Of a DNA stretch of 64,000 bases, positions 1-64,000 are shown one piece after another. The DNA comes from Sulfolobus sp. E5-1-F (GTDB lineage Archaea; Thermoproteota; Thermoprotei_A; Sulfolobales; Sulfolobaceae): assembly GCF_009601705.1 (NCBI RefSeq), contig NZ_CP045687.1:470630-534629 (forward strand), in the 5' to 3' direction. The notes under the pieces were generated by a model. It did not search any database. It saw only the letters and a program-made list of their open reading frames with translations, and was not told where the DNA came from. Every line of letters starts with the position of its first letter. Position 1 is the stretch's first letter. The translations under genes were made by a program, and so were the position numbers.

Positions 1-300
1 GAGATTGAGGATAAGTTCTCTCAGTATAAGGCTAATATTAACATAGATAATCTAGTGTATGCGATTTACAAGATGGTCGAGGAGGGTGGAAATATGGTTC
101 TAGGTGAAAAGATATATTTCGGAAGTAAAGAAGTAGCTTATGGTGATTATACAGTTTTAATAGGTTTCCACAATCTTGTTGAAAAGATTGTGAAGAGCGA
201 TTCTAACATCAGATCATTATGTGATGAGATAAGATATTTAAGCGAGTCCACATGGGAACATTTTGACAAGAATATAAGGAGGTCTTTAAATGAAAGTTAA
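1..300 (+). CDS. 3' end of an unrecognised protein gene (partial)
   Basis: The reading frame is open from base 1 and ends at the TGA-type stop at 298-300, so this is the C-terminal ~99 residues of a gene that begins outside the window. I do not recognise the family. The fragment is soluble, mixed alpha/beta in character, with acidic and basic residues alternating and no membrane segment. Its end overlaps the start of the PTPS/QueD-like gene by 11 bp (ATG at 290), which suggests translational coupling and a shared transcript, so it may act in the same pteridine or 7-deazaguanine pathway; that is inference only. An internal GTG at 55 exists but nothing marks it as a start. Confidence 0.6.
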
Positions 301-706
301 AGTTGGTATTGAAGGAATCACGATGGATTCAGCTCACTATACTTTATCATCTTATACTGATAGCCAAATTCATGGCCATACATATATCGTTAATGTGGAA
401 GTTGAAGGGGAAGTCAATGAGAAATCTGGGTTTGTAGTAGATTTTAACTTACTCAAAAAAATAGTTAAGGAGACAATACAAGAATGGGATCATAAACTTA
501 TCATACCCAAGGCTGATTTAGATAAGTCGAAATTGGAAGGTCCATTCAGGGTGGATTATAAGGTAATAGATGCTCCATTTCCCACTGCTGAATATATAGG
601 TATTGAAATAGCAAAGGACATATATCTCAAACTGAATAAGAAGTACAGAATACTTTTGAAGATATATGAAGGAAAGGACTCTTATGCAATTATAGAGTAT
701 CCGTAA
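290..706 (+). CDS. 6-pyruvoyl-tetrahydropterin synthase / QueD family protein
   Basis: 138 residues, the usual length of the PTPS/QueD fold. The zinc-binding histidines are visible: AHYT near residue 17 and HGHTY near residues 29-33. The DFNLLK segment (~50), the WDHKL segment (~67, catalytic-site His) and PTAEYIG (~100, pterin-anchoring Glu region) also match. Family members convert 7,8-dihydroneopterin triphosphate to 6-pyruvoyl-tetrahydropterin or 6-carboxy-tetrahydropterin; in archaea this can feed archaeosine (7-deazaguanine) or pterin synthesis. Odd: the catalytic Cys normally four residues before HGH is absent (the loop reads TDSQI-HGH, with Asp at that place). The exact reaction is therefore uncertain. 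Overlaps the preceding gene. Confidence 0.85.
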
Positions 707-713
707 TAGGAGA

Positions 714-1157
714 TTACGATAAACCTTGCCCATTTAGTTGGGAATGGACCAAAAAGCGTAAACCTATATTGTCTATCCATTTACATTCTTCAGATTCCTT
801 TACTTTCTTGTAACAAAGTATAGAATTGTCATCAAATCTGAAACACCACTCTTTACCTTCTTCTAGTTGCTTAAATAGCTGATTTACATTTTTCACAGTT
901 TCTTCTTTACCATTGCACAAATATCCAGTGAGCTCGTATCTTTTTATGATTACGTCGTGATTAAATATAAATATCCCACCGAATATTGCAGGATAACATA
1001 ACTGTTTGTCCTTATTTTCACATGCAATTTCTATACTAAAAGATTTAGACAATTTAGAGAGAAAGTCCTTTACATCTCCGTCTGAATTTTTAAGTGTAAT
1101 TATTGGGGGAATTACACAGAAGATAAACGTAAAATCATGAATCCTTTTTCTTATCAT
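714..1157 (-). CDS. Unrecognised small protein downstream of the DHPS-like gene
   Basis: 147 residues from the ATG at 1157; a further in-frame ATG at 1181 would lengthen it by eight residues, but the shorter form overlaps the preceding gene (stop at 1135) less. I do not recognise the family. The N-terminus is hydrophobic (FTFIFCVIPPIITL) and looks like a beta strand rather than a clear signal peptide; the middle holds CYPAIFGGIFIF and the C-terminal part has several Cys (CNG, WCFRF, LCYKK, EECKW). Tail-to-tail with the PTPS-like gene (8 bp apart) and in an operon with the dihydropteroate-synthase-like gene, so a pterin or tetrahydromethanopterin-like cofactor role is possible but unproven. 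Confidence 0.6.
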   Translation of the reverse strand: MIRKRIHDFTFIFCVIPPIITLKNSDGDVKDFLSKLSKSFSIEIACENKDKQLCYPAIFGGIFIFNHDVIIKRYELTGYLCNGKEETVKNVNQLFKQLEEGKEWCFRFDDNSILCYKKVKESEECKWIDNIGLRFLVHSQLNGQGLS

Positions 1158-2634
1158 GCTCGGTATGGAAAGAATCATCAATTATCTTTTTGAACAATGG
1201 TTTATCTTGAATATAATTTTTATCGAGTTGGTAAGCAATCTCGGCCTTGGCTAGTTCGTATCCTATGTAAACCGCATGCTCTTTGCTGATATCCTTAACT
1301 CTTCTAACCAATTCTCTCCCAATACTTAGCCCATCTTTTCCTTTTATTGTTATCTTATTTTTTCCAATCCATTTTACTCCGAATCCATCTTCACTGACAA
1401 AAATTTTTGCAAATCCACTTTTATCCATATCAGGCTTTATGTGCTCATTAACAATTACGTCAGCATTGAAATCCTCCCTAAATCTTCTCTTATCCTTAAG
1501 TACGAGCAAATCTATCCCTATATCTTTTGGAAGTCTATTTTCTTTCAAAGCTATACTTATCATCTTTGTAGCCCGCGATAATTCCCAACTACTCCACCTC
1601 GTTTTCCCCTTTTCCATAATCAATAAGTTAGAAATTCCCAACTCGCCTGCAATGGCAGATAGAAGTGCGTTAATTCCCAGACTATCTGCATCAATAAGTT
1701 CAGTTACGTTAAGAATTCCCATTAGAATCGGTATATCTTGCAACGTGTTCCTTACGTATTTATACTCAATTATACTATTTACCAGCCCTCTTAGAGGTGG
1801 TGATAACACTGGGTCTGCTATCAATTTATCGAATCCCTTCTGTTTTGCTTTTTTAACTAGATCAACAGTTGTCTCTCCTCTATTTTCAGTTTTGAATGGG
1901 GCTACAATAAATGCAGCTTCTCTTCTAATTTCCTCAAGTTCCTCTAAGTTATTTTCATTTAAGTTAAATACGAATGAAGCTCCTGCTCTTACACCCTCTT
2001 TTAATTCTCTAGGCGATTCAGCATCTATTCCAACAACATATCCATAGTCCACTAATCTTTTAACCTTATTTTTTACCTCATCCAAATCGTAGTGACCTAC
2101 AGGGAAACCTAACAATACCACGTCGATGTTTTTTCTTATTCTATCCAATTTCTCAAATTCTTGCTTATTATCTATTTCCAAAAATATTCTAAAAGGTGGC
2201 GGATAAGTTGTAATCTTTACTCCATTTATTTCGAAAGAAACCTTAGCTTCTTCCTCTATTTTTCTTAGCTTCTCTTCTATATTGTCCATTTTACCTATAA
2301 TCTTATCAGCGGATTCTGTTGTAGAAAGTTGTATTCCATTCTTCAAGGCCTCAATTACTCTAGGCAGATCCCAAGCTTCTTCTGTTCCTTTGAAAGTTTT
2401 TATCCCTGTAACTTCTTCAACAATTTTAGCGTCGCCGTAAACTAGTCCCGGAATAAGTATGTAATCTACGTCAAATTTCGTCTGCTTTAGGTTCTCTGCT
2501 ATAAACTTTGTACTCATTAGTGAAGCAACCGGGTAGTTAAGTACTTTAATTTCGACCTTAGCATCCTTGATGTTCTTAGCAACTTCAGAAAGTATTGGTG
2601 CAGCTAGAGTCCCAGTTACTACTAATACTTTCAC
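1135..2634 (-). CDS. Archaeal dihydropteroate synthase-related protein
   Basis: 499 residues, GTG start at 2634; an AT-rich box A (ATTAAATA) lies ~24 bp upstream, as expected for a leaderless start. The N-terminal ~140 residues are archaea-specific; the C-terminal half carries a TIM-barrel resembling pterin-binding enzymes: VVGIDAESP, VAPFKTENRGETTVDLV, IADPVLSPP, and PILMGILNVTELIDADSLG, the last like the metal/pterin-binding NxTxxxD segment of DHPS. Family knowledge: this archaeal DHPS-like group is proposed in biosynthesis of methanopterin-type cofactors rather than folate; its actual reaction is not certain. Divergent from thioredoxin reductase; followed by an overlapping small unknown gene. 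Confidence 0.8.
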   Translation of the reverse strand: MKVLVVTGTLAAPILSEVAKNIKDAKVEIKVLNYPVASLMSTKFIAENLKQTKFDVDYILIPGLVYGDAKIVEEVTGIKTFKGTEEAWDLPRVIEALKNGIQLSTTESADKIIGKMDNIEEKLRKIEEEAKVSFEINGVKITTYPPPFRIFLEIDNKQEFEKLDRIRKNIDVVLLGFPVGHYDLDEVKNKVKRLVDYGYVVGIDAESPRELKEGVRAGASFVFNLNENNLEELEEIRREAAFIVAPFKTENRGETTVDLVKKAKQKGFDKLIADPVLSPPLRGLVNSIIEYKYVRNTLQDIPILMGILNVTELIDADSLGINALLSAIAGELGISNLLIMEKGKTRWSSWELSRATKMISIALKENRLPKDIGIDLLVLKDKRRFREDFNADVIVNEHIKPDMDKSGFAKIFVSEDGFGVKWIGKNKITIKGKDGLSIGRELVRRVKDISKEHAVYIGYELAKAEIAYQLDKNYIQDKPLFKKIIDDSFHTEHDKKKDS

Positions 2635-4490
<1,856 letters not shown>

Positions 4491-6339
4491 CTGAGGGGTG
4501 TATCTTATTGAGTGCGTCTATTAAGTCTTCTTTAGTTAACGTTCTATTGCTTTCTCCTCTCAAGATACTCTTTAACACTCTCATTTTAGCCTCTCTTGCT
4601 AATGCGGCTAAGTCAGCGCCAGAATAGCCTTCAGTCTGCTCTGCTAAAATTCCACAATCTACTTTTTCGCATTCCTCTTTTCCAATATATTTAATTAGTA
4701 TATCTAGCCTTTCTTCCTTATTTGGAAGTGGCATATGGATAATTTTATCAAATCTGCCTGGTCTCAATAGGGCTGGATCTATGGCTTTTAACCTATTTGT
4801 AGTTCCTATTACAACTACTTCCTTCAAGCTTCTTATTCCATCCATCTCCGTTAACAATTGATTGACAATTTTCGAAGAATCTGTATGACTCTTATAGTTT
4901 CTTTTAGATGCAATAGCATCTAGCTCGTCTAATAGCACTATTGCGGGCTTATTTTCCCTCGCTCTATTAAATACTTCCTTAATTGCAGCTATTGCACCTT
5001 CATATCCTTTATACATAATTTCAGCTCCACTTAACGCTATTAATTTGACGTTAAGCGTTTTAGCTAATGCCTTAGCCATCATAGTCTTACCTACACCTGG
5101 TGGACCATAGAGCAATATTCCCCTAATTGGAGGAACTTTTAATTGCTCCAGTAATTTATAGTGATATAATTGTAACTCTAATAATTCTCTTAATTCAGTC
5201 TTTATCTCGTTATAGCCTCCTATATCATTTAAAGTTAATTTCTCTTCTAGCTCATTTTCTTCTTCTCCCTTACGTACTCTTCTTTCAAAATCAAGTCTGA
5301 ATTTCTCATAATCTTCTATCATTTGCAACGTTATACTAGGTTTATATTTTTTGATCAACTCTATGAAATCTGCCATAGTTATTTTCCTCTCTGTACCTTT
5401 TTCCAGTGCTTCAGATGCAACTTTCCTTGCTGCTTCTTGACACAAATTAGCTAAGTCTGCTCCACTATACCTCTCTGTAATTTCAGCTAATTTATCAAAG
5501 TCAACATCTTCAGCTAACGGTTTTCCTTTACAATGTATTTGTAAAATTTGTTTCCTAGCCTCTTTGTTTGGTGGGCCAATGTAAATTAGTTTATCAAATC
5601 TCCCGGCTCTGAGTAATGCTTTATCTAACATTTGAGGAACGTTAGTAGACCCGACTATTATTACTCCATCTTCACTATGTAATCCATCGATTTCTGATAA
5701 CATTAGGGATAATAATCTAGGTGTTACAGAGTCACCAGTGTGAGACTCTCTCTTAACACCTATTGTGTCTATTTCATCAAAGAAAAGGATACATGGGGCG
5801 TTTTTTCTAGCATTATTAAATAACTCTCTCAGTCTAGCTTCACTTTCTCCATACCATTTACTCATAATATCACTTATATTAACGTAGAGGAAATTTAATT
5901 TAGATTCGTTAGCTAAGGCTCTCATCATCATAGTTTTCCCGCAACCGGGAGGACCGAACAGTAACATCCCTTTAGGTGGTTTTAAGCCATATTTCGATGC
6001 TAATTCCCTATTTTTTAAGGGTAATTCTATATATTCTCTTATCTCTTTTTTAGCATCCTCATATCCCCCTATATCATCCCATGTTATCTTTTTGTCTTCT
6101 ATCTCGACTTTTTTCTTCTGTGATTTATTCTGTAATTGTAAAGCTTTATCGGAATAGGCAAATTTGGCAGTGGATTTTCCAAAAATCTTCATGAGTATGA
6201 TTACTAGTACAGCTAAACTAATAAATATAATTGCTAAGTTAAGTACGGGCTCTATCAACTTAAATCAAGAGTAATATCTGCATTTATGATTATAAGCTTA
6301 TTTCAAAACTTTTTATCTAGAAAAGGAGTCAATTAGTAT

Positions 6340-7896
6340 CTATTTGTTCACACCTTTTCTTAGATCTTCTAGAATTTTGACGTGAGCATTATACCCAGGA
6401 GCGCCGGTTACACCACCACCAGGATGAGTTCCAGATCCACAAAGGTAAAGTCCCTTTATTGGCGTGGTGTAATCACTATAACCTATTAGTGGTCTAAAGA
6501 AGTATAATTGATCCGGAGTCATATCTAGATGGAAAATATTTCCTCCACTAATCCCGAACCTCCTCTCAATATCCAGTGGTGTTAAAACTTCATACTTAAT
6601 AGGTTTGAAATTTGGTGCGAATTCCCTGATTTTATCAAAAGTTATCTCAGCGATTTTCTCTTTCATTTCATCGTTTCTCTTACTATCGTAAACCAAGTAT
6701 TGCCCAAAAATTGAGAAGGAAAATTTACCTGGTGGAGCTACTGTAGGGTCTACGGAGGATTGAATGTTGATGGAAAGCCATGGTTCCTTCGAATACCCTA
6801 ATGTTCTTGCATCGTCATAAGCTTTCTCTATGTATTTCATGCTGGGCATTATCAATTCAGAAGCTATATGTTCTGGTGATAGGCTCTTACCATTACCAAA
6901 ATCTGGTAATTCATCTAAATATCCAACTATCTTAAATGACACACCAATGTTCTTCAAAGCTTTTACTCTTCTAATGAAATCTTCCTCTAATTCAGCATTT
7001 CTTAAAAGTTTAAGGAATGTTGTTTTAGGATCAGCGTTTGAAACTACAATTTTAGCGTTTATTATTTTTCCATTTCCTAGTTTAATACCTTCTACCTTTC
7101 CATTCTTTACTAATATCTCATCGACTTCTGCATTAGTGTAAATCTCAACCCCGAGTTGTTCAGCAGATCTCTTAAGGGCTTGCGTGACCCCTCCCATTCC
7201 TCCCTCTACGTAACCCCAGGCTCCTTTCACACCATTTACTTCACCTATAACGTGATGAGCCAATACATATGCCGTTCCCGGGGTCGAAGGTGAGGCAAAT
7301 GTTCCCACTACGGAATCTTCTGCTAGTGCTGATTTAACCTCATCTGTTTCAAAATACTCATCTAGTAGTGATTTAGCATCTTGTAAGAACGTTCTTAAGA
7401 AACTTAGCGCTAATTCTTCATTCATGTTTCCCTTAAATATATCGAGTAAATTCTTAGCCTCATCCATATGTGGTGGAGGGTTTAGCATGAGAAAATCTGC
7501 CATCTCAGCAAATGCATCCCAAAACTTAATCCATTTTTCATAATTCTTTGCATCATTTTTTGAAAATTTTTCTATTTCTTTCTTAGTTTTCTCTAGACTT
7601 GACCAAATGTATAATTTTTTGCCATTTTCAAACGGCAAGAATAATCCAGGATCTTTTAAATAGACTTTTAATCCAAACTGTCTTAGTTTCAGTTCTTCTA
7701 TTATTTTAGGTCTAAGTAGACTTAGCACGTAAGCGCCAGTCGAGACTTTAATCCCTGGCCATAATTCCTCAGTAACTGAAGCTCCACCAACTATTTCCCT
7801 TCTCTCAAAAACAGCTACTTTTAGTCCAGCTTTAGCTAGATATGCTGCTGTAACTAACCCATTGTGTCCTCCGCCAATAATTGCAACATCTATCAT
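6340..7896 (-). CDS. FAD-dependent oxidoreductase, PYROXD2 / phytoene-desaturase-like
   Basis: 518 residues. N-terminal dinucleotide-binding motif IIGGGHNGLVTAAYLAKAG, then VFERREIVGGAS, and a C-terminal flavin-contacting segment GLYLCGSGTHPGGGVTG typical of the CrtI-like amine-oxidase superfamily. The GGHNGL form of the motif is that of the PYROXD2 group, whose biochemical reaction is not settled. No carotenoid genes are nearby, so a carotenoid desaturase function is not supported. Its ATG overlaps the TGA of the upstream 52-aa membrane peptide gene (ATGA), so both are probably co-translated. Confidence 0.85.
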   Translation of the reverse strand: MIDVAIIGGGHNGLVTAAYLAKAGLKVAVFERREIVGGASVTEELWPGIKVSTGAYVLSLLRPKIIEELKLRQFGLKVYLKDPGLFLPFENGKKLYIWSSLEKTKKEIEKFSKNDAKNYEKWIKFWDAFAEMADFLMLNPPPHMDEAKNLLDIFKGNMNEELALSFLRTFLQDAKSLLDEYFETDEVKSALAEDSVVGTFASPSTPGTAYVLAHHVIGEVNGVKGAWGYVEGGMGGVTQALKRSAEQLGVEIYTNAEVDEILVKNGKVEGIKLGNGKIINAKIVVSNADPKTTFLKLLRNAELEEDFIRRVKALKNIGVSFKIVGYLDELPDFGNGKSLSPEHIASELIMPSMKYIEKAYDDARTLGYSKEPWLSINIQSSVDPTVAPPGKFSFSIFGQYLVYDSKRNDEMKEKIAEITFDKIREFAPNFKPIKYEVLTPLDIERRFGISGGNIFHLDMTPDQLYFFRPLIGYSDYTTPIKGLYLCGSGTHPGGGVTGAPGYNAHVKILEDLRKGVNK

Positions 7897-8051
7897 TTAG
7901 CTCGCCTTGTTGTTAGCCGTACTAGAAATCCTATTACAACTCCTAAAGCTCCAAGACCGATAGATATGTATGCAAAGGTTTCAATGGTTTGAGTAAGTGG
8001 TATTACTGTATTCGTGGCCGTGGCCAACACTGTTATTGGTAACATTAACAT
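7893..8051 (-). CDS. Small membrane peptide (52 aa) coupled to the PYROXD2-like gene
   Basis: A short open frame not usually called: 52 residues from ATG 8051 (or 50 from ATG 8045). It starts with a hydrophobic MLMLPITVLATATN stretch that could be a signal-like segment, then a polar stretch, then a single transmembrane helix (FAYISIGLGALGVVIGFLV) and a basic tail (RLTTRRAK), which predicts an in-cytosol C-terminus. Its TGA overlaps the ATG of the flavoprotein gene (ATGA), strong support for it being translated. Function unknown; it may tether or partner the flavoprotein. It runs opposite to the nucleotide pyrophosphatase gene, whose start must therefore be downstream at 8089. Confidence 0.7.
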   Translation of the reverse strand: MLMLPITVLATATNTVIPLTQTIETFAYISIGLGALGVVIGFLVRLTTRRAK

Positions 8052-8088
8052 AAACTTAAAAATAAATACTTATAACCTTATTGCAAAT
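8052..8088. promoter_or_regulatory. Compact divergent promoter
   Basis: The 37 bp between the 52-aa membrane peptide (minus) and the phosphodiesterase-type gene (plus) are A/T only apart from a few bases. CTTAAAAATA at ~8054-8063 lies ~30 bp before ATG 8089; TTATAAGTA on the other strand lies ~25-30 bp before ATG 8051. Confidence 0.4.
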
Positions 8089-9189
8089 ATGGAATTGATA
8101 ATACCAGACTATTACGGAGAGAATATTTACACGTTATCTTGTTTTATAGCGGAATATCTTGGAGTTCAGAGGCAATGTTTGAATAAGATGAATTTAAACC
8201 TTAATAACAGGTTAGTTTTAGCATTATTTGACGGACTAGGTTGGAATGTATTCAACCAAACCGGTATAAATTTAAGGGCAAAAAAGATAACAACAGTTTT
8301 TCCATCAACAACGTCTACTGTATTAACAACACTATTTACTGCATTAACGCCTGGTGAACATGGAGTTTTAGGTTACAACACCTTTGTAAAAAGATTAGGA
8401 GGAGTAGTAAATACTCTACGTTATACTTATCCTACAATAAGCGAAAGGGACTCTATAACCAATTATGTTCCTTTTTCATCTTCATTCCCTAATGTCAAAA
8501 GTTATTTAAAAGAAGTTCAAGGAATGAAGATTATATCCATAGTGCCTAAAGGGATAGAAAATACTGAGTTCAGTAATGCTACGCATGGAGCCTCTGGTGA
8601 GTCTAAAACATATGTTAACTTTTGGGATGCATTTTATCAACTCTCACAAGTTTTGCAACAAGACGCATATCACTTCATTTACTTTTACGTTCCAGATGTG
8701 GATACTTTATCGCACAGATATGGGCCATATGCGGAACCCACCATTAAATCCGCAAGAGATATCCTAGCCAGTATCTTAGAAATTTCAGAAAAATATAAAA
8801 AATATAGTTTTATTGTAACAGCAGATCATGGTCATGTTCCCGTTTCTGAAACTATACTTTTCAACAATGACCAAGAATTAATTAACATGCTTGATGTCCC
8901 TCCATATGGAGACTCTAGGGCAATATTTTTAAGAACACGATATGACGTTTCAACTTATCTAAGCAGAAAGTACGAAAGCCTTAAAATATTTGGAAAAACC
9001 GATTTTGAAAAGCTATTAGGAAAAGTTAATGATATTTTTGCCTTACCGGACTATATTGCAGTCCCCACTGATTACAGAGCATTTATATTTAATTTTAAGG
9101 AAAAAGACGAGTATGATAAACTTAAAGGGCATCATGGAGGACTATTGCAAGAGGAATTTGAGATACCTTTGGTGATCTTAAATGGTTGA
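8089..9189 (+). CDS. Alkaline phosphatase superfamily nucleotide pyrophosphatase/phosphodiesterase
   Basis: 366 residues from ATG 8089 (MELIIPDYYG); an upstream GTG at 8014 would run through the divergent promoter and the small gene opposite, so it is unlikely. Metal and nucleophile sites of the type I phosphodiesterase family can be read: LFDGLGWNVF (first Asp), TTVFPSTTST (nucleophile Thr/Ser), VPDVDTLSHRYGP (Asp and His), TADHGH (Asp-His) and GHHGGL (last His). It should cleave nucleotide or phosphodiester substrates with two metal ions; the natural substrate is unknown. No signal peptide is evident. Overlaps the following phosphoribosyltransferase gene by 8 bp. Confidence 0.88.
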   Translation: MELIIPDYYGENIYTLSCFIAEYLGVQRQCLNKMNLNLNNRLVLALFDGLGWNVFNQTGINLRAKKITTVFPSTTSTVLTTLFTALTPGEHGVLGYNTFVKRLGGVVNTLRYTYPTISERDSITNYVPFSSSFPNVKSYLKEVQGMKIISIVPKGIENTEFSNATHGASGESKTYVNFWDAFYQLSQVLQQDAYHFIYFYVPDVDTLSHRYGPYAEPTIKSARDILASILEISEKYKKYSFIVTADHGHVPVSETILFNNDQELINMLDVPPYGDSRAIFLRTRYDVSTYLSRKYESLKIFGKTDFEKLLGKVNDIFALPDYIAVPTDYRAFIFNFKEKDEYDKLKGHHGGLLQEEFEIPLVILNG

Positions 9190-9710
9190 ATATCATATTC
9201 CATCGTGGGATGAAATAGAAGATGCAGTTTTTTCAATAGGGGAAGCACTAGTTAAAAGCAATTATATTCCAGACGTTTTGGTCGCGGTATTAACGGGTGG
9301 AATTGTACCGGCTAAACTTCTTTCTGACTTGCTAGATTTGAAAGTAATTAGGTATATAGATATAAAATTTTACCGTAGTGTTGGAAAAACTGAAAGTAAG
9401 CCAGTGATCAGATCCGTATATACTGATTCCTTAGAAGGTAAGAAAGTCCTAGTGGTTGATGATGTCGCAGATACTGGTGAAACCTTAGAGGCGGTTAGTA
9501 ATGTTATAACCATGTTTAATCCGGCTAAAGTAATGACTGCGACTTTATACTTAAAACCTTGGTCCAAGAGATTTCCGGATTTCTATTATAAACAAATTGA
9601 TAAGTGGATAATTTTCCCATGGGACAAATGGGATGTTGTTAGGGAAAATAAAGATGTTCCAGTTAGCAAAAAGGAGAAATTCTTCGAATTATATAAACAA
9701 TTATTAAAGA

Positions 9711-9721
<11 letters not shown>
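9182..9721 (+). CDS. Purine-type phosphoribosyltransferase
   Basis: 179 residues. The PRPP-binding signature VLVVDDVADTGETL (~96-109) and the upstream VAVLTGGIVPAKLLSDLL (PPi loop and hood region) identify a type I phosphoribosyltransferase. The C-terminal IIFPWDKWDVVREN resembles the base-binding end of archaeal/bacterial xanthine-guanine type enzymes, so 6-oxopurine salvage (guanine, hypoxanthine or xanthine to the nucleotide) is the best guess. Overlaps the nucleotide pyrophosphatase gene by 8 bp, and the two could form a nucleotide-salvage pair. Its end overlaps the convergent mutase gene by 11 bp. Confidence 0.85.
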
Positions 9722-11372
<1,651 letters not shown>

Positions 11373-11452
11373 AATATGTTTAAATCATATAAACAATATA
11401 TAACTTTTTCTTTAAGGCAAAACTTTTAAGATTAAACAATTATGAATACGTT
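11373..11452. promoter_or_regulatory. Divergent promoter, mutase / epimerase
   Basis: 80-bp AT-rich gap. On the plus strand CTTTTAAGATT around 11427-11436 lies ~25 bp before ATG 11453. On the minus strand TTTATATGATTTAAAC near 11380-11395 precedes ATG 11372. Shared control of the two methylmalonyl-CoA enzymes is likely. Confidence 0.5.
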
Positions 11453-11881
11453 ATGCTAGTTGAAAATCTAGATCATATTGGAATAGTAGTTGAGGATATA
11501 GACGAAGCAATTAAGTTTTATCAAAATATTTTTGGAATGAAATTAATACATTATGAAGTAATTACAGAAAGAGGGATAAAAGTAGCGTTTTTAGTTGGAG
11601 AAGAAAAAAATGAGACCTCAATAGAGTTATTAGAACCAATCAATCATAACGACATGAACAACACTGTGGCTAAGTTTCTGAAAAATAAGGGCCAAGGTTT
11701 ACATCATTTAGCCGTAAAAGTTAGTGATATTAATAAAGCATTAGAAGAATTAACAGCTAAAGGACTCCAATTAGTGGATACTGCCCCAAGAAAGGGTGCA
11801 AGAGGACACTTAGTAGCTTTTGTACATCCTAAAAGCGTTATGGGAGTACCAATTGAATTGGTACAACAAAAAGAATTGTAG
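11453..11881 (+). CDS. mce: Methylmalonyl-CoA epimerase
   Basis: 142 residues, glyoxalase/VOC fold. Metal-site residues fit the family: LDHIGIVVED (His near residue 7), SIELLEP (Glu), GLHHLAVKV (His) and VPIELVQ (Glu). The enzyme epimerises (S)- and (R)-methylmalonyl-CoA, the step directly before the mutase. Head-to-head with the mutase gene, which supports the assignment over other VOC proteins. Confidence 0.95.
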   Translation: MLVENLDHIGIVVEDIDEAIKFYQNIFGMKLIHYEVITERGIKVAFLVGEEKNETSIELLEPINHNDMNNTVAKFLKNKGQGLHHLAVKVSDINKALEELTAKGLQLVDTAPRKGARGHLVAFVHPKSVMGVPIELVQQKEL

Positions 11882-11953
11882 ATGTTTAAGACACGTTTGG
11901 AGAGGATGTAAAAAACTTTAAAATTATATTTTCATAATATGTTACGATAATCT

Positions 11954-12484
11954 ATGCCCAAGAGGGAAGAAAAAGATATTTTTGACATAATGGATGAATG
12001 GCTAAGGGAGATGGAAGAAGAGTTCGAGAGAATTGAAAGAGAATTTATGAGAGGTTTTAGAGGCAAAGGGGAAGGGATTAAGCAATTTGGACCATATGTT
12101 TACGGATTTAGAATAACTGTTGGACCTGACGGTGTACCAAAAATAGAGGAATTCGGCAATGTTAAGAAAGTCAGAGGTAAACCAATCATATCTGAAGAAC
12201 GTGAGCCATTGGCCGATGTAATCGAGAAAGGTGACGAAATTAAGGTAGTAGCCGAAGTGCCCGGGGTTAACAAAGAAGATATTAAAGTTAAAGTAACAGA
12301 GGGAGGGAAGAAATTAGTGATTACGGCTAAATCAGAGGATAGACAATATTATAAGGAGATTGATTTACCAGCGGAAGTAGACGAAAAATCAGCTAAGGCT
12401 AGCTTTAAGAATGGAGTCTTAGAAATAACTTTGAAGAGAAAAGGTCCTTCATCAGATTCAGGTGTTGAAATAAAAGTTGAGTAA
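11954..12484 (+). CDS. hsp20: Small heat shock protein, Hsp20 family
   Basis: 176 residues. The N-terminal arm is unusually charged (EWLREMEEEFERIEREF, likely coiled coil), followed by a Gly-rich YVYGFRITVGPDG stretch, then an alpha-crystallin domain: PLADVIEKGDEIKVVAEVPGV with the conserved A-x-x-PGV, and FKNGVLEITLKRK with the G-x-L motif near residue 155. The canonical C-terminal I-x-I motif appears as VEIKVE. It binds unfolding proteins as an oligomeric holdase. A box A, CTTTAAAATT, lies ~30 bp before the start, suggesting an independent promoter. Confidence 0.93.
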   Translation: MPKREEKDIFDIMDEWLREMEEEFERIEREFMRGFRGKGEGIKQFGPYVYGFRITVGPDGVPKIEEFGNVKKVRGKPIISEEREPLADVIEKGDEIKVVAEVPGVNKEDIKVKVTEGGKKLVITAKSEDRQYYKEIDLPAEVDEKSAKASFKNGVLEITLKRKGPSSDSGVEIKVE

Positions 12485-12500
12485 TTAATTTTTTCCTATT

Positions 12501-13019
12501 TTAATCGAAATTAGTTAGAATAAGTGGTTTTATTATTGCCTTTTCTGACTTTATAAAGCTTAACCCAGATTCATCTTCAACTATTAATGTGAATTTAATT
12601 TTACCTTCCATTGCGGATTTAATTCTATTTTCACATTCGTTATCACAGAAGTTCCCTACTTGATCTAATAGTATTTCTAGAACTCCTTCAATTGTAGAGA
12701 TATAACCTTGAGACATACCAGCTGGTTCTATTTCTATTCCTAATTCTGGTATTATTATCTTTGCAAAAGCTGATCTATATATCATAGTTCTTAGATCGTC
12801 CTCGTTCTCTATCCTCATCTCAATTATTGTGGGTTCTTTAGCTTCATATGGTTTAACATCTCTAAATTTATACCCACAATTTTCACAATACCAATTTGAT
12901 AAAATTAACTTTCCGGCATGTGGAGTATCATATAAGTAGTCTATTGCCTTTAGGGTCTTCGATTTACACATTGGACATATCAGTATCTCCTCAAATATTA
13001 CCTTAGGTCCTTCTGACAT
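12501..13019 (-). CDS. ZPR1-type zinc finger protein
   Basis: 172 residues from ATG 13019; a TTG at 13025 would add two residues. The N-terminal C4 zinc finger is clear: CPMC at ~14-17 and CENC at ~45-48, followed by the ZPR1 beta domain (EPTIIEMRIENEDDLRTMIYRS, PAGMSQGYISTIEGVLE). Archaeal ZPR1 has one copy of the unit that is duplicated in eukaryotes, where ZPR1 helps the folding of elongation factor eEF1A. Interestingly the divergent neighbour is a translation-factor-like GTPase. Function in archaea is not established. Confidence 0.88.
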   Translation of the reverse strand: MSEGPKVIFEEILICPMCKSKTLKAIDYLYDTPHAGKLILSNWYCENCGYKFRDVKPYEAKEPTIIEMRIENEDDLRTMIYRSAFAKIIIPELGIEIEPAGMSQGYISTIEGVLEILLDQVGNFCDNECENRIKSAMEGKIKFTLIVEDESGLSFIKSEKAIIKPLILTNFD

Positions 13020-13087
13020 TAACAATCCCCTATTAAAATTTATTTAGTTGTTCACAAATTTAATACTTGTTAAAGTGATGTGATGTA

Positions 13088-14659
13088 ATGAAATTACCCC
13101 GAGAAAATGATGAAGGAAAAGTAGAATATAAGCTTATTCTTTCTGATGTGACGCCAGACCGTCTTCAAGAATTAGCTTCTCAAATGAAGTATAGATTAGA
13201 GGAGGGTGATGGCGAAGCATTTTACGTTTTAGGTGTAAGTAATGAAGGAGAAATAATAGGACTATCTAAGGGTGAATTGGAAGAAAGTATAGCTACGTTA
13301 AATATGATAGCAAAGCTAGTAAACGCTAAAATTGTGTATAGAAGAGACGTGGAAGTAAGAAAGGGCAAATACGTTGCTGAACTTCTAATCAGAAGATATA
13401 AGGAGAATTTACCAGTAGAAGTCAACGTTGCAGTAATGGGTCATGTAAATGCAGGAAAAAGCACTGTAACTGGGGCGTTAGTCCTAGGAAGATTGGATGA
13501 TGGGAATGGAAGCTTAAGAACTGCAATTGCGAGACATCTCCATGAAGTTCTATCAGGTAGAACGTCTTCCATTACTTTGAGATTGATCGGATTTGACGAT
13601 AATGGTAAGATAGTTAATTGGCAATTAAAAGATCCGCTTGATGAGGCGGAAACAACGATCAAGAGCACTAAAATAATTAGGCTTATTGATCTTGGGGGTC
13701 ACGAAAGATATCTTAGAACAACTCTAAAAGGATTATTAGGTTATGAGGTAAATTACGTCATGCTAGTAGTTGGAGCTGATGATGGGTTAAGTATAATGGG
13801 AAAAGAACATTTAGCCTTAGCTTCAATATTAAAATTTCCTGTATTTGTAGTTATTACTAAAGTAGATAAATATCCAGAAGATAGAATAAAGAGTATAGTT
13901 AATGATATTAAAAATGTTTTAAAAATTCCCGGAATTAATAGATTAGCTCTAGAAGTTGAAGATGAGGATGATGTGGTAAATTCAATTTTAGCTATAAGGA
14001 CTAAGCGGGTGGTCCCTATTTTTAAAATATCGAATGTAAGTGGAAAAGGCTTAGATCTACTTATAAAATTTCTAAACCTATTACCTCCTGAAACTAAGAT
14101 TTTAGATGAGAAAGAGGCACCATTAGTGTATATCGACGAAATATATAACGTGACTGGAGTGGGTACTGTCGTACTTGGTTCAGTTGTAAAAGGTAAGCTT
14201 AAGATTAATGAGTCTGTGTTAATTGGACCTAACAAGTTAGGGGAGTTTAAAGAAGTTAAGATAAAAAGTATACAAGTAAATAAGGTATTTGTGGATTCGG
14301 TCTTAGCTGGAAATATAGCTACATTTGCCATTCAAGGTATTGAAAAGGAAAGTCTTAGAAAAGGAATGGTTATGGTGAAGGGAATGCCCAAGGTAGTTAG
14401 AAGATTTAAGGCAAGAGTATTTATACTTCATCATCCAACAACTATTAGAGAAGGTTATGTTGCTACTCTTCATTCTTATACGATAAGACAAGCTGCAAAG
14501 TTTGAGAGAATTCAGACTGGGTTTTTAAGAACTGGTGATACGAGTGAAGTAATATTACATTTTCTATATAGACCAGAGTACTTAGAGAAGGGACAGATTT
14601 TCGTGTTTAGAGAAGGTCGAACTAGAGGTGTGGGTATTGTATTGGAATCTATTGGCTAA
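13088..14659 (+). CDS. Translational-type GTPase, GTPBP1/2-like
   Basis: 523 residues. An N-terminal ~110-residue domain precedes the G domain: P-loop GHVNAGKST (~118), switch II DLGGHERY (~200) and VITKVDK (~258). EF-Tu-like beta-barrel domains follow (VTGVGTVVLGSVVKGKL ~355; C-terminal barrel with TGDTSEVILHF, FREGRTRGVGIV). This order is that of GTPBP1/HBS1-like proteins, which are EF1A relatives with roles in ribosome rescue or mRNA surveillance in eukaryotes; the archaeal role is unknown. GTGATGT upstream of ATG may serve as a Shine-Dalgarno site. Divergent from ZPR1. Confidence 0.9.
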   Translation: MKLPRENDEGKVEYKLILSDVTPDRLQELASQMKYRLEEGDGEAFYVLGVSNEGEIIGLSKGELEESIATLNMIAKLVNAKIVYRRDVEVRKGKYVAELLIRRYKENLPVEVNVAVMGHVNAGKSTVTGALVLGRLDDGNGSLRTAIARHLHEVLSGRTSSITLRLIGFDDNGKIVNWQLKDPLDEAETTIKSTKIIRLIDLGGHERYLRTTLKGLLGYEVNYVMLVVGADDGLSIMGKEHLALASILKFPVFVVITKVDKYPEDRIKSIVNDIKNVLKIPGINRLALEVEDEDDVVNSILAIRTKRVVPIFKISNVSGKGLDLLIKFLNLLPPETKILDEKEAPLVYIDEIYNVTGVGTVVLGSVVKGKLKINESVLIGPNKLGEFKEVKIKSIQVNKVFVDSVLAGNIATFAIQGIEKESLRKGMVMVKGMPKVVRRFKARVFILHHPTTIREGYVATLHSYTIRQAAKFERIQTGFLRTGDTSEVILHFLYRPEYLEKGQIFVFREGRTRGVGIVLESIG

Positions 14660-15056
14660 TTTTCCCTACACTACACTCTACAATCTGCTTTGATATTTCC
14701 TCAGCTTGTGAACTTATATGCTTCTTTAAACTATTAGCTAATGGTCCACTTACTTCATAATCACTACTCCATTTAATTTTATTTCCAAGAATTGTAAGTA
14801 GTGTATTTATACTTGCTATTATACCTGGTCCCTCAATGGTAATTAGCGTATCTATGTTATCTCCATTAACTTCATGCGTTTTTACAGTCCCATTAATTTC
14901 AATAGTCAAAAACGAGAATTTAACATAAGCCTTGAAGCTGTTCCCATTTATTTCCTTTACCCCGGGAATACAAGTCAATAGATTCTTGTAATCTGAAAAA
15001 AACTGTTTAGCTTTAGTTGGATCCTTTATCATAATTTCTCCTTCAGTTTTGGTCAT
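14649..15056 (-). CDS. coxG: CoxG-like SRPBCC protein (second copy)
   Basis: 135 residues from ATG 15056, chosen because it overlaps the stop of the upstream CoxG gene as ATGA; an upstream in-frame start at 15080 would overlap more. The sequence follows the CoxG/START-like fold: DPTKAKQFFSDYKNLLTCIPGVKEI, then beta strands and a C-terminal helix. CoxG (carbon monoxide dehydrogenase subunit G) helps recruit or mature Mo-Cu CODH-type enzymes and quinones in bacteria. Convergent overlap of 11 bp with the GTPase gene. Divergent in sequence from its neighbour, so it is probably an old tandem duplication. Confidence 0.8.
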   Translation of the reverse strand: MTKTEGEIMIKDPTKAKQFFSDYKNLLTCIPGVKEINGNSFKAYVKFSFLTIEINGTVKTHEVNGDNIDTLITIEGPGIIASINTLLTILGNKIKWSSDYEVSGPLANSLKKHISSQAEEISKQIVECSVGKISQ

Positions 15057-15472
15057 TTTATCACCCTCTCCTTTATACAATTGAACAAGTCATTGATGAT
15101 CTTCTCTATCGCACTACCCATTAATCTTGCACCTACTGACGCTAAAACTCCAGCTACTTTTACATCCGCTGAATAGTTTATCTTGCCATCTAGAGCCTCA
15201 GCTATTGCGTCTATATCCACATTACTATTCATTCCAGTACCTTTAGCAATAATTTTTCTCTTATTTTCATCTATCTTCTCAAATCGTACATTCGCCCTAT
15301 ATTCTCCTTTTATGAATCCGATTCCAGTTACTCCCACTACCTTGTACTCTTCACCTTCTTTGGTGAAACTCTTTATCCCCGGAAAACACTGTGCTACTTG
15401 ATCTGGATTATCAAGCAGTTTGAGAATTTGATCCTTACTCGCATTTAAGCTGATTGAACCCTCATATTTCAT
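15053..15472 (-). CDS. coxG: CoxG-like SRPBCC protein (first copy)
   Basis: 139 residues. Typical CoxG features: LLDNPDQVAQCFPGIKSF near the N-terminus, GFIKGEYRANVRF, and a glycine-rich turn before the last helix (GVLASVGARLMGSAIEKIINDLF). Likely assists a molybdenum hydroxylase of the xanthine dehydrogenase family encoded by the CoxS/CoxM genes nearby. Head-to-head with the MocA-like gene, 26 bp apart, so both probably share a promoter region. Confidence 0.85.
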   Translation of the reverse strand: MKYEGSISLNASKDQILKLLDNPDQVAQCFPGIKSFTKEGEEYKVVGVTGIGFIKGEYRANVRFEKIDENKRKIIAKGTGMNSNVDIDAIAEALDGKINYSADVKVAGVLASVGARLMGSAIEKIINDLFNCIKERVIK

Positions 15473-15498
15473 AAGTAACTGTTGGAATAGCAGTATAT

Positions 15499-16068
15499 AT
15501 GAATATAGGAGTCATTATTTTAGCAGCTGGAGAAGGAAAGAGGTTCGGAGGAAATAAGTTATTTGCAAAAATAGATAATACCCCTATAATTATACGAACA
15601 ATTGGAATTTATGAAGATTTAGAAAAAGTTGTCATTGTAGGTAAATACGTTAATGAACTCCTTCCCTTACTTATGGATCAAATAGTAATATATAATCCAT
15701 TCTGGAAGGAAGGGATAAGTACATCAATAAAACTTGGATTAAGATTTTTCAAGGAATATGACGGTGTATTGGTAGCATTAGGTGATATGCCATTTGTGAC
15801 CAAGGAGGATGTTAATAAGATAATTAACGCGTTTAAACCAAATTGTAAAGCCGTAATTCCAACTCACAACGGAGAAAAGGGAAATCCAGTATTGATTTCT
15901 AAAAGTTTATTCAATGAAATTGAAAAATTAAGAGGAGATGTCGGAGCTAAGGTTATACTAAGTAAAATGAGCATGGAAGAATTATGTTTTGTAGAATGTA
16001 GTCAGGGTGTTTTAATAGATATAGATAAAAAAGAGGATTTAATGCGCCTTGGGAATTTCCATCCTTAA
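15499..16068 (+). CDS. Molybdenum cofactor nucleotidyltransferase (MocA/MobA-like)
   Basis: 189 residues. The NTP-binding loop [14 protein letters not shown] (~8-21) and [14 protein letters not shown] (metal-binding Asp, ~94) identify the MobA/MocA family; the later [11 protein letters not shown] and DVGAKVIL match MocA, which adds CMP to molybdopterin to give the cytosine dinucleotide used by xanthine-dehydrogenase-type enzymes. Location between CoxG and CoxS/CoxM genes supports the MocA-type role over guanylyl transfer. Its 3' end overlaps the convergent CoxS gene by 30 bp. Confidence 0.85.
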
Positions 16069-16545
16069 TTTTTGTGATGCTAATTTCACTGCTTCCACAA
16101 TATTTTGATATCCAGTGCATCTACACAAATTACCAGAGATTCCTTCCCTAATCTCTTCCTCTGTTGGGTTAGGATTTTCCTTAAGTAGCCAATAAGCTTC
16201 CATTATCATGCCTGGAGTACAATATCCACATTGCAAGCCATGTTTCTCCCAAAATGCTTCTTGGATTGGATGTAGTTTACCATCCTTTGCCAATCCCTCT
16301 ATTGTTGTGATCTCTGACCCATCTGCTTCTACAGCTAATATTGTACATGATTTAACGCTCTTTCCATCCATAATTACAGTACATGCTCCACAGTTGCTTG
16401 TATCGCAACCAATGTGAACACCAGTAAATCCTAATTCTCTAAGAACGTGAACTAACAACCTTCTAGGCTCTGTTTCAACTTCGTAATTTTGTCCATTTAT
16501 CTTTAAGTGAACTTTTACTTTTTGATCCTTCTCAAACACTTTCAT
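16039..16545 (-). CDS. coxS: Small [2Fe-2S] subunit of a molybdenum hydroxylase (CoxS-like)
   Basis: 168 residues from ATG 16545, placed by the GGTGAT Shine-Dalgarno site ending four bases upstream; a GTG at 16554 inside that site is less likely. Ferredoxin-like cluster: [10 protein letters not shown] ... C (plant-type site), then the second [2Fe-2S] cluster in [10 protein letters not shown] and CRCTGYQ, as in all CoxS/CutC subunits. It carries electrons between the Mo-cofactor subunit and the FAD subunit. Co-transcribed with CoxM. The catalytic large subunit is not next to it here. Confidence 0.93.
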
Positions 16546-16550
16546 GCTTA

Positions 16551-17387
16551 TCACCTATTCAATGCGGCTAAAATTGCTCTCTTAGTCATAACTTTTACCA
16601 TTTTCTTTTTATATTCTGCTGATCCCCTTATATCAGAAGTTGGATTTGCGTAATCCATGGCTTTAGTAGCAGCCTCCTCTATTAATTTTTCAGATATTTT
16701 TCCAGATAACAATATTTTCTCAGCTTCGCTAGCTCTTACTGCAGTTCTGTTTACAGCAGTTAATCCTATTCTTGCATCTTGAATTACATCCCCATTTACC
16801 TTTAGTGCAACTGCAACTCCTACAATTGCAAAGTCTCCAGCTCTCCTTTCTAGTTTTTGATATGAGAATTTATAATCCTTAAGTAGGGGAACTTCTATTT
16901 CTGTAACTAATTCACCTGGATTCAAATCTGGTGTAAACATATCCTTAGCGAATGAAGAAAAGCTTTCAACTCTTTCTCCTTTTGTACTTTTAATCTTTAC
17001 CTTTGCATCCATGGCAATCAATGCAGCAGGATAATCTGCTGAAGGATCTAAATGTGATATACTCCCTCCTATAGTTCCCATGTTTCTAACTTGAGGATCA
17101 GCTATCTTTGATGCAGTTTCACTTAATAATGGAATATTAGCTTTCATAATCTCGTAATGAGTAACTACAGGCCCTAATTTTACTACGTTTCCTTCCATCT
17201 TAATGTATTTTAGTTCTGGTAATCTCCTTATTTCAACTAGATATGAGGGTCTAAATATCCTTAGCTTCAACATTGGTATTAAACTATGTCCCCCAGCTAG
17301 TGGCTTAGCATCATCATGTGACTCCAAGAACTCTAAAGCCTCTTTTACGTTATCTGGAATTACGTAACTAAACTTTGGTGGATACAC
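16551..17387 (-). CDS. coxM: FAD-binding medium subunit of a molybdenum hydroxylase (CoxM-like)
   Basis: 278 residues, GTG start. FAD-binding motifs of the xanthine dehydrogenase medium subunit are clear: [13 protein letters not shown] (~32-44) and [18 protein letters not shown] (~107-124), with the C-terminal Cox domain afterwards. It takes electrons from the CoxS clusters and passes them to an acceptor. In Sulfolobus the analogous complex is a glyceraldehyde or aldehyde oxidoreductase; CO oxidation is a less likely alternative. Stop of this gene provides the ribosome binding site for CoxS. Confidence 0.93.
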
Positions 17388-17456
17388 ATCCTTAATATTT
17401 AGTAGACCTTTATATACTTAGCTCCTATACTTTTAACATCTAAACAAAAACTTATT

Positions 17457-17612
17457 TTAAGGCTTATTAGATGTGTATAATTTAACATATTTTTCTGGTC
17501 TCTTCTTGAATTCTACCATACACATTGGACTGCAGAAATAATATGTATTTCCTTTATAATTGTATGAATAGGGTTTACCTCTTATCTCATCCCCACATAC
17601 AGTACATTTCAT
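17457..17612 (-). CDS. Small TRASH/YHS-domain metal-binding protein (51 aa)
   Basis: A short gene of 51 residues starting six bases after the SUMT stop, with GTGAT ahead of the ATG. Cysteines C3-x2-C6 are followed after 20 residues by C27 and then C31 (FCSPMC), which is the C-x(19-22)-C-x3-C TRASH pattern; the [21 protein letters not shown] part also reads as a YHS domain. Such domains bind copper or other soft metals, either as chaperones or as sensors. Here it stands alone, without a DNA-binding domain. The context (SUMT, TusA-like protein) suggests handling of a metal or sulfur for siroheme or cobalamin-type chemistry, which is inference. Confidence 0.8.
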
Positions 17613-17617
17613 CTTTA

Positions 17618-18346
17618 TCACTTAAATTTCCATAAGTATTCCCTAAATTTAACCACTTCGCCAATTACAATAACCGCTGGAGACGTTATATTATTATTCT
17701 TAATAATGTTAACTAGATCTTTTAACTCCCCAGTAAAAACTCTCTGGCTTTCCGTTGTTCCGTTTTCAATAACAGCTACTGGTTCTCTTTCATTTCTCAA
17801 TTTTATTATAATATTAGCTATATTCTCTATTTTCCTAAGACCCATAAGAATTATTAGTGTGCCTTTTCTTGGGATATAATCTTCATCAATTACTTTATCT
17901 TCCGCTTTCGTTCCAGATATTACAGTAAAGCCACTAGCTGAGTAGATTCTACTAGTAACTGGAATTCCCGCATATGCAGGTACAGCAATTGCACTTGTTA
18001 TCCCAGGAATTACCTCACACTCTACACCTTTAGATATAACGTATAAACATTCCTCCTCTCCTCTACCCAAAACATATGGATCTCCTCCTTTTAATCTAAC
18101 AACTACTTTATTTTCCATCGCCTTTTTTACTAATAACTCATTTATCTCATCTTGTATTACATAATCCCCTATATTCTTCCCAACGTAAATTCTTTCAGCC
18201 CCAACTTTACAGAAATTTAGAAGCTCTTTAGGGATGAGCCTATCATAAATCACAACATCAGCCTTTTGTAAGATCTTTAAGCCCTTGATAGTTATTAGTT
18301 CGGGATCTCCCGGTCCTGCTCCTACTAAATAAACTTTCCCACTCAT
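17618..18346 (-). CDS. cobA: Uroporphyrinogen-III C-methyltransferase (SUMT)
   Basis: 242 residues from ATG 18346, which overlaps the stop of the upstream gene (TGATG). SAM-binding and tetrapyrrole motifs: [16 protein letters not shown] near residue 6, [24 protein letters not shown] (~80-97), [22 protein letters not shown] (~112) and TLIILMGL. It methylates uroporphyrinogen III at C2 and C7 to give precorrin-2, precursor of siroheme and cobalamin. The mutase elsewhere in the window needs B12. Member of a five-gene minus-strand operon (SIS, TusA-like, membrane protein, SUMT, TRASH). Confidence 0.95.
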
Positions 18347-18933
18347 CAAATCCCCCCTATCTTTCTCATAATATAAATTGCAAATGCTACACCTTCTGGA
18401 AATTTTATACCATAAACGAGCACGATTACCGAATTTAATAGTAGCTGGGATTGAACGTGGAATATCCCAGATGCTAAGTATAATAACAGCAGATAGATTG
18501 TATCTCCCGCAAATCCTAGACTAAATAGGAGAAGTTTTTCTGCGAATTTTAGTGACGGTATTACATAGCCTATCATAAAACCCCCTAAGAATTCACTAAG
18601 GAAAGATATGACGAATAGCCACTGTATCTTTAATACAATAGGATATATCTGAGGCATTAACCATGGTGTTATTAAGAGTAAACCAATTATTATGAATAAG
18701 GGTGATCTTCTCCTTATTAATATTGAAACTATAGGTATTTTTTCTCCTTCATTTTCAATAAATTTATCCTTTGGAGTATTAGAAATTAACACATACCACC
18801 CCAGTAGTGCGCCTGAGAGTATCGGTCCTTGATACGAGAGTAATCTATCCACTGGGTCTACAAAAACGTAAATAATAATTGAAATTATAAGTAAAGAAAA
18901 ACCAATATATTTGGCAATTTGAACTACGTCCAT
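18346..18933 (-). CDS. Polytopic membrane protein, unrecognised
   Basis: 195 residues with about five to six transmembrane helices: residues ~9-26, ~34-53, ~75-92, ~100-125, ~133-150 and ~160-178. Loops are short; one cytosolic-type loop carries [12 protein letters not shown] and RRRSP. I cannot assign a family. It starts inside the stop of the TusA-like gene (TAATG) and its stop overlaps the SUMT start, so it is tightly coupled to both. A transporter for sulfur compounds or a metal would fit the neighbours, but no signature motif supports that. Confidence 0.7.
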
Positions 18934-19172
18934 TATGGTAAAAATATTGTATACACTATTTTATCTTTTTCATCCTTTTTGTCTACTAGTTTAACTCCTT
19001 TCTCACTCATAACATCTATCCACATGTTCACTTGCTCTTCTTGCGATCCCTTTAATGCAATCACTTTTATCTCTTTATTCCCTCCTACTTCTAGCCAGAA
19101 CTTCAATAACCTTATACTCGCAGAATTTGCTCCGCATCCACTTTCAGCTTTTGTTAAATCTAATTCCTCCAT
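18933..19172 (-). CDS. Small TusA-like protein, probable sulfur carrier fold
   Basis: 79 residues, the TusA/SirA length. The N-terminal LDLTKAESGCGANSASIRLLKFWLE segment lines up with the TusA pattern LDLRGLxCPxPxxxLKxxL, with Cys retained at ~13 and the CPxP changed to GCGANS; IKVIALKGSQEEQ and a final beta strand VYTIFLP complete the fold. TusA proteins carry persulfide sulfur. Because the Pro residues are lost, this is a fold-level assignment only. Sits two bases after the SIS gene and overlaps the membrane protein gene by one base. Confidence 0.55.
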   Translation of the reverse strand: MEELDLTKAESGCGANSASIRLLKFWLEVGGNKEIKVIALKGSQEEQVNMWIDVMSEKGVKLVDKKDEKDKIVYTIFLP

Positions 19173-19173
19173 C

Positions 19174-20001
19174 TCAATATATCATGTTAGAGCTAACGTT
19201 TAATATTTTTTTGTTCTCTAGAAAGTAAATCTTATCCCACTTTTCCTTTCTCATTTTATTTACTATTGATTTTATTAATATAATCGCATTACAGAAGGCC
19301 CCATTACAGTTAGTGAATTGAATATCAGTATAATCGACGTTATTAATTAATTCAATCTCCCTCTCGTTACCAATTCTAAATAATATTATCTGTCTGCTTT
19401 CTGTCATAAAAATTGGAGAGTGGCAAAATTGCTCAAATCTCTCACTATTTGTCGTATAACCAAAGATTTCAGCGAACTTAAGCATTGCGTAATATGCAAT
19501 ACCATAACTTTCCTTATATCCTACGAAAAATGGATTATTTGACAAATCAAGTAGTGTACTAGATTCTTTAATATCGTCTTCTGTTTCTCCTGCAAGTGAA
19601 TATACTGCACTTAAACTCATTAAGAACGATAATGTGCCAGGCAAACGATAACTTGACTTGTAGGGAATGAGTATAAGATAGTCAGTCAATTTTGCCAGCT
19701 GTGAATCTTCATTTGCTGTTATTACATACAATTTCGTTCTTCCTTTGAATTTCTTAGCAAGCAGTATATTTGATTTTGGTCTTCCGGAAACTGATACTAT
19801 AACTAAAGGGCGATCTAAATTTTCATAGAACAATCCCTCGAATGGATCTAAAGCCTTAAACTTACCATTGGTTTTGCCCTCTATTGTGAGAGCTACTGCA
19901 TAAGAATCTCCAGCTCCTACAACGTATGCACTATCTAACTTTAAGTCTACATTTACTCTATAGTCTTGTGTTATTTCACGTTCAATTAAATCTGCGTACA
20001 T
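19174..20001 (-). CDS. SIS-domain protein (phosphosugar-binding fold)
   Basis: 275 residues. An N-terminal SIS-type segment can be read: SAYVVGAGDSYAVALTIEG (~25-43), PLVIVSVSGRPKSNILLAKKFKGRTKLYVITANEDSQLAKLTDYLI (~69-114 region), the Ser-rich loop and following helix that bind phosphosugars. The second half has weaker similarity to the second SIS lobe (CHSPIFMTESRQIILFRIG). This order resembles glucosamine-6-phosphate synthase isomerase halves or archaeal phosphosugar isomerases, but no catalytic residues can be assigned. First gene of the operon that continues through the TusA-like protein; divergent from the amidohydrolase-like gene. Confidence 0.75.
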   Translation of the reverse strand: MYADLIEREITQDYRVNVDLKLDSAYVVGAGDSYAVALTIEGKTNGKFKALDPFEGLFYENLDRPLVIVSVSGRPKSNILLAKKFKGRTKLYVITANEDSQLAKLTDYLILIPYKSSYRLPGTLSFLMSLSAVYSLAGETEDDIKESSTLLDLSNNPFFVGYKESYGIAYYAMLKFAEIFGYTTNSERFEQFCHSPIFMTESRQIILFRIGNEREIELINNVDYTDIQFTNCNGAFCNAIILIKSIVNKMRKEKWDKIYFLENKKILNVSSNMIY

Positions 20002-20046
20002 TAAATAACTTTAATTAACATTCTGCCTAATAGTGTTTTAAGAAAA

Positions 20047-21198
20047 ATGAAGGTTTTAATAAAAAGCGATTTATTATTAGGGGAACCTAAGCCTCTTAGA
20101 GACGTATATATAGGAATTGATGAAGGACAAATAAAGGTTATATCTAAAGAACAACCCGAAGACTACGATTATGCAGAATACGTGATCGGTGGTAAAAACA
20201 GAGTGGTTGTACCGGGATTTGTAACTACACATTCCTTTCTATACTTATATCCATTTAGGTTTAGGGTATTTTCGGGTAAGGTAAATGCCTTTCAACTGAT
20301 GTCAACACTTTCACCTAATGATATTTATTACTTCTCCTTAATGGGCGCGTACCACTTATTGAAAACTGGAGTTACTACAGTCGTAACTTCAGGGCCTAAC
20401 TTAGATATGATAGCCAGAGCGATTTCAGAAGTGGGATTAAGACCAGTACTGGCTGTAGGTGTGGATTGTCCAGATTCGAAAGAAGATTGGGAGAGAGAGT
20501 TCACAACGTTATATAATAGGTGGTCTAGTAAGAATGAGAATAGGGTAATTTTGCGTCTTTGTAGTAATGAGTATTCTAAAGAGGTATTTGAACTTTCACA
20601 ACAATATAATTTCCCTGTTCTCTTGGAAAGGTTTGTAAGCTTAGAAAATATCAGTGGTAATCCAATAAATGTAATAGGATTAGGTGGAGGAGCTAGGAAG
20701 GATCTAGATATTATAAAACATAAGGGATTTCATTTAGCGTCGACTCCATCATATGAAGTTTCCCAATTTCCATTAAGCCAATATAAACCATCAATATCCT
20801 TAGATCTATCTCCTACTTTTGATATTAGGCATGAAGTCTCTACGATTATAACTAGGTTAATTTTAACGCCGGAAGAGGCGCTTAATGCCATGACAATCTG
20901 GGGGCAATTACAACTGAAATATAATGATAGAGGTGTTGTGGAGAACGGAAAAGTTGCCGATTTAGTAATCTTTGAGGTTAAGGAGCCTCCAACTTTCCCA
21001 TTAGATTATGAAAGTCCCTATGAGTCTATAGTTTTTAGTCTCTCTACTCCGGAAACAGTTCTAGTAAGTGGAGAAGCAGTATTAGATGGTGGTGTTCCTT
21101 TAAATATTGGAATAAAACATATAGAGAAAGCCATAGAGAGGCTTGAAGACATTGATAAAAAGGTTGCAAAACCAGCAAGATATATGGAAAAGGATTGA
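20047..21198 (+). CDS. Amidohydrolase-like protein with degenerate metal site
   Basis: 383 residues. The overall plan is that of the amidohydrolase superfamily: N-terminal beta-sandwich part, [12 protein letters not shown] at ~58-69 where GxVxxHxH is expected, a barrel, and the C-terminal signature [19 protein letters not shown] (~298-316). The HxH metal pair is H-S-F here, later His and Asp ligands are not recognisable (the usual Asp segment reads [12 protein letters not shown]), so it is unlikely to be an ordinary metal-dependent hydrolase. Overlaps the Trm5-like gene by up to 56 bp, which argues for co-expression. Could be a structural or binding paralogue of a deaminase/dihydroorotase. 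Confidence 0.75.
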
Positions 21199-21931
21199 AA
21201 TAGTAGGGGATATAGTAATAATTGGAGTTCCTTTTAACAAAAAACCAGAAGATCTTATAGAAATAGCAAACAAGATACTTTCAGCTTTTCCATATATTAA
21301 ATCAGTATGGGGAAGATACAGGGATGTCTCTGGTACATATAGATTACCAACGTATGTTCATTTAGCCGGAGAGAAAAGAAGTGAGACCATCTATAAAGAG
21401 CATAAATGCAAATATTTTCTTGATTTTACCAAGGTATTCTTTTCTGAGAAATTATCCTATGAACATTTGAGAGTAGCAAGACAAGTTAAGAGAGGGGAAA
21501 TTATTATAAACATGTTCTCTGGTTTTGGGCCATTTTCAATACTCTCTGCAGTTCTTAGTAAACCAAAAGTAGTTTATTCGATAGATGTGAATCCCTACGC
21601 ATATTACTATATGATGGTAAACGTAGAACTAAATAAGGCTTATGAAGTGCTTCCAATATATGGAGATGCTTTCAAAAGAATATACGATCTAGAAGATGCA
21701 GATAGGATAATTGCTCCTCTGCCAGAACTTGCGGATAAAGCCTATGAGGTGGCATTGCAAAGAGTAAAGAAAGGTGGTGTAATTCACCTTTATACGGAGG
21801 TAGAGGCTTATAGAGGTGAGGATCCTGTAAAAATTGCCATGAATAAGTATAATGGATCTTACTTTGGTAGGATCGTAAGAAGCGTCAATCCACATAAGTA
21901 TCATGTAGCAGTAGATATTAAAGTTACTTAA
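21143..21931 (+). CDS. tRNA (guanine-N1)-methyltransferase, Trm5 family
   Basis: About 262 residues if the TTG at 21143 is used; further in-frame TTG codons at 21152 and 21164 are equally possible and I cannot decide the start. Rossmann-fold motifs: [18 protein letters not shown] (SAM motif I, ~107), [21 protein letters not shown] (motif II) and the APLPE segment (~183) in place of the NLP/NPPY motif. Trm5 family enzymes methylate G37 of tRNA or wyosine intermediates in tRNA-Phe. The short length (no large N-terminal D1 domain) points to the Trm5a-like crenarchaeal type. Follows and overlaps the amidohydrolase-like gene. Confidence 0.8.
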
Positions 21932-22199
21932 TTGGAATAATTTATTCTTATAGATTCAAACAGAATTTCTAATTTGAAATAACTTTTAATCTGAGTTCGT
22001 TCATTAAAGATAAATGTTTCTCTACGTAAAGATGTTCAATATTATTACTGTATTTAAAAACTCAGTTTACGTATGTTAAGATTTACTAAGCTCCTAGTAT
22101 TTCTTCCAAAAATTAGAATGAATGAGTTTCTTTGTAAGTGGGGTGAGTCGATGGTCTAAACATTGTAAATACTTAAGATTTCGTATTAACATTTATTAA
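21932..22199. other. 268-bp intergenic region before the glutamine synthetase-like gene
   Basis: No gene or paired C/D boxes could be supported. The last part holds the probable promoter of the downstream gene: ACTTAAGATTT at about 22169-22179 is ~26 bp before ATG 22200. A 28-codon open frame (22075-22161) is present but has no other support. Confidence 0.4.
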
Positions 22200-23507
22200 A
22201 TGATTCTACAAATAGTTGATGAGATAAAAGTGTCTAAGGAGAGTATATTTGATGCTTTGAAATCTGGAAAAATAGATTACGTGAGAGTAGAATTTGTAGA
22301 TATATTAGGGAATACCAAAGGAAGATCTCTAAGGAGAGCGGAATTTGAAAATGTGATAAATAACAACAAAGGAGTTGATTATCCAGAATCTTTGGCATTA
22401 ATGGACTACAAGGATAGACCGATAAAGTCTAGGTATGAGGATATTATTGCTATTCCTGATCTGAACACCTTTGTTGTAATACCGTATCTAGAAAGAACTG
22501 CTAGAGTACTCTCATTTCTAGTCCAACCTGACGGTTCATCGTACCCATATTGTAGTAGATCTATACTTAATAAGGCAATAGATAAGTTAAGGGAAGCTGG
22601 ATACATGCTACAAGTTTCATTTGAACCAACATTTTATCTTTTGGATTCTTCCTTGAATCCAGCAGACTACTCTAAAGCTTTCTCGTTGGAGGGATTATTA
22701 GAGCAACAGAACTTCCTAAAACTACTTATAAAGTATTTGGAAGAAATTGATATAAAAGTAGAAACTATTAATAAACACTATGGCCCAGGTCAATATGAGG
22801 TTAAGCTTTCCCAAAAACCTGTTTTAGAAGCTGCAGATTCCCTAATTTCCAGTAGGGAAGTGATAAGAGATACCGCAAAAATGAATAATACAATTGCTAC
22901 ATTTATGCCTAAGCCATTTAAAGAATACCCTAGTAGTAGTATGGACATTACATTAAGTTTGCAAACAATAGATGGAAAAGACATTATGTATGACCCCAAT
23001 GACTCTAACGGAATTGGGCTTAGCAAGATTGCATACAACTTTATTTCTGGAATATTGGAGCATCTTCCTTCAATATTATCCATCGCAGCACCGACAATTA
23101 ATTCATACAAGAGATTTAAGGAAATAGTGACTCCGAATATGCCAGGTATAGGCACTGAAAGGCATTATATAGTGAGAATACCAAGTTATTATAAGGACAC
23201 TCATCAAGTAGAATTCCGTTTAGCTGATCCATTAGCGAACCCATATATTCTATTAGCAAGTATAATCTATGCAGGTTTAGATGGTATTGAAAGAAATCTT
23301 ATGGTTAATGTAAATGAATATTATGGTAACTTACCACAAACTCTAAAGGAATCTTTAAGCAGACTGGAAAATGACGCATATATGAAATATAATCTTGGCC
23401 AAGATTTAATTTCTACTTATATCAATATCAAAAATATAGAGATAGAAGAATATGAATCAGAAATAACTGAATGGGAAAAGGAATATTATCTAAAAGCGGG
23501 ATGGTAA
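22200..23507 (+). CDS. Glutamine synthetase-like protein with altered active site
   Basis: 435 residues, the length of GlnA-I type enzymes. Retained: the N-terminal beta-grasp ([18 protein letters not shown]), GPGQYEV near 200 (Glu), ATFMPKPF near 238, and [14 protein letters not shown] near 340. Changed: the first metal-site motif PExEFFLF reads FEPTFYLL (one Glu lost), the ATP/metal His in GSGMHxHxSL is Asp ([10 protein letters not shown]), and the W-x-x-xNR segment is replaced by GIGTERHY. So it is unlikely to be an assimilatory glutamine synthetase; a gamma-glutamylation of an amine or a non-catalytic role is possible. It is followed directly by an alcohol dehydrogenase gene starting at the next base. 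Confidence 0.8.
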
Positions 23508-24494
23508 GTGTTAGCTGCAATTCTTAGGAGTTTTGGTGAGGGATTAAGTCTTGAAAACGTAAGAGAACCTTCTTATGGAATCATTCTAAAAGTTCTAGCT
23601 ACTGGACTTTGTCATGGAGATTTACATGTGATGAGTGGTGATTGGAGATATGAAATTAAGATTGAATTGCCTAAAATACTAGGACATGAAATTGTCGGTG
23701 AGGTTATTAAAGGTAATAAAAATTTTGAGGAAGGGGATAAGGTATTAGTTTATAATAGTATTGGTTGCGGAAAATGTAAATATTGCGTGTCCAGAAAGTA
23801 TCAATATTGTGAGAGAGTGAAGATTGTCGGGCTTAATATTGATGGTGGTTTTGCAGAGTATGTGGGTGTTCCTACTGATAACATTCTCTTGAAAGTAGAA
23901 GGGAATCCTGTTGAATTAGCGCCTTTAGCAGATGCTGGAATCACAGCTTATAGTTCAACTAAGGGCATAACTGATGAGGATAACGTATTAATTATAGGAA
24001 CTGGAGCTGTCGCACTATTCGCATTGCAAATTTTAAAGCTAAGAGGAGCTAGAGTTACTATTATTGGGCATAATAAAAATAAGCTTGGAAAAGCTAAGGA
24101 ATTAGGAGCTGATGAGGTAATTAATATAAAGGATAATAGTTCAATAGCGAGTGAGATTAAGGGGTTTAAGTTTGACTATATTATAGATTATGTGGGTAGT
24201 GATTACACACTTTCTGATTCTATGTGGTTGCTGAATAGTGAAGGAGAGCTAAGAATTGTTGGAGAATTTGGTGGCGTTCTAACTGTGCCGGAACAGTTAC
24301 TGGTATTAAAGGGGTTAAAAGTAAGGGGTATATTATACGGTAGCTTTGATGATTTGGTAAGTGTTTACAAACTGTATAATGAGGGAAAAATTAGATCTAT
24401 AGTAAATACGTATAGATTAAGGAATATTAACATGGCGGTTAAAGATTTGAGAGAGGGAAAAGTAATAGGTCGAGCAGTCATAGTACCTCCTTAA
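23508..24494 (+). CDS. adh: Zinc-dependent medium-chain alcohol dehydrogenase
   Basis: 328 residues; the GTG start follows the preceding stop without a gap (TAAGTG). Catalytic zinc ligands: LCHGDLH (Cys ~34) and GHEIVGEV (His-Glu ~59). Structural zinc loop: [15 protein letters not shown] with four Cys (~85-99). NAD-binding [11 protein letters not shown] near 165. It should oxidise an alcohol or reduce an aldehyde using NAD(P). Tightly coupled to the glutamine synthetase-like gene, so the pair may act on one substrate (for example an amine- or aldehyde-containing compound); this is inference. Overlaps the eL13 gene end by 4 bp. Confidence 0.9.
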
Positions 24495-24742
24495 GATTTT
24501 TGATTAGAAAGCTTCTCTAGAAACTTCTTTAGTATCTCTACGTTCTCTTCATGAACTGATTTTCTTCTTATATCTATAGATATCCCTAGTTTTCTCGCCT
24601 TATTTATATTTAATCCAGCTTTTTCTAGTTCTCCTACGCTAAATCCTCTTCCTATTCTTTTATCCTTTCTTTTATGTGGGTATTCGAAATGATAATTCGG
24701 TCTTTTTATAATAGCTTTAGGGAACTCCATAGGAGTCCCCAA
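24491..24742 (-). CDS. rpl13e: 50S ribosomal protein eL13 (L13e)
   Basis: 83 residues, basic, matching the short crenarchaeal form of eL13: [25 protein letters not shown] at the start and [23 protein letters not shown] in the middle, then a Glu/Lys-rich tail. Part of the large ribosomal subunit in Crenarchaeota and eukaryotes. The gene lies 20 bp after the rtcA gene on the same strand, so the two are probably co-transcribed. Its start is the ATG at 24742. Confidence 0.93.
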
Positions 24743-24762
24743 AATTAAATAGCGAGCTACTT

Positions 24763-25776
24763 TTAAAAGGTTTTAGCTTTAAACCTAAATGGTCTTTTAC
24801 CACTAATCTCGATTTTAACATCTAGAAACTTTTTTATAATCTCCATATTCGTATAGGCGTGAGACGTTAATTCAGCACCAACATATTCCCCACCGTAAAG
24901 TGAGGCAAATATCATGAGCATATCGCTCATGTGTACATCTACTGCTGCCTTAGTGTTAAGATTGTCAATAAGTATTCTCGCAGCCTCTTCTCCAACTGTC
25001 TCAGCTCTTTTACCTCTCTCTCCCAAGGAATCCGCTCCAATAATACTCTTCTCCCCTATGGCTGCTAGTGTAATACCACTGCCTTTACTGATTTCATTTT
25101 GTCTTACATCAGTTTCTATTTCAATTGGAACTCCAAGCTTAGAAAGTATTGTTTTCGCTGAGTTCATCTGCCTTTCCGCAATATGAGCGGGTAAAGATGA
25201 AACATGTGAAATTCCCTTTATCATTGTTAGTTTACCCAGTTCTGGTAAACTAAATGCGGATGGGTTTCCATTAACGTATTCAATTACAACTTCTCCTCCA
25301 CCCTCTGGATAATGACCTCTTTTTATCAAACTCACCTTTGCTTCAATTCCAATTTTTCTTAAAATTTCTAAATATATAAGTCTAATGTAATCTATACTAG
25401 GAGATTTTGGGACATCAGTACCACCTTTTAGTCTAACTTTTACATTCTTGTTAATTATGGCCGGTATTACAGTTTGTATTATTAGGGTTACGCTACCAGC
25501 TGTACCAATATTTATATCCATGTTAGTATTTCCTTTTACTTCATGAGGGATGAATATTAGTTCTTTGGATCCTACTTCGTCCCCTTTAGTTTCCGCATTC
25601 GATATCATCTTCATTGCTCTTACTGCCCATAGATGTTGCCTTTGTAAGCCGGGATTAGGTCTATTAGCTCTTATATTAAATATTCTAAATGGTTTACCAG
25701 TTATGACAGATAACGTTAAAGATGTTCTCAGAATTTGCCCTCCACCTTCGCCAAAGGATCCATCTATTTCAATCAT
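24763..25776 (-). CDS. rtcA: RNA 3'-terminal phosphate cyclase
   Basis: 337 residues from ATG 25776 ([13 protein letters not shown]), the family's normal N-terminus; an upstream start at 25800 would add eight residues that overlap the divergent gene. Motifs: [15 protein letters not shown] (~7-21), [31 protein letters not shown], and SHAYTNME near 310, which carries the histidine that becomes adenylylated. It converts RNA 3'-phosphate ends into 2',3'-cyclic phosphates with ATP. Gene pair with eL13; divergent from an unknown gene. Confidence 0.95.
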
Positions 25777-25789
25777 CGGGTGAATTATC

Positions 25790-26233
25790 TTGAAGATCAA
25801 ATTAAAGTCTCTTGTAAAGGTTGTTGGAGAAGAGGAATTAGCAATAATACCTTTAGCGGAAAACGAATATTTTGTAGAATGTTTAAATTTCTATGAAGAT
25901 GTAGAAGGCGGAAGACAAGCTAGATTAGTTGTTATAGTAGATAAGTATGGAATAATAAGACAAGATCAAGTCAATTTCATAAAAGGTAAAAAGACATTTG
26001 TAGATGCAATAGGAATAGAGGACGATTTCCGGAAAATTCAAACTGTATTAAAACTTGATAGAGTAGCCAGAATGTTTAAAGTTCCCTTATACTTTGATAT
26101 CGAAATTGTTGAGAAGCCAGATGTTTCTAAGAGGGGAATAAAGGGATTTTATAACTATTTGTCAGTTCATAAGGAAATAGATATAAGTAAGTTGAAAGGT
26201 TTAGTAAGTTTAAGTATCGAAGAACTTGTCTAA
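25790..26233 (+). CDS. Conserved hypothetical protein (unrecognised family)
   Basis: 147 residues with TTG start at 25790, supported by GGTGA six bases upstream. I do not recognise a named family with certainty. Visible: mixed beta/alpha sequence, [24 protein letters not shown] in the middle, many charged residues, no Cys, no membrane segment. The starts of this gene and of rtcA are only 13 bp apart and divergent, and its 3' end overlaps the dpo4 gene by 24 bp in convergent orientation, so transcription here is tightly packed. Confidence 0.7.
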
Positions 26234-27268
26234 CCCTATTGCCTCAATGAATTTGCTAAATCTTACTCCAATCCTCCTTATTTTCCTCTCGTCATCTTCC
26301 AATATTTTTTGCAGTAATCTTATCGCTTCCTTATACGCTGTTTCCTTGCTTATTCCATGGGTGAAAGTTCTTCCTCTGCTTACAATATCTAAATCTTCAG
26401 TTACTGCAACTACGTGAATAGCCTTAGGAATCTTCTTATCTAATTTATAGTATGCCTCATCTATTGTTCTAAATAAATACGGTTTTATTTCCTCTAAATC
26501 CCTACTGTTTCTCTTGATTGTTACGATTCTCCCAATACTCTTTTGTACTCTAGTCCTTATAGGTTCGTTATACTCATCTCTAGCTAAAGAGAACAGATAT
26601 TTGGCTTTCGCTTTACCAATTATTCTTTTTAGTTCGTCAAATTCGACTCTCAGTGTGTCAACCAGTTTATTAATGCCAATCTTTTTTAGTTTCTCTGCAG
26701 TAATACTACCAATCCCTGGTATATCTGCTATATCCAACTCTCGTATTAATCTTTTGACTTCATCGTCATCAATAACCTTTATCCCGTTTGGTTTCGCTAG
26801 ATCTGCAGCAATTTTTGCGAATACCTTATTCTTGGAAATTCCCACAGTAACTGTGATTTTCTCTTTTTCAAGTATTTTGTTCTTAATTTCCAACCCTAGA
26901 CTATATGCCTCTTGATAATTCTTAACCTTGTCTGAGATATCGAGGTAGGCCTCATCTATACTTGCGATCTCGATCTTCTCAGAGTATTCCCTTAGTAATT
27001 TCATTATTCTATTGGAAACTTGCTGATATACTTCCTTTCTCATGGGTAAGTAAACTGCATTTGGTAAAATTTTCTTTGCCTCAACTATTGGTATTCCAGC
27101 TTTTATCCCAAATTTTCTAGCTTCATAATTAGCAGTAGCTACAGCCCCACTATCCTCGAATCTCCCAGAAAATACACAAATAACCACTGGCTTTCCTTTC
27201 AAGGACGGATTTAAAACTTCCTCAACTTGAGCGTAAAAGTAGTCAAAATCGACGAAGAGAATAATCAT
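26210..27268 (-). CDS. dpo4: DNA polymerase IV (Y-family translesion polymerase Dpo4)
   Basis: 352 residues, same length as S. solfataricus Dpo4, with around two dozen substitutions against the sequence I remember. Catalytic acidic residues: D7 in FVDFDYF and D105-E106 in ASIDEAYLD. The steric gate Tyr (Y12), thumb HhH ([13 protein letters not shown]), linker and little-finger domain are all present; the C-terminal [10 protein letters not shown] is the PCNA-interacting peptide. It bypasses lesions such as 8-oxoguanine and abasic sites. Overlaps the pfkB-type gene by four bases, so it is co-transcribed with it. Confidence 0.97.
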
Positions 27269-28116
27269 TTACATATAACATTTGGTTTCTTCTTCCTTAA
27301 ATACTCTCTTACCTCTTCTAATGTTGGTGAAGATATTCCTCCAATCCTTGTAACTTTGAGACCCGATGCTACGCTAGCAACTTGTAGACTTTTTACAATA
27401 TCCTTTTCCTCAGAATATGTGACATTAAACGCCGCATCGAAGGTATCTCCAGCTCCAGTAGTATCAACCACCTTTTCTACTTGTATTGGTTCAACTGAGC
27501 ACTCTTCGGTCTCAGTAATTATCTTTGCCCCTTTCTTGCCCATCTTAATTACGATAAATCTTGCCCTAACGTTTTTATCTTCTATCATTTCATACTCTTT
27601 TTCATTAACATATAAGATGTCTACGTCAATTGACTCTATATTTTTAGTCTGTGGTCCAGGATCATAGCTTACCAATTTCGCATAAGGGTCCCTTACGACA
27701 ACGTTTGGTGATACTGAGGCGAAGTGAGTAACGTCAAACAATCCAAAACACCTTTTGACGTCTTCTCTAGTTAGCAATATTGAGGCACCAAGTTTTCTTA
27801 CCATAGATAGTGTTCCATCGTTCCTTAGGAAGATCAATGTGGCGCTAGGTTTCTCATTTAGTTCCTCTACGTACTCTAATCCTACTCCTAATTCTACTAT
27901 CTTCTCCATTAGACTTCTAACTACTTCATTTTTCCCAACCTTTGCTAGTAGCTTAGCTGAGTGACCCAGCTTAGTCACTGCTACTGCGTAGTTTGTTGCA
28001 GCACCTCCTGGCATGATTTCAAGGATATCTGTCATGTGACTAGAGTCTATAGGTGGAATAGAATCCAATTTTACTATAATATCAATGTTAAATCTTCCCA
28101 CCGCTAGATGTATCAA
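27265..28116 (-). CDS. PfkB-family sugar/nucleoside kinase
   Basis: 283 residues, ribokinase fold. Substrate-side motif [15 protein letters not shown] (~34-48) and the C-terminal anion-hole signature [15 protein letters not shown] (~219) with catalytic Asp. A second conserved stretch [13 protein letters not shown] supports it. The substrate (ribose, adenosine, fructose-6-phosphate or another) cannot be set from motifs alone. Promoter upstream coincides with the box C/D sRNA gene on the same strand (28132-28184), so the gene may be read from the same transcript. Confidence 0.88.
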
Positions 28117-28128
28117 CTAAAATCACCC

Positions 28129-28184
28129 ATTTCAGACAGCCGCCACTCAATCACTTCGTCAGTCCCAAAGGTCTTCATCACATG
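28129..28184 (-). ncRNA. Box C/D guide sRNA
   Basis: On the minus strand: box C GTGATGA (28181-28175), 12-nt guide AGACCUUUGGGA, box D' CUGA (28162-28159), C'-like UGAUUGA (28153-28147), 11-nt guide GUGGCGGCUGU, box D CUGA (28135-28132). Spacing fits the archaeal dual-guide pattern. The D guide pairs over ten positions (one G-U) with CAGCCGCCGC of the archaeal 16S 530 loop; the D' guide pairs over about eleven (two G-U) with UCCCAAGGGUU of 23S domain V. A box A (TTTATTAATA) lies ~25 bp upstream. It directs 2'-O-methylation by the L7Ae-Nop5-fibrillarin complex. Confidence 0.8.
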
Positions 28185-28199
28185 TTATCTTTAGATAGT

Positions 28200-28216
28200 G
28201 CTATATTAATAAAGCT
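28200..28216 (-). promoter_or_regulatory. Box A of the C/D sRNA / pfkB transcript
   Basis: Minus-strand CTTTATTAATATAG about 25 bp before box C of the sRNA, the expected distance to a transcription start near 28185. Confidence 0.5.
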
Positions 28217-28390
28217 TACATAATCCTTATAATTGAGCCTCCGATCTCTACTGCGTGAAAAAACTTAGCTTTTAACCATCGTATCCTGAACTTTTAGGTC
28301 ATAATATTTTATATATAACCTTTCTCATAATATAAAGCCTCAGATATTAGAGTTAATCTCAAAAACTTTACCATATATTAGTACTGTGAT

Positions 28391-29749
28391 ATGTCGGAGA
28401 TAAAAGAGTTAAAGAAACCTATACGTGAAAAAGCGAATATTCATAGTCATATTAAAGGTTTAGGTTTGGATAATAACGGTAAAGCGAAATTTATCGCAGA
28501 TGGGCTCGTTGGTCAGGTTGAAGCCCGAGAGGCAGCGGGAGTGGTAGTACAACTAATAAAACAAGGAAAAATGTCTGGGAAAGGGATACTGTTTGTTGGT
28601 CCTCCCGGTACTGGGAAAACTGCATTAGCTGTAGCGATTGCCAGGGAATTAGGTGAGGATACTCCATTTACTGCAATTAACGCTTCTGAAATATACTCTA
28701 CAGAACTTAAGAAGACTGAAATACTAACCCAATTGATAAGAAAATCAATCGGTGTCAGAATTAGGGAGAAGAGACTTGTGTATGAAGGTGTCGTAAAAGA
28801 GAGGAAGATTAAGGTTGCTAGGAGTAGATTAAATCCGTACTCTCAAGCTCCAGTTGAGGCTCAAATTACTTTAACTACTAAAGACGATGAAAGGACATTA
28901 TCGGTAGGTGAGGAAATAGCTCAACAACTTGTATCCTTAGGCGTTAAGAAAGGTGATATTATCATGATTGATGCTCAAACTGGGCATGTTGTAGTTGAAG
29001 GTAAGGCAAAAGGTTTTGAGGGTGCTAAAACGTACGATATAGAGACTACGAAAGTGCTAGAGATTCCTACTGGTCCGGTGAAAAAAGAAAAGGAAATAAC
29101 TACTACACTTACTTTAAACGATTTAGACTTGAATTTAGCAGCTAGAAACCTAGCTGTTACAGCTATTTTCTCATTCTTTACGGAGAGAGAAATAAATGAG
29201 GATGTTAGAAAAGAGGTAGATAGGCTGGTTAAGGATTGGATTAGTCAAGGAAGGGCTGAATTAGTAGTTGGTGTGCTATTTATTGATGATGCCCATACAC
29301 TCGATTTAGAAGCATTCTCTTTCCTAACTAGGGCCTTAGAGTCCGAACTAGCTCCAATACTGATCTTAGCAACTAATAGGGGCTTAACTAAGATTAGAGG
29401 AACTGATATAGAATCTCCTCATGGGATTCCTCTTGACCTATTGGATCGACTGTTGATAATACCAACTAGACCTTATAACGCTGATGAAATTAGAGAAATA
29501 ATAAAGATAAGGGCTGATGAATTAGAAATTGAATTAGATCCTCAAGCTTTAGAGGAATTAACTAAAATAGGCGTTGAAAATAGTTTAAGATATTCCGTTC
29601 AGCTACTAGAACCATCTCTTATAATTGCACAAAGAAATAATAGGAGTGTCATAAAGGTTGAGGATGTGTTGGTAGCTTCAAAGCTATTCTCAGATGTTAA
29701 GAGAAGTGTAAAGTTTGTAAAGGAGTATGAGAATCTATTATTGAAATGA
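28391..29749 (+). CDS. TIP49 / RuvB-like AAA+ ATPase (pontin/reptin homologue)
   Basis: 452 residues. Motifs: [14 protein letters not shown], Walker [12 protein letters not shown] (~77), a long insertion domain (residues ~120-245, the OB-like domain II special to RuvBL proteins), Walker [12 protein letters not shown] (~297, with Asp-Asp in place of the usual Asp-Glu), sensor 1 ILATNRG, box [13 protein letters not shown], sensor 2 [11 protein letters not shown]. Eukaryotic homologues work in chromatin remodelling and snoRNP assembly; the archaeal role is open. Its stop codon (TGA 29747-29749) is part of box C of a C/D sRNA, an interesting pairing given the snoRNP link of the family. Confidence 0.92.
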
Positions 29750-29794
29750 TGTCTGGTGACGGCTCTGAGCAGTGATGTCGCCAAAAGTCTGATC
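29744..29794 (+). ncRNA. Box C/D guide sRNA overlapping the TIP49 stop codon
   Basis: Plus strand: box C AUGAUG(U) at 29746-29751, 13-nt guide UCUGGUGACGGCU, box D' CUGA (29765-29768), linker GCAG, box C' UGAUGU (29773-29778), 10-nt guide CGCCAAAAGU, box D CUGA (29789-29792). All four boxes and spacings match the archaeal dual-guide structure. Box C contains the TGA stop of the TIP49 gene, so the sRNA is either processed from its mRNA 3' end or made from an internal promoter. No target was identified by eye. Confidence 0.78.
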
Positions 29795-29832
29795 AATATA
29801 TTTTTTAAATATCCAAAAACTTAGATTTTGGT

Positions 29833-30399
29833 GTGAAAGTAGGTTTAGTATATTATGGGGGACAATATAATCACCTAATACTTAAAAACGTAAAGTATTT
29901 AGGAGCTGAAATTGAGGTAATATCCCCACATAAACCGGTAGAGGAACTTAAGAAATTCGATTGTGTTATATTCAGTGGTGGCCCCTATTCAGTATCAGAG
30001 GAAATTCATAAAATGGGAAACTCTCCCCTTTATATAAAAGAACTGAAAGTTCCAATGTTAGGCATATGTCTAGGCCATCAGTTGATTGCCTATGTATTAG
30101 GTGGGGTTGTAAGAAGAGCGCTAAATCCAGAGTATGGGCTTACTAGGATAAACATATTTGATGAAGATACTATTCTGAGAGGTTTTTCACAACAACTTAA
30201 CGTCTGGGAAAGTCACAATGATGAGGTGGTAGAACCGCCTAGTGGATTTAGAGTGCTAGCTAGTAGCGCAAATGCAAGAGTTCAAGCAATGGCGAACTCA
30301 AATAATTCAATATTTGGTGTGCAATTTCACCCTGAAGTTAAACATACAGAAAGGGGAATAGAGATATTCAAGAACTTCTTAGGAGTATGTAGGAAATAG
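29833..30399 (+). CDS. guaAa: GMP synthase, glutamine amidotransferase subunit
   Basis: 188 residues, GTG start; archaeal GMP synthase is split, and this is the class I amidotransferase chain. Nucleophile Cys in [15 protein letters not shown] (~77), His-Glu in [11 protein letters not shown] near the C-terminus. It provides ammonia from glutamine for conversion of XMP to GMP by the ATP-pyrophosphatase subunit, which is not in this window. An oxyanion-strand [11 protein letters not shown] also fits. An AT-rich stretch with TTTTTTAAAT ~28 bp upstream is a likely box A. Confidence 0.93.
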
Positions 30400-30402
30400 A
30401 AT

Positions 30403-31191
30403 TTACTTAAGTTCCTCCTCAGTCTTTTTACTACTGTCAATGATCTTTCTCTTTACCTTTTCTGGCAAAGCATAATCTTCTCTCCTTTCCTCTAATCTTC
30501 CCTTTAAGACTATTCCCTTACCATTAACGATATCTATTTCCCATACATGTTTGTCGTGATCGGTTTGTCTCATCTTCTCAATTAATATATACCTATGCAG
30601 TTCTCCATTCTTTATCATCCTTCTGAATCTGATTATTCCATCTGCGACATGTTCTACTCCAAATCCAAATGCTTGTGATGTGGTTATTGCGTACTGTGAA
30701 GTAGCATATATTGTGAAGTTCCATTTATTTAGTACTCTCTTAAGATAGTAGCTTATTTTCCTTGCCATAGCTGGTTTATCCAAAAATAATGCACTTACGG
30801 AATCGATTACTAATCTAGCTTTGCCATAACCTAATTTTTGTTTAGCCTCAATTACCTTGTTTACTAGTTCTTCAGGAGTTAAGTTCACTAGAGACCATTG
30901 ATCCTCTCTTTCCTTCATTAGTGCATCTATTATTATCAACTTCTTCTCTATATATTCCTCAAAATCCCAGTTGAATTGCCTAGCTTGTCTTATTATTGAA
31001 TCTCTACTTTCCTCAGTTGTAACGTATATACAGGGATCTCCGTCTCTTAATCCTTTAGCGATGAAGTGAAGTGAAAATATAGTCTTTCCAGTCCCTGGTT
31101 CTCCAGCCAACGCTATGAAAAATCCTTGTGGAATTCCACCTTGAACTAGTTTGTCAAAGTCGGATATTCCAGTAGATAATCGACTTGCCAT
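30403..31191 (-). CDS. radC: RadA paralogue / KaiC-domain ATPase (Sso2452-like)
   Basis: 262 residues, a single RecA/KaiC core without the RadA N-terminal HhH domain. Walker A GEPGTGKTIFSL (~30), VTTEESRDSI, Walker B LVIDSVSALFLD (~128) and GVEHVADGIIRFRR. Position between guaAa and the PTP gene, plus the sequence, match the S. solfataricus paralogue Sso2452, reported to modulate RadA filaments (anti-recombinase activity). It likely binds DNA and ATP and tunes strand exchange. Convergent with guaAa (4 bp apart), divergent from the PTP gene. Confidence 0.88.
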   Translation of the reverse strand: MASRLSTGISDFDKLVQGGIPQGFFIALAGEPGTGKTIFSLHFIAKGLRDGDPCIYVTTEESRDSIIRQARQFNWDFEEYIEKKLIIIDALMKEREDQWSLVNLTPEELVNKVIEAKQKLGYGKARLVIDSVSALFLDKPAMARKISYYLKRVLNKWNFTIYATSQYAITTSQAFGFGVEHVADGIIRFRRMIKNGELHRYILIEKMRQTDHDKHVWEIDIVNGKGIVLKGRLEERREDYALPEKVKRKIIDSSKKTEEELK

Positions 31192-31269
31192 AATCTTAAA
31201 TATCTATTTTGAGAATTTTAAAATGAACTGTGAAGCTCAGCGGATCTTCTGAAATTGGAGTGATGAATA

Positions 31270-31755
31270 ATGTATTGGGTTAGAAGGAAAATTATAGGAG
31301 GTTCTGAATTACCATATACCGAAAATGAGATTTTAGAATGGAGGAGGGAGGGAGTAAAAAGAGTATTAGTTTTACCAGAGGACTGGGAAATTGAGGAGAG
31401 TTGGGGAGATAAGGATTATTACCTATCTATTCTTAAGAAAAATGGACTCCAGCCCTTACATATTCCAATTCCAGATGGCGGAGTTCCATCAGACTCTCAA
31501 TTTCTTAAAATTATGAGATGGTTACTAAGTGAAAAAGAAGGTAATTTAGTTCATTGTGTAGGCGGAATAGGAAGAACTGGTACAATTTTAGCTAGTTATC
31601 TAGTTTTGACTGAAGGATTAGACGCAGAATCTGCTATTAATGAAGTTAGATTAGTAAGACCTGGTGCTGTACAAACATATGAGCAAGAGATGTTCGTATT
31701 ACGTGTAGAAGGGATGAGAAAGAATTGGTTGAAAAGCATCTACTCGAATTCCTAG
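31270..31755 (+). CDS. Dual-specificity / tyrosine protein phosphatase (SsoPTP-like)
   Basis: 161 residues. The P-loop [10 protein letters not shown] (~96-105) is the Cys-x5-Arg active site; general acid Asp is expected in [10 protein letters not shown] (~72-80). Length and neighbours match the characterised S. solfataricus phosphatase SsoPTP, which dephosphorylates phosphotyrosine (and Ser/Thr) proteins. GTGAT ahead of ATG serves as the ribosome binding site. Overlaps the endonuclease V gene by 31 bp, so the two are co-translated. Confidence 0.95.
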
Positions 31756-32321
31756 AAAAATTACAACTCCTTATCTCTAAGAACGTTAAAATAAGCCATT
31801 ATGGAATTGAGAACGTTAAGAAAATCTGTGGAGTTGATATTGCATATAAGGATAATCTAGGATTCTCTGTCGGTGTAAGTATGGATATTAGTAGTGGAGA
31901 GTATAATTACAAATCTTATGTTGGTGAAGTAAATTTCCCATATATTCCGGGTTTCCTTTTCATGAGGGAAGCTCCACTGATGATAAAGGCAATAGAGGGT
32001 TTGGAATGTCAACTTCTTTTGGTTGATGGTCATGGGATAGCTCATCCCAGGAAAAGCGGAATTGCAGCAGTCATAGGAGTTCTCCTAGACTTCCCGACAA
32101 TTGGGGTAGCTAAATCTAGGCTTACTGGTGATTTAGTAAATGAAAGTGAAATTACCTATATATATCTAAATGGGGAGAAAGTGGGGGTTAAATTCGGCAA
32201 ATATTTTTATAGTCCAGGAAATAAAGTCGACTTACAAGATTGCATAGAACTAGGTAAAAGAGGTTATCCTAAAGTTCTAAAAATAGCTGATATGCTTACT
32301 AAGAGGATAAAAAAGGAATAA
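31725..32321 (+). CDS. nfi: Endonuclease V (deoxyinosine-specific)
   Basis: 198 residues, TTG start inside the PTP gene. Motifs: VCGVDIAY (~37-44; Asp), [12 protein letters not shown] (the PYIPGxLxFRE wedge, ~76-87), [15 protein letters not shown] (~103, Asp and His) and [10 protein letters not shown]. The enzyme nicks DNA one base 3' of hypoxanthine, a frequent deamination product at high temperature. The start is set by comparison with the length of the known S. solfataricus enzyme as I recall it. Part of an operon from the PTP gene through nicotinamidase and the DHH protein. Confidence 0.93.
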
Positions 32322-32346
32322 AAACGTGTTTGCAGTAGATTTAATT

Positions 32347-32943
<597 letters not shown>

Positions 32944-32951
32944 GTAAAAAG

Positions 32952-33941
32952 TTGGAATATTATGCAATAGTACATAACGATTTTGATGGGACAGCATCAG
33001 CGGCCATTTACGCTAGAGCAGTTAAATCATTACCTAAAAATGTATTCTTTACAGAGCCAAACAAATTGCACTCACTTTTAGCTTCATTGGAGTTAAGAGG
33101 AGTATACAACGTTATGATCGCAGATTTGGGAATAAATGCTAGCACTTTTAATGAAATTATAAAGAGTTTAAAAAAGCTAATCGAACAAGGTGCTAACGTG
33201 GAGTGGTTTGATCATCATGTCTGGAAGGATGAATGGAAAGAGGAATTGAAAAAAATCGGTGTTTCGGTATATCACGATACTTCGACGTGCGGTGCTGGAG
33301 TTATATATAAATATAAGAATCCTAATGATGAATTTTCCAGAAGATTAGCTTCAGCAGATTGTTCGGTTGACATATGGCTTCATGATGATCCTATGGGAGA
33401 AAAATTGAGAAGAATAGTTGAGAATAATAAAGATTACTCGTGGAAAAATGAGCTAATAAGAATGTTTTACAATGGGATATTGTGGAATGATACATTTGAT
33501 AAAATGTTAGAAGAAGTAGTTTCAAGAGAATTAGAAGGTTATAAAAAAGTAATGAAGAGTTATAAGTTAATACAAATTGACGGTTATAAGGTTGTTGTGG
33601 CAGTAAGATGGAAAGGTCCTCCAGATATAAGCTATGCTTCTCAGTTTTTAATGACTAGAACTAATGCTTCGGTCTTTGTATCAGCAAATGGGAAAAGCAT
33701 ATCTTTTAGAAGCAAGGAGATTGATGTTAGGCAATTTGCTGTTAAATTAGGGGGAGGAGGGCATCCCTTAGCAGCTGGTGCACAACTGAAAGTTCCCTTA
33801 ATATATAGGTTTCTAAACAGGCTTGGGATTAAAGGTCCTATGCTAAATTGGGTTACTAAAGTTGTTCAGAGCACAATAACTGACGTCGGTTTTGTAATAT
33901 ATCAAGATAGTAAAAAGAGTAGTACATCTTCGCCATATTAA
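32952..33941 (+). CDS. DHH-family phosphoesterase
   Basis: 329 residues, TTG start eight bases after pncA. Motifs: HNDFDGTASAAIYAR (motif I, Asp-x-Asp), IADLG (motif II), WFDHHVW (DHH motif, ~94), a Cys/Asp-rich ADCSVDIWLHDD (motif IV) and the DHHA1 end GGGGHPLAAGA (~271). Related proteins are RecJ/GAN-like nucleases, nanoRNases and cyclic-dinucleotide phosphodiesterases; which of these applies cannot be decided, though the short size argues for a small-substrate enzyme or nanoRNase. Convergent overlap with the metallophosphoesterase gene by 4 bp. Confidence 0.85.
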   Translation: MEYYAIVHNDFDGTASAAIYARAVKSLPKNVFFTEPNKLHSLLASLELRGVYNVMIADLGINASTFNEIIKSLKKLIEQGANVEWFDHHVWKDEWKEELKKIGVSVYHDTSTCGAGVIYKYKNPNDEFSRRLASADCSVDIWLHDDPMGEKLRRIVENNKDYSWKNELIRMFYNGILWNDTFDKMLEEVVSRELEGYKKVMKSYKLIQIDGYKVVVAVRWKGPPDISYASQFLMTRTNASVFVSANGKSISFRSKEIDVRQFAVKLGGGGHPLAAGAQLKVPLIYRFLNRLGIKGPMLNWVTKVVQSTITDVGFVIYQDSKKSSTSSPY

Positions 33942-34624
33942 AGAGTGTGGATAGTTACAATTCTCTTATTAGCTGGTAATGCTACATTATATACTCTAAC
34001 CCCTTTAACTACTGAGAGTGTTCTTTTTGCGTAATGCGCATGACCATGTATTGCTATGTTGGGTAAACAATCTTTTCCCTTAGTTGATAACTCCTCTAAT
34101 ATTCTATATCCTAGGTGTGGATAAACACTTTTTCTTTCACCGAATACTGTTTCAAAGGTACTGGCATAATGAGTTAAAAGAATTTTAATATCCGCTTTAG
34201 AGTTACAAGTCATTTCAGCGATTTTTTCCAACCTTTTCATATAAAGGTCTTCAGTTATCCCATTAGTAGTTTGCCATACTGTAGGCTTTTCTAGAACCCC
34301 CTCACTGCCGATTATTATAAGCCTTCTATTATCCATCTCGATTTCTGCTCTTTCATCCTCAAGCCAAACTATATCACTATATTTTTCTCTATAAAATTTT
34401 CTATTTTCTATAAAATCCTCATTCCCAAAAACTGAGACTATTTGCTTAACTCTGTTTTTTAGGGCATTATATACAGGGGTAAAATGTAAATACTCACCTC
34501 TTTCAACTAGATCTCCAGCTAATAATGCTAAATCAGCCTTAATATTCCCAAGTTCTCGTAAGGCTAAGAAGAATTCTGTTAAATACCTAGGTGAGTGTAT
34601 GTCTGAGGTTGATATGATAAGCAC
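33938..34624 (-). CDS. Calcineurin-like metallophosphoesterase
   Basis: 228 residues. Two-metal motifs: STSDIHSP (D-x-H, ~6-10), LLAGDLVERGE (GDxxx, ~36), GNEDFIE (GNxD, with Glu in place of His), LTHYAS (~150) and HGHAHYAK (GHxH, ~198). This is the class III phosphodiesterase set. The GNE-D variant occurs in several archaeal members. Substrate unknown. Divergent from the DUF763 gene with a 31-bp gap, so the promoters overlap. Confidence 0.88.
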   Translation of the reverse strand: MLIISTSDIHSPRYLTEFFLALRELGNIKADLALLAGDLVERGEYLHFTPVYNALKNRVKQIVSVFGNEDFIENRKFYREKYSDIVWLEDERAEIEMDNRRLIIIGSEGVLEKPTVWQTTNGITEDLYMKRLEKIAEMTCNSKADIKILLTHYASTFETVFGERKSVYPHLGYRILEELSTKGKDCLPNIAIHGHAHYAKRTLSVVKGVRVYNVALPANKRIVTIHTL

Positions 34625-34655
34625 ATATATACCTTCTCTTCAGAACTTATAAAAT

Positions 34656-35795
34656 ATGGAAGTAGAGGGTATAGCTGACTTACCACTTCACACTGGTCAT
34701 GTTCCCCCTTGGCTAGTTCCTATTATGAAGAGATTAGCTAAGGCCATAGTTGAAATAATGGTTCTCGAATTAGGTCCTCAAAAGGTTGTGGAGAGGTTAT
34801 CAAATCCCTTATGGTTTCAAGCTTTCAATAATGCGATTGGAATGGATTGGGATTCCTCTGGTTCCACGACAGTAACATTAGGTATTTTGAAGGACGTTAT
34901 AAGCCCTAAAGTTCATGGTTTTGCCGTACTTGGAGGTAAAGGTAAGAATGCTCTGAAGGTTCCAGAAGAGGTGGATATGCTAAGTTTTGATATAGATAAG
35001 AATAAAATTAAAAATATAAGTAAGATAGTGGCAAAAGTCGATTCAACCTTAGTTCAAGACGGACATCAACTCTATCATCACTCACTGCTTGTGACCGAGG
35101 ATGGAAAATGGAGTGTAATCCAGCAAGGCATGAATTTAGAAACTAAGTTCGCTAGGAGATATCATTGGAAAGAAACTGATAATTTTGTGGTAGAACCTCA
35201 TTCTGCAATATCTGGCTATAAGACTAATGTTGCGGTTAACATAATAGACAGAAAGAAAGATAGTACAAGAAAGTTAATATTAGATTTGTTAAGAGAGAAT
35301 CCTAATAAGATAGTCTCTTTATATACACAAGCAATGTCTATGCTTAAAGGTCAATTATCTTTAGACTTGTGGATAAAAGGTGGATCAATAGCCTTTGTAT
35401 CTAAAGAGGCTAGATTAGTTTACATGAAACCTGTAGATATTAATAGAATCAAACAGGTACTTAGGGAAATATATGAGGCTAACCCACTTAAACTTGAGGA
35501 TGCACTAATTAGTGGCTTAGGCCCCTCTACAGCTAGAGCATTGTACTTAATAGCAGATTTAATATATAATGAACCACCATCGTATAAAGATCCGGTAAAT
35601 TATCCTTATGATCCATTTAAGTATGCATTTGCTATTGGAGGTAAAGACGGTATACCATTTCCAATTAATAGGAAGGATGCTTGGGAGGTAATATATACCT
35701 TAGAGGATTTTATAACTAGAGCTAAGCTTGAAGAGGGTGATAAACGATTAGCCTTAGGAAAGTTGAGAGAACTTTCTAAAGGAATTGAGAAATGA
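34656..35795 (+). CDS. DUF763 family protein
   Basis: 379 residues matching the uncharacterised DUF763 family: opening GIADLPLHTGHVPPWLVPIMKRL, the HHSLLVTEDGKWSVIQQGMN segment near 145-165, VEPHSAISGYK, and a C-terminal DAxISGLGPSTARALYLIADLIYNEPPSY part. Conserved His (LHTGH, HQLYHHS, RYHWKE) could bind a metal or act as catalyst. An HhH-like GLGPSTARAL stretch suggests nucleic-acid contact. The biochemical function is not known. The neighbours are phosphoesterases and a phosphate-uptake pair. Confidence 0.85.
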   Translation: MEVEGIADLPLHTGHVPPWLVPIMKRLAKAIVEIMVLELGPQKVVERLSNPLWFQAFNNAIGMDWDSSGSTTVTLGILKDVISPKVHGFAVLGGKGKNALKVPEEVDMLSFDIDKNKIKNISKIVAKVDSTLVQDGHQLYHHSLLVTEDGKWSVIQQGMNLETKFARRYHWKETDNFVVEPHSAISGYKTNVAVNIIDRKKDSTRKLILDLLRENPNKIVSLYTQAMSMLKGQLSLDLWIKGGSIAFVSKEARLVYMKPVDINRIKQVLREIYEANPLKLEDALISGLGPSTARALYLIADLIYNEPPSYKDPVNYPYDPFKYAFAIGGKDGIPFPINRKDAWEVIYTLEDFITRAKLEEGDKRLALGKLRELSKGIEK

Positions 35796-35903
35796 TATAC
35801 GCAAGGTGATATAAATCTGTTACGAGAAGAGTTGTTAAGTTAAATGAGTTGAGCTATAAGTAGAAAAGTACTTAAATATGATTCTCCAGAATACAGTTTT
35901 AGA

Positions 35904-36564
35904 ATGTTCAAATTAAGATTAAATAATAAAGAAGAGGAGGTATTCGAAAGAATTACGTTTACTGCAGAACTAATAGGTGAAGCAGTCAAGATTTTGCAAA
36001 GCGAGGTAGATCACGTAAGAAAAGGAGAATATGATCAAATTCCCGCAGATTTAATTAAAATCAAATCAATTCATGAAAGGGCTGGAATGTTACGTGAAGA
36101 AATACTTTCAACTCTTTATGGGGAGGCATTTTTACCCGACTTTAAGGAATCAATGGTAATGCTGACTCAAGCCCTTTTTAATACTTTAAGTTCTGTAAAG
36201 GATGCAGCTAGAGCTTTGGGATCTAGGAAAGTAGATGGGAAATGTATTACAATACTATCAGAAATGCTAATTACGTACCTAGCATTGGTCGATGAGGCAT
36301 CACATAAGATTCATGAATTAACGAGGCATTTAGGATCAGATGTTGAGGTTTCATTGAAACTAAGTAGGGAAATACAAGCGATGGAGAGAGGGGGATGATA
36401 TCAAAGACACTCTTTTGCAGAGGCTTTATGAGATAGAGAAGGAGATTGATATTATAAGCATATTGCAGATGAAAGATGTAATTATTTTTATAGATGATAT
36501 ATTGGATTCCTTAGAAGACGCGACATTAAGTGTAGAAATATTCTACGCAACATTAAAGTCCTAA
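35904..36564 (+). pseudogene. DUF47 / PhoU-like phosphate regulator, split by a frameshift
   Basis: The first frame (35904-36398, 164 residues) is an alpha-helical DUF47 protein (FERITFTAELIGEAVKILQ, a helical four-helix-bundle pattern). It stops at 36396 just after a run of five G at 36390-36394. The next frame then reads from 36394 to the stop at 36562-36564, adding about 56 residues (YEIEKEIDIISILQMKD, IIFIDDILDSLEDATLSVEI), which is exactly the expected C-terminal DUF47 helix. Together they give ~219 residues, the family's normal length. One extra G explains it. It may be a true mutation, a programmed +1 shift, or a sequencing error. The convergent gene is a PiT permease, the usual DUF47 partner. 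Confidence 0.8.
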
Positions 36565-37539
36565 TATACTCTTTATTACTCCAAAGATTGCCAATGAGAG
36601 TATTATGGCAAATATTGGAGACGTGGACCAACTCCTAAATATTTGCATTACTTGTTTTCTAACATCTGATGTAAAACTTCTAAAACTAAGCCCTACTATA
36701 CCACCTACTATGGTTTGGGTTATTGATAAAGGTATCCCGAAGATTGTGAAAATTTCATTTATAACATTACTTCCTATTAATGCGGATGATGCACCTAAAT
36801 ATCCTAGTTTGGTTATACGAAATCCAACCCTTATTGCTATCCTTTGACTAGTCAAAACTCCTAAAGCAGCAGATAATCCGTAGAGGGGTATTACAAGGTA
36901 TGCTGGAGCAGAGAGCAACGCAGAAGACACTATTATGCCAATTGCGTTAGCTCCAACTATAAATGAGGTAAAGGCTGACGAGAATAATATAAGATTTCTA
37001 TATATTGCGATCTGTTTAATAATGCGAGTCTCTGCACTTACAACCTTATTCAACGTTAGATATAGTAGAAGGGAAAATCCGATTGCGACTATTGGCGAAA
37101 TAACCCAAGAACTTACTATTACCCAGAATTTTACCCAGTCTAATTCTATAAATCCATGAGATATTAAGGTTAGTATTGCAATTGACGGATAGAACGTTTG
37201 ACTTAAAGAGGAAGGGATGCCTGATTTATTCAAAAAATAAAAGGTAATTATTGACGAGGACAATGAGGTTAAAATGGCTATAGCTACGTACAAACTATTT
37301 CCACGCATCACCCCATAGACACTGTGTAACATAGTTAAACTACCTAGTATTACACCTACTAAAATAGAGATCATATTCAATATGTAAGCATATCTTCTTT
37401 TTATTGCATTAGTTGCGAACAATATACCTAATGATGTTGCATTATTGTTCGCCCCTATCACGTAACTCGATATTAGCCCAACAATGAATAATAGGTACTC
37501 AATACTGTTCTGGGTCGAGATTATTACTGTGATCGCCAT
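36553..37539 (-). CDS. pit: PiT-family inorganic phosphate transporter
   Basis: 328 residues with about ten membrane helices. The PiT signature is visible in the N-terminal part (VIGANNNATSLGILFATNAI, ~28-47) and repeated weakly in the C-terminal half (FIVGANAIGIIVSSALLSAPAYL, ~195-217). PiT proteins import phosphate with cations. Neighbouring DUF47 (PhoU-like) supports the assignment. The last 12 bp overlap the frameshifted DUF47 tail. The start lies inside the RHH gene (37499-37729), so they are translationally coupled. Shorter than many PiT proteins, with a reduced central loop. Confidence 0.9.
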   Translation of the reverse strand: MAITVIISTQNSIEYLLFIVGLISSYVIGANNNATSLGILFATNAIKRRYAYILNMISILVGVILGSLTMLHSVYGVMRGNSLYVAIAILTSLSSSIITFYFLNKSGIPSSLSQTFYPSIAILTLISHGFIELDWVKFWVIVSSWVISPIVAIGFSLLLYLTLNKVVSAETRIIKQIAIYRNLILFSSAFTSFIVGANAIGIIVSSALLSAPAYLVIPLYGLSAALGVLTSQRIAIRVGFRITKLGYLGASSALIGSNVINEIFTIFGIPLSITQTIVGGIVGLSFRSFTSDVRKQVMQIFRSWSTSPIFAIILSLAIFGVIKSILGL

Positions 37540-37729
37540 TTCTTTTCAGATACCCCAAGTAGCTGATTATGGCATCTCTTATAAAATCGCTTCTATTAGC
37601 ATATCCTAAGTTTCTTGCGATATTATCCACTTTTTTTATGAATTCATCCTCTAATTTAAAAGATATCGTTACAGTCCCGGTAATTTCCAACTCAAATGTC
37701 TGTTCATCCACCTTTTTTAAAGTCGTCAT
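37499..37729 (-). CDS. Ribbon-helix-helix (CopG-like) transcription regulator
   Basis: 76 residues from ATG 37729; an in-frame ATG at 37762 would add 11 residues (MYLNHILILIH) that do not look like RHH sequence. The RHH core TVTISFKLEDEFIKKVDNIARNLGYANRSDFIRDAIISYLGYL carries the N-terminal beta strand and the G-Y-x-N-R-S-D-F-I-R-D-A signature. The C-terminal tail (RNGDHSNNLDPEQY) is short. Dimeric DNA binding to a palindrome is expected. Overlap with the phosphate permease gene suggests it regulates phosphate uptake; a metal-sensing NikR domain is absent. Confidence 0.85.
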   Translation of the reverse strand: MTTLKKVDEQTFELEITGTVTISFKLEDEFIKKVDNIARNLGYANRSDFIRDAIISYLGYLKRNGDHSNNLDPEQY

Positions 37730-37859
37730 GTGAATCAGAATTAATATGTGATTTAAGTACATAAACGTTTTGTCTTGTTTCCGGAGTCTATATTTATATA
37801 ACTCTATCTACTACATTGAAAAATTTTCAACGCATTTCTTTGCGGAAAGTAGGGCAATA

Positions 37860-37896
37860 GTGCTTAAAAACCTCTTGCTATAAATAAAATGAGTTT
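37860..37896 (+). promoter_or_regulatory. Promoter of hel308
   Basis: GCTTAAAAACC at about 37862-37872 lies ~30 bp before ATG 37897 and fits Sulfolobus box A; the transcript would have almost no leader. Confidence 0.5.
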
Positions 37897-40044
37897 ATGA
37901 ATTTAGAATTAGAGTGGATGCCAGTAGATAACCTAAAATTACCTAACAATGTTATTGATATAATAAAAAATAGGGGTATAAAAAAGCTTAACCCGCCTCA
38001 AACCGAAGCAGTAAAAAAAGGACTATTAGATGGTAATAGACTATTATTAACATCACCTACTGGTTCTGGAAAAACACTAATAGCAGAGATGGGAATAATT
38101 TCATTTCTTCTAACAAGCGGAGGAAAAGCAGTATACGTAACTCCTCTTAGAGCGCTCACAAATGAAAAGTATACAACTTTTAAGGACTGGGAATCAATAG
38201 GTTTTAAGGTAGCTATGACTTCAGGTGATTATGATACAGATGATGCTTGGTTGAAGAATTACGATATTATAATTACCACTTACGAGAAATTAGATTCCCT
38301 ATGGCGTCATAGGCCAGATTGGCTTAACGAGGCTAATTATTTCGTGTTAGACGAACTGCATTACCTCAACGATCCTGAAAGAGGGCCAGTAGTTGAGAGT
38401 GTTACAATAAGAGCTAAAAGGAGAAATCTATTGGCATTGAGTGCTACAATAAGTAACTATAAACAAATAGCCAAATGGTTAGGAGCAGAACCAGTGGCAA
38501 CAAATTGGAGACCAGTTCCCCTCATAGAAGGTGTTATGTATCCAGAAAGGAAAAAGAAGGAATATACTATACTTTTCAAGGATAATACTACCAAGAAGGT
38601 TCATGGGGATGATGCCATAATAGCTTATACTTTAGATAGCCTAAGCAAAAATGGCCAAGTTTTAGTTTTTAGAAATTCTAGGAAAATGGCTGAGAGCACA
38701 GCACTAAAGATAGCAAATTCCATGAACTTTGTAAGTTTAGATGAGAATGCGATATCCGGGGTTTTAAAACAATTAGATGATATCGAGGAAGGTGGTAGCG
38801 ATGAAAAAGAGCTGTTAAAATCTCTTATAAGTAGAGGAGTTGCATATCATCATGCTGGATTATCAAAGGCATTAAGGGATTTGATAGAGGAAAGTTTTAG
38901 GCAACGAAAGATAAAGGTTATCGTAGCAACTCCGACTTTGGCTGCTGGTGTAAATTTGCCAGCTAGAACAGTAATAATAGGAGATATTTATCGATTCAAT
39001 AGGAAAATAGCTGGATATTATGATGAAATTTCAGTCATGGAATATAAGCAAATGAGTGGAAGAGCTGGTAGACCTGGTTTCGATCAGATTGGTGAGTCAA
39101 TAATAATAGTAAGGGACAAGGAAGATGTAGATAGAGTATTTAAGAAATATATAATGTCTGACGTCGAACCTATTGAGTCTAAACTAGGTAGTGAGAGGGC
39201 ATTTTACACATTCTTGCTTGGTCTCCTTTCTGCTGAAGGTAGTTTGAGCGAAAAACAGTTAGAAAGCTTCGCGTACGAATCTTTGCTTCCAAAGTCGTTA
39301 GTTGACGTGTATTTTGATAGAGCCATAAGGTGGCTGTTGGAACATTCCTTCATTAGAGAGGAAAATAGGACGTTTACTTTAACTAATTTTGGAAAGAGGG
39401 TAGCTGATCTATATATAAATCCGTTTACTGCCGACATTATCAGAAAGGGACTAGAAGGACATAAGCCCTCATGTGAAATAGCTTACCTTCATTTACTGGC
39501 GTTTACCCCAGATGGACCGTTAGTATCAGTCGGAAGGAATGAGGAAGAAGAACTAATAGAATTGCTAGAGGATCTAGATTGTGAATTGTTAATAGAAGAA
39601 CCTTATGAGGAAGATGAATATTCTCTTTATATAAACGCACTAAAAGTTGCGTTAATAATAAAGGATTGGATAGATGAAGTTGATGAAGATACAATATTGG
39701 AAAAATATAATATAGGTTCTGGCGATTTGAGAAACATTGTTGAAACCATGGACTGGTTAACTTATAGTGCATATCATTTATCCAAAGAGTTAAGGTTAAA
39801 TGATCATAGTGAGAAACTTAGGATCTTGAACTTAAGAGCCAAAGATGGTATAAAGGAAGAGTTATTGGAATTAGTTCAAATAGGTGGTGTAGGTAGGAAG
39901 AGGGCTAGATTATTGTATAATAACGGAATTAAAGGACTAGGCGATGTTGTAATGAATCCAGATAAAGTTAGGAACTTGTTAGGTCAAAAACTAGGTGAGA
40001 AAGTTGTCCAAGAGGCTGCAAGATTACTTAATAGATTTCATTAA
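37897..40044 (+). CDS. hel308: Superfamily 2 helicase Hel308 (Hjm)
   Basis: 715 residues, the Hel308 length. Motifs: Q-like NPPQTEA, motif [15 protein letters not shown] (~50), Ia VTPLRAL, II LDELHYL (~152), [38 protein letters not shown] (~390). After the RecA pair follow a winged helix, the helical ratchet domain and a C-terminal HhH ([19 protein letters not shown], ~680). It unwinds forked DNA 3' to 5' at stalled replication forks. An overlapping downstream frame (39995-40180) may form an operon with it. Confidence 0.97.
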
Positions 40045-40180
40045 TTTGCCGAACGGAGAGGTATACATTGTAAGAGATGAGTGTGAGACATTAAAAAGGC
40101 TTAGGCTAATTCTTTTAGCCTTGGGCCAAGAAGTACAACTTAACAATTGTCAAGAGCTGATTTGTAGAAAAAAGGTTTAG
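39995..40180 (+). CDS. Small protein overlapping the hel308 end (uncertain)
   Basis: 61 residues with GTG start inside hel308 (50 bp overlap), or shorter using TTG further downstream. Residues from about 17 onward ([32 protein letters not shown]) read as a plausible small alpha/beta protein with two Cys near the end ([11 protein letters not shown]) and one in DECETL. I do not recognise it. It ends with 0 bp to the convergent carboxylase gene (40181). Support is limited to the protein-like composition and the otherwise empty gap. Confidence 0.5.
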
Positions 40181-41761
40181 TCAGAGAGGGATATTACCAT
40201 GTTTCTTTGGATATCTGAATTCCCTTTTATTTCTTAACATTTCTAATCCTCTAGCTATTACTTTTCTAGTGTCCTTAGGCTCGATCACATCATCTATTAA
40301 ACCTTTCTCGGCTGCCCAATAAGGATTAGCGAACAACTTCTTGTATTCCGATATTTTTTGCTTTAATAGCTCTTCAGGATTTTGGGCACTTTGTATCTCC
40401 CTTCTATATAATATTCTAACTGCACCTTCTGGACCAGTTACAGCTATCTCCGCAGAAGGCCAAGCGTAAACTAAGTCAGCACCTAAACTTTTAATGCTCA
40501 TTGCAATGTGAGCACCACCATAAGACCTTCTTACAATGACTGTAATTTTCGGTACTGTAGCTTCAGCAAATGCATATAACATTTTAGCGCCATGCCTTAT
40601 TATTCCTTTATACTCTTGATCCGTCCCTGGAACATAACCTGGGGTATCAACTAAGTTTACTAGCGGTATGTTAAATGCATCGCAAAATCTGATAAATCTA
40701 GCGGCTTTATCTGCAGCATCAATATCTATTGCTCCTCCATAATACGCTGAATTATTTGCAACAATTCCCACGACGTTTCCATTTATCCTTCCAAAGCCTA
40801 CAGTAATATTTTGTGCCCATAATTTGTGAACCTCCAAGAATTCGCTATTGTCAACTATATTGTATATTAAGTCCCTTATGTCAAACGGCTTTACTGAGTC
40901 TGTAGGTACAATTGACTCCGCACTCTGTACTTCCCTATCACCTGGATCGCCGGTATCAACATATGGAGGTTCTTCCATATTGTTTGAAGGTAAATAAGAG
41001 AGTAATCTCTTAGTTATGTTTATTGCCTCTTGTTCGTTTTCGGCCACAAAGTGAACAACTCCAGATTTTGTCGCGTGTACTATTGCACCACCTAGGTCTT
41101 GATAACTTACTTCTTCTCCTATTGACACTTTAGTAATCTCTGGTCCGGTCACAAACATGTAGTATGCGTCTCCTTTTATCATTATTAAAAAATCAGTAAG
41201 AGCAGGAGAGTAAACTGCACCTCCAGCTGCTGGTCCTGCCATAATGGTAATTTGGGGAATTACTCCAGAAGCCATTACGTTCATCTTAAACACTGCACCA
41301 TATCCCTCTAAAGACTGTGCACCTTCTTGGATTCTGGCACCACCTGAATCATTTATTCCTATTATTGGAGAACCAACCTTTAGGGCTAGTTCATAAGCTC
41401 TAACTATCTTATTGGCATGTGTTTCTCCTAAGCTTCCTCCGAGTACCGTAAAGTCTTGAGCATAAGCGAAAACTTGTCTACCATCTATTTTTCCCCATCC
41501 GGCTATTACTCCATCTCCATAAAACCTATTCTTATCCAACCCAAATTCAGTCGCTCTAGTAGTAGCAAACGTCAGTATTTCATTGAAGGTTCCTTCATCG
41601 AATAGTAGATTTAATCTCTCCCTCGCCGTTAACTTCCCTTTACTGTGCTGGAAGTTTATTTTCTCATCTCCTCCACCTTTATACACTTTTTCCTTTAGCA
41701 TTTTCAAATCTTGAATTAATTTATCCATTGGAGGTTTTTCATATATATCCATTTCTTTCAC
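40181..41761 (-). CDS. pccB: Acyl-CoA carboxylase, carboxyltransferase subunit (beta)
   Basis: 526 residues, normal for PccB/MmdA. N- and C-terminal carboxyltransferase halves are both present: FTVLGGSLGETHANKIV, GINDSGGARIQEGAQSLEGYG (oxyanion-type Gly-Gly, ~140), MAGPAAGGAVYSPALTDF, and LVDTPGYVPGTDQE with RRSYGGAHIAM (~400-440). In Sulfolobales one acetyl-CoA/propionyl-CoA carboxylase makes malonyl-CoA and methylmalonyl-CoA for the 3-hydroxypropionate/4-hydroxybutyrate cycle. Encoded last in an operon accC-accB-pccB (15 bp after accB). Confidence 0.95.
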   Translation of the reverse strand: MKEMDIYEKPPMDKLIQDLKMLKEKVYKGGGDEKINFQHSKGKLTARERLNLLFDEGTFNEILTFATTRATEFGLDKNRFYGDGVIAGWGKIDGRQVFAYAQDFTVLGGSLGETHANKIVRAYELALKVGSPIIGINDSGGARIQEGAQSLEGYGAVFKMNVMASGVIPQITIMAGPAAGGAVYSPALTDFLIMIKGDAYYMFVTGPEITKVSIGEEVSYQDLGGAIVHATKSGVVHFVAENEQEAINITKRLLSYLPSNNMEEPPYVDTGDPGDREVQSAESIVPTDSVKPFDIRDLIYNIVDNSEFLEVHKLWAQNITVGFGRINGNVVGIVANNSAYYGGAIDIDAADKAARFIRFCDAFNIPLVNLVDTPGYVPGTDQEYKGIIRHGAKMLYAFAEATVPKITVIVRRSYGGAHIAMSIKSLGADLVYAWPSAEIAVTGPEGAVRILYRREIQSAQNPEELLKQKISEYKKLFANPYWAAEKGLIDDVIEPKDTRKVIARGLEMLRNKREFRYPKKHGNIPL

Positions 41762-41776
41762 CTCATAACTGTAAGG

Positions 41777-42286
41777 CTATTTTATAACGATCAAAATATC
41801 TCCTTTCTTTACACCTTGTCCTTCTTTAACTAAAATTTTCTGCACAATTCCACCTATTGGCGATGAGATTACTGTTTCTGCCTTCATTGCCTCGATGGAT
41901 AATAGGGGTTGACCCTTATTTACTGCATCTCCTTCCTTTACTCTTATTTTAACTACCCTTCCAAATAATGGAGACACTATTTCTCCCTCTTTTCCTCTTA
42001 TTATTTCTTCAACTTTTTCTTCTCCTTTTACAGGAACTTCGCTTACCTTATCTAATCTTAAGAAATCTTGATTGTTGAATATTAACGCGCCATCAGATTC
42101 CACAAAAACATAATATTTTTTACCATTAATCTCAAATAAATGCTCATTTTCCCTATTACCTGGTCCTAGATATTTTACCTCGTAATATTTATCTCCTATT
42201 TTTATCTTGTCAATATTATTACTGGTTTGTTCATAAGATACTAGATATGTATCTCCCAATTCACTATAAATTCTAAACAGCCTCAT
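41777..42286 (-). CDS. accB: Acyl-CoA carboxylase, biotin carboxyl carrier subunit
   Basis: 169 residues from ATG 42286, which overlaps the accC stop as TAATG; an in-frame start at 42337 would run 51 bp into accC and is less likely. The C-terminal lipoyl/biotinyl domain has the biotinylated Lys in IEAMKAET (~134; AMKA variant of AMKM) and the second half-motif SPIGGIVQKILVKEGQGV. The N-terminal ~90 residues are a linker domain of the archaeal type. Carries CO2 as carboxybiotin between AccC and PccB. Confidence 0.93.
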   Translation of the reverse strand: MRLFRIYSELGDTYLVSYEQTSNNIDKIKIGDKYYEVKYLGPGNRENEHLFEINGKKYYVFVESDGALIFNNQDFLRLDKVSEVPVKGEEKVEEIIRGKEGEIVSPLFGRVVKIRVKEGDAVNKGQPLLSIEAMKAETVISSPIGGIVQKILVKEGQGVKKGDILIVIK

Positions 42287-43812
42287 TACCACAACACCCT
42301 TGGAGAGGATTGCGATATAATACCATAAGTTTTCCAATTGCTTTTATTAGTCGAGATGGGTAGTCTTTGTTCAGTCTTTTTCTTCTTTATTAATGTCCTA
42401 TTGTAAATGGAGATAGCGATTGCAATTTGCATCTCTTGTTCTTCTTTTAATTTGGCCGTAAAGTACTCCATTTTCTCAGATATATATGCAGTAGTAAAGT
42501 TACCTTCCCAGAAGTCGGGATCTTGTAAAATCAACTTATATAATGGAATTGTAGTTTTAACTCCTCCTATTTTATAATCGTTTAAAGCCCTTAATCCAAC
42601 TTGAATGGCGTAATCTCTACTTTGTCCATAAACAATTAACTTGGAAACAAGGGGATCGTAATATGGTGGAACCCATGAACCAACTTCTATACCACTATCT
42701 ACTCTCACACCGGGACCAGTTGGTTCCTTATAATAAGTAATGTATCCAGATTGGGGTGTGAAGTTGTTTAATGGATCCTCAGCGTTGATTCTAAATTGTA
42801 TTGCATGTCCTCTTATTTTCAAGTCCTCTTGGGAAAAAGGTAAATATTCACCAGTAGCTAGTCTTATCTGTAATTTAACTAAGTCAATTCCAGTTATGAA
42901 TTCCGTAACCGTATGCTCTACTTGAACTCTTTTATTTAGTTCTAAAAAGTAAAATTCCCTGGTTACGGGTGAAAATACAAACTCCATAGTACCTAAAGTA
43001 AAGTAGTTAATTTCCTTCCCAAATCTTATTGATGCTTCTATAATCTCCTTTCTTTCCTCTTCTTTAATGGACGGGGAGGGAGCTTCTTCAATCAACTTCT
43101 GATTTCTTCTTTGAATTGTGCATTCTCTTTCAAAAGCTACAACGTAATTTCCATACTTATCTCCTATCAATTGAGTTTCAATGTGTTTTGGTTTTATAGC
43201 TGCCTTTTCTATGTAAATTTCTCCCCTACCAAAGGCAGAGTAGGCTAATCTTTTGCTTCTTTCAAAAGCTTCAGTTAGTTCGCTAGGATTATCAACCTTT
43301 ATAATGCCTACTCCTGCTCCACCTCCAGCAGCCTTTAACATTATGGGATATCCTATTTCTTCAGCAATCTTTAATGCTTCTTCTACGCTCTCAATCGGTC
43401 TTAAAGGTCCAGGAGATGTAGGAACACCAGCTTTTCTAGCTATCATCTTTCCTTCTAATTTATCCTTTATTCTATTCATTACAGAAGCAGAAGGTCCTAT
43501 GAATACCATTCCAGCTTTTTCAACAGCTTCTACAAATGATGGATTTTCAGAGAGGAATCCGTAGCCAGGGTGTATAGCATCAGCATGAGCTTTTTCCGCT
43601 GCATCAATAATTCTTTCAATATTTAGGTAACTTTCTAAGGCTGGTGATGGCCCTATCCAATAGGCTTCATCCGCATATTTCACATGGAGGGCGTATTTAT
43701 CAGCATCGGAATATACAGCAATTGCCTTCATTCCCATTTCCTTTATGGCTTTCATAACTCTTATGGCAATTTCTCCTCTATTGGCTACAAGAACTTTATT
43801 AAAGGGTGGCAT
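42286..43812 (-). CDS. accC: Acyl-CoA carboxylase, biotin carboxylase subunit
   Basis: 508 residues. ATP-grasp enzyme: N-terminal ANRGEIAIRVMKA, ATP-binding Gly-rich loop MLKAAGGGAGVGI (~160), metal-binding Glu residues in MEFVFSPVTREFYFLELNKRVQVEHTVTE (~275-305; the common NPRLQVEH reads NKRVQVEH), and the C-terminal domain HAIQFRINAEDP. It carboxylates biotin on AccB with ATP and bicarbonate. First gene of the carboxylase operon; TTTTAAA on the minus strand lies 25-30 bp before the ATG, consistent with a leaderless start. Confidence 0.96.
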   Translation of the reverse strand: MPPFNKVLVANRGEIAIRVMKAIKEMGMKAIAVYSDADKYALHVKYADEAYWIGPSPALESYLNIERIIDAAEKAHADAIHPGYGFLSENPSFVEAVEKAGMVFIGPSASVMNRIKDKLEGKMIARKAGVPTSPGPLRPIESVEEALKIAEEIGYPIMLKAAGGGAGVGIIKVDNPSELTEAFERSKRLAYSAFGRGEIYIEKAAIKPKHIETQLIGDKYGNYVVAFERECTIQRRNQKLIEEAPSPSIKEEERKEIIEASIRFGKEINYFTLGTMEFVFSPVTREFYFLELNKRVQVEHTVTEFITGIDLVKLQIRLATGEYLPFSQEDLKIRGHAIQFRINAEDPLNNFTPQSGYITYYKEPTGPGVRVDSGIEVGSWVPPYYDPLVSKLIVYGQSRDYAIQVGLRALNDYKIGGVKTTIPLYKLILQDPDFWEGNFTTAYISEKMEYFTAKLKEEQEMQIAIAISIYNRTLIKKKKTEQRLPISTNKSNWKTYGIISQSSPRVLW

Positions 43813-43834
43813 ACTATACTAATGTGGTTAGACT

Positions 43835-43845
43835 GGTTTAAAAGT
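43835..43845 (-). promoter_or_regulatory. Box A of the accC-accB-pccB operon
   Basis: Minus-strand CTTTTAAACC ~27 bp upstream of ATG 43812. Position and sequence match the Sulfolobus box A consensus. Confidence 0.5.
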
Positions 43846-44015
43846 TTTTAACATTAGGAATTTGGGATAAACTGATTTTTAAAAAATTTTCGCTACAAAA
43901 TCCTTTATGCACGCAAGATTTTGTTTTTTAGATCAATTTACATATAGTGTGCAAAGTACAATCTTGCTATGGGTTATTATTCAGCAAAATTTTTAATGTA
44001 ATCTCCTCTATAGTA

Positions 44016-44071
44016 AGTGAGGATGACGAATCCGGGAACTGATAAGTGAGGACATGCGCGAACGCTGATTT
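44016..44071 (+). ncRNA. Box C/D guide sRNA between accC and the ABC permease
   Basis: Plus strand: box C GGAUGA (44021-44026, variant first position), 12-nt guide CGAAUCCGGGAA, box D' CUGA (44039-44042), linker UAAG, box C' UGAGGA (44047-44052), 12-nt guide CAUGCGCGAACG, box D CUGA (44065-44068). Equal 12-nt guides and a 4-nt linker are textbook archaeal spacing. AATTTTTAATG ~25 bp upstream may be its promoter. The 3' end meets the stop of the convergent ABC permease gene (44070). No target assigned. Confidence 0.78.
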
Positions 44072-45677
44072 AGGCTAAATAAATTCCTTCCTCTGCTACA
44101 TATTTCTTCCTGGCTAAATCCATCATCTTCCTTGTGAAGAATATTGAGTAAATTATTACTACTATTCCAAATATTAATGAATCCCAAGCGGCAAGAGGGA
44201 CATTTCCATTTGCAGTAGCAACTGCAATGTTTTTCATTATACCATGAGTGACTTGTAATGTATAACTGTTTGAGATTTGCCAATATTCCCCTATTGCCAA
44301 ACCTCCCCATGCGCTGTTAATTGTACTTGAAAGTCCTGCAATTATATATGGAAATGTTGAAGGTATAATTACATATCTTAACTTTTGCCAGAAGGAGAAA
44401 TTATAGTTCTTCATTATTTCCCAGTATTGATTAGGCATGTTCTTTATTCCAAGCCAATAGCTATAGAAAACGTAATAGAAAGTTGAAATGAATCCTAAGA
44501 GTATTACGTAGAACTCATTTGTCCAACTTCCAAAAACACTGTGAATAAAACTTATGGTTGATGTAAAAAGCAATGGGAAGTACGCTGGAGCTGGAAAAGA
44601 CGCGTAGGTTTGTATTACCGGTGTCAATACTTTTTCCAATCTTTCACGGGTTGCAAGAAAATATCCTAGAAATATTGAGAATACTAGACTTACAGTTGCA
44701 ATAAAAACTACTCTTATGTAGTCTATTAAGAGGTTAAAGAGAACGTTAGGAATGGTTGAAACTAAGTAAAGCCAAACAGATTTAGGTACCGATGAAATTG
44801 TAGAGAAAGCACCATACACTAATAATCCTAACAAAAATATAGAGATTCCAATGCCCAAATATCTCCAAGGCAAGTTCTTTCTAGTCTCTTCTTCATTGCT
44901 TGTAGTCCTACTTCCAATTCTAGTTACATATTTAGATAATTTAACAAAAGGGGCTATCGTGTTTGAGATTCTAGTAGTATACCTTATCCTCATTCTACCT
45001 CTTTTCGTCACTTTTATTTCAGTATCTAACCCGTATTTAGAAACTGTATAGTTGGCAAATTTTCTTAATATATAAGTAAATATGGTTACAAAGATTGCAA
45101 GTACTCCTAATCCCTCTAAGGCTAAATTGTACTCTTGAAGCGCAGTAAACTCTGCAATTAATGTACCTATACCAAACACGTGATAACTGGAACTACCTAT
45201 TGAGAAAACCTCGCTAACTGTAATATAGAAGAACGCATCAGCGAAACTTGGTATAAGATTTGCCGCTATTCTAGGCCACGAATAAGGGATATACAATTTT
45301 GTCATTTTACCCAGAAAGCCTAATCTGTAGTTTTCACTAACTTCTAAAAGATCGCTAGGAACAGTCTTAAAAGCTTGATATATTCCTATCCATATATTCC
45401 AAACCACAGCAGTGAAGACTAGAAAATCTACAGCCAATTCTATACCAATATATCCACCAATCTTATATACGAAGAATATTAAAACAACCGGAAAGAATGA
45501 AATAACTGGGACTGATTCGAAAACTTCTAAAACTGAAATATAAATGTTTTCAAACACCTTACTTTTTATTGCTATATATCCTAGAAACCACCCAGTGATT
45601 ATTGATAAACCTATTGTTAGAAAAACCCTACCTAGTGATGCGAGAGATGCCAAAAATATCAATAGAATTTCACTCAT
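44070..45677 (-). CDS. ABC transporter permease, two fused permease domains
   Basis: 535 residues with about twelve membrane helices in two halves (residues ~1-215 and ~280-520). Each half has a binding-protein-dependent permease EAA-like loop: SENYRLGFLGKMTKLYIPYSWPRIAANL (~122 region) and MKNYNFSFWQKLRYVIIPSTFPYIIAGL (~425 region). The type is that of the nitrate/taurine/sulfonate/thiamine group (NitT/TauT-like). The ATPase gene upstream overlaps by 8 bp. No substrate-binding protein gene is adjacent, so the ligand is unknown; the two permease units in one chain replace a homodimer. Confidence 0.9.
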   Translation of the reverse strand: MSEILLIFLASLASLGRVFLTIGLSIITGWFLGYIAIKSKVFENIYISVLEVFESVPVISFFPVVLIFFVYKIGGYIGIELAVDFLVFTAVVWNIWIGIYQAFKTVPSDLLEVSENYRLGFLGKMTKLYIPYSWPRIAANLIPSFADAFFYITVSEVFSIGSSSYHVFGIGTLIAEFTALQEYNLALEGLGVLAIFVTIFTYILRKFANYTVSKYGLDTEIKVTKRGRMRIRYTTRISNTIAPFVKLSKYVTRIGSRTTSNEEETRKNLPWRYLGIGISIFLLGLLVYGAFSTISSVPKSVWLYLVSTIPNVLFNLLIDYIRVVFIATVSLVFSIFLGYFLATRERLEKVLTPVIQTYASFPAPAYFPLLFTSTISFIHSVFGSWTNEFYVILLGFISTFYYVFYSYWLGIKNMPNQYWEIMKNYNFSFWQKLRYVIIPSTFPYIIAGLSSTINSAWGGLAIGEYWQISNSYTLQVTHGIMKNIAVATANGNVPLAAWDSLIFGIVVIIYSIFFTRKMMDLARKKYVAEEGIYLA

Positions 45678-46509
45678 TGCTATTCCCTCCTTTCTTTACT
45701 GGGGTTAAGAGGGCGTAAAGTATATCTAAATACTCTTGAAAACTTTCATCCTTTGGATTTCTTGGCCTTTCCAATTTTATTTCTACCTCTCCAATTACTG
45801 TAGCTGGTCTTCCGTTTAGAACGTAAACTCTATCAGCTAACTCTACCACTTCACTCAGGTTATGAGATACTAAGACTACGCTATGAAGTGTAGTAGACTC
45901 ATTAAATAGCATCGAATGTACTTCTTGCCTTAAACCCTCTGCAGTTAACTCATCTAAGTGTGAAAACGGTTCGTCCATTAAAAGCACTAATGGATTAGCG
46001 GCTAAAGCTCTAGCTATTGCTATTCTTTGTCTCATTCCTCCGCTCATTTGTTTTGGGTAAAAATCCTCAAAACCTTGAAGTCCTACTACCTCTAGCATGT
46101 GCTTAGCTAATCTGTCCTCTTCTTCTTTAGGTAATTTCCTATATTTTAAACCCAGTTTAACATTTTCCAATGCAGTTAACCAAGGAAAAGTAGCTATTGA
46201 TTGATGTATAAGTGTAATTTTTGGCGTCGGGCTAGTTACCTTTTTTCCTAATAGTCTAATTTCCCCTTTAAGGGGTTTTACAAATCCTCCTAGTACTCTT
46301 AGTAGTGTTGATTTACCAATCCCAGATGGACCTACTATAGCTATAAGCTCCCTATCTTTAGTGTACATATTAATATTTTCGAATACTAAATATCCATTAG
46401 GGTAAGCGTAAGCTATATCTAAGGCCTCTAGGATTCTTCCAACAGCTTCACCGTTTTCTCTCTTCTTATAAATTCTTAAAAGCTTTTCGACCGTTTTTCC
46501 TATTGTAAA
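45670..46509 (-). CDS. ABC transporter ATPase, real N-terminus lacks a start codon
   Basis: Nucleotide-binding subunit of the NitT/TauT type: Walker A GPSGIGKSTL, Q-loop HQSIATFPWL, signature MSGGMRQR, Walker B VLLMDEPFSHLD, H-loop VSHNLSE. From ATG 46368 the protein has 232 residues but Walker A begins at about residue 13, so the first strands would be missing. The open frame continues upstream for 47 codons to 46509 with ABC-like sequence (ILEALDIAYAYPNGYLVFENIN) and contains no ATG, GTG or TTG; it is bounded by an in-frame TAG (46512-46510) directly after an ATG. Start by ATA/ATT, readthrough, or a mutated start are possible. Confidence 0.75.
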   Translation of the reverse strand, partial: FTIGKTVEKLLRIYKKRENGEAVGRILEALDIAYAYPNGYLVFENINMYTKDRELIAIVGPSGIGKSTLLRVLGGFVKPLKGEIRLLGKKVTSPTPKITLIHQSIATFPWLTALENVKLGLKYRKLPKEEEDRLAKHMLEVVGLQGFEDFYPKQMSGGMRQRIAIARALAANPLVLLMDEPFSHLDELTAEGLRQEVHSMLFNESTTLHSVVLVSHNLSEVVELADRVYVLNGRPATVIGEVEIKLERPRNPKDESFQEYLDILYALLTPVKKGGNSNE

Positions 46510-46749
46510 CTACATTGGGGATTTATCTTTACGATGAAAAATATTGGAAATTCTTTTTAATTTTAGAAGTGTGTTTAGAATTAATAACTCTATTGAAAAA
46601 ATCAAACAAAGATAAATAACGTTAAACGGCATGGTAGTTAAAAGTTGATATACTGAATATCCATAAACGAGTTTAACACTCTCTATTCCAATCCTATAAT
46701 CAACGAGCGTAAGCAATAGAGAGACCAAACCGATAATAATCCACTTCAC
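46510..46749 (-). CDS. Small membrane protein upstream of the ABC ATPase
   Basis: 79 residues, GTG start; two transmembrane helices (residues ~3-17 and ~41-62) and a basic C-terminal tail (LKRISNIFHRKDKSPM). Not recognised. It is in the same frame as the ABC ATPase and separated from it only by its TAG stop, so either it is a separate small protein or a membrane N-terminus of a once fused or readthrough protein. Located between leuD and the ABC genes on the same strand; AT-rich bases upstream could be a promoter. Confidence 0.55.
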   Translation of the reverse strand: MKWIIIGLVSLLLTLVDYRIGIESVKLVYGYSVYQLLTTMPFNVIYLCLIFSIELLILNTLLKLKRISNIFHRKDKSPM

Positions 46750-46782
46750 AATAATAGTATTAAAAACTAAAAAATAAACTTT

Positions 46783-47280
46783 TTAGTTTCGGTTTACTGT
46801 CTGCATCTTCTTTAGATATTCCATTATTCCTCCAGATTCCAGTATCTCTAATGCCATTCCAGTTATGCCCTTTCCCTTAAGCACCTTATTATCAACTATG
46901 ATTTCACCAGTCTCCACGTTAATTTTAACATAACTGTTTTCATTTATCTCCTTAGTGCAATTTGACAACGTTATAACTGGCAAACCATTATTAATCGCAT
47001 TCCTATAGAATATTCTAGCGAACGACTCAGCGATTATTGCCTTGACTCCAGCAGCCTTAAGGGCTATGGCAGCTTGTTCTCTTGAGGATCCCATTCCAAA
47101 TACTTTACCCGCTACTATTATAACACCCTTTGATGCCTTCTTGTAAAATTCTGGATCTAATGGTTCCATAGCGTGCTGAGCCAAATACTGTGGGTCAGTA
47201 TATTTTAAGTACCTAGCTGGAATTATTATATCAGTATCTATTTTGTCACCAAACTTAATTACTGGACCTTCTATTATCAT
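46783..47280 (-). CDS. leuD: 3-Isopropylmalate dehydratase small subunit
   Basis: 165 residues. Swivel domain motifs: [16 protein letters not shown] (~11-26) and [40 protein letters not shown] segment, typical of the stand-alone archaeal LeuD. With LeuC it isomerises isopropylmalate in leucine synthesis; related enzymes act in the 2-oxobutyrate (citramalate) and homoaconitate routes, so substrate range could be wider. Starts at the base after the leuC stop (47281), so it is coupled. Confidence 0.92.
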
Positions 47281-48531
47281 TCATAACACCCTAGGATCTG
47301 TAATCTTACCTTCCAATGCACTAATTGCGGCAACAGCAGGGCCAGCTAAGTAAACTTTAGCCTCATTACTTCCCATTCTCCCTTTAAAGTTTCTGGAGCT
47401 TGTTGACACAATGTTCTCACCAGGCCCGGCTATGCCGAAGTGTCCTCCTAAGCACGGTCCGCAAGTTCCATACGTTACGATACATCCCGCATCGACTAGT
47501 GTTTGTATGTAACCTCTCTCTAAAGCCTCCTTAAACATTCTGTAAGACGCGGGGATAGCGATACATCTACTCTTTACCTTCTTTCCTTTCATTATTTTAG
47601 CGGCTATCTCGAAATCGCTCAGCCTACCATTTGTACAAGAGCCTATGTAAACTTGATCTACTGGAGTACCCTCTAATTCATTCACGACCTTAACGTTATC
47701 TACACTATGAGGAGCTGCAACAAGAGGTTCCATTTTGTCTAATTGAATAGTATACTCATCAACGTATTTTGCACCGTTATCTGGTGTAACCAGTTCTGGT
47801 TCATATCCTCTCATTTCTTTGATATATCTCCTTGTCTCTTGATCTGGTATGAACATTAGTGCATCAGCATTCATTTCAATTCCCATATTTGATACTGTTG
47901 CCCTATAATCCATTGGAAAACTTAACGGATCCTTAACAAATATTTCCAACGCCATTCCATTAAAGTAATCTGCCTTAAAATCTCCTAGCAATTTTAATGC
48001 TACATCTTTCCCAGTTATCCACTTAGCCGGTCTACCATCTAAAACTACTTTAAATGGTTGTGGAACTACTAACCAAGTTTTGCCAGTTATCACAGCTGCA
48101 GCAATGTCACTAGCTCCCATACCTTGAGCAAATGCTCCTACAGCACCGGATGTAGTTGTATGGCTATCTGCTGCTAAAATAACTTGTCCAGGGTTTGCGT
48201 ATTGCTCTATCATAATTTCGTGTAAAATTCCATAGTTTATATCGTAAAAATTAGGAATGCCTTCTGATTTAACGAACTTTCTTATATATCCTTGAATTTC
48301 AGCGCTCCTTACATCGGGAGGAGGAGCTAGATGATCGAAAGCTATTACCAATTTATTTTTATCGAAAACTTTGACCATGTTAGCTTTTTCCATTACCTCA
48401 ATCACATGGTAACCAGTTAAGTCATGAAATGCTACTATGTCTACCTTAGCCTCTATAACATCTCCCGGTGAGACGTCCTTTCCAGAAGCTCTACTTAGAA
48501 TTTTCTCAGTTAACGTTTTTGCCGACATCAA
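47281..48531 (-). CDS. leuC: 3-Isopropylmalate dehydratase large subunit
   Basis: 416 residues, archaeal LeuC length. The [4Fe-4S] cluster Cys are visible: [11 protein letters not shown] (~297) and [13 protein letters not shown] (~355-360, C-x2-C). Other aconitase-family segments: [21 protein letters not shown] (~123) and PASYRMF. Substrate preference (isopropylmalate versus homoaconitate) is uncertain, since Sulfolobales have paralogues. Head-to-head with the photolyase stop side, tail to leuD. The preceding gap (48532-48611) is AT-rich and holds a box A-like AAATTAAAATC ~15-25 bp upstream. Confidence 0.93.
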
Positions 48532-48611
48532 TAAGAAATTAAAATCATTAATAAATAAGCGTTTCTTACGAAGGAATTACATTTACATCGTACCAAATTC
48601 GAAAAAGAAAC

Positions 48612-49913
48612 TTATTTCAGTTTAGATTTTTTGCATATCTCGTAAAGCCTTTTTGCAATATTTACCCTTATTCTCCAATCTACTATAGGTTTAGGATAGT
48701 TTTTCAGAGTATATTTGTACACATTATGTATAATCTCTGCGTCATAGCTTTCCAATTCGTTTACCCACTTTTTTATATACTTTGCCTCAGGATCATAAGT
48801 AATCTGCTGTTTCCAGGGATCAAATACTCTAAATATATAATCAGTACCTACTGAGGCGACCCATTGCCAATTCCCATTGTTAACTGAAGGATCATAGTCA
48901 ATTAGTTTACTTGCAAAGTATTTCTCACCTATCTTCCAATCTATTAGAAGAACCTTAACTAAGAAAAATGCGGTCAACATTCTAACCCTGTTTGGCATAT
49001 CTCCAGTTAGTTGCAATTGCCTCATTCCAGCATCAATTATTGGGTATCCAGTTTTTCCCTCAACCCAAGCTCGAAATAGTCTTTGATTATTCTCCCACTC
49101 AACACAATTGTACTCACTTCTTAAAGGTTCATGAAATACCCTCTCATTATAGTAAGCCAATAAGGTATAGAAATCCCTCCAATACAATTGTCTAATTATA
49201 GCCTGATTATCTATTAGAAAATAATAAACTTCTCTTACGGATACAGTTCCAAATTTCAGATGAGGTGAAAGAAAAGTCCTGTTATCCTCTGCTACAAAGT
49301 CCCTCCTACTATAGTCGATATGTTTTGCTCTATCTATTAATTTCAAGGCCTCCTTTCTTCCTCCTCTTACCCCTCTACGAGGCGGTAGTTCATATTCATC
49401 TCCCAGAGAATTTCTATAGTAATTCGTATAATTATTTTGAATGGGCTTCCTAACTTGCTTATTCTTCACTGCGTTGTAAAATGTTGTGAAGTTCCTATAG
49501 TTTTTAAAATCGTTCTTGGTAGTGAGTAAGTAATCCTCAAAAGATTTTACAGTTTTTCCACTTTCCTCACAATATTCGTAGATTCTTTTGTCTCTCATTT
49601 TGCTAAAGGGAGTATAGTCTTCATTTAGATAAATCGCGTCAACCTCTTTAAGTAAGCTCTTTATTACTTCTTCAGCAACTCCGTAATAAACGTAAAGCCG
49701 TGATCCCCTTTCCCTTAACTCGTCATTTAGCTCATTTAATGAGTTAATCATAAAGTTTAAGGCAAATTCCGATTTGTACTGATTTTCATCACCAACTTGT
49801 CTGGGATCCAGTATAAATGCAGGGATGACTTTCTCGCATTCCTCTAGAGCTTTGATTAGTCCAGTATTATCATCTAACCTCAGATCCCTTCTAAACATAA
49901 ATAGACAGAGCAC
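48612..49913 (-). CDS. phr: Deoxyribodipyrimidine (CPD) photolyase
   Basis: 433 residues. N-terminal Rossmann-type antenna domain (LFMFRRDLRLDDNTGLIKAL), then the FAD-binding helical domain: QLYWRDFYTLLAYYNERVFH, KTGYPIIDAGMRQLQLTGDMPNRVRM (~285-310) and VNNGNWQWVASVGTD (~360, Trp chain). Repairs cyclobutane pyrimidine dimers using light. The C-terminus lacks cryptochrome extensions. Divergent from the glucoamylase gene with an 80-bp AT-rich promoter gap. Confidence 0.96.
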   Translation of the reverse strand: MLCLFMFRRDLRLDDNTGLIKALEECEKVIPAFILDPRQVGDENQYKSEFALNFMINSLNELNDELRERGSRLYVYYGVAEEVIKSLLKEVDAIYLNEDYTPFSKMRDKRIYEYCEESGKTVKSFEDYLLTTKNDFKNYRNFTTFYNAVKNKQVRKPIQNNYTNYYRNSLGDEYELPPRRGVRGGRKEALKLIDRAKHIDYSRRDFVAEDNRTFLSPHLKFGTVSVREVYYFLIDNQAIIRQLYWRDFYTLLAYYNERVFHEPLRSEYNCVEWENNQRLFRAWVEGKTGYPIIDAGMRQLQLTGDMPNRVRMLTAFFLVKVLLIDWKIGEKYFASKLIDYDPSVNNGNWQWVASVGTDYIFRVFDPWKQQITYDPEAKYIKKWVNELESYDAEIIHNVYKYTLKNYPKPIVDWRIRVNIAKRLYEICKKSKLK

Positions 49914-49993
49914 GCTTGTATTTTATACGTGAGTTATTAGATTTGTGTTAAAAGGGGTTAGAATAAAAGGGAATTTAACATTATGTATTATAT

Positions 49994-51616
49994 ATGACAA
50001 GATATTTGATTTTAGGCAATGGATCATTAACAGTCTTATATGATGGTAATTTTACTATAAGAGAATTGTATTGGCCATTAACAACTTCAAACAACTTACA
50101 CAAGGGTAGGTTTGGAGTATTCGTTAACGGTAAGTTCTCATGGCTAGATAATTTAAGTCCAAAGATTGGGTATATAGATAATACCTTAGCAGTATATTCC
50201 TCTTTCTCCTTTGAAGGAGTTAATTTTTATTTAGAAGATGTAATAGATATGGCTTATGATATTTGGATTAGAAAAGTTTCAGTAAAGAATGTAGAAGATA
50301 AAGACGTTAGAGTTTTTAACACCTTTGATTTTCATGTTGGTGGAACACCAGACGGTAATACTGCACTTTTTGATCCTTACTCTGAGTCTATGATACAATA
50401 TAAAGGTTCTAGATGGTTTTTGGTTTCATCTTCCATTCTCTTCTACCAGTATGCTACGGGAATTAAGGAATATAAAGGACTTTTAGGTACATGGAAGGAT
50501 TGTGAGGATGGTGAGCTTTCAGGCAATCCAATTGCTCAAGGTTCAGTGGATTTCGCTAGTAGTTTCAAATTGTATGGAGAAGATTTTTACATATGGTTGG
50601 TAGCTGGTAAGAATTATAACGAAGTTAGGGGTTTAAACGATTACGTGAGGAAAAGAACACCCCAGGTTTTGTTTAAAAGGGTTAAGGATTATTGGAGTGG
50701 ATGGATAAGTAAAGTAGACGATTATGGCGATTATAATTCCATTTTGAGGAAGAACTTATTAATTTTGCAATCACATGTACAGAACAATGGTGCCATAGTA
50801 GCATCACTCGATACTGATATTATGAAGTTTAATAGAGATACATATAACTACGTATGGCATAGGGATGCAGTATTTTGCATTTTAGCTCTTGAGCTAATGG
50901 GATACTTTGATAGATCTAGACAATTCTTTGAATTTACTAGAAAACTTTTTACAATAAATGGAGCACTGTTTCATAAATACACTGTCGAAGGACATTTCGG
51001 TTCTACATGGCATCCTTGGACTTTAGACTATTTGCCTATTCAAGAAGACGAAACTGCATTAGTACTTTACGCTTTATGGTTTCATTTCTCAAGATGGAAG
51101 GATGTTGATTTTATAAAGACGTACTATAGACCTATGGTGAAGGGAATAGCTGATTTTCTAATAAATTATAGAGAAAAGGCTACTGGGCTTCCACTTCCCT
51201 CATTCGATCTATGGGAAGAGAGAATTGGTATTCACTTTTATACCGCAATAACTGTAATTGCCGCATTAAGAGCTGCAGCAAATTTTGCGAGGTTTTTCGG
51301 AGAAGATGAGCTAGCTAAAAAATACGAAAATGTCTCAGATCAGATGCGCAATGCGCTAGATCTATTTTGGGTTGGTGACCATTACGCTAGAACAATATAC
51401 ATAAAGGAAGGTCAAGTTTATAAGATCGATAAAACTGTTGACGCAAGTACATTATTAGCGCCAATATTTAACGTAATTCCAATTGATGATTCTCGGTTTG
51501 CTAAGAATTTAGAGACTGTAATAGAGAAGTTAAATGTTAAAATGGGATTAGCTAGGTATGAGGGTGATCAATATTTGAGAGGAGGTGATAAACCCAATGT
51601 TTGGTTTATATCTACA
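49994..51616 (+). pseudogene. Glucoamylase (GH15), N-terminal part, interrupted by an IS
   Basis: 541 residues up to the insertion point, ending NVWFIST. Starts with the GH15 beta-sandwich (LILGNGSLTVLYDGNFTIRELYWPLTTSN), then the (alpha/alpha)6 barrel: RDTYNYVWHRDAVF (~289), EGHFGSTWHPWTLDYLPIQEDETALVLYALW and the catalytic acid in FDLWEERIGIHFYT (~388). It should split alpha-1,4 (and alpha-1,6) glucosidic bonds of starch or glycogen. The codon after ACA is read into the insertion as TAG. The missing C-terminal part lies at 52768-52983. Joining them gives 612 residues. Confidence 0.9.
51610..51616. repeat. Target site duplication, left copy (ATCTACA)
   Basis: ATCTACA occurs at 51610-51616 and 52761-52767, either side of the insertion; removing the element and one copy restores the glucoamylase frame (TTT ATA TCT ACA TTA TGG). 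The true length is 6-8 bp, as the element ends are ambiguous by a base. Confidence 0.85.
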
Positions 51617-52760
51617 TAGTACTTTATAGATTTTATCGTAGTCTGAATAGTTTCTTATAGTCAAAGAAGTATCCATAAACGTTTTTCAAGTACCTTGAGA
51701 GAGCCTTTACACCAAGGTGGGAACCGAGCTCATACTTCAAGATGTGGAGGAAGTTCACAACTAGTCCAACAAGCTTCATGTATCCGAGGATCTTGACTAC
51801 GCTCTTGAACGAACTGCTCCTAAGGCCTAGGACCTTCAAATCCCTTATCATAGTTTCAACATCCCACCTATTCTCCCAAGTCGTTATTACCTCCTCAGAG
51901 GTCATGGTTAGATCGGTCGTGAAGAAGTACCTCCTCCCGCAACCTTTATAATTGTCAACTACAATTAATTTAATAGGAACGCCGAGGTACGTGACGGAGA
52001 ACTCTCCCTCGGGGAACTCGGCGACCGGCACGGATCTACCTCCCTCGGTAACCCGCGCGCTCGCCTTGAGTTCCGAAACAACACCGGGCAGAAGAGTTCT
52101 CCCGTTCACGTACCACGAATCGAACGCTATTGAACTAACGTTAAGCCTCCTCCTCACTTTCTCTATCAGCTCAATTGCGATTTCGATCTTCGTTCTGAAC
52201 TGGACTGGCTTCCCTTCTTGTTTCAAGATATTCACGACTTTTTGTGGTAGGTAGATCTCGAGGTGGATCAGGTAGACCTCGTTGGTTTCCAAGTCTCTTA
52301 TTGTGGCTACAAGGATTTGGTGTGCTGGGATGTAGGTTTTATCCTTCCTGGAGTAGAAGAATTGGGTCATGTGACCTGAGACCCACGCGGCTTTAGCGTA
52401 GTATTTCTCGTTTAGTGTATCGTCTATTGAGAGCTGGACCTTGTGTTCCCCTACTAATTCCTTCACTACTTCGATTAGATCGACCTTAGCGACCTCCTCT
52501 AACTTCCTCAAGGCGTATTCGTAGTCAATTCCAGCCGTGGTGCACTTGGCCCTCATTGATCCATCCTCGATCAGAGATGCACCCAGTAACTTCTCTAGGG
52601 ATTTACTGCCTAGCGTCTTCTTCACTTTCTCTAGGTACTTCCTTACCCTTGCAAATCTCCTGTTGAAGAGACTCGTTATTTTCATTGTTTAGTCTTGGTA
52701 TTATCATCCTAAAAAGTTTTTAAGGTATTTCAAATTGACGTCATTTTCAGGAAACTACTA
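51617..52760. mobile_element. Insertion sequence, ISC1217-like (1144 bp)
   Basis: 1144 bp with imperfect terminal inverted repeats (TAGTACTTTATAG left; TAGTAGTTTCCTG as complement of the right end) and one transposase gene reading right to left. It sits inside the GH15 gene with a 7-bp target duplication. The GC content of the transposase is visibly higher than that of neighbours. Size and single ORF recall ISC1217 of S. solfataricus; the name is from memory and needs a database match. Confidence 0.8.
51633..52685 (-). CDS. Transposase of the ISC1217-like element
   Basis: 350 residues. A DDE-type catalytic set can be read: SIDDTLNEKYY (first Asp, ~108), IAFDSWYVNGRTL (second Asp, ~193) and TWENRWDVETMIRDLKVLG (Glu with the Tyr/Arg neighbourhood, ~281-293). 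A helical N-terminal part (RRFARVRKYLEKVKKT) probably binds the inverted repeats. The frame is intact from an ATG at 52685 to the end close to the left repeat, so the element may still move. Codon use is richer in C/G third positions than that of host genes. Confidence 0.88.
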   Translation of the reverse strand: MKITSLFNRRFARVRKYLEKVKKTLGSKSLEKLLGASLIEDGSMRAKCTTAGIDYEYALRKLEEVAKVDLIEVVKELVGEHKVQLSIDDTLNEKYYAKAAWVSGHMTQFFYSRKDKTYIPAHQILVATIRDLETNEVYLIHLEIYLPQKVVNILKQEGKPVQFRTKIEIAIELIEKVRRRLNVSSIAFDSWYVNGRTLLPGVVSELKASARVTEGGRSVPVAEFPEGEFSVTYLGVPIKLIVVDNYKGCGRRYFFTTDLTMTSEEVITTWENRWDVETMIRDLKVLGLRSSSFKSVVKILGYMKLVGLVVNFLHILKYELGSHLGVKALSRYLKNVYGYFFDYKKLFRLR

Positions 52761-52767
52761 ATCTACA
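52761..52767. repeat. Target site duplication, right copy (ATCTACA)
   Basis: Second copy of the 7-bp direct repeat flanking the insertion in the glucoamylase gene. Confidence 0.85.
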
Positions 52768-52983
52768 TTATGGTTGTCTGAGGTTTATTCGTTAATGGGT
52801 GAGAAAGAAAAGGCTAAGGAGAAAATAGATTGGGTTATATCGAAATCTCTACCAACTGGGGTTATACCAGAACAAATCGATGAGCATGATAATTATCCAT
52901 CAGTTTCTCCCTTAGCGTGGAGTCATGCCGAGTTAATTAGGGCAATATATGCGTTAAGAAATGGTATATTAGATCCTAAATAA
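52768..52983 (+). pseudogene. Glucoamylase (GH15), C-terminal part after the insertion
   Basis: 71 residues in frame from TTA 52768 after the right target duplication (LWLSEVYSLMGEKEKAKEKIDWV), containing the end of the (alpha/alpha)6 barrel: TGVIPEQIDEHDNYPSVSPLAWSHAELIRAIYAL, the usual GH15 C-terminal catalytic-base region (the PEQ motif holds the second Glu). The protein ends NGILDPK. Because the base Glu is on this side of the insertion, the N-terminal fragment alone should be inactive. Confidence 0.88.
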
Positions 52984-53073
52984 ATCGTAATTTTAACTAT
53001 TATCTTTTATCATTATAAATTAAGTTTACAAGTTACCAAAAGATTTTTAAGAGTTTTATGAAATCCTCTAATC

Positions 53074-53469
53074 ATGCAAGGTAAAAATGAAATAAGCATG
53101 CCGGATGGAAGAGTAGCCGATATCTTCAACGTAGTAAAATTCCTTTATGGGCTTAGCGATAGGGATATAGAAATTTTAAAACTACTAATTAAATCTCAGA
53201 ATCCACTAACAATGGAGGAAATTTCAAACGAATTAAATATTACAAAATCTGTTGTAAATAAATCTATATTAAATCTTGAGAAGAAGAATATAATAATTAA
53301 AGAAAAAATGGAAACTTCTAAAAAAGGGAGAAGAGCATATACGTATAAAGTGAATGCACAGTATTTAAGCGATAAATTACTCAGTGATCTAGACCAATTA
53401 GTGAAGGATTTAAAGGAAAAGATAGCAAAGATGATGGGTGTAGAGATGGAAAAAACTACTAGTATTTAA
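53074..53469 (+). CDS. Winged helix-turn-helix regulator (Lrs14/TrmB-like)
   Basis: 131 residues. A short N-terminal segment (MPDGRVADIFNVVKFLYGLSDRDIEILKLL) leads to a winged HTH: TMEEISNELNITKSVVNKSILNLEKKNIIIKEK (recognition helix SVVNKSILNLEKK) and a beta-hairpin wing with GRRAYTYKV, then a long C-terminal helix for dimerisation (LSDLDQLVKDLKEKIAKMM). This order is that of the small crenarchaeal Lrs14-like group, which regulates cell-surface and metabolic genes. The assignment to that group rather than to TrmB proteins is tentative. A box A (GATTTTTAAG) precedes it by ~25 bp. Confidence 0.75.
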   Translation: MQGKNEISMPDGRVADIFNVVKFLYGLSDRDIEILKLLIKSQNPLTMEEISNELNITKSVVNKSILNLEKKNIIIKEKMETSKKGRRAYTYKVNAQYLSDKLLSDLDQLVKDLKEKIAKMMGVEMEKTTSI

Positions 53470-53485
53470 AGGAAAAAACTTCCTT

Positions 53486-53776
53486 TTATTGTTTAATAGA
53501 TAGAACGCTATTAATTTTCTCCTTTAGTTGATCCATGCTCTTTCTCATATCGTTGAATTTCCTTATATCTTCAAGTAGTTCCTCTCCCTTTTTAGTTAAC
53601 ATGTATTGCTTTCCTTCTTGTTTTATGATTTCCAAATCCATTAACATCTTTATATATCTTCCAGTTAGAGCATAGCTCAAATTGGCACCATACATTATTC
53701 TGGTCTTAGGAGAACCAGATTTACAAGCCTCTAGTATCGCCTGTATAATTTCTAACTTGCTTCTTTTCTTAGCCAT
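53486..53776 (-). CDS. sso10a: Sso10a-family DNA-binding chromatin protein
   Basis: 96 residues. Sequence close to Sso10a of S. solfataricus: winged helix ([40 protein letters not shown] part, then [15 protein letters not shown]) followed by a long C-terminal helix for the antiparallel coiled-coil dimer ([22 protein letters not shown]). It is an abundant protein that bends or bridges double-stranded DNA. Convergent with the preceding regulator (16 bp apart), divergent from the ParA-like gene. Confidence 0.95.
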
Positions 53777-53923
53777 GGTAAACTTTCTATATATTGTAGT
53801 TTATAAACTTTTGCTTTACACCCAATATATTATTAGTCTTATAAGTTTAGAGTTGTCTTTACTTTTTCACATTACTGGAAACTACTAACTTATTTAAACT
53901 CTAATGATTAAATGATTCTTATA

Positions 53924-54658
53924 ATGGAAAGAATTGACATAGTGAGCGTTAAAGGAGGTGTAGGAAAATCATTTATAGCTTATTTTCTAACTAAATTGCT
54001 TGCTACGAACCTTAGAACATTATTGATAGATAAAGATTTAACGTCTACAATTAGTAGAGTCTATAATATAAGAGGCAACTTACTATCTTATTTGACAATG
54101 GATCAGTCTTATCCATCTTATTTTAAGGAAGTTGATAGTAAACTTACAGTAGTTAATCTAGGCTGCAGTAGAAAGATAAAAAATGTAGAACCCAGAAAAA
54201 TAGCAGAAATCTATAATGGATTTTCGGATTACGATTTGATGATAGTTGACAATCCACCAATACCTTCAGATGTTTGTTTAGATACTGAGCTTCAAGCTTA
54301 CTATACTTATTTAAGGGAAAAGAGATTGAATTACAATATGATCTTAATACTACCCCCCAATCAGATTTTGTTAGATGAGAGTTTAGCATTTATTGAATTG
54401 TTTAAGGATTATGTTAATAATGAATTGAGTATATTGTTGGGTACAGATTTGGTAAATTTTGACGTGATATCCTCAGTAATAAATATGTATAATCCTAGAG
54501 AAAGAATAGACATTAGCAAGGTTGAGAATCTAACTGATAAAATAGTTAAAATTCCATTCAAAAAGGAAGCAATATATACACCTCTTAATCAACTAAGCAT
54601 GCCGAAGGAAATTGAGGAATTGGCTAAATATGTGCTAGAGTATCTAGAGAACAATTAA
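53924..54658 (+). CDS. ParA/MinD-family ATPase
   Basis: 244 residues from ATG 53924; box A TTTAAA (53893-53898) is ~28 bp before it, so the earlier in-frame ATG at 53912 is probably upstream of the transcript. Deviant Walker A KGGVGKSFIAYFL (~10-17) and LLIDKD define the family; the Walker B-like segment is LMIVDNPPIP. ParA proteins move chromosome or plasmid DNA, or place complexes at a membrane. No ParB or MinC partner is adjacent. The TAA stop is followed in the same frame by a further 40 open codons (54659-54778). Confidence 0.85.
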   Translation: MERIDIVSVKGGVGKSFIAYFLTKLLATNLRTLLIDKDLTSTISRVYNIRGNLLSYLTMDQSYPSYFKEVDSKLTVVNLGCSRKIKNVEPRKIAEIYNGFSDYDLMIVDNPPIPSDVCLDTELQAYYTYLREKRLNYNMILILPPNQILLDESLAFIELFKDYVNNELSILLGTDLVNFDVISSVINMYNPRERIDISKVENLTDKIVKIPFKKEAIYTPLNQLSMPKEIEELAKYVLEYLENN

Positions 54659-54781
54659 GATATAACTATTCTTGATAATATCAGTTCATTAAAGTTAATA
54701 CCATTCGATGAATACTTTAATGTTTCAAACGATATAATGAAAGAAAGAATTATATACATGGAATTACTCATCGAAAAATAG
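54659..54781 (+). other. 40 open codons in frame behind the ParA stop
   Basis: Directly after the TAA the same frame stays open up to the TAG at 54779-54781, with protein-like composition (LDNISSLKLIPFDEYF, IMKERIIYMELLIEK). The first ordinary start codon is ATG 54737, leaving only 14 codons. GTGAT of the following gene overlaps the TAG, as in coupled genes. Either a readthrough extension of ParA, a decayed gene, or chance. Confidence 0.35.
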
Positions 54782-54788
54782 TGATAAA

Positions 54789-54983
54789 ATGGTTAGTGGT
54801 AAAAGAGTTTTAGCTGGAATATTAATTATAATACCATTTATCGTATATTTTCCGATACCAACATATAATAAAGTAGAGCCAGATTTAGGGAGTTTGCCAT
54901 TCTTCTATTGGTATCAAACATTGTGGCTAGTAATATCAACAATACTTTTCTCAGTAGCTGCACTCCTTCTTGCCAGAAGGTGA
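54789..54983 (+). CDS. DUF3311-type small membrane subunit of a symporter
   Basis: 64 residues with two transmembrane helices (~8-22 and ~42-60) linked by a short loop carrying PFFYWYQTLW; this is the DUF3311 pattern. In many prokaryotes such small proteins sit directly before and work with sodium:solute symporters of the MctP/ActP type. GTGAT precedes the ATG by four bases. It ends five bases before the symporter start. Confidence 0.85.
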   Translation: MVSGKRVLAGILIIIPFIVYFPIPTYNKVEPDLGSLPFFYWYQTLWLVISTILFSVAALLLARR

Positions 54984-54988
54984 TGTAG

Positions 54989-56503
54989 GTGTTAGGGCTA
55001 GCTGGAATGATAGTTTTTATAGTGCTTTTCATAATATTTGTATTTCTTGGATTTTATGGAGCCTTTTGGAGAAAGGGAAACTTAGATTTGCTTCACGAAT
55101 GGGGATTGGCTGGTAGAAGATTAGGTACTGTTCTAGTATGGTTCTTAATGGGTGCAGATTTATATACAGCATATACTTTTATTGCAGTACCATCAGGCCT
55201 TTACGCTAAAGGTGCGATATATTTCTTCGCAGTACCATATGTTTCTTTAACCTTTGCAATAGCAATGTTAACAATGCCTAGGTTATGGATTGTTTCGAGA
55301 AATAGAGGTTATGTGACTGCAGCTGATTTCGTTAAGGATAGATTCAATAGTAGTATTTTAGCAGTTTTAATAGCATTAACTGGTGTAGTTGCCGAATTAC
55401 CTTATATAGCACTACAAATAGTAGGTATGAAGTCGGTCTTGCAGATAATGCTATTAGGAATAGGTAACGAGGCCTTAGTATCTGAAATCTCCCTAATAGT
55501 TTCCTTCATAATTTTAGCTGCATTTACGTACACTTCTGGCCTTAGAGGAGCTGCATTATCTGGAGTCTTTAAGGATATTTTGATCTGGATTACGGTTATA
55601 TCGATAATCGTAATCGTGCCACTACAATATGGAGGTTTCGCTCACGCCTTTAGCGTTATAAATTCAGCAAATCTTTCAGCAAAATATTCTACATTACCAA
55701 GTAACTTAGATGTAGCATATTGGAGTTTATTCTTAGGGAGTGCATTAGCCCTATACCTTTATCCACATGCAATAAACGGTTCATTAAGTGCTGATGACAA
55801 GAATAAGTTAATGTATAGTACTGCCTTACTTCCAATTTACGGAATTGGTCTGGCAATAATAGCTATGTTCGGCATTCTAGTTTACGCAGTACCAAACGCG
55901 TTAAGTGTTGTATCTAAATATGGGGGCGCTCTAGTAGTTCCTGCATTAATAACATCAACTATGCCAGACTGGGCTGCTGGTATAATGTTACTCGGTATAT
56001 TTGTAGGTGGTTTAGTCCCGGCAGCAATAATGGCTATTGCGGCTGCTAACTTGCTAGTGAGAAATGTAATTAAGGAGGTAAATCCAAGCATTACACCTAA
56101 AGGGGAAACTTCGTTAGCTAAGTGGATTTCAGCGGTTATAAAGTTCTTAGCTTTAGCCTTCGTCTTCCTAGTTCCATCCACATATGCCATCACCCTTCAA
56201 TTGTTAGGAGGAATATTTATAACACAGACATTACCGGCAGTGTTCCTAGGTTTATATACAGAATGGTTTAATCCGTGGGCATTAACTGCTGGATGGGCTA
56301 TTGGAATTGGAAGCGGAACTTACATGTTTTTCACGTTTGGATTGCCTCGTGCCTCATCTCTATATCCTACACCCTTTGGTTTAATGTATGCTGCAGTGAT
56401 AGCGTTAGTGCTAAATCTAGTTATTTCAGTTATAGGTACACTTATAGCTAATGCCCTAGGATTCAAGACTAAAAGTAACATATCTGCGGAAGATCTAAAA
56501 TGA
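54989..56503 (+). CDS. Sodium:solute symporter (SSS family)
   Basis: 504 residues with about thirteen membrane helices. Family features: [21 protein letters not shown]-type region in TM1-2 (~50-75), [36 protein letters not shown] (~188-205, the conserved GLRGA segment), and [16 protein letters not shown] (~340) with sodium-site small residues. Start chosen at GTG 54989 after GGTGAT; ATG 55007 is possible. It likely imports a monocarboxylate or amino acid with a cation (Na or H) together with the DUF3311 protein. Confidence 0.9.
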
Positions 56504-56567
56504 TAAAAGTTAAACCCCCTTTTTTATTTTAAAAATCTTATTTACTTACTAGTAGTATATTCTAATT

Positions 56568-57311
56568 ATGGAGTATGAGAAAATAGCTGAAGAACTTATT
56601 TCCTCTTCTTACGCAATAGCCTTTACCGGAGCCGGAATCAGTACAGCTTCCGGTATTCCCGATTTTAGAGGCCCTCAAGGACTATGGAAAAAGTATTCTC
56701 CAGAGTTAGCTACTGTAGAATATTTTGAAAAAGAACCTAAAAAATTTTGGGAGTTCTATTCATTGAGGATGAGGGGATTATTTGAAGCCAAACCTAATAA
56801 GGCACACTACTCACTGGCTGAATTAGAAAAAATGGGTATAATTAAGGTAATAATAACGCAAAATATCGACGGTTTGCATCAGAAAGCTGGTTCCAAGAAT
56901 GTTATTGAACTTCACGGAACTATGAGGAGATCGTACTGTGTTTCATGTTTAAGGACATATGATTCGCTAAACGTCTTAGGTATGATAGAAAAGGGTATTA
57001 TTCCACCTAGATGTGAGTGTGGTGGGATAATAAGGCCAGATGTTGTGCTTTTTGGAGAACCAGTTAAGAATATTTATGAGGCTTTAAGTATCGCTTATGA
57101 ATCTGATCTCGTAATCTCAATAGGTTCTTCATTAACTGTGTATCCAGCCAATTTAATTCCACAAACTGTTAAGGAAAGAGGAGGTAAACTGATAATTTTA
57201 AACATGGAGGAGACCCCATTGGATAGTATTGCAGATTACGTTGTTAGAGAACCAGTAGAAATTTCGTTGCCAAAGATAGTAGAAGCTGTGAGACAAAAAA
57301 TACTTTCGTGA
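56568..57311 (+). CDS. cobB: Sir2-family NAD-dependent protein deacylase
   Basis: 247 residues. NAD-binding GAGIS (~21) with TASGIPDFRG, QNIDGLHQKAG (~103), catalytic His in ELHGTMRRSYC (~118) and the Cys4 zinc ribbon: SYCVSCLR and RCECGG. In Sulfolobus the Sir2 enzyme deacetylates the chromatin protein Alba and affects its DNA binding. Upstream is a box A-like TTTATTTTAAAAATC. Followed by a 74-residue unknown gene 9 bp downstream, perhaps in the same operon. Confidence 0.95.
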   Translation: MEYEKIAEELISSSYAIAFTGAGISTASGIPDFRGPQGLWKKYSPELATVEYFEKEPKKFWEFYSLRMRGLFEAKPNKAHYSLAELEKMGIIKVIITQNIDGLHQKAGSKNVIELHGTMRRSYCVSCLRTYDSLNVLGMIEKGIIPPRCECGGIIRPDVVLFGEPVKNIYEALSIAYESDLVISIGSSLTVYPANLIPQTVKERGGKLIILNMEETPLDSIADYVVREPVEISLPKIVEAVRQKILS

Positions 57312-57320
57312 ATCTCACTA

Positions 57321-57545
57321 ATGGTTTTAAGCAAAATTTCTAATATGATTGACGAGGAAGAGGAATTAAAGTTAATAAAACAAATATTTTTAATAATTAA
57401 GGAGAACGTGCCGGACGATTGTAGAGATTTGGTAATTAATAGATTGATGGATCGATTAATGAATGATATTAAGGATCTCGGCGTTAAAGAGGCAGTGAAA
57501 AAATGGTTAGTAGAGGAGGATGAGGAAGTTATCATAATTCATTAA
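57321..57545 (+). CDS. Small acidic hypothetical protein behind sir2
   Basis: 74 residues, not recognised. Predominantly helical and acidic: MIDEEEELKLIKQIFLIIKENVP at the N-terminus, DLVINRLMDRLMNDIKDLG in the middle, KWLVEEDEEVIIIH at the end. No Cys motif apart from DDCRD. It starts nine bases after the Sir2 stop, suggesting co-expression. The end is 0-2 bases from the C/D sRNA on the opposite strand (57545-57602). May regulate or assemble with Sir2, but nothing else supports it. Confidence 0.65.
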   Translation: MVLSKISNMIDEEEELKLIKQIFLIIKENVPDDCRDLVINRLMDRLMNDIKDLGVKEAVKKWLVEEDEEVIIIH

Positions 57546-57602
57546 ATCAGGCGCGGATTTGATCTTCACCTTTCAGTGCTTAGCCCGTTCTTCATCTTTA
57601 TT
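57545..57602 (-). ncRNA. Box C/D guide sRNA sharing bases with the nucleotidyltransferase gene end
   Basis: Minus strand: box C AGAUGA (57597-57592), 15-nt guide AGAACGGGCUAAGCA, box D' CUGA (57576-57573), linker AAGG, box C' UGAAGA (57568-57563), 12-nt guide UCAAAUCCGCGC, box D CUGA (57550-57547). Boxes C, D' and the first guide lie inside the last codons of the sugar nucleotidyltransferase gene (its TGA is at 57568-57566), and box C' contains that stop. The pattern is complete and well spaced, except for a slightly long first guide. No target found by eye. Confidence 0.75.
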
Positions 57603-58270
57603 AAATCTTCATAGACCTCCTCTATATCTTTTATTGTATCTATTGATCTCCAATAGACATCATAATACTTGATGCCCATCAATAATGATTCTTTAGCAAG
57701 TTTCGGAAAAGTGAGTTTTTCCATGTCTCCCTTCTCTGGTAAGTATTTGAATATTTCCTTTTTCATTAAATAAACTCCTGCATTTATCCAGTAGTTTTCT
57801 AAGATTGGCTTCTCCTTAAAATCTATAATCTTATCGTCCTTAGTCTCTACTATTCCATATGGGCTCTTTAAGGGAACAAGTGACATTGACATTACGTTTT
57901 CACTAGATACTTTTAACTTACTTATGTCTAAATTAGTGATTATATCGCCATTGAGTACTATAAATGCATTTTCAGTACTTAATAATTTCTCGACCTTCTT
58001 GAGCGCTCCTCCAGTACCTAAAGGTTCCTCCTCTATAGAAAAATACGTTGAAATTCCTAATCTCTTTTCGTTGTCACTTAACCACTTTATGAGAACCTCC
58101 CATTTATAACCCGTTAATATTATAAATGACGTAATACCGAATTGTTTAAGCCAAGAGATCTGCCATTCTATGATTGGTCTCCCAGCTATTTCAATCAATG
58201 GCTTAGGTCTATCATCTGTAAGTGGTCTTAATCTCTTACCATAACCGCCTGCTAAAATAACTGCATGCAT
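57566..58270 (-). CDS. Sugar-phosphate nucleotidyltransferase
   Basis: 234 residues from ATG 58270; an in-frame start at 58279 would add three residues. N-terminal motif [26 protein letters not shown] (the GGxGxRLxPxxxxxPKP signature, ~6-27), metal-binding Asp in IVLNGDIIT (~103) and [13 protein letters not shown] (~155). The enzyme joins NTP to a sugar-1-phosphate, e.g. mannose-1-phosphate guanylyltransferase or glucose-1-phosphate thymidylyltransferase; the base specificity cannot be read. The last 12 codons also carry sequence of a C/D sRNA, so amino acids there are constrained by RNA. Confidence 0.9.
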
Positions 58271-58351
58271 AACATACATATTATTTCTAATTTAATAAAC
58301 ATTTTCTTATAGTAGCCTAAAAACTTCATAGTGTGGAGCATTATCTGCAAT

Positions 58352-58356
58352 TTCTT
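58352..58356. repeat. Target site duplication, left copy (TTCTT)
   Basis: TTCTT at 58352-58356 and 59583-59587 flank the ISC1225-like element; 5 bp fits the ISH3/IS4-like group. Confidence 0.6.
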
Positions 58357-58387
58357 TTCATGACAGCAGTTATCATATTTTCCCTTA

Positions 58388-58411
58388 GTAGTACCGAGTC
58401 TACGGTACTAC
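58388..58411. repeat. Hairpin inside the element, upstream of the transposase
   Basis: GTAGTACCG (58388-58396), loop AGTCTA, then CGGTACTAC (58403-58411): nine-base arms. A second pair CCTAGAA (58411-58417) and TTCTAGG (58429-58435) follows, overlapping by one base. Such hairpins near IS ends can block readthrough transcription into the transposase. Confidence 0.6.
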
Positions 58412-58452
58412 CTAGAAAGTTTTTAACATTCTAGGTCATTTTATTAAAAGGT

Positions 58453-59559
58453 ATGAAAAACGAGATCAAGGACTTGGCAAGTAGAGCTAAGACAGAACTC
58501 GTAAACACCATCAATTTCGTAGTAGGAACACTAAGGATGCAAGGACTAACAAAAAAGGTCGCTATCGCACTAGCCTTAATCGCATTCATAAGCGATAGAG
58601 CTAGCGTGAAGAACATCTCACAAACGTTCAACCTAGATTACAACAACCTACTCAAAGCATTAGAGGAAGTGGAAAAAGCGTGGACGAACTACCTAGACAA
58701 ATTAAGAGAACTAATCAAAGGACCAGTAGTGATCATAATCGACGACACGTTCGACCACAAGGAATACGCTAGAGCTAGAAACAGAGCGAGCGGACAAGGA
58801 AACTACATCATGTGGTGTCAAGCACACAAGAGATTCGAATCCGGAGTCCAATTACTAACAATCGCAATCTACGATCTTAACACCAAGAAAGCTTACATGA
58901 TAGGAGCCTTCCCCTACGCCATTAGAGAAATGTACGAGAGGGGAATGGTGAAGGAGTTCCAAACCAAGATCCAGATGGCCTCTGCATTAATGAAGCTGCT
59001 GAGAGAGAAGTTTCAAGTGATGAGAGTCGTCTTCGACTCTTGGTATTGGTCGAGTGAGCTCGTCACTGACAAGGTAGTGTCTGAACTGAAGTCCAATAGG
59101 AGAGTCCTCAGAGTCAAGTCAATCCAGGGGACCCATGATGAGGTGGAGGGTCACCTTCACGTGGGCGATCTACCCCCTGGAAGTTATTTGGTTGACTTGA
59201 CCCTGAAGGACAAAGTTATTACAGTTAAGTTGTTCGTCGAGGAATATAAAGATTACGGCAGGAGGAACCTCTATACTACTGACCTATCCCTTAGCAAGGA
59301 AGAGGTTGAGGAGACTTGGAGGATAAGGTGGGAGATCGAGAAGTTTCACAGGGACATTAAGGTTCTAGGTCTTCAAGATACCTCTTTCTTCAAGAGGATT
59401 AGGCTTCAAGGTTATGTCCTCCTCTTCGTGATGCTCGTTAACGCGGTTAGGGAGCTATTGGCCTCCCTTAACTTAAGGAGCGTTGAGGAGTTGTTGAGGT
59501 TCGTTGAAAGGCATTTAGGAGGGATAGTGGGACTAATGAAAATCTTTAAACTACGTTAA
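58453..59559 (+). CDS. Transposase of the ISC1225-like element
   Basis: 368 residues. DDE set: VIIIDDTFDHKEYARARN (first Asp ~95), VVFDSWYWSSEL (~194) and TWRIRWEIEKFHRDIKVLGLQ (Glu ~297). The Y-x2-R-x3-E-x6-K-like region around WEIEKFHRDIK is typical of ISH3/IS4 transposases. The N-terminal 90 residues form an HTH-like DNA-binding part (RASVKNISQTFNLDYNNLLKAL). It shares the DSWY and R-W-x-x-E patterns with the other transposase of this window, though they differ elsewhere. Intact. Confidence 0.9.
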   Translation: MKNEIKDLASRAKTELVNTINFVVGTLRMQGLTKKVAIALALIAFISDRASVKNISQTFNLDYNNLLKALEEVEKAWTNYLDKLRELIKGPVVIIIDDTFDHKEYARARNRASGQGNYIMWCQAHKRFESGVQLLTIAIYDLNTKKAYMIGAFPYAIREMYERGMVKEFQTKIQMASALMKLLREKFQVMRVVFDSWYWSSELVTDKVVSELKSNRRVLRVKSIQGTHDEVEGHLHVGDLPPGSYLVDLTLKDKVITVKLFVEEYKDYGRRNLYTTDLSLSKEEVEETWRIRWEIEKFHRDIKVLGLQDTSFFKRIRLQGYVLLFVMLVNAVRELLASLNLRSVEELLRFVERHLGGIVGLMKIFKLR

Positions 59560-59582
59560 AATCTCATAACTGCTGTCATGAA

Positions 59583-59587
59583 TTCTT
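59583..59587. repeat. Target site duplication, right copy (TTCTT)
   Basis: Right copy of the 5-bp direct repeat flanking the ISC1225-like element. Confidence 0.6.
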
Positions 59588-59711
59588 TAGCTCTAAAGAC
59601 ATAAACTTGTCAGCTTGGACTTCTGGGAAAAATATTCAAGTAACTCATAGATGATATAAAACTTTTTTATAAAAAGTTCTGGTTGCACAACTGTATAATA
59701 AATTTTTCATA

Positions 59712-60167
59712 TCATTCTGGTAATTTGACTCCCTCCAATTCCAATAAGGCTCTCTTCAACTTGACTCCTCTGGAATATCCTCCAATGCCGTTCTCAGCTA
59801 TTACTCGATGGCATGGTATGATTAGAAGAATTGGATTTTTAGATAACGCCATGCCAACAGCCCTTGGTGAGGTTCCCAGTGAATCAGCGATCTGTTTATA
59901 CGTCATAACCTTTCCCCAAGGAATCTTCATTACTTCTTTAAATACTGATAACCTAAAGGGATAGGTTTTTATGCTAATAGGCTCCCTTAAGTTTACTGGT
60001 TTACCTTCAAAGTAAAGATCTAACTTATGGAAGAAATCAGCAAAATTACTGTCATCTCTAGAATTTCCTTCTACACAATTACAAAAATCTAACATAATGA
60101 ATCCTTTATCATCCTTAGCTACTGTTATGTAACCAAAAGGACTTTTGTATAAACCATATACTAGCAC
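59712..60167 (-). CDS. ogt: Methylated-DNA-protein cysteine methyltransferase (Ogt)
   Basis: 151 residues, as in the S. solfataricus enzyme. Catalytic Cys in LLIIPCHRVIAENG (the PCHRV motif, ~119), HTH recognition helix SPRAVGMALSKNP, and a small N-terminal domain with two Cys (FCNCVEG, ~29-31) which in the S. solfataricus protein form a disulfide. It transfers O6-alkyl groups from guanine to itself in one suicide step. ThrRS follows on the same strand 36 bp upstream of its start, with an AT-rich gap likely holding its promoter. Confidence 0.96.
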   Translation of the reverse strand: MLVYGLYKSPFGYITVAKDDKGFIMLDFCNCVEGNSRDDSNFADFFHKLDLYFEGKPVNLREPISIKTYPFRLSVFKEVMKIPWGKVMTYKQIADSLGTSPRAVGMALSKNPILLIIPCHRVIAENGIGGYSRGVKLKRALLELEGVKLPE

Positions 60168-60203
60168 AAGAATTAATATACTACATATTGATATAAAAAT
60201 TAG

Positions 60204-61841
60204 CTATTTTAACGCTTTTACTGCAGTCTGCTCTACATCCCTTTGCGCAATCTCGTTAATCAATAGCTCTAGTAACTTTTCAAACTTAACGTTCCTCACT
60301 TCAACGTTACCCCTAGCTCTAACAGTTACTGTACCCTCACTAGCTTCCTTCTTACCAACTATTAATATGTATGGAACTCCTTGATCATATGCGTTCTTAA
60401 TCCTCTTACTTAAAGTCTCTCCGGCGTAATCGATCTCTGCCCTTATTCTCCTTTTTCTCAAATCGTTTAGCACTTTTTCTGCATATTCGTTTATCTCGTC
60501 AGTTATTGGTAAAACCTTAACTTGTACTGGGCTCAACCACGTAGGTAACTTACCTTTAAAGTGTTCCAGTAATATTGCAATAAATCTATCTATTGATCCA
60601 TATATTGCTCTATGCACCATTACCGGCCTCTTTTTTATTCCATCCTTATCAATATATTCCAACTTGAACCTTTCTGGCAAGTTGAAGTCAACTTGTATCG
60701 TTGATAGTTGCCACCATCTACCTAGACTATCCCTTATCTCGAAGTCGATTTTAGGTCCATAAAACGCACCTTCCTTTTCCTTAATACCAAATTTTAAGCC
60801 CGATTCTTGCAACGCGGAGATCAACGCGTTAGTAGCTTTTTCCCACAGTTCATCAGAACCTATACTTTCATCCGGCCTAGTACTTAAATAAGGCTTAATA
60901 TCGTCGTCTTTGAAACCAAACTTATGCCAAACTTCTACGGTCTTAGAAATGAGCATCTTAATCTCTTCCTTTAGTTGATCTTCTCTAAGGAAAATGTGAC
61001 CATCGTCCTGGACGAAACCTCTAACTCTAAGTAACCCATACAATTCCCCTTTCTTTTCCCATCTATATACGTGACCAAACTCTGAGAATCTAATTGGAAG
61101 ATCACGATAGGTTCTGGGTTTAGATTTGTAAATTAGGATATGTGCTGGGCAATTCATTGGTTTTACTCCGTACTCGTCACCTTCCATGTTAAACACGATT
61201 AGCTTATCCCTATACAAGGTGTAATGACCAGATATCTTCCATATATCAGTCTTTAGAACGTGACTAGTATAAACTTCTTGATATCCCATACTGTCATTTA
61301 TCTCTCTCATAAATGCAATGAGTTCATTTCTTATCGTTTGTCCTTTAGGATGAAATAGTACTAATCCGGATCCAGCTTCTTCGTGAAAACTAAACAAGTC
61401 TAACCTTTCTCCAATTAACCTATGGTCAGTCTCTTCAGCTTTTTCTAACCAAGTAAGGTAGTCCTTCAGTTGTTCTTCAGTCTCGAAAGCCACACCCCTA
61501 ATTCTAACGTATTGTTCATTGGGATTAGGATGATGGGTTGAGATATTTAAAATTTCAAAATACTTGGGATTTAGAGTGGTTGAAATTGAAACCTTATCCT
61601 CTACTATTGAAACCTTGTTTCCTTTATATACTACTTCATTATTACTAATTGATATATTAGCTTGAACGTTTTCATTAATTGCCTTTTTTACCTCATCTAA
61701 GGTAATGCTAGTGTCCGATTTCACATCGATGTAGAAATCCCTTTCGCCTAGTCCAACTGCGACTGGCTTATATCCCTTTTCTATTAGATTTATGGCTAAA
61801 ATTATCGCACCTTTTAGCCACATTGGCTTATAACTTTCCAT
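60204..61841 (-). CDS. thrS: Threonyl-tRNA synthetase, catalytic form
   Basis: 545 residues. Class II catalytic core: zinc-site MNCPAHI (~265), motif 2 [16 protein letters not shown] (~290) and motif 3 [18 protein letters not shown] (~420); anticodon-binding domain at the end ([20 protein letters not shown]). The N-terminal ~115 residues are short and do not form the archaeal D-aminoacyl deacylase-type editing domain. Crenarchaea often split ThrRS into a catalytic and an editing protein; this is the catalytic type, so editing would come from a separate gene elsewhere. Start ATG 61841. Confidence 0.93.
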
Positions 61842-61892
61842 AAATATCGCTATGTCATTTAACTTAAATCTTTAGCTGTTACAAAGAGTATT

Positions 61893-62849
61893 GTGTCACG
61901 AATCCTAATAATAGCTAGTGGTGGTGGTCATACAGGATTTGCCAGGGCTATTGCACAATATTTACCCGAAAAAGTGGATTTCGTAATACCTAAAAATGAC
62001 TCTTACAGTAGACAGATGATATCACAATACGCAAATAAAATCTATGAAATACCTAAAGGAAGAGAACCAGATGAAAGTAGTCTAGTATTATTTAAGAGAC
62101 TATTCTCTATTATAATGAAGAGCGCTAATCTTAAGAAATATGACCTAATTATAGCTACCGGAAGTAATCACTCCATATTTCCTTCATTTTTTCAATACTT
62201 AAAAGGTGGGAAGGTTTACGGTATCGAAAGTCAGGATAGACTTATCACCAAGGGAAAGGCTATAAGTATAATATCGAATTACGCTAAGGGTATATTTCTT
62301 CATTGGCAAGAGCAAAAGAGGCTTTATGAAAAAAAGGGTATTGTTGTGGGACCTATCGTTGAAAAGCCTAAGTATGAGAGTAAAGATGAAGGCTACATAT
62401 TAGTTACGGCTGGTAGTATGGGTTTTAAGAGGTTATTCGACGTAGTTGTAAAATATGTTATAGGGAAGAGGATTGTCATACAGACGGGGAAAGTAGATCC
62501 GACAATTTATCGTAATCAAAATATTACTACGTTTAGTTTTGATCCAGATTTAGAAAAATGGATAGCTAACGCATCTTTAGTGATAACACATCAAGGTAAG
62601 ACTGCAATGGAAGCTGTAGTAATGTACAGGAAGCCTGTAATAATAGTTTATAATAATGATTGGAAGAGTGCAACTACGTCAAGCGATGCCAAGAAGTATG
62701 CTGAGATATTGGGAGCCACATTTTTGAGTGATCCAATAACGTGGAGCGACTATAACGTTTTATTAGAAGCTATAGAAAATGCTAATAAACCTAACGTTTT
62801 TGATATAGGTACTCCAAATCTAGTTAGACATGTATTGAGTGAACTATAA
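61893..62849 (+). CDS. GT28-type glycosyltransferase, Alg14-Alg13-like fusion
   Basis: 318 residues, GTG start. The N-terminal part ([18 protein letters not shown] at 3-20, then [17 protein letters not shown]) is like Alg14, the membrane anchor/acceptor half; the C-terminal part (residues ~165-318; [38 protein letters not shown] with conserved HQGxxxxxEA) is like Alg13, the UDP-GlcNAc-binding half. Together they resemble MurG/GT28 enzymes. In Sulfolobus a similar enzyme likely adds the second GlcNAc to the dolichol-linked glycan for protein N-glycosylation. The ATG of the next gene is inside its TAA (shared base). Confidence 0.8.
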
Positions 62850-63544
62850 TGGTTAGTAAAATATTTGAAGTATTATTGGAAATATTTGAACATAATAGAA
62901 ATGTATTGAAGGAAAAAGGTTGGATAGTTTCATCTGAAAATTCTTATGAATGGTGGGACGGACTAAAAAGTGCAGAGGAAATAATTATTTCGGCAATATT
63001 GGTTCAGATGTCAAGATGGGAAATTGTAAAAAGCAAAGTGGAAGAGATGAGGAATAAAGGTTTGACTGATTTTTATAGATTATACAATGCAACAGAGCAA
63101 GAATTATATGATATATTAAAGGGGATTAACTTCTATAAGACTAAGGTCAAGAGATTAATTAATATATCTAAAATCATAATAAATCTAGGTAGTATTGACA
63201 AATTTTATGACAGAAAGTTACTTTTAAGTATTGATGGCATAGGTGAAGAAACAGCTGATTCAATCTTGCTTTTTGCAGGACATAAGCCAAATTTCCCACC
63301 ATCGGAATACGGTAGGAGAGTATTATCTCGAGTATTAGGGATTAACATAATGAAAAAGAATGAAGTAAAAACATTAGTAGAAGAAAACTTAGAGCGAAAT
63401 GTCTATGAATACAAATTACTACATGCTGGAATAGTCACTGTAGGTAGAGCGTTCTGCTTTATTAAAAATCCCAAATGTGAAGATTGTATTTTGAAGAACG
63501 TATGTAAATATCATTTAGAGAAAATTCACCGTGATACAAAATAG
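62849..63544 (+). CDS. HhH-GPD DNA glycosylase-like protein with [4Fe-4S] cluster
   Basis: 231 residues. HhH motif LLSIDGIGEETADSIL near 126-141, and the cluster loop C-x6-C-x2-C-x5-C: CFIKNPKCEDCILKNVC near the end, as in endonuclease III. It resembles the MagIII-like branch. The catalytic Asp normally in VVDxxxxR reads PSEYGRR here, with Ser at the Asp place, and EndoIII Lys is Glu (GEET). So classical glycosylase/lyase activity is doubtful, though the DNA-binding scaffold is intact. Overlaps the glycosyltransferase gene by one base. Confidence 0.85.
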   Translation: MVSKIFEVLLEIFEHNRNVLKEKGWIVSSENSYEWWDGLKSAEEIIISAILVQMSRWEIVKSKVEEMRNKGLTDFYRLYNATEQELYDILKGINFYKTKVKRLINISKIIINLGSIDKFYDRKLLLSIDGIGEETADSILLFAGHKPNFPPSEYGRRVLSRVLGINIMKKNEVKTLVEENLERNVYEYKLLHAGIVTVGRAFCFIKNPKCEDCILKNVCKYHLEKIHRDTK

Positions 63545-63618
63545 ACCTCTTTAAATACTTTTACTAAATTTAAGTAATGCATAGTAATGTTTAAATTTTT
63601 ATGTGATAAGTATGTGAT

Positions 63619-64000
63619 ATGAAGTTATACGAATATGAGGGAAAGAATCTTTTTAAGCGTGTAGGAATACCAGTACCCAATGGTGTTGTAACCTCTGAAC
63701 CAATAAAATGGCAAGGAAAAGCTGTAGTGAAATCTCAACTATTGGAAGGCGCAAGAGGAAAGAGAGGTCTTGTAAGAGTAACTGATGACGTTTATAATAC
63801 TATTTTGGAGTTGAAAAAACTAGGAGTAGATAAATTCTTAGTGGAGGAGTTTGTTCCTCATGAGAAGGAGTTTTACGTCTCAGTATTGTTAGATAGGGAA
63901 ACTGCAGAGCCAATGTTAGTTTTATCTAGAGAAGGAGGTATTGATGTCGAGCAAGCTAAGGATGTTAAGAAGATGATAATACCACTAGAGAGAGGAGTTA
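63619..64000 (+). CDS. sucC: Succinyl-CoA synthetase beta subunit (partial, 5' end)
   Basis: The first 127 codons of an ATP-grasp protein that runs off the window: [39 protein letters not shown] with the nucleotide-contacting K-x-Q segment, and [22 protein letters not shown] are typical of SucC. It converts succinyl-CoA and ADP/GDP to succinate and ATP/GTP or the reverse, linking to the mutase product. Start ATG 63619 with GTGAT upstream. AT-rich bases (TTTAAAT) ~25-30 bp upstream suggest a promoter. Confidence 0.9.

Follow-up and report, generated by a model that had tools for sequence, protein, structure and literature searches.

An ABC transporter ATPase gene of Sulfolobaceae without an in-frame start codon and its conserved out-of-frame start: possible expression through a start-proximal frame change

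In the present study, we analyzed an ABC transporter ATPase gene of Sulfolobus sp. E5-1-F in a window of 64,000 nucleotides, which is the whole stretch of DNA considered here. The first-pass annotation of this DNA described an ABC ATPase frame with no start codon after an in-frame amber stop, preceded by a same-frame membrane ORF of 79 residues with ATG-TAG at its end. Both descriptions were borne out on the minus strand. From the TAG at 46512-46510 to the stop at 45670, the ATPase frame is uninterrupted; it contains zero ATG, GTG, or TTG codons upstream of ATG 46368 and shares its frame with the 79-codon ORF upstream. An out-of-frame TTG with a Shine-Dalgarno (SD) sequence had been overlooked. 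The features of the locus are as follows.

44070..45677, minus strand: permease of 535 residues with a normal ATG; overlaps the ATPase stop by 8 nt
45670..46434, minus strand: ABC transporter ATPase frame, 254 codons from ATC plus the stop; Pfam ABC_tran; orthologues in 31/31 genomes
46306..46332, minus strand: Walker A motif GPSGIGKST of the ATPase, from the translation
46428..46442, minus strand: mini-ORF TTG GAA GAA TCC TAG, conserved at the nucleotide level; stop kept in 30/31, the exception being G016
46432..46434, minus strand: ATC codon at which ATPase homology begins; proposed to serve in non-AUG (re)initiation or to be read as an early residue after a -1 shift
46440..46442, minus strand: out-of-frame start codon TTG; ATG in 16 and TTG in 15 of 31 genomes
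46448..46452, minus strand: SD sequence GGTGA, 5 nt before the out-of-frame TTG
46475..46482, minus strand: TATA-like box CTTTTAAG, from the sequence; putative promoter
46510..46749, minus strand: 79-codon gene for a small membrane protein, terminated by the amber stop and distinct from the ATPase gene

The product of the startless gene is an ABC transporter ATPase, with both the ABC_tran domain (104.9 bits against a Pfam cut-off of 25) and the Walker A motif present. Its closest NCBIfam profiles include the importer ATPases SaoA (192 of 360 bits required), NtrCD (177.3 of 291.8), and TauB (169.6 of 357); all scores were under the curated cut-offs, and none of these named importer equivalogs or subfamilies was reached. 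The next gene encodes the permease, in which Pfam matched two stretches of a single chain. The pair resembles the ATPase and permease of NitT/TauT-type importers in the ABC_tran domain and in the nearest NCBIfam matches, but differs from them in its sub-threshold scores and in its 535-residue permease with two matched stretches. The NMT1 substrate-binding family of Pfam (PF09084) had zero matches in the same genome, whereas 12 of 14 control genomes matched. The permease start was read in 29 genomes (G023 and G013 yielded none). Its overlap with the ATPase stop amounts to 4 nt in 20 genomes, 8 nt in six, and 17 nt in two, and in one genome the start lies 4 nt beyond the stop; the start codon is ATG, GTG, or TTG.

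One ATPase orthologue was found in each of the 31 Sulfolobaceae genomes searched (11 genera), and the start region of Metallosphaera javensis AS-7 (AP024487.1) is the same as that of the window. The conserved protein begins I-L-E... at the Ile codon, 22 codons before ATG 46368. After this codon, the constraint is that of an ordinary coding sequence: amino acids are kept and synonymous sites vary, with the first 25 residues conserved at the protein level. No in-frame ATG, GTG, or TTG precedes the Ile codon in 28/31 genomes; the other three (G008, G014, and G019) each have a single in-frame TTG or GTG, which is unconserved and lies 13-37 codons upstream. In G016, G024, and G043, there is no such codon at all up to Walker A. 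Holding in 28/31 genomes, the absence of in-frame starts appears to exceed chance. Since the genomes are related and not independent, the conservation counts given here are descriptions and not probabilities. A one-base frame break was noted near Walker A in a G run of the G013 orthologue (L025), which is either a real disruption or an assembly error. G013 is included in the start counts and lies outside the tree; therefore, changes were counted over 30 genomes and letters over 31.

These comparisons revise the proposed N-terminus. The first-pass annotation considered approximately 47 residues upstream of ATG 46368 to be needed by the domain, while only about 22-27 are required. The remainder of this extension appears to be noncoding: a stop occurs only 4-5 codons before the Ile codon in 7/31 orthologues, and 46509-46443 holds the TATA-like box and the SD sequence, which suggests that the long open stretch upstream in the window arose by chance. 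Homologues were also checked for a start at ATG 46368, and homology begins at the Ile codon instead. We rejected ATG 46368 as the start because a protein beginning there would lack the first strand and the segment rich in aromatic residues that precedes Walker A, both of which relatives conserve at the amino acid level.

The 79-codon gene was matched in 17 of the 31 genomes, at varying places. It is unlinked to the ATPase in other genera, being located, for example, approximately 6.5 kb away in G007 and on the opposite strand in G020, and its product had no Pfam or NCBIfam match. To judge from this distribution, it is a real small gene that ends before the putative ATPase promoter and has no role in the ATPase. 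The two frames coincide in the window and in G001, G002, and G006, which would fit amber readthrough producing a membrane-tethered ATPase, a recent nonsense mutation at codon 2, or a sequencing error. Nevertheless, the probability of this group of explanations is negligible. Readthrough is contradicted by the independent location of the small gene and by further stops between the two ORFs in other genera. A recent mutation does not agree with a family-wide startless state or with G002, in which the TAG is retained without a preceding ATG. The identical state in 31 genomes also speaks against a sequencing error. The suggestion of initiation at ATA or ATT fared better in part. A non-standard start is plausible, but at AUC 46434-46432 (AUC or AUA in relatives). 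We rejected the codons near the amber stop because that stretch resembles a promoter and leader and contains stops in other orthologues.

The out-of-frame start lies 5 nt before the Ile codon in 27 genomes, 8 nt in three, and 2 nt in one. It is always in the wrong frame, and a start moved into the ATPase frame was found in 0/31 orthologues. An SD match of at least 4 nt, spaced 5-9 nt before this start, is present in 24/31; this count includes G021 and G024 (GGTG at 6 nt), which were counted by eye. The SD sequence is weak in G010, G019, and the five g10 genomes (G015, G041, G042, G043, and G044). The SD pairing energy was better than that of an upstream control stretch in 30/31, the exception being G023. 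A permissive pattern located a TATA-like motif in all 31 genomes, with its first nucleotide 37-44 nt before the out-of-frame start. The start codon itself alternates between A and T only, with six inferred changes and no GTG. The permease uses GTG among its starts, indicating that normal starts of this operon admit GTG; the out-of-frame start of the ATPase is GTG in no genome. Such A/T-only switching is odd for a plain start codon.

The mini-ORF that follows has four or five codons and reads M-E-E/Q-S/Y-stop in 30/31, with M-E-E-R-Y-stop in one genus. Its stop takes the forms CTA-G, TTA-G, CTA-A, or CTG-A; an alternative count, in which G013 was omitted and G015 was read downstream of its insertion, gives 28/30. 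Among 19 further conserved Leu columns, a comparable out-of-frame stop was present in 0-25 of about 30 genomes. Parsimony on the 30-genome tree infers no change at eight of the ten sites of [A/T]TGGAA[G/C]AAT. To count sites, we removed the extra codon of G008, G017, and G024, padded G016 with a gap, and read the motif of G015 before its 21-nt insertion. Ten-site windows that reach eight unchanged sites amount to 7 of 711 in the gene, so the count alone is an event of approximately 1%. The evidence from third positions is stronger. In the ATPase frame, these positions changed 0, 0, 0, 2, and 3 times as far as the mini-ORF stop and then 6 and 11 times (gene mean, 9.65), and the sum of 5 over five successive third positions compares with a minimum of 31 elsewhere in the gene (n=233 runs). 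The Ile codon at the start of homology is ATC in 24, ATA in seven, and ATT in none of the 31 genomes, while the corresponding numbers for the rest of the genes are 69, 254, and 163. At four other conserved Ile columns, ATT occurs in 12, 15, 6, and 9 of 30 genomes.

Two orthologues depart from this arrangement. G015 (L056) has a 21-nt in-frame insertion immediately after ATC CTA, with the block and the mini-ORF stop (TAA) intact. G016 (L061) lacks the GAA and the mini-ORF stop, and its mini-ORF frame runs for 35 codons. This genome has the strongest SD sequence of the set (7 nt) and an in-frame ATT 6 nt after it, and its lineage possibly switched to direct non-AUG initiation.

From the startless ATPase frame and the conserved out-of-frame start and mini-ORF, we infer that ribosomes load at this start and change frame; it is probable that they reach the ATPase frame by one route or another. 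The mechanism that we favor, at a probability of about 0.4, is termination at the mini-ORF stop followed by reinitiation at AUC or AUA. A ribosome would load at the SD-led AUG or UUG in the other frame, read the four- or five-codon mini-ORF, and enter the -1 frame within five codons. After termination at the mini-ORF stop, a step back of one nucleotide would place AUC or AUA in the P site, and reinitiation with Met would produce M-L-E-A-L-D... in the window. AUC/AUA sits 1 nt upstream of the P-site codon at mini-ORF termination in the 30 genomes with the stop. If it is the start, the overlap between the mini-ORF and the ATPase is 7 nt in 30/31, with G016 lacking the stop. Termination-reinitiation would explain both the kept mini-ORF stop and the restriction of the Ile codon to AUC/AUA. 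Moreover, with the ATPase stop and the permease start overlapping by 4-8 nt in most genomes, each ORF of the operon would then run into the next. On a broader level, the balance tips moderately toward an archaeal cellular gene that is expressed family-wide only through an obligatory start-proximal frame change, from a translated mini-ORF into a transporter frame without AUG, GUG, or UUG. This would be a translational switch for the operon, operating by reinitiation at a non-AUG codon or by a -1 shift that lacks a slippery site.

Some observations do not agree with reinitiation. The restart codon is non-canonical, being AUC or AUA in 31/31. One mutation to AUG would create a normal start, yet AUG is found in 0/31, so this model has to posit some reason for keeping the codon weak. 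A mini-peptide does not account for the invariance of the third positions in GAA and GAA/CAA, the A/T-only switching of the out-of-frame start is odd, and G016 requires a second assumption, namely, direct AUU initiation from a strong SD sequence. In bacteria, infC has a conserved non-AUG start, a weak codon used for control. The likeness lies in this conserved weak start codon, whereas infC is a translation factor gene with no invariant out-of-frame start before it. AUC and AUA are poor starts; one paper reported that an ATT start in Escherichia coli has approximately 0.3% of the activity of ATG. A review of archaeal initiation names no starts other than AUG, GUG, and UUG (PMC7531240). Translational coupling has been described in Haloferax (PMC6728339), whereas these sources report none for the one gene pair tested in S. 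solfataricus (PMC7531240; PMC6728339). In E. coli, a wrong-frame start with an immediate stop is corrected by termination-reinitiation (PMC9841429). As described for such overlapping ORFs, including the AUGUGA/GUGUGA frame correction of E. coli (PMC9841429; PMC6728339; PMC10666635), the first start is SD-led and the stop is a few nucleotides away, as in the present case, and the common 4- and 1-nt overlaps share their phase with the 7 nt found here. In contrast to those pairs, the second ORF here, the ATPase, has no AUG, GUG, or UUG, the first has just four or five codons, and the arrangement is conserved across a family in one transporter gene.

A programmed -1 frameshift within the first codons is a slightly less probable alternative. 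Ribosomes would start at AUG/UUG and slip back by one nucleotide before the mini-ORF stop, giving a product that starts M-E-(E/Q)-I-L-E, M-E-(R/T)-I-L-E, or similar, and the initiating SD sequence, 8-15 nt behind, may pull the ribosome back. This explanation accommodates the frame offset, which is kept through linkers of 2, 5, and 8 nt, including G016 without the stop. It also fits the invariant GGAA and AAT nucleotides, as in a recoding site, and the SD-like element upstream of the proposed shift in the same 24/31 genomes. An IS element in which the initiator SD also stimulates frameshifting is mentioned in a review (PMC5009743). However, the block, WTG GAA SAA UMY stop, has no slippery heptamer of the form X-XXY-YYZ. 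Re-pairing after a one-base back-slip would be poor at every codon and absent for UAC to AUA (reasoned by hand), and visual comparison of pseudoknot-free single-sequence folds of the 31 stretches revealed no common helix. If the Ile codon were simply read after the shift, ATT would be expected to be tolerated, but it was found in 0/31, and this mechanism does not need a conserved mini-ORF stop. In another model, which is unlikely, initiation takes place directly at AUC/AUA (or AUU in G016), and the out-of-frame start serves as a decoy or brake from which no ribosome passes to the ATPase. The conservation of AUC/AUA in 31/31 and the in-frame ATT 6 nt from the 7-nt SD sequence of G016 argue for it. 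On the other hand, the SD sequence of the window is 13 nt from AUC but 5 nt from TTG, and linker indels in multiples of three preserve the offset. We consider it quite improbable that the block serves to bind a regulator or small RNA, with the ATPase starting at an ordinary downstream codon. The linear conservation of nucleotides is consistent with such a role. However, G016, G024, and G043 have no codon for such a start before Walker A, in-domain starts in the others are unconserved, and the first 25 residues show conservation at the protein level.

The closest published case for a -1 shift is fucA1 of Saccharolobus solfataricus, which is expressed by a programmed -1 frameshift and is the only one reported in Archaea according to one review (PMC8211752). 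Another review lists archaeal viruses and magnesium chelatase as further likely -1 cases (PMC5009743). fucA1 is found in the same archaeal family and genus group as the ATPase and shares the -1 register (PMC8211752). It has A-AAA-AAT in a 40-nt overlap of ORFs of 81 and 426 codons, and is interrupted only in the two S. solfataricus strains named in that source, whereas the ATPase has no heptamer, changes frame at codons 1-5, and does so in 31/31 genomes, if our reading is correct. The bacterial prfB, dnaX, and IS frameshifts (PMC5009743; PMC3711429) are similar in having an SD element behind the shift; prfB also carries a stop codon where the shift occurs. They differ in their slippery codons and in direction or place. 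A published screen for frame transitions missed prfB cases with the shift within 50 nt of the start (PMC3711429), which suggests that similar genes may be overlooked elsewhere.

A family-wide gene that would have to break one of two rules, the rarity of the archaeal -1 shift or the limitation of starts to AUG, GUG, and UUG, is a simple and testable case. Genetic tools are available for this group. Annotation would probably assign wrong N-termini to such ATPases or call them broken. Our literature search, for which most subscription papers were outside coverage, found no publication naming this ATPase gene.

We also searched the genome of E5-1-F for sister genes. The scan covered four-codon mini-ORFs ending in TAG only. 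An SD sequence followed by WTG, three codons, and TAG gave 42 matches with GGTG (control, 34) and 97 with GAGG (control, 92). No second gene with the same device was recognized among the 30 block matches and the 60 SD-mini-ORF matches read (30 of the 42 with GGTG and 30 of the 97 with GAGG). The block WTGGAASAATM itself gave 30 matches against 32 in the control and, by eye, an SD sequence within the preceding 16 nt was present only at the ATPase site.
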